Assembly: GCA_025057635.1 (NCBI GenBank)
Contig: JANXBD010000012.1
Coordinates: forward strand, 1-33,702
DNA from: Thermoflexus sp.
Lineage (GTDB): Bacteria > Chloroflexota > Anaerolineae > Thermoflexales > Thermoflexaceae
Direction of reading: 5' to 3'
Length of the DNA stretch: 33,702 nt
The translations under genes and the position numbers were made by a program. Numbering within the stretch: position 1 is the stretch's first letter; each line of letters starts with the position of its first letter. This document shows, in pieces, positions 1-33,702 of this stretch. The notes beneath the pieces are model-generated. The model did no database searches and had not been told where the DNA came from. It saw only the letters and a program-made list of their open reading frames with translations.

Positions 1-896
1 GGAAACCGCTTCTGAAGCCAGAACACGATCGCCAGTGACGCCAGCATCCCAGCTTCCGCCAGGGCCATCTTCCATGCGCTGCCGGACCAGCTGGCTGGGA
101 CTGCCCGGATGAAAGGCGAAAGGAGGCCCTGAAGAAGATAGAGACCGTTCCACATTACGTCGGGAAGGCTGTAGCCGCCGATCGCCCTTGGGGAACCCGA
201 TAGAGAGAGCCAGAGCGCGAAGAAAACGAAGGGAAGCACGCCGTAGATCGCCACGCGGTAGGGCGTCCACGATCCGCTCGCCGCTGGGGATCCCCGGGAC
301 AGGCTCACGAACAGGAGGATCAGCCACCCTGCCATCACGCCGTGTTCAGCGGCGAAGGGAGCCGAAAACGCAAGGAGGAAGCCGATGACGGCAGCGGCAG
401 GCCCCGGGAGCGAGGAAAAGCCGGTGGCGGCCAGGATCAGGAAGGCCACCAGCGGATGGATGATCGCGTTGGGATAGGAGATCGCCTGGACGCTGAACGG
501 AAAGGTTAGGAACAAAAGCGCCGCCAGAGCTCCCGCCCATTTCTGCTCCGCCCCTGCGATTCGAAGGTAGAGCGCTCCGATGAGCAGGGCGTTCATCAGG
601 TGAAGGGCGAGAGCCAATCCTCGGAGCATCCGAACGGCATGCTCGCCCGAAACCTGAATCGCCGCCTTCCACAGGCTGAGCGCCAGCGGACGATAGTAAC
701 CGACAGGCCAGCGGAACGAGGTCCAGATCTCCGACCACGAGGCTTCCTGAGCAGATTCCAGAACCACGGGATCATCGAATAGATAGGGCAGATTCAGGGA
801 AGGTCCGAGGATCCAAAGCACCAAAGCCATCCCGCTTAGGAGCATCAACGCCCCGGTGCGCGGCCTATGTATCCGGCCCCCGAGGCGATTCAGCAT
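1..896 (-). CDS. Membrane GT-C glycosyltransferase, TMTC/O-mannosyltransferase-like (3' end off window)
   Basis: This is an open frame from an ATG at 894-896 that runs off the left edge, about 298 residues visible. After a short basic N-terminus comes a hydrophobic segment (about residues 15-38), then a DD pair at 41-42 followed by VVL, the motif YYRPL at 67-71 and a Leu-rich helix with Asn102 (HLMNALL). An acidic pair in the first loop followed by a YRPL-type motif and an Asn in the next helix is the layout of the TMTC/PMT-like GT-C glycosyltransferases, which use polyprenyl-linked sugars at the membrane. Further hydrophobic segments follow to the edge. The start has no good ribosome site; an in-frame TTG lies 9 bases upstream. 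It begins 12 bases after the stop of the FmdB-like gene, so the two are probably cotranscribed. The specific substrate cannot be told, and another polytopic GT-C family is possible. Confidence 0.6.
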   Translation of the reverse strand, partial: MLNRLGGRIHRPRTGALMLLSGMALVLWILGPSLNLPYLFDDPVVLESAQEASWSEIWTSFRWPVGYYRPLALSLWKAAIQVSGEHAVRMLRGLALALHLMNALLIGALYLRIAGAEQKWAGALAALLFLTFPFSVQAISYPNAIIHPLVAFLILAATGFSSLPGPAAAVIGFLLAFSAPFAAEHGVMAGWLILLFVSLSRGSPAASGSWTPYRVAIYGVLPFVFFALWLSLSGSPRAIGGYSLPDVMWNGLYLLQGLLSPFIRAVPASWSGSAWKMALAEAGMLASLAIVFWLQKRF

Positions 897-908
897 TTCA
901 ACCAAGCT

Positions 909-1322
909 TCAATCCCCTCCATCTTCTTCGGTTTGTGTGTCCCCACCCTCCCCAGCCAGCTCCGGCATCGCCTTTTCGATCTCCTCCGGCGTCTGGCCGG
1001 CCTCCAGGCGTTCGATCACCTCCTCGAATTCGGGCCCCAGATCGCCCAGTTCCTCACCAAGTTCCTGCGTCATCCGACGCATCCAGCGGCCAATCGAGCG
1101 GGGATCCTTCTCGTCTACATCTCCCATCCAATCTGCATCCGCCAGGGATTCTAGGCGAGATTCCTCAGAACGGAGCACCCGCACCCGGGAAATCAATCGG
1201 ACTAGATCCCGGCTGCCGCAGTGGGTGCAGGTGACCTGGCTGTGATCCACCTCCGAGAAGGTGCGGAAGAAGGCCGTAACCCGACGCCGACATTGCCGGC
1301 AGCGGTATTCGTAGATGGGCAT
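909..1322 (-). CDS. FmdB family zinc-ribbon protein
   Basis: The protein is 137 aa. It begins MPIYEYRC, the hallmark start of the FmdB family, and has two Cys pairs, C8-x2-C11 and C32-x2-C35, forming a putative zinc ribbon. The remaining 90 residues are a charged, helical, acidic tail ending in EEDGGD. Family members are small putative regulatory proteins first linked to formamidase and amidase genes; their biochemical role is not settled. A strong Shine-Dalgarno (GGAGGA, about 9 bases before the ATG) supports the start. The downstream gene is a membrane glycosyltransferase, which gives no obvious functional link. Confidence 0.85.
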   Translation of the reverse strand: MPIYEYRCRQCRRRVTAFFRTFSEVDHSQVTCTHCGSRDLVRLISRVRVLRSEESRLESLADADWMGDVDEKDPRSIGRWMRRMTQELGEELGDLGPEFEEVIERLEAGQTPEEIEKAMPELAGEGGDTQTEEDGGD

Positions 1323-1453
1323 CTTCTTCCTCCTCCATCCTGGGATGCATTCTTCATAGTGCCTGACACTTTCTGCTACTGCTTTGTCCGGTTATGAACT
1401 CGAGATCTAGGGAACCGAAGCCAGTCTGGAAGGCGATGGCCCCTCCTCTCGTT

Positions 1454-1495
1454 CTCCCCCCTTCCCGCAGCCCAGCGGGCTTTGGGAAGGGGGAG
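1454..1495. repeat. Intergenic palindrome, copy A
   Basis: The pyrimidine arm CTCCCCCCTTCCC (1454-1466) faces the purine arm GGGAAGGGGGAG (1484-1495), with an inner AGCCC-AGC-GGGCT hairpin between them. It has the same architecture as the palindrome at 2122-2160, so both look like members of a dispersed REP/MITE-like repeat family. It is not followed by a T-run, so it does not look like a plain terminator. Confidence 0.6.
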
Positions 1496-2121
1496 GAAAG
1501 ATTTTCCGAGGGCAGTGCTAGAGACCGAAGGCCTCCAGCACCGTCCCCCTCACAATCCCGAGATCACCGAGAACGGGGTAGGGACTTCTGCCACTCCCGA
1601 TGGGAAGGCGGCCCCTCTTCCTGATTTGCGGGCGGCACCCAAAGACGCGCCGCCCCACCCGCCTCGGCCGAGCCCAAACCGTCCTGTAATTGGTTCGTTC
1701 TTGATTATACCTGGATGGCGCGGACACAGGAGGCGTTGCGATCTGCCTGGCTCCCGATTTTTTGGACAGCAGGACAAGCCCTTTTGCCCGTTTCCTCTGA
1801 CCACCAGCCCTTCAGCCGTGGGAAGGGGAAACCGGCGAATATCAGCTTGTGCTCAGAACGCGTGCCGCTGGTTGGGCCTCATGACCGGCATGGGGTTGGA
1901 TTAGTGGGGCGGGCAGCTTCGCTGCCCCACCAATTCCTATTCCTATTCCTATGCCGGACGTAAGCTGCGAATATTAGGTGAGCGGGCGGCTGTCCTTGGT
2001 CGCACCATCCTGACCCCATCGGACATCCGGGCTACCTACCGCTTCCTCAAACTGCGGGTAAAATCGGTAGAAATGATACCGTTGGGAGCCTCGAGGACAG
2101 GCAGGATGATCTCTTCCGTTG

Positions 2122-2160
2122 TTCCCCCCTTCTCGCGGCCCAAGGCCGTAGGAAGGGGAA
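2122..2160. repeat. Intergenic palindrome, copy C
   Basis: The arm TTCCCCCCTTC (2122-2132) faces GGAAGGGGAA (2151-2160), around an inner GCGGCC-CAA-GGCCGT hairpin. Compared with 1454-1495 the outer arms keep the CCCCCTTC / GAAGGGG core while the inner loop differs. It lies inside the orphan open frame described for this gap. Confidence 0.6.
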
Positions 2161-2404
2161 TGCCTGGTTACCTTAGAGGCGGTGCTGAAGGTGTCTGATT
2201 TCGCCCCCAGGAGAAAGCAAGCGGTGCAACTCCGGATGAGTAAAAGTTGGGAGTTAAAGGATCCGGGGCTGAGAGGTCCCTCCGATCCATAGTGAGTTCT
2301 TCCCCTCAGCTCTTCAGACGCAAGGGAAGAGGTTCATCCAGCTTGTCTGGGGAGAATCCGGTGCACCCGTCCGCAAGAAATTGCGCTCGAGCTTACGGAG
2401 TCCG

Positions 2405-3112
2405 ATGAGTGATCTGAAAGGTTCGCAAGCTCAACAGTCTGTTTCCTTAGAGGAGCCTTCCACGCTGGAGGAGCTGGCTCGGCGCCCGACCTGGCCCCTA
2501 GTGGTGGTGATCTCGGGGCCTTCTGGGGCCGGAAAAGACTCCCTTATCCGGCGGATGAAGGAGTTAAAAGTTCCTTTCCACTTCGTCGTCACGGCCACCT
2601 CCCGCCCTCCCCGTCCGGATGAAGTCGATGGGGTAGATTACCACTTCCTCTCCCGGGAGCGATTTGAAGCCGGCATCCGGGCCGGGGAGTTCCTGGAATA
2701 TGCAATCGTCTACGGGGACTACAAGGGGATTCCCCGATGGGAGATCGAAAACGCCCTGGCCAGCGGGAAGGATGTCATCCTGCGCGTGGACGTGCAGGGG
2801 GCTGCCACGCTCCGGCGTCTGATCCCGGACGCCGTCTTTATTTTCGTGATCCCCGCTTCCCGGGAAGAGCTCGTCGAGCGCCTCCGGGCTCGCGGCACGG
2901 AAACCCTGGAATCCATTGCCCGAAGGCTGCAGGCAGTGGAAGAGGAGCTCCGGCATTGGACGGATTTCGATTATGTGATCGTCAACCGTGACCAGCATCT
3001 GGACGAGGCGGTGAACGACATCCTGGCGATCATCCGAACGGAGCACCGTCGGGTGCATCCCCGCCGGGCTCATCTCGAGCATCCAGCCAAGGTTTCGGGA
3101 AGTGAGTTATAA
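2405..3112 (+). CDS. gmk: Guanylate kinase
   Basis: The enzyme phosphorylates GMP to GDP with ATP in the cytoplasm (purine nucleotide synthesis). From the chosen ATG it is 235 aa, about 25-30 longer than usual because of an extra N-terminal segment. The P-loop is GPSGAGKDS (38-46), with Asp in place of the usual Gly, Ser or Thr after the Lys. The GMP-binding block follows: TSRPPRPDEVDGVDYHFLS, then GEFLEYAIVYGDYKGIP. The frame also opens with a TTG at 2381, but the ATG at 2405 has a GGAG just upstream and is preferred. It is followed after about 150 bases by rarA. A TATAAT overlaps the stop codon (3108-3113) but I see no matching -35. Confidence 0.93.
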   Translation: MSDLKGSQAQQSVSLEEPSTLEELARRPTWPLVVVISGPSGAGKDSLIRRMKELKVPFHFVVTATSRPPRPDEVDGVDYHFLSRERFEAGIRAGEFLEYAIVYGDYKGIPRWEIENALASGKDVILRVDVQGAATLRRLIPDAVFIFVIPASREELVERLRARGTETLESIARRLQAVEEELRHWTDFDYVIVNRDQHLDEAVNDILAIIRTEHRRVHPRRAHLEHPAKVSGSEL

Positions 3113-3264
3113 TCCGTCGCCCTTTAGAGACGGGCGAAGCCCTATCCGGCGGCATGGGCTCTGAACCGTGACTGGGGAAGCAGGGGCATCAACTCTGGCG
3201 GTGTCTCTGCCCTTCGGGGAACAAGGGCGCGAACCCCAATGGACTTTAGAAAGCGACTCGATGG

Positions 3265-4626
3265 ATGACTGGAGAGAAGGATCTTTTCTCTTATAGTCGG
3301 GCGGAAGCCGTTCGGCGAGAGGCCCCTCTGGCGGCCCGCCTGCGCCCTCGACACCTAGAGGAGTTCGTGGGCCAAGCTCACCTGATCGGGCCAGGCGCTC
3401 CCCTCCGACGTCTCATTGAAGAAGGGAAATTACTGAACTCTATGATCTTCTGGGGCCCGCCGGGCACCGGCAAAACCACCCTCGCTTTGCTGATCGCCCA
3501 GGCAGCCCGGGCTCATGTGGAGCCCTTGAGCGCGGTCACCACAGGCCTCCCAGATCTGCGCCGGGTGATCCATGAAGCTCAGGAGCGCCGTCGCCTGTAT
3601 GGCCAGCGGACGATCCTCATCGTCGACGAGCTGCATCGCTTCACCCGGGTGCAGCAGGATGCCCTGTTGCCTTATGTGGAAGACGGCACGGTCGTTTTCA
3701 TCGGCATCACCACCGAGAACCCCTACTTCGCTGTCGTCCCCGCCTTGGTCTCCCGTTCCCGCGTTTTCTACTTTCAACCCTTGACTGAGGAGGAAGTCCT
3801 TCAGCTGCTCCAACGCGCGCTCTCCGACCCGGAGAACGGTTATGGCGGACAGCCCATCCGGGTCTCTGAGGAAGTCCTCCGATTCTGGGCTCGCCTGAGC
3901 GAAGGGGACGCCCGCAGCGCGCTGAACGCCCTGGAACTGGCTGTCAGCGCGACCCCGCCGGATCCCGATGGCGTGATCCGCATCTCGCTGGAAACCGCCC
4001 AGGCCGTCGTCCAGCGACGGGCCCTGGCCTACGACCGGGAGGCCCATTACGATACGATCAGCGCGTTCATCAAATCGATCCGGGGAAGCGATCCCGATGC
4101 CGCCCTGTTCTGGCTGGCGAAAATGGTGGATGCTGGAGAGGATCCCCGATTCATTATGCGGCGCCTGTTGATCCTGGCCGCGGAGGATGTGGGGCTGGCG
4201 GATCCGATGGCGATCGTCGTGACGGCGGCCTGTGCCCAGGCCCTGGAGTGGGTAGGGATGCCGGAAGCGGCTTATCATCTGGCCGAGGCGACCCTTTACT
4301 TGGCCACCGCCCCGAAGAGTAACCGCACAGGCGCCTTCTTCCAGGCCCTGGAATTCCTTCGAGCGCACGGGGCGGGCGAGGTCCCTGCTCACCTGAAGGA
4401 CGCCAGCCGGGACGCCGAGGCTCTGGGCCATGGCCGGGGCTATCAGTATCCTCATACGTTTCCAGGGCACTTCGTTCGGCAATCTTACTGGCCCCTAGGG
4501 CTGCCTCACGCCCGCTTTTATGTGCCATCGGACCAGGGTTACGAACGGGAGATCACCGAGCGACTCCGCCGCTGGTGGGGCGAGAACGTGGAGGGCCATG
4601 AAGGCTCTGGATCCTCGGATGTTTGA
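3265..4626 (+). CDS. rarA: Replication-associated recombination protein A (RarA/MgsA AAA+ ATPase)
   Basis: The protein is 453 aa, normal for the family. It is a clamp-loader-like AAA+ ATPase that acts at stalled replication forks with SSB. Visible motifs are the N-terminal [11 protein letters not shown] block, Walker [10 protein letters not shown] (64-72), Walker B IVDELHRF (DE at 121-122), the [12 protein letters not shown] stretch, the sensor-1 region ITTENPYF, and the C-terminal tetramerisation domain with [22 protein letters not shown]. The usual DEIHRFN is DELHRFT here, a mild change. No clear ribosome site precedes the ATG. A strong terminator lies 50 bases after the stop. Confidence 0.93.
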
Positions 4627-4675
4627 GGAGGAAGAAACGCGTCCGCCCCCGTCCCTTCTCGGTAGGGTTTTTGAG

Positions 4676-4713
4676 GGCAGGCGAGGCTGCCGAAGGCGTC
4701 CTCGCCTGCCTTT
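4676..4713 (+). terminator. Rho-independent terminator after rarA
   Basis: A perfect 11-bp stem, GGCAGGCGAGG (4676-4686) with CCTCGCCTGCC (4700-4710), encloses a 13-base loop and is followed by TTT. It separates rarA from the ParA unit, so parA must have its own promoter in 4714-4807. Confidence 0.8.
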
Positions 4714-4807
4714 AAAATCCGATTCCTGCCCCTCCCGCCGGAACGGCCGCGAGGGGAACGATGCCTGTTCAGCCGAACTGGCAAGTTATGCGCGAAGGCA
4801 GGTCCCC

Positions 4808-5569
4808 ATGGCGCGAACGATCGCAGTGGTCAGCCAGAAGGGGGGAGTCGGCAAAACCACAACGGTGGTTCATCTCGGCGTCGCCCTCGCGGAGCGCGGC
4901 GTCCCGACCCTGCTGGTGGATCTCGACCCTCAAGCAGCGCTCACAGCGGCTTTCGGGTTGAACGAAGATCTCTCGTTAACCATCGAGGCGTCGCTCATGA
5001 AAGGCATTGCCATTACCCAGGTGATCCGGAACATGCGGCCTTCTCTGGATATCATCCCGGCCTCCTTTCAGTTGAACCAGGCAGAGCTGAGCCTGCACCA
5101 GCGCCCGCGCTGGCCTTACCGACTTCGGGAGGCCCTTCGACCGATTCAGGGACACTATGCCTACATCCTGATCGACGCGCCGCCCGGGTTGGGTCCTCTC
5201 ACGGTAAACGCCATCGCCGCTGCGGATGCGTTCCTGGTCCCGATTCGACCGGATTATCTATCCCTTCGCAGCCTGAAAGGGCTGCTGATCGCCATCGGGC
5301 GGTTGCGCCAGCAATTAGGGCTTTCCATCGAGCTGCTGGGTATCCTGCCGACAATGGTGCAGCTCCATCTTCGCCACCATCGAGACGTGCTCGCGGAGCT
5401 GACGGCCGCCTTCGGAAGAAAGGTGTTTCAGGTCTTTATCCCCCAAAGCATCCGTTTCGCGGAGGCTCCGGTCGCCGGGCAAAGCCTGCTGGATTATATG
5501 GCCAGCCACCCTGGGGCCCAAGCGTATCGTCGACTGGCTGCGCTGATTGAGGAAGCAAGCGGGGGTTGA
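4808..5569 (+). CDS. ParA/MinD/Soj family ATPase (orphan)
   Basis: The protein is 253 aa. The deviant Walker A is KGGVGKTT (11-18), followed by the A' motif VDLDPQ (37-42) and Walker B YILIDAPPG (Asp123). This is the canonical set for chromosome- or protein-positioning P-loop ATPases that bind DNA or membrane as ATP-bound dimers. The reading frame stays open far upstream into rarA, but the ATG at 4808 lies directly before TIAVVSQKGG and has AAGGCAGG upstream. No ParB with a helix-turn-helix is adjacent. The next gene encodes a Pro-rich membrane protein, so it may be a positioning or cell-surface ATPase rather than a true segregation protein. That role is inference. Confidence 0.9.
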   Translation: MARTIAVVSQKGGVGKTTTVVHLGVALAERGVPTLLVDLDPQAALTAAFGLNEDLSLTIEASLMKGIAITQVIRNMRPSLDIIPASFQLNQAELSLHQRPRWPYRLREALRPIQGHYAYILIDAPPGLGPLTVNAIAAADAFLVPIRPDYLSLRSLKGLLIAIGRLRQQLGLSIELLGILPTMVQLHLRHHRDVLAELTAAFGRKVFQVFIPQSIRFAEAPVAGQSLLDYMASHPGAQAYRRLAALIEEASGG

Positions 5570-5732
5570 CCGGACTCCATGTCCATCCCGAATCTCTAAA
5601 AGAAGGGGGGCAGGGCGGACCTTCCACCCAGTTGTGCAATCAGTCGAACGAAACGAAGCAGAAGCATGGGGCATCCATTCGATCAACTGGGCCCTTTTCA
5701 GGGTCAGGCATCTTGAGGTCTGGAACGCTGCG

Positions 5733-6995
5733 ATGGGAAAGCGAGGAAAGCCGGAAACCTCTCTGCGGGGCAGAGGTCGCGCGCTCTTTGCTGGGTTGAC
5801 CGAATGGGTGGGCTCCACCCAGTTGCCCGGGCAGACATCGGAGGCGTCTCCCCCGGAGCCAGTGTCGCGTTCGAGCGAGGCCCTCTATTCCTCCCCATCG
5901 GAGGAAACCCAAGGAGGCGAAGGAGCCCCCTCGCCTGTTCTCGAGCCTGCCCCCGCATCGAAGCCTTCGGAGGTCCCAGTGGACGTTGCCGCCTCGACTC
6001 CGCTGGAGGATGGCGACGGTTTCCGGTTTCTCGCCTTAGAGGCCACCCTCGTGTCTTCTGCACCCTCCCCGATCCCAAACTGGGCTCCTCCGCCCCAGTG
6101 GCGCTGGGAACTCACAGCTGCGCCTGCAGAGACCATCGAAGTGAATCCCCACGCGCCGATGCGGGCGCTGCGCATCCCGGGACTGTTAATGCCGGATGCT
6201 CTCAGTTCCCCGGAGGATTTGCCGAAAGCAACTGTGGGAATCCATGCGGAGGGAGAGCCGCTCATGGAACGAGCTCGCATGACCGCTACGTCCACGGAAA
6301 GACCAGTCACTGCTCGCGCCTACCGGACGGATGAGGCCCATCTTCATCGGCTGAACACCCAGATTGACGAGCTTTACCGTCGGATTGCCAGCGGGGCGAT
6401 CCCTGACGCGGGAACCTCGGAACAAGCCCTAGCATGGCTGAAGCAAGCTCGGGAGGCTCTCCTCTCTCCAGAGGGTTACGACGAGGCCGAATACTATTAC
6501 AGCCTCGCCCAAACCCGTTATGCCATCGCCCGCCGGCTCTGGCGATGGTCCTACACCTATGGGCTCTTTGTCTTCTTTTGGGGCATCGCCTGGCTGGGAC
6601 TTTACCTATGGGCGTTGACGGACGGTCGGGGCTACAGCGCTCGGGTCGTCCCTCCGGGCTATGAGGGAATCTGGGAGCCAATGATGTGGGGCGGCCTAGG
6701 TGGAGTATGTGGCATCTTCTACAGCCTCTATTGGCACGTGGCGATCAAACGGGATTTCGATCGTCAGTATGTGATGTGGTATCTTGTTCAGCCGCTCCTC
6801 GGGAGCATGATCGGGATGATCATTTATATGATCATCACGGTGGGCTTCCTCACCATTCAGGGGGTGCCCACGCCGGCCAATCCGCTTTTTATGTATCTGC
6901 TCGCCTTCATCGCCGGCTTCCGGCAGCGGTTCTTCCTGGAGCTCATCGATCGCATTGTCCAGACCTTCACGCCAAACCCTAGGAGTAACACATGA
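5733..6995 (+). CDS. Pro-rich membrane protein of unknown function
   Basis: The protein is 420 aa and I do not recognise the family. Residues 1-200 are low-complexity, rich in Pro, Ser, Glu and Ala. Residues 200-270 are charged and helical (EAHLHRLNTQIDELYRRI, then repeated Tyr in DEAEYYYSLAQTRY). The C-terminal 150 residues hold about four membrane segments, near 274-296, 317-336, 349-375 and 384-397, with RQRFFLELIDRIV at the end. The layout suggests a long disordered cytoplasmic arm anchored in the membrane. The frame is open from 5547 but ATG 5733 is the first plausible start, with a weak ribosome site. It follows parA by 163 bases, and its stop overlaps the fabD start (ATGA), so translation of the two is probably coupled. 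Confidence 0.75.
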   Translation: MGKRGKPETSLRGRGRALFAGLTEWVGSTQLPGQTSEASPPEPVSRSSEALYSSPSEETQGGEGAPSPVLEPAPASKPSEVPVDVAASTPLEDGDGFRFLALEATLVSSAPSPIPNWAPPPQWRWELTAAPAETIEVNPHAPMRALRIPGLLMPDALSSPEDLPKATVGIHAEGEPLMERARMTATSTERPVTARAYRTDEAHLHRLNTQIDELYRRIASGAIPDAGTSEQALAWLKQAREALLSPEGYDEAEYYYSLAQTRYAIARRLWRWSYTYGLFVFFWGIAWLGLYLWALTDGRGYSARVVPPGYEGIWEPMMWGGLGGVCGIFYSLYWHVAIKRDFDRQYVMWYLVQPLLGSMIGMIIYMIITVGFLTIQGVPTPANPLFMYLLAFIAGFRQRFFLELIDRIVQTFTPNPRSNT

Positions 6996-7939
6996 GCGGA
7001 CGTCTTGCCTTCGTTTTCCCAGGACAGGGCTCGCAGTATGTGGGGATGGGCCGGGCCCTCTATGAAGCGTTTCCCGAAGCCCGCGAGGTGTTCGAGGAAG
7101 CGGACGACCGGCTGGGTTATGCGCTCTCCCGTCTGTGCTTTGAGGGGCCGGAGTCGCAGCTGAACGACACCTTCTACACCCAACCGGCCATCCTCACGGT
7201 CTCCATCGCCGCCTGGCGGGCCTGGCAGGCCCGGGGCGGGCCCTCGCCGGATCTGGTGGCGGGCCACAGCCTGGGGGAGTTCACCGCGCTGGTGGTAGCG
7301 AGCGCGCTCTCCTTCCCCCATGGCTTATACTTGGTGCAGGAGCGGGGACGCCTGATGAAGTGGGCGGGGGAACAACAGCCGGGGGCCATGGCCGCCGTGC
7401 TGGGGATGGAGCGAGCAGCCCTAGAAAAGATCTGCATAGAGGCTAACCAGGAAACTGGAGAGGTCGTTGTCGTCGCCAATGATAACTGTCCGGGTCAGCT
7501 CGTGATCTCCGGCGGCAAAGCCGCGGTGGCCCGCGCGGGCGAGCTCGCCCGAGGTCGGGGAGCGAAGCGAGTCGTCCCACTGGCGGTCAGCATCGCCGCC
7601 CATTCTCCATTGATGGCTCCGGCGGTAGAGCCCTTCCGGGCCGCGTTGAAGGCCACGCCCTTTCACCCGCCAAGCATCCCGGTGATCAGCAACGTGCAGG
7701 CCCGCCCCCTGCAAAGCACTCCGGAAGACCTGCAGGCGGAGCTGGCCCAGCAGCTGACCGCCCCGGTACGATGGACGGAGAGCGTTCAGTGGATGATGGA
7801 AAACGGCGTTCGGATCTTCGTGGAATTCGGCCCTCGCGATGTGCTGAGCGGCCTAATCCGCCGGATCGCTCCGGAAGCTCGCACCCTTCGGGTGGAGGAT
7901 CCGCAGACCCTAGAGCAGGCTTTGCGGGCGCTTGCTTAG
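6992..7939 (+). CDS. fabD: Malonyl-CoA:ACP transacylase
   Basis: The enzyme transfers malonyl from CoA to acyl carrier protein for fatty acid synthesis. It is 315 aa, the usual length. Motifs are FVFPGQGSQ near the N-terminus, the nucleophile elbow GHSLGEF (Ser93), ERGRLM with the substrate-binding Arg118, and AAHSPLM with the catalytic His204. The start ATG overlaps the previous stop codon and has TAGGAG six bases upstream. No other fab gene lies nearby, and the pairing with a membrane protein gene is unusual for fabD. Confidence 0.95.
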   Translation: MSGRLAFVFPGQGSQYVGMGRALYEAFPEAREVFEEADDRLGYALSRLCFEGPESQLNDTFYTQPAILTVSIAAWRAWQARGGPSPDLVAGHSLGEFTALVVASALSFPHGLYLVQERGRLMKWAGEQQPGAMAAVLGMERAALEKICIEANQETGEVVVVANDNCPGQLVISGGKAAVARAGELARGRGAKRVVPLAVSIAAHSPLMAPAVEPFRAALKATPFHPPSIPVISNVQARPLQSTPEDLQAELAQQLTAPVRWTESVQWMMENGVRIFVEFGPRDVLSGLIRRIAPEARTLRVEDPQTLEQALRALA

Positions 7940-7960
7940 GCCCTTAGTCCCCAGGGAGCA

Positions 7961-7996
7961 TTCGTGCAGCGCTGGAGGCACCTAACGCTGCACGAA
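7961..7996. other. Perfect inverted repeat after fabD
   Basis: TTCGTGCAGCG (7961-7971) pairs exactly with CGCTGCACGAA (7986-7996) around a 14-base loop. There is no immediate T-run; a T5 occurs only 14 bases later. It may be a processing or stability hairpin for the fabD message, or a weak first terminator ahead of the stronger one at 8033. Confidence 0.5.
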
Positions 7997-8032
7997 CATG
8001 CTTACTTGCTTTTTAAGGAAAAGGAAGAGGAA

Positions 8033-8066
8033 GTGGGGGCACTGTGCATGATGCCCCCACCTTTTT
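8033..8066 (+). terminator. Terminator between fabD and ndk
   Basis: GTGGGGGCA (8033-8041) pairs with TGCCCCCAC (8052-8060), followed by CTTTTT. On the minus strand the hairpin is followed by a pyrimidine-rich tract (TTCCTCTTCCTTTTCC), so it may also end ndk transcripts. Confidence 0.8.
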
Positions 8067-8150
8067 AGCGACTATGCTCGCTGTCGACGACCTGTGTCCC
8101 ACAAAAATACAAGGAGAAGAAAAAGGCAAGAGCGCTCTCCCTTGTCGAAA

Positions 8151-8603
8151 TCACTCATCTAAGATCCAACGATCCAGATCCCGCGGATAAGAGAGGATCT
8201 CATCCTCCCGGAAGAACAGCGGGATCTCGAAGGCCGCGGTCTCCGGCCCATCCGATCCGTGAACCAGGTTACGTCCGATGGTGAGGCCGAGGTCCGCCCG
8301 GATGGTCCCGGGCTCCGCCTTTGCAGGATCCGTCGCGCCCATGGTCTTCCGGACGACCTCGATGGCCCTGGGGCCCTCGACGACCATCGCCACCACTGGG
8401 CCGGAGGTGATGTAACGAATCAGGCCCTCGTAGAAGGACTTGCCCTGATGAACCGCGTAATGGCGCGCGGCCAGCTCAGGCGAGATCTGCATCATCTTCA
8501 TCGCCACGATCCTCAACCCGCGACGCTCCAGTCGGGAGATGATCTCTCCGATCAACCCTCGCTGGACCCCATCTGGCTTGATCAGCACCAGCGTTCGCTC
8601 CAC
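8151..8603 (-). CDS. ndk: Nucleoside diphosphate kinase
   Basis: The enzyme balances NDP and NTP pools by a phospho-histidine intermediate. It is 150 aa, standard. It opens [21 protein letters not shown] and carries the active-site block NLVHGSD (His at the centre) and the GTIRADLG segment. The start codon is GTG (8601-8603), supported by AGGAGG eight bases upstream. A good extended -10 promoter lies just upstream (8640-8648). It is transcribed divergently from the S1-domain gene. Confidence 0.96.
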
Positions 8604-8639
8604 GGTCTAGCCTCCTGGGTCATGGTTCACAAGGGTGAA

Positions 8640-8648
8640 ATTATAGCA
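8640..8648 (-). promoter_or_regulatory. Extended -10 promoter of ndk
   Basis: Read on the minus strand the sequence is TGCTATAAT, a perfect -10 hexamer with the TGn extension, 37 bases before the ndk GTG. A TTGATC 19 bases farther upstream is a poor -35, as is common with extended -10 promoters. Confidence 0.65.
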
Positions 8649-8715
8649 TAGTGCTTCGACCAGCGATCAACTCGAGATCTTCAGAAACTAGAGCAGACGA
8701 ACTCTTTCCGGGTTG

Positions 8716-8741
8716 GGGCAGAGGCCTTTAGCTCTCTGCCC
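8716..8741. other. Small hairpin between divergent ndk and S1 genes
   Basis: GGGCAGAG (8716-8723) pairs with CTCTGCCC (8734-8741) around a 10-base loop, upstream of both promoters. Its role is unknown; it could be an operator or a terminator remnant. Confidence 0.4.
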
Positions 8742-8784
8742 TGATTTAGAAAAGCGCCGAATCCGGAGCCGGACAAAGCGCAGT

Positions 8785-8813
8785 TTGCCAGACTGTTCCT
8801 CCCGACGTAAAAT
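8785..8813 (+). promoter_or_regulatory. Sigma-70-type promoter of the S1-domain gene
   Basis: TTGCCA (8785-8790), 17 bases, then TAAAAT (8808-8813). Each hexamer matches five of six consensus positions at ideal spacing. The start would be near 8820, giving a leader of about 58 bases with GAGGAGG before the ATG. Confidence 0.65.
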
Positions 8814-8877
8814 TGTGAAAGCAAGAACGGATCGCACTCCTATTCATCCAAACCCACTTGAGGAGGGATAAACAGCC

Positions 8878-9855
8878 ATGGAAACGAGCCCTGTGGTCTT
8901 GGAACAGCAAGAGGAAACGAGGAGCTCCATCAAAATTCCCCTTCGATCCCTTCGCCCTAAGATGCAGATCGAAGGCGTTGTTCTGACTGTCACTCCCGCG
9001 GGCGCTTTCGTTGACATCAGCTCTGAGATCCCTGGCTTCCTTCACATCTCCCAGTTCAGCCCTCAACCGGTTCCCCGGGGATCTGATATCCTAAAGCCCG
9101 GCGATCGTGTGACCGTGTGGGTGAAGCAGGTGAATCGGAAGAAAAACCTGCTGAGCCTGACCATGATCCGCCCTGCTACTTATGGCTGGGGTCAACTGAA
9201 GCCTGGCCGAGAGTTCGTAGGTCGGATCACGCGGCTAGAGCCGGGCGGCATATATGTAGACATCGATGCCCCAGTGGAAGGATTCGTTCCCGCCTCCCAG
9301 ATTCGCAAGGAAGGCCGTGTGGATCCCACCAGCTTGTTCCAGGTTGGTGAAGAGGTAAAGGTTTGGGTGGTCAGCGTCAGCCGCCGCGAACGCCGGTTGC
9401 GCCTGACGATGATACCGCCGCCCTCGATCAAGTGGGAGGAGTTGAAAATCGGGGAGATCACCCGAGGCAAGATCACCCGAGTGGAGAAGTTCGGAGCCTT
9501 CGTGGACATTGGGGCGGAACGGGATGCCCTGATCCATGTCAGTGAATTCGGAGTGCGCAATCTAAAGGATCCCTCGGAAGTGCTTCGAGAGGGCGAGGAA
9601 ATCGAGGCCCGCATCATCCTAGTCGATCCTGAAAAGAAGCAGATCCGGCTCAGCCTGCGAGGACTCCTTCATGTTCGAGAAGTAAAGCCTGAACTGCCCT
9701 CACAGCAAACAGTTCGCTCCCGATCTACCATCCATGAGGTCGAGCCAGAGGAAGAGGAGCTCACAGCGATGGCGTATGCGTTGAAGCGAGCACTGCAGGA
9801 AGCTCAAGCCCGTGGCCGACCGATCTCTACGTTGGAATCACTGTCCACGAATTAG
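8878..9855 (+). CDS. S1 RNA-binding domain protein (three S1 domains, ribosomal S1-like)
   Basis: The protein is 325 aa. Three S1 OB-fold repeats are visible at about 28-97, 109-178 and 191-262, each with the G-x-V/I-x-G-A/I-F/Y-V-D-I core (for example FGAFVDIGAERDALIHVSE in the third). The tail (262-325) is acidic then helical. Proteins of this type bind single-stranded mRNA on the 30S subunit. Standard bacterial S1 has four to six domains, so this is a short version; whether it is the organism's only S1 cannot be told. The ATG has GAGGAGG about 12 bases upstream. It stands alone, with its own promoter and terminator. Confidence 0.88.
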   Translation: METSPVVLEQQEETRSSIKIPLRSLRPKMQIEGVVLTVTPAGAFVDISSEIPGFLHISQFSPQPVPRGSDILKPGDRVTVWVKQVNRKKNLLSLTMIRPATYGWGQLKPGREFVGRITRLEPGGIYVDIDAPVEGFVPASQIRKEGRVDPTSLFQVGEEVKVWVVSVSRRERRLRLTMIPPPSIKWEELKIGEITRGKITRVEKFGAFVDIGAERDALIHVSEFGVRNLKDPSEVLREGEEIEARIILVDPEKKQIRLSLRGLLHVREVKPELPSQQTVRSRSTIHEVEPEEEELTAMAYALKRALQEAQARGRPISTLESLSTN

Positions 9856-9911
9856 TCGAGAATATTTCGTAAACCCCTATGGGTTTAAACCTAAGTGATC
9901 GCGCGGTTCTG

Positions 9912-9944
9912 AAAACGGGGCAAGCTAGTGGCCTGCCCCGTTTT
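9912..9944 (+). terminator. Terminator after the S1-domain gene
   Basis: AAAACGGGGCA (9912-9922) pairs exactly with TGCCCCGTTTT (9934-9944): an 11-bp stem with an 11-base loop that ends in T4 and is A-flanked, so it can work in both directions. A small AAACCC/GGGTTT hairpin lies just before it at about 9870-9887. Confidence 0.85.
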
Positions 9945-10052
9945 GCGTTATGTATGAGCTAAGGAGAGATCCTTCCCTTACCGGATTCGCTTCGGTTCCC
10001 TAAAACCTCCAGCTGATTATTCGATATTCGATATAGGAATTCCCGCTCGAGC

Positions 10053-10058
10053 TATAAT
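10053..10058 (+). promoter_or_regulatory. Probable -10 element for the ParB-fold gene
   Basis: A perfect TATAAT sits in an AT-rich patch. No clear -35 is present 16-18 bases upstream, but an overlapping direct repeat (ATTCGAT twice, 10019-10032) lies there and could bind an activator. The leader to the ATG at 10178 would be about 110 bases. Confidence 0.35.
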
Positions 10059-10177
10059 AAAAATTGTTCCCTTGATATCTCCCTCCCCTTGGCGGATGGG
10101 AGATGAGGGAGGCCCAGGTTTTGAGACACCCTTCCACAACTCCACACGGCATAAATTGTCGTTGTAGGAAAGGCCCG

Positions 10178-11023
10178 ATGCAACTATCGCACATCCCAGA
10201 TGCATTTCCCATCTTGCGTTTTGTCCCTATCCAAGACCTGATCCCCCATGAACAGGCGGATCCGGTGCGAATAGAACCACTGATTCGGCGGCTTCAGTCT
10301 GAGGCAATCCTAAAAAACCCCCCTGTTGTCGCGCCTATTCCGGATGAGCCTCGTTATGTAGTCTTGGATGGAGCTAACCGAATGGAAGCCGCCCGGCGCT
10401 TAGGGTTTCCTCATTTGATAGTTCAGGTAGTGGACTATGAGGATCCCCGTCTTCGGGTGGATGCGTGGACCCACGTGATCAGTGGGGAAAGCCCGGAGGA
10501 TCTCTTCACAACTGTTCAGGCAATCGAAGGGATCATCTGGGAACCCTCGGAGCGCCTGCACGCACAATCAGAGCTAGCCCGCCGTCAGGCCATAGCCTGC
10601 TTTATTACTCCTCAAGGCGGTATCTACCTCATCCGAGCGGAAGGAGATCTATATCGTCGGATCAACCTGCTGAATCATCTAGTGGACACATATAAATCCC
10701 ATTTTCGGTTCTACAGAACCATCACTGACCAGCTGCAGCAAATTCTCACCTACTACGAACAGGTGATCGGTATAGCCATCTTCCCACGCTATGAGCCAGC
10801 AGAGATCATCGAGATGGCCCGGAGCGGAGCACGGCTCCCCGCGGGCATCACTCGCCACATCATCCCCTATCGGGCCCTGCGCATCAACCTCTCTTTAGAA
10901 ATCCTGAAGGCCCCTCTCTCTTTGGAGGAGAAAAACGCCTGGCTGACCGAGTGGTTCCGCCAGAAGCTGGCCGCCCGAGAGATTCGTGTCTATGAGGAAA
11001 GCGTGGTTATCTTCGATGAATAG
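10178..11023 (+). CDS. ParB/sulfiredoxin-fold protein, resembles SerK/SbnI free-serine kinases
   Basis: The protein is 281 aa. The N-terminal 100 residues have the ParB-N/sulfiredoxin layout: an early loop with LIPHEQADP (Glu25), a PPVVAPI strand, the phosphate-binding DGANR motif (64-68), then ARRLGF and a VQVVDYEDP strand followed by a WTHV element (97-100). A DGxHR-type motif plus a W-x-H element after the domain is what I know from SerK and SbnI, which phosphorylate free serine, rather than from partition ParB. No helix-turn-helix DNA-binding domain is seen; the C-terminal 170 residues are helical and unassigned. ATG 10178 has AGGAAAGG at good spacing and is preferred over an upstream in-frame start at 10103. 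The gene stands alone and is convergent with rluD. The kinase role is inference. Confidence 0.65.
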   Translation: MQLSHIPDAFPILRFVPIQDLIPHEQADPVRIEPLIRRLQSEAILKNPPVVAPIPDEPRYVVLDGANRMEAARRLGFPHLIVQVVDYEDPRLRVDAWTHVISGESPEDLFTTVQAIEGIIWEPSERLHAQSELARRQAIACFITPQGGIYLIRAEGDLYRRINLLNHLVDTYKSHFRFYRTITDQLQQILTYYEQVIGIAIFPRYEPAEIIEMARSGARLPAGITRHIIPYRALRINLSLEILKAPLSLEEKNAWLTEWFRQKLAAREIRVYEESVVIFDE

Positions 11024-11067
11024 GTAGGTAGGTTTAAGATAGACTCGTTGCATCGCCAATCGCACAA

Positions 11068-12006
11068 TTATGGGCGGATCGATGGCTCCTCTAGGACCCG
11101 AAGAACCTCTCGTAGATCCGGTGGCAAAGGAGCCTCAAAGGTCATCGGCTCCGGATGCAAGGGCAGGCGTACTGTGAGCGCCCGGGCATGAAGAAACAGT
11201 CGAGGGCATGGCAAGGCGGCTCGTCGCCCATAAAGCGGATCCCCAACGATTGGATATCCCACATACGCCAGATGCACCCGGATTTGATGCGTGCGCCCAG
11301 TCTCCGGATAGACCTCTAACCATGCGTAGCGTCCCCATCGCCCTTCATAGGCTTTTAACACCCGATACCGGGTGCGGGCCGGGCGGCCAGTGAGCACTAC
11401 CGCCATCCGCCGGCGGTGACCGGGATCCCGCGCGATCGGCGCCTCGATGGTTCCCTCCGGAGGCGGATGTCCGATCACCAGCGCATCATAGACTTTACGC
11501 ACCATGCGTGCCTTGAATTGGGCCTGTATGAAATGGTAGGTCCGCTCGTTCTTGGCGACCAGCAATACCCCCGATGTTTCCTTATCTAGCCGATGCACCA
11601 ACCCTGGGCGCAGGATTCCTCCCACCCCCTCCAGACCCGGACAATGAGCTAGGATGGCATGGATTAAGGTGCCCCGGGCATGGCCTGCCCCCGGATGCAC
11701 CACCATCCCCGCAGGCTTTTGAATCACCAGCACATCCTGATCTTCGTAAAGAACATCTAGCGGGATGGGCTCGGGGATCAGATCGACAGGTTCAGGAGGA
11801 GGAATGTGAACAGTGATTTGATCCCCTGAACGGATCCGATGGGCTGGCCGCAGCACCGGTGCTCCATTGACCGATACCAGTCCCCTCTCAATGAGCCTCT
11901 GAGCGGCGGAACGGGTGAGCTCAGGCAAGCGAACTGCGATCGCGCGATCCAGACGATTGCAAGCCTCTACAATGAACGTCTCTACCCGCATTGAAGTCAT
12001 CGCCAT
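11068..12006 (-). CDS. RluA/RluD family 23S rRNA pseudouridine synthase
   Basis: The protein is 312 aa. An S4 RNA-binding domain comes first (about 18-70), then the RluA-family catalytic domain with GLVHRLDKETSG (catalytic Asp141) and the later RTHQIRVHLAY...GDPLYG block. The family isomerises uridine in 23S rRNA or tRNA; by similarity it is closest in layout to RluD (helix 69 of 23S rRNA), but the exact target is inferred. The first ATG is at 12006; ATG 12000 has a better-placed AGGA and may be the true start. It lies 99 bases after the AAA+ gene on the same strand. Confidence 0.9.
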   Translation of the reverse strand: MAMTSMRVETFIVEACNRLDRAIAVRLPELTRSAAQRLIERGLVSVNGAPVLRPAHRIRSGDQITVHIPPPEPVDLIPEPIPLDVLYEDQDVLVIQKPAGMVVHPGAGHARGTLIHAILAHCPGLEGVGGILRPGLVHRLDKETSGVLLVAKNERTYHFIQAQFKARMVRKVYDALVIGHPPPEGTIEAPIARDPGHRRRMAVVLTGRPARTRYRVLKAYEGRWGRYAWLEVYPETGRTHQIRVHLAYVGYPIVGDPLYGRRAALPCPRLFLHARALTVRLPLHPEPMTFEAPLPPDLREVLRVLEEPSIRP

Positions 12007-12105
12007 CCTAGGAGATTCAGCAATCGGAGGGCTCGGAAGCCGCGCTGGTGAATCCCTTCTTGCACGGGTGCCCTCTACCGGAAACCATAGATCCCCGGCA
12101 TGCTT

Positions 12106-13344
12106 TCAGCGCTTCCCCCCTCGTCGTCCTGCTTTGCGCTGTCGGTTGGATCGGCGGTGCCAGTTATGGATGATGGCCATGATCTCTTGGTCCTCTTTCT
12201 CCTGCTGAGCGACAAAAGTCGTGACGAAAGGGCTACGGCGTTGGCGGAGCGCCATCAGGGCCACCGCACGCAGATCCTGCAAGGTAACCACCTCCCGGCC
12301 ATCCGCAGCCGCATATGCCCGAGCGGCCTCTAAAAGAGCGATCTCGGCTCGACTGGATTCGATGCCTAGCTGATGGATCCAGTTGATCGCTTGGCGCTCT
12401 AATTCCGGAGGGATCGTCACTCGGGGCAGCCGTCGACGAGCCTCCGCGATCTCCGCCGCCGCAGCAGCGGTCTCGTGCGCCCACTGAGCCACTAGCGCAT
12501 AGGGATTGCTCCGGAAAAGCCGCACCCGTCGATAGACCTCTAGGCGGTCCTCTGGATCGCTTAGGCCGCGCACAACCACCCGCAGACCGAAGCGATCATG
12601 GATCTGAGGCCGTAGTGCACCTTCCTCCGGGTTCATGGAAGCGATCAGGACCAGCCGGGCACGATAGGTCGCCGCTAGCGGCCCTCGTCGCACGGTATAT
12701 CGGCCCAGGGCTGCCGCGTCCAGGATCGCGTTCACAATCTCCGGATCCAGGAGATTGACCTCGTCCACATAAAGGAGATTCTGATCGGCTTGGGCCAGAA
12801 GCCCATATCGGATGCGCACCTTCCCTTCCACGGCAGCCTGCTCGTCCAGTCCCCCAACCACATCCTCCAAGCGCGCGTTTAGAGGGAGTTCGATCAGACG
12901 CATGCGATCAGGGGCGGTGATCGGTTCCCCGTGACCTAGCTTGCGAGCGCAATCCTTGCAGACCATGTGGAAGCCCAGTGTATAAGCGGCCTCCGGCTCA
13001 CAACCGTAGGGGCAGAGCGAGCGCTCAACCGATGGAAGCAGATCCAACAAGCCCCGAACGGCGGTCGTTTTGCCAGTCCCCCGAGCACCCATCAACAGCA
13101 CCCCTCCAACGGCCGGGTTGATCAAGGCGAGGGCCAGCGCGAGCTTCATCTCGGTCTGGCCCACAATCGCCAGAAACGGAAAGCGAACCGCTTCCTCTAC
13201 CGGCCGGTCGGCCGGAGGGCGTGCACGGAGAACCTGGGCCGCGGGGTTCCGCTCTTCCAGCAGGCGCAGCAACATCGAGGTTCGCCGGGGCGCCTCCGAG
13301 AGGGTCTCTGCGCTCAATACCGCTCCCTGATGATCCTCTCCCAT
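12106..13344 (-). CDS. Magnesium-chelatase subunit I (BchI/ChlI)-type AAA+ ATPase with a Cys-rich insertion
   Basis: The protein is 412 aa from ATG 13344, which has AAAGGA 9-10 bases upstream; in-frame GTG 13371 and ATG 13362 are alternatives. Walker A is GARGTGKTT (86-94) and Walker B LLYVDEVNLL (190-199), followed by the helix-2 insert, ASMNPEEGALRPQIHDRFGL and the VEVVDPEDR-type lid region. These mark the chelatase I / MoxR superfamily. Between Walker A and B there are four Cys, C111-x3-C115 and C129-x2-C132, a likely zinc or iron-sulfur site. The tail is very basic. No BchD/H or VWA partner is in the window, so the role (chelatase, or MoxR-like chaperone for a VWA protein) is open. Confidence 0.82.
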   Translation of the reverse strand: MGEDHQGAVLSAETLSEAPRRTSMLLRLLEERNPAAQVLRARPPADRPVEEAVRFPFLAIVGQTEMKLALALALINPAVGGVLLMGARGTGKTTAVRGLLDLLPSVERSLCPYGCEPEAAYTLGFHMVCKDCARKLGHGEPITAPDRMRLIELPLNARLEDVVGGLDEQAAVEGKVRIRYGLLAQADQNLLYVDEVNLLDPEIVNAILDAAALGRYTVRRGPLAATYRARLVLIASMNPEEGALRPQIHDRFGLRVVVRGLSDPEDRLEVYRRVRLFRSNPYALVAQWAHETAAAAAEIAEARRRLPRVTIPPELERQAINWIHQLGIESSRAEIALLEAARAYAAADGREVVTLQDLRAVALMALRQRRSPFVTTFVAQQEKEDQEIMAIIHNWHRRSNRQRKAGRRGGKR

Positions 13345-13367
13345 AGATCCCAATCCTTTCATCGATA

Positions 13368-14306
13368 TCACGTCACACGATCCAACAAGCCCTCACAGAC
13401 CATCTGCAGACGCTCCCGTGCTCTCATATCCCCTTTTAGAGGAGGTGTTGATCATGAAGGCATTTAGGATTTCGTCCGAGATCCCTTTGGACACTTCCTT
13501 CCAACGCCCTCGGACAACACAAGGTAGAAAGCTCCGCCCCGAGCGCCTTCTCCCCAGTGAGCGACCATACGCGGCGGTAAGAGGATATAGAGCCATAGAA
13601 GGCAGCCTGGGCGCGGACGAATTCCTGCATCTCCATCTCATTCCGGACGGCGACCACGAACACACTGCCGACGAGGGTGAGCTCCTTACAGCTCCTATCT
13701 ACATTCCGCACCCCAAGCCTCAATGGCTGGCGAAAAGGATTTCAAGCAGGTAGCGAGGGGTATGAAAAGGACGACGACAAAGCCATCTCTTACCTCTTCC
13801 GGCCAAGCGGGCCAGCGGAGGGTTTCACCCCGGCCAGCATGAATAGGAATCTGCAGCTCTGGGATCGGCCCCGCATCGAAGAAAGACAACATCAGGGTCA
13901 GGTTGAAGAATCGTCCTCAAATAGCTTAGCCAACCTCCTTGCCGCCAACATGTCTAGAAAACCTGCATCGCCTCGATCGTGTCCCGGAGCTTTATGACGG
14001 GATCTCATGGCATGCCGAAGCGACGTTCGACATAGGCCTCCTCTTGAGTGCGCAGGCCGAGGATCATGTGGCTCAGGATAGCTAGGTCAGATCCTAGCGT
14101 ATAAGCGATCACGGCGGGGCTGCGGGCGAAGGCGATGGCCACGCCAGCCCTCGGGGTGCTCTACCAGACGTGTTCCGTCGCTAGAGCCACGGGAAGCAAA
14201 AGATCATGGCGGATCTCATCGGTCTAGACCCCACTCTCTCCGCCTCACAAGCCAGCGCAGGGATCTTCAGAAACCGGTCGAAGGACAGGATTCTGCCCAG
14301 ATCCAT
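13368..14306 (-). pseudogene. Decayed LLM-class F420-dependent oxidoreductase
   Basis: Read on the minus strand, successive fragments in shifting frames line up in order with a luciferase-like F420-dependent oxidoreductase of about 330 aa. They are: ATG 14306 with KIPALACEAERVG; then LLLPVALATEHVW and a TAG; then VAIAFARSPAVIA; then MILGLRTQEEAYVERRFGMP and a TGA; then IKLRDTIEAMQVF and a TAG; then PELQIPIHAG; then the family motif QAAFYGSISSYRRVW; then GRWKEVSKGISDEILNAF; ending EGLLDRVT at 13368. At least three in-frame stops and several frameshifts make it non-functional. It almost abuts the AAA+ gene start. F420-dependent members use reduced or oxidised F420 on alcohols and aldehydes; the substrate of this one is unknown. 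Confidence 0.85.
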
Positions 14307-14411
14307 TGCAAGGCTCCGTCGACTACCTCATGTCATTCCATTCTACAATATTAATCTGCGCGATCGGGAACTAGATCGGCGAGGTCAAATCTCTTGCTTT
14401 GCTTACTCCCA

Positions 14412-15470
14412 ATGCGTGCCTACCTTCCCTGGTATCTGGTGATTGGATATTTAGGGGCGACGTGGGCTGCGGCCTTAGGGGTGATCCTCCTGCGCGGGGG
14501 TCAGGTCTACGCCTCCCGATCTCTTCGGGTCGGCGGGGTTCTGCTCCTGCTCGGAAGCGGGATCGGGTTCTTCGCTGGAGTGCCTGAGATCTGGACACCG
14601 GGCCTAGCTGGCACGGAGCTTAGTGCAATCAGTGGACTCGCTATTATAGGAGCCTGGGCTACCTTCCAGGCTGGCCAGAGGCTCGTCTCCTCTCTTCTCC
14701 GCGAAACGAAACCTCACTCGTCCGCTGTCCTCCCTCCCCTCCCTTCCTACAAGGCGATCGATGCAGATCGTCCTAATCCAACACCCATTTTCCTCAAGAA
14801 TCAGAGGAGGAAGCCCTGGAAAGGAGCTCGCTGGATTGTAAGGGGGATCGCAATCGTGGCGACTCTTGCCATCTGGCGTTGGGACGTCCCCATATTCTCT
14901 ATGATGAACCAGTATGCCGGGCGAACCCCCGGGATCGACGAGCTGGCCCGTTGGCTGATGAATGACTACGCTGTGCCCACGGCGCTAGCAATGTTGGCAT
15001 GGGCTATGTGGCTGACTGGAGATCCCAAGCGCCAGGCAGCTGTCCTGCGGGCCATTTTAGCGGTTCCCCTTACCGGTTTGGTCCTAGAGGCTATGAGCTT
15101 CTTTTACTTCCGCCCCCGCCCCTTCACGGATCATGAGGTCAACCTATTGTTTTATCACCCCTCGGATTCCTCGTTTCCTAGCAACGCCGCCACTGTGGCA
15201 TGGGCGATCGCCGTTTCCTTATGGACTGGCGATTCGAGAATCGGACGGATAGGGATGGGTCTAGCGGCAGGGATCAGCTGGGCCCGGGTTTATGGGGGAG
15301 TGCACTACCCGCTGGATGTAGTGGCGGGGATGCTATTAGGGACGGCAATCAGCTTGGGACTGAAACACCCGCACCGCCTGCACGCATGGAGCCTTCAAAT
15401 GGCTCATCGAGTCGGACGACGGATGTCTCTTCCTGCCTCTTCCTCATGCTCAGGGCTTACAGACCCATAA
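14412..15470 (+). CDS. PAP2-family membrane phosphatase
   Basis: The protein is 352 aa from ATG 14412 (an in-frame TTG lies 18 bases upstream). The N-terminal half has three hydrophobic segments, near 5-25, 40-58 and 75-92, then a Pro-rich basic loop and further segments. The three PAP2 signatures are visible in the C-terminal half: FFYFRPRPF (the KX6RP-type site), DSSFPSNAAT (PSGH equivalent, with Asn-Ala in place of Gly-His) and ARVYGGVHYPLDVVAG (SRX5HX3D-type with the catalytic His). The family removes phosphate from lipid phosphates such as undecaprenyl pyrophosphate or phosphatidate at the membrane. The missing His in the second motif may lower or alter activity. There is no clear ribosome site. 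Confidence 0.82.
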   Translation: MRAYLPWYLVIGYLGATWAAALGVILLRGGQVYASRSLRVGGVLLLLGSGIGFFAGVPEIWTPGLAGTELSAISGLAIIGAWATFQAGQRLVSSLLRETKPHSSAVLPPLPSYKAIDADRPNPTPIFLKNQRRKPWKGARWIVRGIAIVATLAIWRWDVPIFSMMNQYAGRTPGIDELARWLMNDYAVPTALAMLAWAMWLTGDPKRQAAVLRAILAVPLTGLVLEAMSFFYFRPRPFTDHEVNLLFYHPSDSSFPSNAATVAWAIAVSLWTGDSRIGRIGMGLAAGISWARVYGGVHYPLDVVAGMLLGTAISLGLKHPHRLHAWSLQMAHRVGRRMSLPASSSCSGLTDP

Positions 15471-15548
15471 AGCGCAAGCCTTTGGCCTAGGGCTACAGAG
15501 GGAAATCATCCGAAATTAGATTCCACAGGCCCTTTGTGTCCCTCTGTC

Positions 15549-16583
15549 TTATGAAGGAAGAAAAACAGCCACCTGTGTCCCCTTGCCCGGAGCGCTGACA
15601 ATTGAGAGCTGGCCTCCCAACATCTCCACCCACTGACGGATAGAGATCAACCCAATCGTCTTGCGCCGTGGGGCATTCGCTAAGGCTTCCTCCACATCAA
15701 AGCCCACGCCGTTATCCTCAACCTCTAGGCGAACCCCATGGGGCTGGAAGACCAAACGAACTGTTGCCTGGGCAGCCTGGGCATGTAGGCGCACATTCGT
15801 CAGCAGTTCTTGAACGATCCGAAAGAGGGCCGCCTCTTGGTAGGCGGCCAGCCGGTGCTCCTCCCCACTGACCTGCAACTCAATCGAGAACTTCACCTTT
15901 TCCCTCAAAGTCTCCACGTAACGTCGTAGGGTGGGCACTAACCCTAAATCATCCAGGCTCATTGGGCGGATGTCGAACAGGAACTCCCGCATGCGTTGGA
16001 AAGTCTCAACAACCGCACTTTTCATTGCCGCGAGCTCTTGCTTGGCCCGCTCTGGGTCTCGCTGGAAAAGCCGTTCGCAGATTTCTGCCTGCAACACCAA
16101 GTTGGTTAGCGCCTGGGCAGGTCCGTCATGAAGCTGACGGACCAACCGCTGACGTTCCTGTTCTTGGGCCTCGAAGAGGCGGACAATGAGACCAGACTCC
16201 GCGCTTCGTTGAGAGGCGGAAGCAGCTTCCTGCATCTGAGCCAGCATGGCCTGGATATGATTTAGAGTCTCTAAATAGCGCCGCAGGTAGGCCTCTAAGC
16301 TTTGAAGTTTCTCTAGCTGACCCCGCATCACCCACAGCCGCTTTTGAACTTCCAGCGCCGATTGATAGGTCTCTACAATCTCGGCCGTTGGGATGCTCTC
16401 CTGCCGGCTTTCCATCTGCTTGATTTGATTGGTTAAATGTAAGCTGCGCTGGGCCAGACGCTCCACATCAACCGAGGTCTGTCGGATCGACACCTGAAGC
16501 TCCGATAACTGCCGCTGGGCCGTTTCCTGTTCCTCGCGGCAGTAGTTCAACAGATCCTGCAACGGTGCGATCGGATCACTCAT
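15549..16583 (-). CDS. Soluble NarL/DegS-type sensor histidine kinase
   Basis: The protein is 344 aa. Residues 1-125 are Gln/Glu/Leu-rich and predicted coiled coil, with no membrane segment or recognised sensor domain. HisKA_3 follows with ERQRLVRQLHDGPAQAL (phospho-acceptor His152). The ATPase part has the N-box region FRIVQELLTNVRLHA, the G1 box VEDNGVGFD, and the TIGLISIRQWVEMLGGQL segment, ending GTQVAVFLPS. This resembles DegS, a cytoplasmic kinase with a coiled-coil sensor. The ATG overlaps the stop of the regulator gene (ATGA) and has GGAGG seven bases upstream, which decides the start. It phosphorylates the adjacent regulator by inference. Confidence 0.9.
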   Translation of the reverse strand: MSDPIAPLQDLLNYCREEQETAQRQLSELQVSIRQTSVDVERLAQRSLHLTNQIKQMESRQESIPTAEIVETYQSALEVQKRLWVMRGQLEKLQSLEAYLRRYLETLNHIQAMLAQMQEAASASQRSAESGLIVRLFEAQEQERQRLVRQLHDGPAQALTNLVLQAEICERLFQRDPERAKQELAAMKSAVVETFQRMREFLFDIRPMSLDDLGLVPTLRRYVETLREKVKFSIELQVSGEEHRLAAYQEAALFRIVQELLTNVRLHAQAAQATVRLVFQPHGVRLEVEDNGVGFDVEEALANAPRRKTIGLISIRQWVEMLGGQLSIVSAPGKGTQVAVFLPS

Positions 16584-17254
16584 GACTTTTCCTCCAGGAC
16601 CCTCGACTCTTCCGGCAGGCGAACCCATCGGCGACGGATCGCAAGGATGGCCACCTGGGTTCGATCGCTTAGATCCAGCTTGCGCAGGATGGCTGTCATG
16701 TGATTCTTGACCGTCTGTTGGCTAATCCCTAGCCGTTCCGCAATCGCCTTGTTGCTATATCCTAAGGCAACGTACTGGATGATCTCCTGCTCCCGAGGGG
16801 AAAGAACTTGAGCTTCCACCTCTTCCTCCTTACCTACAACCCTCCATATCTCGGCGGCACTGACGATCCGTGAGCCCAGGACATACTGCCCAGAGAGCAC
16901 ATGGCGGATGCTCTGTAGAAGAAGATCCGGAGACATGTCCTTGGAACAGTAACCATTCGCACCGACCCGGATGGCATGCCGCATCTGCTCCTCGCTATCA
17001 TAAGCGGTCAACACTAAGATGGCCCCTTCAAACCCGCTGGCTCGCGCCTGACGGATCACATCGATGCCATTCAGGCCCGGCAAATGAACATCGATCAACA
17101 CCAGATGAGGATTCAGCCTCAGGATCATGTTCAAGGCCGTCTGTCCATCCGCGGCCTCACCGACCACTTGGAGGCTAGGTTCTAAGATCAGGGTATCTCG
17201 CACGCCTTTGCGAAATAAGGGATGATCGTCCACGATCAGCACCCGATACGTCAT
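16580..17254 (-). CDS. NarL/FixJ-family response regulator
   Basis: The protein is 224 aa. The receiver domain (1-120) has DD at 9-10, the phospho-accepting Asp55 (LVLIDVHLPG), Thr84 and Lys106. The C-terminal LuxR-type helix-turn-helix (about 148-210) reads LSPREQEIIQYVALGYSNKAIAERL and then ISQQTVKNHM. AAAGGAGG before the ATG supports the start. It is first in a two-gene operon with the kinase, and the ATGA overlap suggests coupled translation. The target genes are unknown. Confidence 0.94.
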   Translation of the reverse strand: MTYRVLIVDDHPLFRKGVRDTLILEPSLQVVGEAADGQTALNMILRLNPHLVLIDVHLPGLNGIDVIRQARASGFEGAILVLTAYDSEEQMRHAIRVGANGYCSKDMSPDLLLQSIRHVLSGQYVLGSRIVSAAEIWRVVGKEEEVEAQVLSPREQEIIQYVALGYSNKAIAERLGISQQTVKNHMTAILRKLDLSDRTQVAILAIRRRWVRLPEESRVLEEKS

Positions 17255-17661
17255 CGCTGCGCCTCCTTTCCTAACTACCTCACATACCCAGTTATTCCGT
17301 TGTCTTACAGAAGAGCAAATTTGCCTTAAGAAGACCCCTTCCCCACCTTCCTATGGCGCAGCGGGCCGGCGGTGCCTTAAGACATGAACCTTTCCACATT
17401 CAATCCCCAGATCCAAGACGGACAGACTATAACCCTAGACCAACCGTGTGATAAGATTGCTATAGATATTTTTAAACAAAAACAACGGATTCGACAAGCC
17501 CCAATTCTCCATATGGCAGAAGGCGATATCGGCGATCCTTATAAGAGATCCGCCAAGATGATGAAGGCTCGTTAGGGGCGATATATGACCTATCAAACGA
17601 CTGGTGACCAAACGCGCACGAAAACCCATAAATGATCCGCCCTTTCTAAAAGCTTAAGGAG
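17255..17661. other. Upstream region of the two-component operon, no gene supported
   Basis: These 400 bases are AT-richer than their surroundings, especially 17440-17560. Short open frames on both strands (63-64 codons) have no ribosome site or family support. The region must hold the promoter of the response-regulator operon, but I cannot place convincing -35 and -10 elements. Confidence 0.4.
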
Positions 17662-17667
17662 TATAAT
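17662..17667 (+). promoter_or_regulatory. -10 element before the selenocysteine tRNA
   Basis: A perfect TATAAT ends 12 bases before the first base of the tRNA, the right distance for a start at about 17674. The -35 region (around 17639-17644) is poor. Confidence 0.5.
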
Positions 17668-17679
17668 TCCCTTCAAAGA

Positions 17680-17773
17680 GGGGGCGGTTGGCCTCTGGTG
17701 AGGCCCCCGGTCTTCAAAACCGGTGTCGGGCCGCGGCGCGGCCCGGGGTGGGTTCGATTCCCATCCGCTCCCG
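17680..17773 (+). tRNA. selC: tRNA-Sec (anticodon UCA), selenocysteine
   Basis: The tRNA is 94 nt. The acceptor stem has 8 bp, GGGGGCGG (17680-17687) with CCGCTCCC (17765-17772), one G-U pair, discriminator G17773. The D stem has 6 bp with a 4-base loop, GGCCTC-TGGT-GAGGCC (17690-17705). The anticodon arm is CCGGT-CTTCAAA-ACCGG with TCA at 17714-17716. A long variable arm has an 8-bp stem (17727-17734 with 17738-17745). The T arm is GTGGG-TTCGATT-CCCAT. The 8+5 acceptor-T helix, 6-bp D stem and UCA anticodon together are specific to tRNA-Sec. CCA is not encoded. It delivers Sec at UGA codons with SelA, SelB and SelD, none of which is in this window. Confidence 0.95.
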
Positions 17774-17851
17774 CCTATGAAGAACAGCCGGGGATCGCGC
17801 TCGCTCCGGCCTCATGTGGATGCCTCACCCTGCCTCTGGAGGCGAAAGACG

Positions 17852-18820
17852 ATGCGCGCAGTCCGCATTCACCAGTTCGGCGGCCCCGAGGTCCTTCAGG
17901 TCGATGAAATCCCCACCCCGACCCCTGGCCCCGGCCAGGTCCTGGTTCGATTGCGTGCCATCGGGGTGAATTTTATCGACACCTACCATCGGACCGGCCT
18001 CTACCGGATTTCCCTTCCCTTTATCCCTGGTCAAGAGGGCGCAGGAGAAGTCGCTGCTGTTGGCCCAGGGGTCACCGAGTTCCGGGAAGGGGATCGAGTG
18101 GCTTACGCCGGCGTCTCCGGCTCCTATGCGGAATCCATTGTCGTCCCCGCGGATCGCTTGGTGAAGCTTCCCTCGTCGATCGACTTCCCCCAGGCCGCAG
18201 CTGTTCTCCTACAAGGAATCACCGCTCAGTTCCTGACCCAGAGCACTTATCCCTTGAAACCGGGGGAAACCTGCCTGATCCACGCGGCTGCTGGTGGGGT
18301 GGGAACGCTGCTGGTTCAGATGGCCAAACGCCGGGGCGCCTGGGTGATCGGCACCGTCTCTTCCCCCGCCAAAGCCGAGATCGTCCGCTCCCTTGGGGCT
18401 GACGCGGTCATCCTTTACACCGAACAGGATTTTGAGGCAGAGGTCAAACGCCTTACCGATGGCCGCGGCGTCGATGTGGTTTACGATTCCGTAGGCCAGG
18501 CTACCTTTGAGAAGAGCCTGAACTGCCTCCGACCGCGGGGCTATATGGTGCTCTTCGGGCAATCCAGCGGCCCTGTCCCCCCCATCGATCCGCAGATCTT
18601 AAACCAGAAAGGCTCCCTCTTTTTGACGCGGCCTTCGATGTGGCACTATCTGTTGACCCGCGAGGAGCTGCTCTGGCGGGCCGGAGAAGTGCTCCACCTG
18701 GTCGCCACAGGCCAATTGAAGATCTTCATTGACTCGACGTTCCCACTGGAACAAGCCGCGGAGGCCCACCGTCGGCTGGCTTCCCGCCAGACCGTGGGCA
18801 AATTGCTCCTGATCCCCTAA
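17852..18820 (+). CDS. Quinone oxidoreductase (zinc-free medium-chain dehydrogenase family)
   Basis: The protein is 322 aa. It reduces quinones or enones with NADPH in the cytoplasm. It opens MRAVRIHQFGGPEVLQ, carries the family block VNFIDTYHRTGLY and PGQEGAGEVAAVG, and has the dinucleotide-binding AAAGGVGTLLVQMA in a Rossmann fold near the middle. No structural zinc Cys cluster is present, as expected for quinone oxidoreductases. The reading frame continues upstream through the tRNA gene, but the ATG at 17852 has GGAGG nine bases before it and is the true start. It lies 78 bases after the tRNA-Sec and may share its transcript. Confidence 0.92.
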   Translation: MRAVRIHQFGGPEVLQVDEIPTPTPGPGQVLVRLRAIGVNFIDTYHRTGLYRISLPFIPGQEGAGEVAAVGPGVTEFREGDRVAYAGVSGSYAESIVVPADRLVKLPSSIDFPQAAAVLLQGITAQFLTQSTYPLKPGETCLIHAAAGGVGTLLVQMAKRRGAWVIGTVSSPAKAEIVRSLGADAVILYTEQDFEAEVKRLTDGRGVDVVYDSVGQATFEKSLNCLRPRGYMVLFGQSSGPVPPIDPQILNQKGSLFLTRPSMWHYLLTREELLWRAGEVLHLVATGQLKIFIDSTFPLEQAAEAHRRLASRQTVGKLLLIP

Positions 18821-19868
18821 TGGACTAACGATGTTTGCCTTCGCCGATCTCTCCGGCATTCGATGGTATACCCCCATCGCCTCGGGAGAGGCCGATGGCT
18901 TCATGCAGCCTCCCTTCTCTTGGCACTTAGACGAAGAATCTTCCATCACCGGATTGGATCTCCACAGAACGTTTCGGAAGCAACGCGAAGTGTTCCAAAC
19001 AGAGAGGTGGGAAGCCGTTCGAACCCTGTGCCAGTATCCGAGCGCCACGAGCGTCCGATTGCGAGGTCATCGTCCAGGAACTTCTTCTTCCATCCCCCTA
19101 CAACGCATGGCCGTTCTCACATGTCCCCTCGAAGCTCCTTCCGGCATTCCCACTTGGCGGCCCTGTCGGAATGGATCCCACTCATGGAGCTTCAGCGGAA
19201 CCACCTCCGTGGTGGCCCGGACTTCGGCACCCTTTGGGATACCCTTGGCGCGCCGATGAACTTCTACATAGCTACCTTGCCTAGTCCCCGAGGAGTTCGC
19301 CGAAGTGACCTGGTCGTGGGTTCGGATCCTTCCAGCGGTTACACGGAGGTGGTCGCCTGCACAATGCGTCCCCGGGCAGGCGCACTGACACATTCCAGGT
19401 GGTGTCCCTGACATTCCTACTATACTGGCATACGAGTGAATGATATTCTGGCGAATCTGGAAAGCTTTCGGAAACCGCCTGGGAGTTCGAGTTCTGGTCC
19501 CGCGTCGGGCGACGTATGAAGGGGAGGCTTCAGGCGACTTTGCCGCCCGATGGCGCTGCCCTTCGGGCCTTGCGGCCGATGCAGGCGGGGTTCCAGTGGC
19601 TGGGATCGACCCTCCGTCTGCTGCCAGGGCTGGAGATCATCGGGCTGAAGGAAGCGGAAAACTGCGGGCGGTGGGAATTCCTCCGGGAACCACAGACGGA
19701 GGGAAGGGTCTGGATCTACAGTCCGATCGCCGATCCAGATATTCGCTGGAACGGGAAGCGTGCGAGCACAACAGCGGTGGGATCTGGAATTTACCAAGTG
19801 ACGATCCGAATCCTAGGGTCGAGGATGTCCAGAAGCTTGGAATCCCACGCCGTAGGAGCGGAGGAGCG
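18821..19868. other. About 1 kb with no supported gene
   Basis: Several overlapping open frames on both strands are all longer than 100 codons, which GC-rich DNA produces by chance. None has both a ribosome site and recognisable family sequence. The best-looking frames are minus 19067-19414 (contains GSYVEVHRRAKGIPKGAEV) and plus 19516-19908 (contains LLPGLEIIGLKEAENCGRW), the latter overlapping the dehydrogenase start by 40 bases. Because two other gaps in this window proved to be decayed genes, this stretch may also be a relic too far gone to name. A CGCCTGC/GCAGGCG inverted repeat lies at about 19352-19382. Confidence 0.35.
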
Positions 19869-20996
19869 ATGGAGCTACGCCAACAGAGTCCGTGGGCCAT
19901 CGTGGTGATGGAAGGTGATCAGACCGGGCAGGAACTGCTGGAGGAAGCCCTGCGGGTGTTGGATCCAGGGGTGATCCGTGTTCCTCTACAGTTTCTTCGG
20001 TTCGATCTGAGCCTGGAGAACCGGAGACGCACCCATAATGAAGTGGTGATCGAAGCGGCGGAGGCCATGAAGAAAACCGGCCTGGGCCTGAAGGCGGCCA
20101 CCATCACGCCGGAGGATCCTTCCGACGTGGGCAGCCCCAACGCTCTTCTTCGGGAGCGCATCGACGGCAAGGTGATCCTCCGGGTCGGCCGCCGCATCCC
20201 GGGGGTCCGCCCCATCGGCGGCGTGGTGGGGCCTGTGGCCATCGTGCGCATGGCCGTGGAGGACGCTTATCACGCGCAGGAGTGGCGGGAAGGAGAAGGC
20301 CTTGGGGAGACGGCCTACCGCCTAGATCGCATCACGAGGGGGACCTGCCGAGCGGTGGCGGAGTTCGCCTTCTGGTATGCACGGCGCATTGGGGCCAAGG
20401 TCTTCGGCGGGCCGAAGTGGACGGTGAGCCGGATCTACGAAGGGATGTTCAAAGAGGAACTGGACGCAGCGGCCCGTCGCTATCCGGACGTGCGTTACGA
20501 GCCTCAGCTCATCGACGCCACCCTGGCCCTCCTCTTCACCCGCGCCGCCGAGCCACTGGTGATCCCATGTCTCAACCGTGACGGTGACCTGCTCAGCGAC
20601 CTCATCCTCCAGATGTTCGGTTCCATTGCGGGGAGCGAGTCCCTGCTCCTCTCATTTGACGAACATTTGCGGATCCAGGTGGTGATGGCGGAAGCTCCTC
20701 ATGGCACCGCCCCGGCGCTTTACCGCAAAAACATCGCCAACCCGATGGCGATGATCTTGGCAGGGGCCGCTCTGCTCTCGTTCATCGAGGATGAGGCCGC
20801 CCAGCGAGCTAGCCGCGCCATTTACGAGGCGGTCTTCGAAAGCGTCTACGACGGGATTGCCACCGCGGATCTGGGGGGCTCGGCGACCACCACCGAGTTC
20901 ACCGATGCAGTGATCCGCCGGGTGACCCGCAAACTGGAGGTGTGGGAGGCCCTTCGGCTCACCGGAAGCACCGCTGTCCACCCCTTGGGATCCTAG
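19869..20996 (+). CDS. Isocitrate/isopropylmalate dehydrogenase family protein
   Basis: The protein is 375 aa. It starts MELRQQSPWAIVVMEGDQTG, the family's GDGIG-type loop. It then has KAATITPE and SPNALLRERIDG, which match the substrate-binding region of NADP-isocitrate dehydrogenases, the Arg-rich VILRVGRRIPGV, a VRMAVEDAY block, metal-site Asps in LIDATLALL and NRDGDLLSD, and the cofactor loop AEAPHGTAPALYRK. The most likely reaction is oxidative decarboxylation of isocitrate to 2-oxoglutarate; a related hydroxyacid cannot be excluded. The frame is open from 19440, but the ATG at 19869 has GGAGGAG directly upstream. It is followed without a gap by the amidohydrolase relic. Confidence 0.85.
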   Translation: MELRQQSPWAIVVMEGDQTGQELLEEALRVLDPGVIRVPLQFLRFDLSLENRRRTHNEVVIEAAEAMKKTGLGLKAATITPEDPSDVGSPNALLRERIDGKVILRVGRRIPGVRPIGGVVGPVAIVRMAVEDAYHAQEWREGEGLGETAYRLDRITRGTCRAVAEFAFWYARRIGAKVFGGPKWTVSRIYEGMFKEELDAAARRYPDVRYEPQLIDATLALLFTRAAEPLVIPCLNRDGDLLSDLILQMFGSIAGSESLLLSFDEHLRIQVVMAEAPHGTAPALYRKNIANPMAMILAGAALLSFIEDEAAQRASRAIYEAVFESVYDGIATADLGGSATTTEFTDAVIRRVTRKLEVWEALRLTGSTAVHPLGS

Positions 20997-21580
20997 GAAC
21001 CTCATCAAGATGAGCGAGATGAAGAATACTGCCTGATCCACTTCGGCAAGCAACCGGTGGTCTATCCGGCGGAGCCAAGTTGGGAGGGCCCCGATGTGGG
21101 GTTCGCCCATATGTTGCACGTCAACCGGGAGAAGATCTTGCTTCTGTCCCGAGTGGGTTGCCGGCGCGGCCGATTGTCCCAGCTCGAATATCCGCCTAGC
21201 CTCCAGAGTCGCCCCGATCCGCGCTGCGCTAGATCATAGGGCCAAGATGAGACTATAAGGTAGATGGTGGCGCGAGCAACAATTCTGCCCACATGCCGGC
21301 GGAAGCTCGACAAACGATGTGGCTTCAGCGGGTCGCGCTGGAGCGGCCCGATGCCTTGACGGTTGAGGGAGCCCTCTGGCTGGCCATTCGAGGCGGCGCG
21401 GCGGTCTTGGATCGAGACGACATTAGGCAGCGCGCCCCTTAGGAAAGCAGCGGATTTTGCTGCCTAGCAACTAGATCATTTGGATGATCTGGAGGTGCTA
21501 CACGATCCGATGGCAGCGCTCGTGCTCTTTCACTATTGCCCTCACCCTACTTTCCTGATTTCGCCACATCCCGGAAACAA
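20997..21580 (+). pseudogene. Decayed 8-oxoguanine deaminase / AtzB-type amidohydrolase (C-terminal half)
   Basis: Fragments in order and in three frames match the second half of COG0402 deaminases. In 20997-21165: DEEYCLIHFGKQPVVYP, then GPDVGFAHMLHVN (canonical GPDVWFAH-type, with the metal-site His region). From 21175: CPSSNIRLASRVAPIR, ended by TAA 21256. From 21263: DGGASNNS, EARQTMWLQRV and RGGAAVLDRDDI, ended by TAG 21440. In an overlapping frame: APLRKAADFAA, TAG 21465, then LHDPMAALVLF. At least two frameshifts and three stops kill it, and the N-terminal half, including the HxH metal motif, is gone. The frame begins directly after the dehydrogenase stop. Intact relatives deaminate 8-oxoguanine, guanine or triazines; the exact former substrate is unknown. 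Confidence 0.85.
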
Positions 21581-21583
21581 CCC

Positions 21584-22240
21584 TCACTCCTCCTCTTCTT
21601 CTTCCACTTCCACCTTCTTGCCACGGCCGATGACCTCCACCTCTGGCATTTCGGCTGGCAATGTGGTCTCCTCCAGAACCTCTGCAGCTGGAGCTGTCAC
21701 CAAGACGATCAATTCCTCGGGATCGCTCATCACTGATATCCCGGGAGGGACTGGGAGATCCCGCACGTAGATGGCCGCGTCCACGCGATCCAGGCGGCCT
21801 AGATCGACAGTGATGGCCTCGATGAGGTCTTTAGGGAGACACTCAATCTCCACATGGGTAAGCCCATGCACCAGAATACCCTCTCTGCGTTCCACAGCGG
21901 GGGAAGCTCCCACAAAAACCACGGGGACTTCCACGCGGATTTTCTCGGTCATCTCTACCGCCTGGAAGTCGATGTGGAGGATCTCTCGCCGAATCGGCTC
22001 CCGCTGCACCTCCCGGATGAGGGCCAAGTGGGTCTCGCCATCCACTCGGAGAGTGATCAGATGGGTGCCACCACGGGCCAACGCCATGACCCGCTGAAAC
22101 TCCCTGCCCTCAACCTGAATAGTCCTCGGCTGGATATGCCGGCCATATAGCACCCCCGGGATCCAACCCTGACGGCGCAGAGCTTTTACTTGTTTTCCCG
22201 TTACTGTCCGCGGCCTCGCATTCAGCAATATTTCAGCCAT
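21584..22240 (-). CDS. rplY: 50S ribosomal protein L25/CTC
   Basis: The protein is 218 aa (219 if the ATG at 22243 is used; two ATGs are adjacent and the second has better spacing to AAGGGG). It binds 5S rRNA in the large subunit. The N-terminal L25 domain reads RTVTGKQVKALRRQGWIPGVLYG and continues through REILHIDFQAVEMTEKIRV. The C-terminal TL5/CTC domain covers about residues 95-190, with EIECLPKDLIEAITVDLG. The last 20 residues are an acidic tail ending in seven Glu after Val. The gene is convergent with the amidohydrolase relic and ends four bases from it. Confidence 0.93.
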   Translation of the reverse strand: MAEILLNARPRTVTGKQVKALRRQGWIPGVLYGRHIQPRTIQVEGREFQRVMALARGGTHLITLRVDGETHLALIREVQREPIRREILHIDFQAVEMTEKIRVEVPVVFVGASPAVERREGILVHGLTHVEIECLPKDLIEAITVDLGRLDRVDAAIYVRDLPVPPGISVMSDPEELIVLVTAPAAEVLEETTLPAEMPEVEVIGRGKKVEVEEEEEE

Positions 22241-22243
22241 CAT

Positions 22244-22754
22244 CTCCCCCTTCCCTCGTAAAGTTTTGTGCAGAGCGTATCACCATCATCTGTCCACCGC
22301 GCTGAGCGGTAATCATAGAGGTCAACGCTTCAGAAAAAGAAATGCTTTCCCTCCATAGGACGAGTAAAGATAAATAGGGCCCCTCTTCAAAGACATGACT
22401 ATCATTCACAACCTTCGAGAGAAGGACAGCTCCACTCCGAATCTCCTTCCCACAGCCCCTTTGGCCATGGCTGTTCCAGAGCGCAAACCCTTGCCTCTCA
22501 AGGAGGCCTCGATAGCTTCGCGCGAGGACTGTTGGTTTAATCTCAGAGGAAATGGATCGAGAGGGATTTTATAGAGATGTAGAGAGACCGTCAAGAGCCG
22601 CGAGAGATTGACCCCTATCGAAGAGCAGATAGCCTAAGGGAAAGAAAAAGGCCCGGCGGGTAGGTTGGATTAGAATCATGTGTTGCTCCCACTAGGATAG
22701 GTCTGTCTCGCACCGAAATCCGAAAGATAGAATACATGGTAGGGGAGGTCTTCG
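22244..22754. other. Divergent upstream region of L25 and YbaK-type genes
   Basis: No gene is supported. A minus-strand open frame (about 22247-22440, containing VFEEGPYLSLLVLWRE) runs into the L25 start and ends just inside it. It has no ribosome site and no family I know, so it may be leader sequence. The region must hold promoters for both flanking genes; a TAGAAT at about 22727-22732 is a candidate -10 for the YbaK-type gene, with no clear -35. Confidence 0.35.
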
Positions 22755-23267
22755 ATGTTGGTTCGCGGCCCTCGGGATGTGCAAGCCTTCTTGGATCGCT
22801 ATCTTCCTGGTACTTCGGTGCGGATTCTGGATCAGAGCACCGCAACCGCTGTGGAGGCGGCAGCGGCGGTGGGATGTCCTTTAGGAGCGATTGTCAAATC
22901 CCTTCTTTTCTTGGCAGACTGTGATCCACGGCTGGTGCTGGTCGCCGGGGATCGAAAAGCCGACCAGCGTCTTCTAGCTACCGTCTGGAGGATCCCTCGA
23001 AAACGCATACAGATCGCAGATCCGGAGACCGTGCTCCGGGTGACCGGTTATGAGGTTGGGGGAGTGCCTCCAGTGGCTCACATCACTCCCCTAAAGACCT
23101 GGATCGATGCCTCTCTTGCCCGCTACGGAACCCTCTGGGCAGCGGCGGGTGCCCGCAACGCTATGTTCCCTCTGTCTTTCGCAGATCTGACTTACATCAC
23201 GGGTGGTCAGGTGGCCGAATTCACAGTTGCTGCTCGCCCCGCGGGGGCTTCTGATGGGAGGCCATAG
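22755..23267 (+). CDS. YbaK/ProX-type aminoacyl-tRNA deacylase
   Basis: The protein is 170 aa, one YbaK domain. These proteins hydrolyse mischarged tRNAs in trans (for example Cys- or Ala-tRNA-Pro). Seen are TATAVEAAAAVGCPLGAIVKSLLF with the conserved Lys48, VLVAGDRKADQRL, the TGYEVGGVPPVAH segment and GTLWAAAGARNAMFPLSF. GGGGAGG stands six bases before the ATG. It is followed 34 bases later by tsaD, so both genes of this unit act on tRNA fidelity. Which amino acid it clears is not evident. Confidence 0.9.
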   Translation: MLVRGPRDVQAFLDRYLPGTSVRILDQSTATAVEAAAAVGCPLGAIVKSLLFLADCDPRLVLVAGDRKADQRLLATVWRIPRKRIQIADPETVLRVTGYEVGGVPPVAHITPLKTWIDASLARYGTLWAAAGARNAMFPLSFADLTYITGGQVAEFTVAARPAGASDGRP

Positions 23268-23301
23268 GACTGCCTTGGATCCAGATGGTGTAGAGGAAGT
23301 C

Positions 23302-24312
23302 ATGCGAATGCGGATTCTGGCGATTGAGACCTCGTGTGACGAGACCTCAGCAGCGGTGGTGGAGGACGGGCGAACCCTGCTCAGCCACATTGTGGCTTCT
23401 CAAGCCACCTTTCACGCCAAATATGGTGGCGTTTTCCCTGAGATAGCCGCCCGGATGCATGTGGAAGCCATCGTGCCGGTAACCCGGGAAGCGATGACCC
23501 AAGCTGGCCTTTCATGGAAAGCTATTGATGCCATCGCAGTAACCTACGGGCCTGGATTGCCCGGCTCCTTGGTCGTAGGGGTGAGTTTCGCCAAGGCGCT
23601 GGCGTTTGCTCATCGCAAACCCTTGATCGCCGTGAATCATTTAGAAGGCCACCTTTATGCCCATCGCCTTCAAGTGGAGGGCAATCCCATCGAGGATATT
23701 CCCCTCCCGTTTCTCGCGCTGATCGTCTCCGGGGGACATACCGAGCTGATCTGGGTTCAAGATCTCCTGAACCATCGCCGGATAGGCTGGACTATCGATG
23801 ATGCAGCTGGGGAGGCGTTCGACAAAGTAGCGCGCCTGTTAGGCCTAGGGTTCCCGGGCGGGCCAGCTATCGAGCGCGTGGCCCATAATGGAAATCCACA
23901 GGCATTTTCGCTGCCAGCTCTACCAAAAGTGGATCATCCTCTCTGGTTCAGCTTCAGCGGATTGAAGACAGCGGTGCTTCGGATCGTAGAGCGGCTTGAG
24001 GGACAAGTCCCGCCGATCGCCGATCTGGCCGCTTCCTTTCAAGCAGCAGCCATCGAACAGCTGGTTACGAAAACCTTACAGGCCTTGCGCCATCATGAAG
24101 CGCGAGCGATTCTCATCTCCGGTGGTGTCTCTGCCAACCGGTGTCTCCGCGAGGAGATGAGCCGACGTGCCCCTGTTCCGGTATATGTCCCTCCACCATG
24201 GCTCTGCACCGACAACGCGGCGATGATCGGTGCCGCAGCGGCGCTCCACGCCCATGCCGGTCACTTCGCATCGCTGGATCTGGATGTGGATCCGAATGCC
24301 AAGATCGGGTAG
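23302..24312 (+). CDS. tsaD: tRNA N6-threonylcarbamoyladenosine transferase subunit TsaD
   Basis: The protein is 336 aa, standard. With TsaB and TsaE it transfers the threonylcarbamoyl group from TC-AMP to A37 of ANN-decoding tRNAs. It opens RILAIETSCDETSAAVV, has the metal-binding VNHLEGHLYAH pair of His, the LIVSGGHTEL loop and DDAAGEAFDKVARLLGLGFPGG. Later come LISGGVSANRCLRE and CTDNAAMIGAA. The frame is open from 23203, but ATG 23302 with GAGG just upstream matches the family start. It probably forms an operon with the YbaK-type gene. Confidence 0.96.
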   Translation: MRMRILAIETSCDETSAAVVEDGRTLLSHIVASQATFHAKYGGVFPEIAARMHVEAIVPVTREAMTQAGLSWKAIDAIAVTYGPGLPGSLVVGVSFAKALAFAHRKPLIAVNHLEGHLYAHRLQVEGNPIEDIPLPFLALIVSGGHTELIWVQDLLNHRRIGWTIDDAAGEAFDKVARLLGLGFPGGPAIERVAHNGNPQAFSLPALPKVDHPLWFSFSGLKTAVLRIVERLEGQVPPIADLAASFQAAAIEQLVTKTLQALRHHEARAILISGGVSANRCLREEMSRRAPVPVYVPPPWLCTDNAAMIGAAAALHAHAGHFASLDLDVDPNAKIG

Positions 24313-24355
24313 AGGGCCGGAGAGAAGCCTGCTAGGCAAACCCGATGGTGGATAG

Positions 24356-24384
24356 TTGACAGACTTTTCCTCCGCCATTACACT
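24356..24384 (+). promoter_or_regulatory. Sigma-70-type promoter upstream of moeA
   Basis: A perfect TTGACA (24356-24361), 17 bases, then TACACT (24379-24384), four of six matches to the -10 consensus. The start would be near 24391, giving a leader of about 150 bases before moeA. Confidence 0.65.
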
Positions 24385-24390
24385 AAATCC

Positions 24391-24543
24391 GATATATGGA
24401 GATGTTGCGGTTGCAGCCCCCTAGGGCGGCCTCGAAGGGCTTCAGAGGAAGCCTAAGGCATCCCTTCATGTTCTCCGCTCGGTTCCGGTTTCCGTCTCAG
24501 AGCGGACATGAATCGGCTCGAGGGTTTCTGGAGGGGAGCCGAA
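24391..24543 (+). promoter_or_regulatory. Structured leader of moeA, possible cis-regulatory RNA
   Basis: Two clean hairpins are visible: GGCTTC-AGAG-GAAGCC (24438-24453) and TCCGCTC/GAGCGGA (24474-24480 with 24500-24506, 19-base loop). TATGG (about 24393) and CCTAAG (24451-24456) are the two halves of an 11-nt tetraloop receptor, but the flanking pairing I would expect is weak. A molybdenum-cofactor riboswitch or other leader control is possible; I cannot fit the known consensus by eye. A short open frame from 24396 overlaps moeA and is not supported. Confidence 0.35.
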
Positions 24544-25842
24544 ATGACCACCCTTCGGGAAGGGCTAGGGGTTGGCGAAGCTCGACAGATGATTTTGGAG
24601 GAATTCGGACCGCTTCCTCCCGAATCCGTGACGCTATCGCAGGCCCTAGGACGGGTTCTGGCGGAGGCTGTCCGGGCGGAGCATGATCTCCCGCCATTTC
24701 CAAACTCCGCTATGGACGGATACGCGGTGCGCGCTATAGACACAGAAGGAGCGCGACCGGAACATCCGATTCACCTGCGGGTGATAGGAGAGGCAGCTGC
24801 TGGCCATCCATTTTCTGGAGCAATCGAGCCTGGGACGACAGTGCGAATCGCCACCGGAGCGTTGCTTCCCGCCGGGGCGGATGCCGTAGTCCCAGTGGAG
24901 GATACCAATGACCGATGGGGCCCGGGCCATCCCCTTCCCCTAATGATCGCAGTCTTCCGAGCCGTCCGGCCAGGCGAGTTCGTCCGACCGGCTGGAGAGG
25001 ACGTGGCTCGAGGAACGATCGTGCTGGAGCCAGGCACTGTGCTCATGCCCGGCGCGCTGGCCTTGCTGGCCGCTTTGGGCCGCCTTGAGATTTTAGTGCA
25101 TCGCCGCCCTCGGGTAGCTCTGTTAGCAATCGGCGACGAGCTGATTGAGCCCGGTCAGTCCCTTCCCCCAGGTTGCATCTATGAGACCAACCGGACGGCC
25201 TTGGCTGCCCAGGTCCTAGAGGCAGGAGGGGAACCCATCGTGCTGGGGATCGCTCGGGATGACCCGGAGGATCTGCAACGGCTGCTCGATGAAGCGGCTG
25301 CGCACCGTTCCGATTTGATCGTCTCCTCAGCGGGGGCTTCCGTCGGTGCTCATGATTGGGTAAAGGAGGTGGTGAGTCGTCATGGCGAGATCCGCCTCTG
25401 GAAAGTCCGCATCCGTCCGGGGAAGCCCTTTGCGTTTGGGTATTATCGAGGGATTCCATTCTTCGGACTGCCTGGCAATCCGGTCTCTGCCATGATTACC
25501 TTTGATCAATTCGTCCGCCCCGCTCTGCGCCGGATGGGTGGTTATCCCCGCTGGGGACGACTACGCATCCCAGCGCGCCTGACCGAGCCGGTTTCCAGTG
25601 ATGGGCGTGAGACTTATTTCCGAGCTCGGATTACCTACGAGGATGGCCAATTCCAGGCCCGCTTGAGCGGGCTTCAGGGCTCTCACAATCTAAGCGCTAT
25701 GGCTTGGGCAAACGGCTGGGTGATCCTCGCGGAGGGCATTCGGGCTCTCCCAGCCGGCGCAACGATTATGGCGGAAGTTTGGACTGACTTACAGGATTTG
25801 ATCGATACCGTGGAGGTCTCGCTATCATCCTACAACCCCTGA
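24544..25842 (+). CDS. moeA: Molybdopterin molybdenumtransferase
   Basis: The enzyme inserts molybdate into adenylated molybdopterin to finish molybdenum cofactor. It is 432 aa. Seen are LPPFPNSAMDGYAVRA near residue 50, GALLPAGADAVVPVED, and the central MoCF domain with ALLAIGDELIEPGQ, YETNRTAL and SSAGASVGAHDWV (usual form GGVSVGDxD). Then come IRPGKPFAFG and GLPGNPVSAM, and a C-terminal beta domain. GGAGGGGAG precedes the ATG; an upstream in-frame ATG at 24508 is less likely. A promoter and a structured leader precede it, and the DsbA-like gene follows after 10 bases. Confidence 0.95.
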   Translation: MTTLREGLGVGEARQMILEEFGPLPPESVTLSQALGRVLAEAVRAEHDLPPFPNSAMDGYAVRAIDTEGARPEHPIHLRVIGEAAAGHPFSGAIEPGTTVRIATGALLPAGADAVVPVEDTNDRWGPGHPLPLMIAVFRAVRPGEFVRPAGEDVARGTIVLEPGTVLMPGALALLAALGRLEILVHRRPRVALLAIGDELIEPGQSLPPGCIYETNRTALAAQVLEAGGEPIVLGIARDDPEDLQRLLDEAAAHRSDLIVSSAGASVGAHDWVKEVVSRHGEIRLWKVRIRPGKPFAFGYYRGIPFFGLPGNPVSAMITFDQFVRPALRRMGGYPRWGRLRIPARLTEPVSSDGRETYFRARITYEDGQFQARLSGLQGSHNLSAMAWANGWVILAEGIRALPAGATIMAEVWTDLQDLIDTVEVSLSSYNP

Positions 25843-25852
25843 GGAAAGCTTT

Positions 25853-26569
25853 ATGAGCAAACGGGCTTCTGAATTTCAAAAATCTCAAAATCGCCAGGCC
25901 TCTCTCTCAAAACGACCACCGCTACCATTTCTACTTCTTCTAGCGGCGGTTCTCGGCGCCGTGGCCCTCATCGGATACCAGGTATGGAGCAACCGACCGA
26001 CAGCACTGATAGCCCTTGTGGACTATCCAAGGGGTATAACACCCGACGGATATCCCTACAAAGGCAATCCGGAGGCGAAGATCATCATCGAGGAATACAC
26101 GGACTTCCAGTGTCCGGCGTGTGCCCGCTACGCCCGCGAGGTGGGAGCGCGACTGGATGAGAAATACGTGAAACCCGGGAAGGTCTACTATATTTTTCGT
26201 TACTTTCCCTTCTTAGGACCGGAGTCGTTTCGGGCGGCAGAGGCTGCGGCCTGTGCAACGGAACAGGGAAAGTTTTGGGAGTATGAGCACATGCTGTTGG
26301 CCAACCAGCGAGGAGAGAACGTGGGCTGGTTTTCTGACGACCGGCTCGTTAGCTTTGCGACCCAATTAGGACTCGATCGAGGGGCATTTCAGAATTGTCT
26401 ACTCTCCGGTAAATACCGGGATTTCATCCGCAAGTCTGTTGAGGCCGCTAACCAGCGGGGGGTGCAAGCCACGCCCACGCTTTTTATCAACGGCGAGAAG
26501 ATCGAGGGGCTCTATGACGTGATTTTCTACGAAACCTACATTGATACCCTGCTACAGCAGGTTCAATAA
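25853..26569 (+). CDS. Membrane-anchored DsbA-like thiol oxidoreductase
   Basis: The protein is 238 aa. A basic, Gln-rich N-terminus is followed by one membrane anchor (about 23-45), so the catalytic domain faces outside. The thioredoxin fold has the active site CPAC (87-90) in EEYTDFQCPACARYA, a helical insertion with AAACATEQGKFWEY, and the cis-Pro loop ATPTLFINGEKIEG. This is the DSBA/BdbD-like (Thioredoxin_4) group that introduces disulfides into secreted proteins. GAGGAAAG precedes the ATG. It starts 10 bases after moeA, and the next gene encodes VKOR, its likely re-oxidising partner. Confidence 0.92.
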   Translation: MSKRASEFQKSQNRQASLSKRPPLPFLLLLAAVLGAVALIGYQVWSNRPTALIALVDYPRGITPDGYPYKGNPEAKIIIEEYTDFQCPACARYAREVGARLDEKYVKPGKVYYIFRYFPFLGPESFRAAEAAACATEQGKFWEYEHMLLANQRGENVGWFSDDRLVSFATQLGLDRGAFQNCLLSGKYRDFIRKSVEAANQRGVQATPTLFINGEKIEGLYDVIFYETYIDTLLQQVQ

Positions 26570-26608
26570 CTGGCGTGTGACCAGGCGGTCGCTTTCGAGG
26601 AGGAGCAA

Positions 26609-27094
26609 ATGATACCACGCGCCATGATGGTGCAACTGAACGTGCTATCTTTGATGCAGCTTGGGTTGGCCTTGGCCGGCGCTGGTGTAGCGGGGTATCT
26701 CGCATGGAACAAAGTTAGCGGAGACCGTCTGATCTGCGTAGGATTCCAGGGTTGCGACATTGTCAACAACAGTCCCTACGCAGAGTTATTAGGCGTTCCA
26801 GTGGCCGTCTGGGGATTGGGAGCGTATCTAGCCCTTGCAATGCTGGCACTTCCGTTCTGGGGCAGCTACCCTCCTCTTCAGGCATGGGCCATTGCATTCT
26901 CGTTCGCAATTGCACTAGGAGGCTGGATTTTCTCCATGTACCTAACCTTTATTGAGGCGTTCATCCTTCACGCATGGTGTAGCTGGTGCGTCGCCTCGGC
27001 GATCCTCATTACCTCACTGATGGCTGTGTCTGGAATTCGCTTCTACCAAACCTTCCTAGTGGCATGGGCCTGTTCTAGCGAAGCCGTTGATTGA
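26609..27094 (+). CDS. VKOR-family quinone-dependent disulfide oxidoreductase
   Basis: The protein is 161 aa with four membrane helices. It has the family's loop Cys pair C43 and C49 (CVGFQGCDIVNNSPYAELLGVP, with the conserved Ser55), the GVPVAVWG turn, and the CxxC active site CSWC (124-127) in the last helix region. Bacterial VKOR re-oxidises DsbA and passes the electrons to quinone, replacing DsbB. GAGGAGGAG lies just before the ATG. The gene follows the DsbA-like gene by 39 bases, so the two form a complete disulfide-forming system. Confidence 0.93.
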   Translation: MIPRAMMVQLNVLSLMQLGLALAGAGVAGYLAWNKVSGDRLICVGFQGCDIVNNSPYAELLGVPVAVWGLGAYLALAMLALPFWGSYPPLQAWAIAFSFAIALGGWIFSMYLTFIEAFILHAWCSWCVASAILITSLMAVSGIRFYQTFLVAWACSSEAVD

Positions 27095-27151
27095 TGTTCA
27101 TCCTAATTTGCTACATGCTATGCTAAACAGAGCTCTCAACAGGAGGAGACC

Positions 27152-27382
27152 ATGCCGCGCATCCGATGTCACTATGTTGACTGCGTTTATTTAGAGGCTG
27201 GCATGTGCACAGCCGATGAGATCGAGCTGGATCCGGAGATGGGTTGTCTAACCTACGTCCAGGCAGAAGAAGAAGAGGATGAAACTCTAGAAGAAGAGGA
27301 AGAGCTGAGTTTCGAGGAGGAAGAAGAGTGGGAGGAGGAGTTCATGCTGGAGGAAGATGAAGAGGATGAGGAAGAGTGGTAA
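27152..27382 (+). CDS. Small four-Cys protein with an extremely acidic tail
   Basis: The protein is 76 aa. The first 35 residues hold Cys at 6, 11, 19 and 32 (IRCHYVDCVYLEAGMC, then GCLTY), spaced like a small metal-binding knot and reminiscent of the DUF1540 type. From residue 39 on, nearly every residue is Glu or Asp, with scattered Leu, Phe, Trp and Met. AGGAGG eight bases before the ATG strongly supports it as a real gene. It follows the VKOR gene by 57 bases and may share its transcript. I do not know the function; a metal-binding head with an acidic, possibly protein- or cation-binding tail is what can be seen. Confidence 0.8.
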   Translation: MPRIRCHYVDCVYLEAGMCTADEIELDPEMGCLTYVQAEEEEDETLEEEEELSFEEEEEWEEEFMLEEDEEDEEEW

Positions 27383-27722
27383 TTCCATCCCGAGGCGAAA
27401 AATAGTATCACTCTCAAGCTCCTTATTAATACTGGAGTTGTGATTGCCGCTATACGTTTATTAGGGCTGTCGCGTTTTGGGAGCTAAGGGCCGAAGTCTT
27501 ATTCGATTCTGGCTGCCTGTATGGAAAAAAGGCCTCGATCCTACCTTTCAACACTCCGACATTTCAGCGCGCTTAGGAGTAGGAACGTGCTGGAGACCGA
27601 GGATTAGATTGCCTTCATAGGGCGGCGAGTAATAACCAAACAGATTCGTTGGCAGATACGATCTGGAGTGCTTGTTACATATCGAGCAAAGCTTATAATT
27701 ACGTGGAGACTAAGCCTGATCC
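27383..27722. other. Convergent gap, nothing recognised
   Basis: These 340 bases separate two gene ends that point toward each other. They are AT-richer than the neighbours. I see no strong terminator hairpin with a T-run and no frame with family support. A TATAAT at 27694-27699 has no -35 and no gene to serve. Confidence 0.35.
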
Positions 27723-28898
27723 TCACCCATAGCGCCTCATGAAGCGGGCAATCCGCTCAAGGGCCTCTTCGATCTTCTCGTAGGCCGTGGCATACGAGCA
27801 ACGCACATGCCCTCTACCCCCCAGGCCAAAGACGCTGCCCGGCACCACAGCGACTTTCTCTTCTAAAAGCAAGCGTTCGCTGAATTCTTCATCCCCCATG
27901 CCCGTGCGAGCAATCGAAGGAAAAGCGTAGAAGGCACCCTTCGGCTCGAAGCAGGTTAGGCCTAATTCATTGAGTCCCTTCACTATCAAGCGCCGACGTC
28001 GGTCGTACTCCTGGCGCATTTGCTCCACATATTCCTCCCCGATTCGCAGGGCAGCTAAGGCCGCATGCTGAGAGGGGGTGGGAGCAGACATGATAGTATA
28101 CTGATGGATCTTATGCATAGCAGCCATCAGCTCCCTTGGGGCTGCTGCGTAGCCGATCCGCCAGCCGGTCATGGCATAGTTCTTTGAAAACCCTCCCAGG
28201 AGAATGGTGCGTTTCTTCGCTCCGGGAAGTGAAGCGAAACAGACGTGGCTCCCATCGTAAACCAGGCGGTCGTAGATCTCGTCAGAGATCACCAAGAGAT
28301 CGTATTTCTCGGCCAGGGCAGCGATAGCCGCTAGCTTCTCGTAGGGCATCACGGCGCCCGTTGGATTGTTGGGATAGCCCAGGAGGATCGCCTTGGTGCG
28401 CGGAGTGATGCGAGCCTCAATGTCAGCAGGGTTGACCTGGAAATCCTCCTCCTCCCGAGTAGCAAAAACCACAGGGATCCCACTTGCTAAGAGCACCTCT
28501 GGCGCATACGAAACAAAACATGGTTGGGGAATAATTACTTCATCTCCCGGATCAATAACGGCATTCACAGCAAGGTAAAGGGCCTCAGATACTCCCACGG
28601 TGATCAGAAGCTCGTGCTCCGGATCGTAGGAGATGCCATACAGACGATAAAGATGCTCCGCAAGAGCTTGCCGTAGTTCTAAGAGACCGGAGTTACTGGT
28701 GTAGTGAGTCTCTCCCCGTAACATCGATTCCACCCCGGCCCGAAGGATCGGCCCAGGGGTGACAAAATCGGGTTCGCCGATGCTTAAACTGATTACATCT
28801 TTCATTGTCGCCGCAACATCAAAAAAACGGCGGATTCCTGAAGATGGAATGGAAGCTACGCGCTGAGCAACTCGGCTACGCATTGCTACTTTCCCCAT
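27723..28898 (-). CDS. Class I/II PLP-dependent aminotransferase
   Basis: The protein is 391 aa (386 if ATG 28883 is used; neither start has a strong ribosome site). Family motifs are SLSIGEPDFVTPGP, the HYTSNSGLLELRQALA segment, YPNNPTG (175-181), SDEIYDRLVYDG, the PLP Lys239 in GGFSKNYAMTGWRIGY, and the substrate-carboxylate Arg in GHVRCSYA. This is the aspartate/aromatic aminotransferase subgroup that moves amino groups between amino acids and 2-oxo acids; the substrate cannot be read from sequence. It is the last gene of the minus-strand series that starts at yebC, but gaps of 150-190 bases leave cotranscription uncertain. Confidence 0.93.
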   Translation of the reverse strand: MGKVAMRSRVAQRVASIPSSGIRRFFDVAATMKDVISLSIGEPDFVTPGPILRAGVESMLRGETHYTSNSGLLELRQALAEHLYRLYGISYDPEHELLITVGVSEALYLAVNAVIDPGDEVIIPQPCFVSYAPEVLLASGIPVVFATREEEDFQVNPADIEARITPRTKAILLGYPNNPTGAVMPYEKLAAIAALAEKYDLLVISDEIYDRLVYDGSHVCFASLPGAKKRTILLGGFSKNYAMTGWRIGYAAAPRELMAAMHKIHQYTIMSAPTPSQHAALAALRIGEEYVEQMRQEYDRRRRLIVKGLNELGLTCFEPKGAFYAFPSIARTGMGDEEFSERLLLEEKVAVVPGSVFGLGGRGHVRCSYATAYEKIEEALERIARFMRRYG

Positions 28899-29061
28899 CA
28901 GAGGAGTACACCTGGAATCAACATGTGGGGCCTACGCATGATCCGCTGTATTCAGCCTGTGCTGCCAGTCGTAATTCAACGTGATCCCTTCTTGCCACAG
29001 CGTGATGAGACAATACAAACCAGCTGATAACGAAGCGTTCGGCAATCACAGATGAGAGGGG

Positions 29062-29721
29062 CTAAATCTTTCCCCATGCGAGCGCTTCCTTCAGAAGCGC
29101 ACTCACCTCCTCCTCCGATACCTGGTCGAATTGTTCGTAGAAAGTTCCGACAGCCCAGAACAACAAAGGAGTGTGAAGCACAACAACCATGTCCGCCTCA
29201 GACTCCACACGTGGGAGCATTTCGGGCGGAGCCAGTGGCACCGCCACAATCCGGCGCCTTGCCCCTCGATTTCGCAGGGAGCGTAGACTCACTCGCATGG
29301 TCGCTCCGGTTGCGATCCCATCATCGACCACCACCACCGAACGGTTCTCCACGGGGATAGCTGGGCGAGCGCCGCGGAAGATCACTGCCTGCCGCCGCAG
29401 CTCCTCTTGCTGTTTACGCACCTCTTCCTCAATATATTCGGGAGAAACCTCCAACTCTGCCACTGCTAAAGGGTCTACCCACAGCGTGCCGTCTTCGGCC
29501 ACCGCACCGATAGCTAGCTCTGGGTTGCCGGGAGCACCAAGCTTATGAGCCAGGATCACATCCAAGGGTGCCTGAAGAGCGCGAGCGATCTCATACGCGA
29601 CCACCACACCTCCGCGTGGAATCCCCATTACGACTACCTGCCCCATACGGGCCTCCAACTCCAGATCCCGCAACGCCTCCGCCAGTCGTTGTCCAGCATC
29701 CCTGCGATCTCGAAATCGCAT
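29062..29721 (-). CDS. Phosphoribosyltransferase-domain protein
   Basis: The protein is 219 aa from ATG 29721, which has GAGGGAGAG upstream; an in-frame start at 29760 is less likely. It opens MRFRDRRDAGQRLAEAL, then GIPRGGVVVAYEIARAL, LDVILAHKLGAPGNPELAIGAV and the PRPP-binding loop VVVVDDGIATGATMR. This FRDR...GIPRGG pattern marks the stand-alone PRTase-like proteins often annotated as predicted phosphoribosyltransferases; their substrate is not established. It is separated by 185 bases from ruvA. Confidence 0.88.
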   Translation of the reverse strand: MRFRDRRDAGQRLAEALRDLELEARMGQVVVMGIPRGGVVVAYEIARALQAPLDVILAHKLGAPGNPELAIGAVAEDGTLWVDPLAVAELEVSPEYIEEEVRKQQEELRRQAVIFRGARPAIPVENRSVVVVDDGIATGATMRVSLRSLRNRGARRRIVAVPLAPPEMLPRVESEADMVVVLHTPLLFWAVGTFYEQFDQVSEEEVSALLKEALAWGKI

Positions 29722-29906
29722 ACTACACTCTCCCTCGGTCTTTAGCTTAGCTGTCACCAAATCCGTTGGCTTGCACGTTCAGCCAAGCGCAAAGTGGACT
29801 GCTTACCGCAACCCAAGGAATTTCCCTTCCTTAAACTGCTCCTTGGAGATCTATGTAACCTGGAGGGACATGCCGGAACTAGAACATCCTCTTTCTGGCA
29901 AGCAAT

Positions 29907-30500
29907 TCAACGTCTCGGGCCGGCAAAGTAGCTTAAGGCCCAACGGATCTTTTCCTCTAGCGACATGTTAGGGTCCGACGGCACATGGGCAAGAGCGGCC
30001 TGGGCCTCGACCATGCTGTAGCCCAGCGCCGTGAGGGCGGCGATGATCTCTGTGTCCCCTGTTTGCGGGATCAAAGCCCCGGACACCGGCCCCACGCCGA
30101 TCCGATCCTTGAGTTGAACAATAATCGCCCGCGCGATTTTCGGGCCGATGCCAGGCACTCGACGGAGAACATCGATCTGCTCCTGGGCAATCGCCATCCG
30201 CAAAGTAGAAGCTGAAAGACCGAGCAGAGCTAGAGCGGCCCGTGGTCCCACGCCATTCACAGTGAGCAATACCCCAAATAGCCCTCGCTCATCCTCGTCA
30301 GCGAATCCATACAGTGTAAAAACCAACAAGCGGCCCTCTATCCGGGCGATCAAAGTTGCATGCAGGACAATCGGCTCCCCAATGCGAGCCCGAGCGAGCA
30401 CGCTAGGGGTGACATAGGCCTGAATCACCCACCCGTTCAGATTCAGCCAGATCCAATCTTGCCCAATCGCCTCTACAATTCCATGCACTTGAACAAGCAT
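29907..30500 (-). CDS. ruvA: Holliday junction branch-migration protein RuvA
   Basis: The protein is 197 aa. RuvA tetramers hold Holliday junctions and load the RuvB motor. The N-terminal OB fold (1-63) is followed by two helix-hairpin-helix motifs, LLTVNGVGPRAALALL and LRRVPGIGPKIARAIIVQLKDR, and a C-terminal domain with AALTALGYSMVEAQAAL that contacts RuvB. It follows ruvC by 55 bases. RuvB is not in the window. Confidence 0.96.
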   Translation of the reverse strand: MLVQVHGIVEAIGQDWIWLNLNGWVIQAYVTPSVLARARIGEPIVLHATLIARIEGRLLVFTLYGFADEDERGLFGVLLTVNGVGPRAALALLGLSASTLRMAIAQEQIDVLRRVPGIGPKIARAIIVQLKDRIGVGPVSGALIPQTGDTEIIAALTALGYSMVEAQAALAHVPSDPNMSLEEKIRWALSYFAGPRR

Positions 30501-30555
30501 AATTTGCCTGACCGGAGCCTAAGATGGACGGAATAGAATTCATCGCTTGTTAAAG

Positions 30556-31044
30556 TTACTCCAGCATACCGGACAAACGAGCGTGGCTAAGATGGCAGAT
30601 CGCCACCGCTAAAGCATCCGCCACGTCGTCCGGGTGGGGAACCTCAGGAAGGCGGAGGAGCATGCTGACCATACCCTGGATTTGAGCTTTAGGAGCGTTC
30701 CCATACCCGACCAATGCTTGTTTGATGTCGGCTGGCGTATATTCGTAGACCGGAATCTCCGCCTGGGCCAACGCCAGCAACACCACGCCGCGTGCCTGAC
30801 CAACCGCGAAAGCAGTGGTTACGTTCCGTCCGAAAAAGACCCGTTCGATAGCTGCAACATGTGGCCGATGGGTTTGAAGGAGCGAACAGATCGCATCATA
30901 AATCTGGCGAAGACGAGAGGAAAGGATCTCATCGGATGATGTGCGAATATCCCCATACGCTATAACCTTGAGGTCCCCCGCTGATTCCTCCACCAAGCCA
31001 TAACCGGTGATGGCGATCCCCGGGTCAATTCCTAGCACTCGCAT
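30556..31044 (-). CDS. ruvC: Holliday junction endonuclease RuvC
   Basis: The protein is 162 aa. RuvC cuts Holliday junctions symmetrically. The four catalytic acids are in place: Asp7 in GIDPGIAITGYG, Glu67 in AAIERVFFGRN, and Asp140 and Asp143 in HPDDVADALAVA. The start codon overlaps the yebC stop (TGATG), so translation is coupled. Gene order yebC-ruvC-ruvA is the common bacterial arrangement. Confidence 0.97.
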   Translation of the reverse strand: MRVLGIDPGIAITGYGLVEESAGDLKVIAYGDIRTSSDEILSSRLRQIYDAICSLLQTHRPHVAAIERVFFGRNVTTAFAVGQARGVVLLALAQAEIPVYEYTPADIKQALVGYGNAPKAQIQGMVSMLLRLPEVPHPDDVADALAVAICHLSHARLSGMLE

Positions 31045-31805
31045 CAGGCAACCTGAGCTTCATATTTCCGGATCAGCTCATCAGAAATCTCGAGGTTGGA
31101 ATACACCTGCCGCACGTCATCCAGCTCCTCCAGCGCGTCTACCAGAGACATCACTGACATCGTAGCTTGGTCGTCAAGGGTGACTCGGGTCTTGGGCCGC
31201 AAGGTCAGTTCCACATTATCGATGGTCAGGCCAGCTTGTAGCATGGCCTGGCGAACTGAATGCAGATCCTCTGGGGCAGTGTAGATCTCTACCAATCCCT
31301 CGCTGATCTCGACGTCCTCCGCACCTGCCTCGATCGCAAGCTCAAAGATCCGTTCGGGATCCTGCCCGTCAGGTCGGACAGCGATATATCCTTTCCTTTC
31401 GAAGTTCCACATTACTGCCCCAGACTCCGCGAGACTACCGCCATGCCGAGAGAAGATACGACGAAGCTCTGCGACAGTCCGGTTGCGGTTGTCGGTCATC
31501 ACCTGTACGATCAGGGCCACCCCGTGAGGTCCGTATCCTTCATACAGCAATTCTTCATACTGCTCGGTTCCCTTTTCCAAGCCAGCCCCGCGCCGGATGG
31601 CCCGCTCGATGTTTTCCTTTGGCATGTTGGCAGCCCGTGCCCGCTCGATGGCTAGCCGCAGGCGTAGGTTGGTCTCCGGATCCGGCCCCCCTTCCCGAGC
31701 TACGATAATCAATTCCCGAGTAAGGCGGCTGAAGAGCTGCCCCCGCTTAGCATCCATAGCCGCTTTACGATGCTTAATATTTGCCCATTTACTATGTCCA
31801 GCCAT
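31044..31805 (-). CDS. yebC: YebC/PmpR-family protein
   Basis: The protein is 253 aa, the usual length. It begins with the signature AGHSKWANIKHRKAAMDAKRG and has KENIERAIRRGAG, YEGYGPHGVALIVQVMTDNRNRT and SLAESGAVMWNFERKG. Family members are DNA-binding regulators in some bacteria, and others help ribosomes through polyproline stretches. The frame is open upstream to 31886, but ATG 31805 has GGAGGAG six bases before it and matches the family start. A TGGTAGAAT (extended -10 type) lies about 50 bases upstream. Confidence 0.96.
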   Translation of the reverse strand: MAGHSKWANIKHRKAAMDAKRGQLFSRLTRELIIVAREGGPDPETNLRLRLAIERARAANMPKENIERAIRRGAGLEKGTEQYEELLYEGYGPHGVALIVQVMTDNRNRTVAELRRIFSRHGGSLAESGAVMWNFERKGYIAVRPDGQDPERIFELAIEAGAEDVEISEGLVEIYTAPEDLHSVRQAMLQAGLTIDNVELTLRPKTRVTLDDQATMSVMSLVDALEELDDVRQVYSNLEISDELIRKYEAQVA

Positions 31806-31973
31806 CGAAACTCCTCCTCCGGTACACAGGACGGCGTTACTCCCTACTGCAATTCTACCACACCATTGTAGCTCACCTCCAAACACTCGGACAGCGCCTC
31901 AACAAACCGAAGAACATCGTCCACAAAGCACCCATTCGACCATAAGTTCAACATAATTCTAGGGACGCGCTCC

Positions 31974-32016
31974 AAAAACAACGACCCTGCGCTGCCTGCC
32001 CAACAGCGCAGGGTCG
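31974..32016 (-). terminator. Terminator of the repeat-protein gene
   Basis: A perfect 13-bp stem, CGACCCTGCGCTG (31982-31994) with CAGCGCAGGGTCG (32004-32016), 9-base loop. Read on the minus strand it is followed by TTGTTTTT, so it ends the transcript of the gene at 32146-33414 before the yebC promoter region. Confidence 0.85.
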
Positions 32017-32145
32017 CCCAGACCACCCCAACCCAGCTTCACCTATACCACTATCCTACCTTCATAATCCTACCTTGTCAGACCCCTAGCCACCGCCTGC
32101 ATTCACCCCCACACATCCCATCCGCGCAACCAACTTCCAGCACCC

Positions 32146-33414
32146 TCACCAATTCCTCAACACGAGCGGGAGATAGAGAATATGAGGCGTGGGCGTCGCC
32201 GTCCGCGTCGGCGTCGGTGTCGGCATCAGCGTGGGCGTCGCTGTCGGCGTCGCCGTCGGAATTGGCGTGGGCGTCGCCGTCCGCGTCGGTGTCGGTGTCG
32301 GCATCAGCGTGGGCGTCGCCGTCCGCGTCGGTGTCGCCGTCGGCATCAGCGTGGGCGTCGCTGTCGGAATTGGCGTGGGCGTCGCCGTCCGCGTCGGTGT
32401 CGGTGTCGGAATCGGGGTGGGCGTCGCTGTCCGCGTCGGCGTCGCCGTCGGTGTCGCCGTCGGTGTCACTGTAGACACCGCACTCCTCGCATATTTCAGA
32501 TCCCCATTCCCCCAATCATAGTAGCTAATATGCGCATTCCCCCCACTATCCAGCGCTATCGAGCTATATCCACCCACATTCCCATTCGCATCCACCACCT
32601 CGATCACCCAACTGCTCCCCACCTGCCGCGCATACTTCAAATCATCCCCAACCCCACCATAGTAAGAAATATGCGCCCCACCACTCCCGTCCAACGCCAG
32701 CGACGTATACAACCCCACATTCCCATCATTGTCCACCATCACAATCGACCAACTCCCCGCTATCCCCTGCGCATACTTCAAAGCTCCATTCGTAGCATCA
32801 TAGTAACTAATCCGCGCATTCCCCCCACCGTCCAGCGCCAACGATGTATACCACCCCACATCCCCCACACTGTCCACCGTCACAATCTGCCAGGCATTCC
32901 CCGTCCACCGCGCATATTTCAAATCCCTATTGTCCCAATCATAATAGCTAATATGCGCATTCCCCCCACTGTCCAGCGCCAGCGACGTATAACCCCCCAC
33001 ATTCCCCGCACTGTCCACCGTCTGAATTACCCACTGGCTCCCTGTCCACCGCGCATACTTCAAATCCCCATTGCTCCGATCATAATAGCTAATATGCACA
33101 CTCCCCCCACTGTCCAGCGCCAGCGACGTATACCATCCCACATCCCCTCCACTGTCCACCGTCTGAATCACCCACTGGCTCCCTGTCCACCGCGCATACT
33201 TCAAATCCCCATTATCCCAATCATAATAGCTAATATGCGCATTCCCCCCACTGTCCAGCGCCAACGACGTATACCACCCCACATCCCCTCCACTGTCCAC
33301 GACCTGAATCCCCCAACCCTGAGCCCATACCCGAGACACCCGTCCTACCCCCAGCAACCCAACCCCCAACACTCCTCCAATCACCAGCAATGCTATCAAC
33401 CGCCTTGCCATCAT
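32146..33414 (-). CDS. Secreted six-repeat protein with Thr-Pro linker and YLPL tail
   Basis: The protein is 422 aa. A signal peptide (about 1-32) ends near VWAQ. Residues 34-312 are six consecutive 47-residue repeats of the type W-x-I-x-x-VD...G-x-YTSLALD...HISYYD...LKYA, as in a six-bladed beta-propeller. Residues 313-410 are a Thr-Pro-rich linker ([12 protein letters not shown] and variants). The last residues, [12 protein letters not shown], match a tail common on Chloroflexota secreted proteins. Ligand and activity are unknown. GGAGGAGAT precedes the ATG pair. Codons differ from neighbours: GGG for Gly and TAT, AAT, ATT, GCG dominate, which suggests recent arrival or repeat-driven drift. 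Promoter and terminator frame it as a single-gene unit. Confidence 0.88.
32182..32478 (-). repeat. Low-complexity DNA encoding the Thr-Pro linker
   Basis: A nested tandem array of variants around a GCGTGGGCGTCGCCGTCCG core (plus strand) encodes alternating Thr-Pro with inserted Ile, Leu, Met and Arg. Blocks such as [10 protein letters not shown] recur at least five times. Slippage should make its length variable between strains. Confidence 0.8.
32479..33315 (-). repeat. Six tandem 141-bp coding repeats
   Basis: Each unit encodes one 47-residue blade (the last is 44). Blades 1-3 are nearly identical and keep DNA-level identity, while 4 and 5 are more diverged and 6 is again close to 1. This suggests recent duplication or gene conversion at the N-terminal side. 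Confidence 0.85.
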
Positions 33415-33429
33415 ATCTCCTCCCTCCTC

Positions 33430-33461
33430 TTGAATCTCTTATCCCTTGAATCTCTTATCCC
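33430..33461 (-). repeat. Tandem 16-bp direct repeat in the leader
   Basis: Two exact adjacent copies of TTGAATCTCTTATCCC (plus strand), at 33430-33445 and 33446-33461. They lie between the promoter and the ribosome site of the repeat-protein gene, so they are in the 5' untranslated region or at the start site. Confidence 0.8.
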
Positions 33462-33462
33462 T

Positions 33463-33491
33463 ACCTTACACCAAATCTCCCCCCCTGTCAA
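33463..33491 (-). promoter_or_regulatory. Promoter of the repeat-protein gene
   Basis: On the minus strand: TTGACA (33491-33486), 17 bases, then TAAGGT (33468-33463). The -35 is perfect; the -10 matches four of six. The 7-G tract within the spacer is unusual. Confidence 0.6.
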
Positions 33492-33702
33492 ATCCACCTC
33501 ATCCCCTCTCAATCCTCGATCCCCCCACTCGTTTTCTCAACCTTATTCTAACCAATCCCCAAATCAACCACTCCGCATCACTCGTATGAGCACTCACAAC
33601 ATCATCCCAGCGCCCTTCCCCCCAGCAAGCGCCTCTGAACCTTCCACCCTGTTGCTGATGACCTAAATTTAATCCTGGCCAACCCCGCATCCACCCGCTT
33701 CA

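Follow-up and report, generated by a model that had tools for sequence, protein, structure and literature searches.

The bacterial selenocysteine (Sec) decoding trait consists of tRNA-Sec together with SelA, SelB and SelD (Zhang 2006, PMC1794560; Peng 2016, PMC5029168), and all four parts are present in Thermoflexus, where their genes are scattered rather than clustered. The Sec-containing formate dehydrogenase FdhA is the commonest selenoprotein of bacteria (PMC1794560, table 1). SelD as the single selenoprotein, or Sec-SelD without Sec-FdhA, has already been described, and most Sec users without Sec-FdhA possess the selenouridine trait (PMC1794560). Prx-like selenoproteins with a UxxC motif are also described (PMC13188914). 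Anaerolineales are already recorded as Sec users, some of their formate dehydrogenases having been annotated with Sec (PMC4959059), and a literature search for selenocysteine and Thermoflexus together returned only this paper, in which Thermoflexus is merely a reference genome. A reference given in that paper describes Thermoflexus as thermophilic, microaerophilic Chloroflexi of the class Thermoflexia.

The DNA analyzed here, called the window, is a stretch of 33,702 nt that forms contig C33 of a Thermoflexus MAG (1.9 Mb, 76.65% complete, 201 contigs; designated G000). The protein encoded beside the tRNA gene shares 94-99% identity with Thermoflexus records, most closely isolate SKYG36, which marks the source as a Thermoflexus species. 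Current genome taxonomy assigns the genus to Anaerolineae. Nine Thermoflexus genomes were compared, including eight congeners, among them the single-contig genome G005. The locus is, with high confidence, the single selC of a hot-spring Thermoflexus species acting in the standard bacterial Sec pathway, with SelD and an exported fusion protein of G000 as likely clients.

Structure of the tRNA-Sec gene

ARAGORN calls one tRNA in the window, tRNA-SeC with anticodon tca at 17680-17775(+), and Rfam cmscan matches the tRNA-Sec family RF01852 at 17680-17772(+) with 78.1 bits (E 1.2e-14) over model positions 1-91, the full length of the model, clearing the gathering cut-off of 47 bits. The initial annotation had read tRNA-Sec from a UCA anticodon, an 8-bp acceptor, a 6-bp D stem with a 4-base loop and an 8-bp variable arm, and had proposed ARAGORN and the Sec covariance model as checks; both programs agree with it, and every one of these marks holds. 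Coordinates are collected in the table.

Features of the tRNA-Sec locus and of the fusion gene proposed as its client (window positions unless a contig or locus is named)
Feature	Position	Strand	Evidence
Probable -10 box TATAAT, promoter of the tRNA gene itself	17662..17667	+	sequence
tRNA-Sec (selC), UCA anticodon	17680..17772	+	ARAGORN, Rfam RF01852, covarying structure
Acceptor stem, 5' side, 8 bp with 17765-17772	17680..17687	+	sequence, covariation
D arm: 6-bp stem 17690-17695 / 17700-17705, 4-base loop TGGT	17690..17705	+	covariation
Anticodon TCA (UCA), loop CTTCAAA, 5-bp anticodon stem	17714..17716	+	ARAGORN, Rfam
Long variable arm, 8 bp 17727-17734 / 17738-17745, loop GGC	17727..17745	+	covariation
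T arm (5-bp stem 17748-17752 / 17760-17764) and 3' acceptor strand	17748..17772	+	sequence, covariation
Discriminator G; CCA not encoded, GCCT instead	17773..17773	+	sequence
Quinone oxidoreductase/zinc-binding dehydrogenase, not selenium-related	17855..18820	+	Pfam, tblastn synteny
moeA	24508..25842	+	Pfam MoeA_N, MoCF_biosynth, MoeA_C
SurA_N + ResA-like + AhpC/TSA fusion, in-frame TGA	G000 C123:5453-7426 (L226:2454-4427)	-	reading frame, Pfam
Fusion gene in two congeners	L227:2-481; L228:839-2680		reading frame

Covariation was assessed in an alignment of the window gene with 12 relatives (13 rows, 11 distinct), in which 32 pairs were counted. Overall 97.7% of cells are paired and 14 of the 32 pairs show changes on both sides, giving a covariation of 0.41, far above the 0.16 obtained by shuffling (0/500) and the values, 0.10 at most, obtained by sliding the structure. 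The acceptor helix, which contains one G-U among its 8 bp, is 97.7% paired with both-side changes at three pairs; the D-stem helix is 100% paired with such changes at four pairs; and the variable-arm helix, whose strands CGGGCCGC and GCGGCCCG form eight perfect pairs in the window gene, is 93% paired with both-side changes in six of eight pairs. The T stem is invariant and the UCA anticodon does not vary among the relatives aligned. The acceptor-T stack of 8+5 = 13 bp is that of bacterial tRNA-Sec, and the discriminator G is found in the congeners too. Set against bacterial tRNA-Sec generally (RF01852; selC), the gene has the same UCA anticodon, 8-bp acceptor, 6-bp D stem, long variable arm and G discriminator and no structural difference; CCA is unencoded in the Thermoflexus gene.

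A tRNA-Sec-like class II tRNA with another job, as an allo-tRNA or a serine UGA suppressor, would also have the long variable arm, which is common to class II tRNAs, and the Sec model scores tRNA-Ser genes as high as 50 bits. Such an identity is extremely unlikely here: the window gene scores 78 bits against the 50 of a tRNA-Ser in the same genome; it combines the 8+5 stack, 6-bp D stem, UCA anticodon and G discriminator; and it co-occurs with selA, and in congeners with selB and selD as well. By its sequence, the feature appears to be an ordinary, working selC gene, present as a single copy.

The TATAAT sequence lies 12 bases upstream of the tRNA gene, and TATAAT is also found upstream in six congeners (G001, G003, G004, G005, G006 and G007). 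A consensus promoter scan near the gene finds no good -35 and no complete sigma-70 match, and the promoter is for that reason graded as probable only.

Distribution of the Sec machinery

The initial annotation had found no other selenium genes beside the tRNA, and searches of the G000 contigs agree: selA, selB and selD are all absent from C33. An intact selA lies on contig C135 (556.7 bits, E 1.7e-167, above the cut-off), with the Pfam SelA domain and its N-terminal domain. No selB or selD was found anywhere in the 76.65%-complete MAG, so that the genome search proposed earlier is answered in G000 for selA alone, and for all three genes in G005, whose single contig carries tRNA-Sec, selA, selB (326 bits) and selD. 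The selB-like and selD-like matches in G000 were rejected on reading as IF-2, LepA, EF-G and EF-Tu fragments, a SelD-related AIR-synthase protein and PurD.

Loss of selB and selD was tested against gaps in the assembly by taking the neighborhoods of both genes from G005 and searching them in G000. On one flank of the selB interval, contig C182 ends at its last base, 5682, within mutL; on the opposite flank, C116 ends at its last base, 25875, within the flanking gene. In the selD neighborhood, the adjacent kinase gene is cut off about 16 bp before its end, at base 7762, the last of C172. The expected sites of both genes therefore coincide with contig ends, placing both in assembly gaps, and from these breaks and the congeners we infer that selB and selD are present in the unsequenced gaps of G000. 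Across the genus, selB is present in seven of the eight congeners. The alternative that the Sec system is decaying in this species, selB and selD being truly lost and the tRNA and selA being relics, draws on the failure to find the two genes and on yqeB, which is decayed in G000 (six stops in 121 codons, C129:12353-12715; L229 near 1354-1716) and intact in most congeners. It is nevertheless very improbable, since both missing genes fall exactly at contig ends, the tRNA is undamaged and covarying, selA is intact, and the fusion gene described below retains its UGA, its reading frame and its hairpin.

Counted from the matches listed, tRNA-Sec scores above 60 bits in 78 of the 100 genomes of the class, and selA is above its cut-off in 87 of 100. 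Two of the nine Thermoflexus genomes, G002 and G008, have no full tRNA-Sec above 60 bits, yet G008 has selA, selB and selD; incomplete assembly is the likely cause in both, a split gene being the other candidate. The second RF01852 match in G000 (C180, 50 bits) is tRNA-Ser(UGA), not tRNA-Sec; this is the one lower-scoring match checked, and the others in the class search also look tRNA-Ser-like.

In the pathway as we reconstruct it, seryl-tRNA synthetase would charge tRNA-Sec with serine, SelA would convert the serine to Sec on the tRNA with selenophosphate from SelD, and SelB would deliver the resulting Sec-tRNA to those UGA codons that precede a bSECIS hairpin, where recoding is presumed. 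The likely clients would be SelD itself and, in G000, the SurA_N/ResA-like/peroxiredoxin-like fusion, presumably exported and carrying Sec in the final domain. The earlier proposal that the organism decodes some UGA codons as Sec gains from selA in G000, the full machinery in G005, the UGA in congener selD genes, and the UGA-containing redox gene of G000 with its SECIS-like hairpin.

SelD as a probable selenoprotein

An in-frame TGA (CAG-U-ASK) occurs in selD of six of the eight Thermoflexus congeners, and in other members of the class too. Because selD carries this codon, SelD itself would be a selenoprotein in the congeners, a feature that Thermoflexus would share with other Sec users without Sec-FdhA.

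Two further observations concern selD neighborhoods. Another genome of the class, G009, has two tandem selD genes, each with an in-frame TGA (C278:12537-13469 and 13770-14252; L060/L070), and in G005 an RtcB-like gene of 996 codons with an intein-like middle lies near selD (L073:5619-8609).

Formate dehydrogenase and other selenium traits

The initial annotation had suggested a molybdenum- and Sec-dependent formate dehydrogenase as a natural client, pointing to moeA 7 kb from the tRNA. That tRNA-Sec serves Sec insertion into formate dehydrogenase would accord with Sec-FdhA being so common in bacteria, with the Sec-annotated formate dehydrogenases of some Anaerolineales, and with this proximity. 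However, among the PF00384 molybdopterin oxidoreductase matches of the nine Thermoflexus genomes, the single-contig G005 included, none has an internal stop, and one member of the family is FdhF/YdeP-like (TIGR01701) and falls below the Fdh-alpha cut-off. The moeA gene is real, but its linkage is not conserved: in G004 and G005, two well-assembled congeners, no moeA lies closer than about 10 kb to tRNA-Sec, and the link is left unsupported. Because no molybdopterin oxidoreductase has an internal stop, the idea fails where it can be tested, and a formate dehydrogenase client is highly improbable. In G006, rplY lies about 8 kb downstream of tRNA-Sec, with no moeA within the stretch compared.

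The selenouridine trait was sought through SelU/YbbB (TIGR03167). None was found, the searches returning only a 24-residue rhodanese-like stretch of at most 24.5 bits against a cut-off of 219.75, in which respect Thermoflexus differs from most Sec users without Sec-FdhA.

For the Se-cofactor trait (YqeB/YqeC), an intact YqeB-like gene (TIGR03309) is matched in G005 with 359 bits against 220 (L230:6953-7753). This YqeB-type maturation gene, of the selenium-dependent molybdenum hydroxylase kind, would represent a different selenium-molybdenum link in Thermoflexus.

A peroxiredoxin-like fusion as candidate client

Clients were searched for with a pool of 13 E. coli redox and selenium proteins plus SelD as queries; the search yielded one convincing client in G000, the fusion gene on C123. 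Its domains follow in the order SurA_N-like, ResA-like (CPVC) and AhpC/TSA, with the TGA in the active site of the last. The Pfam AhpC-TSA match covers residues 511-635 and so spans the TGA at residue ~550 of the G000 protein. The active site reads SPG-U-GPC in G000 and G003 and SPT-U-GTC in G002. Downstream of the TGA, 21 of the 31 differences between G000 and G003 are at third positions, and this predominance indicates that the frame stays coding past the TGA. Against NCBIfam models, ResA is the sole cut-off that the protein reaches. The protein would be exported and would have a redox function.

A hairpin, CAGCTC-GGC-GAGCTG, lies 18-32 bases 3' of the TGA and is identical in three species, synonymous sites included, with a G in the apical loop. 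Its form and its spacing after UGA are those expected of a bacterial SECIS. Since the comparison comprises three sequences and shows no compensatory change, the SECIS remains a prediction. An Rfam scan of loci L226 and L057 gave no match reaching the gathering score, whether to a SECIS or to any other family; Rfam's coverage of bacterial SECIS elements is poor.

As a UGA gene of G000 with a candidate bacterial SECIS hairpin, the fusion appears to be a better client than formate dehydrogenase. It shares with the Prx-like thiol:disulfide oxidoreductase selenoproteins (UxxC, PF00578; PMC13188914) an AhpC/TSA domain with UxxC (SPG-U-GPC) and differs from them in that this domain is fused behind SurA_N and ResA-like (CPVC) domains. 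No description of a SurA_N-ResA-(Sec)peroxiredoxin architecture was found in the literature searched. The probable clients of tRNA-Sec are SelD, the selenium-donor enzyme, and a redox protein that contains selenium, not formate dehydrogenase.

Other frames with an apparent internal TGA (GlpC-like in G005, glutaredoxin in G008, YqeB in G001) were, on reading, ordinary gene-end stops or frames upstream of the gene. Among the genes of the window, inspection by eye finds none that ends in a TGA reading on into a recognizable redox domain. The scan for in-frame UGA suggested by the initial annotation was productive for selD in congeners and for the peroxiredoxin-like fusion with its hairpin in G000, and unproductive for formate dehydrogenase-type genes; the accompanying warning that UGA genes may be annotated as short or broken was well founded, since congener selD and the G000 fusion gene both carry such codons.

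A probable element integrated at tRNA-Sec

The quinone oxidoreductase gene adjoins tRNA-Sec in six of the seven Thermoflexus genomes that have an intact tRNA-Sec. Between it and an isocitrate/isopropylmalate-type dehydrogenase gene, the window has about 1 kb (18831-19880) with only overlapping small ORFs; the counterpart in G003 is about 2.6 kb.

In T. tengchongensis (L090:1-2853), only the 3' half of tRNA-Sec stands upstream of the quinone oxidoreductase gene, and in G001 C72 (L077:12059-16553) an intact tRNA-Sec is followed just downstream by a tyrosine integrase gene. The two tRNA-Sec copies share a 66-bp identical direct repeat running from the anticodon loop to the end of the gene, and paired CTGACAGCAT repeats lie near both copies. 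The partial and intact copies, the 66-bp repeat and the integrase are the signature of an element integrated into tRNA-Sec that restores the gene; VRR-NUC and AAA genes lie inside it. The G001 C72 and T. tengchongensis quinone oxidoreductase records have 127 identical end bases in common. The element's length, at least ~7 kb, is provisional because these bases could be part of a repeated insertion sequence. Neither such a repeat nor a partial tRNA copy is seen in the window, and the site there is accordingly taken to be empty.

Integrative elements occur in E. coli selC. The T. tengchongensis element resembles them in the tyrosine integrase beside tRNA-Sec and the direct repeat covering the 3' half of the tRNA, and differs in its unrelated host and cargo.

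Conclusions

Both tRNA-Sec and the Sec trait are familiar; what is newer here is the candidate selenoprotein fusion and the site of integration. We hold it to be somewhat better than an even proposition that Thermoflexus combines a standard Sec pathway with unusual clients, a self-supplying Sec-SelD and an exported fusion, without Sec-formate dehydrogenase or selenouridine, and that the tRNA-Sec of one species also serves as an attachment site. That the Sec tRNA stands alone in the window reflects the scattering of the genes and gaps in the assembly rather than an orphan system, and the tempting formate dehydrogenase explanation is removed. A thermophilic Chloroflexota genus joins the Sec users, two of its UGA genes, selD and the redox fusion, call for re-annotation, and the candidate fusion selenoprotein offers a testable new architecture.
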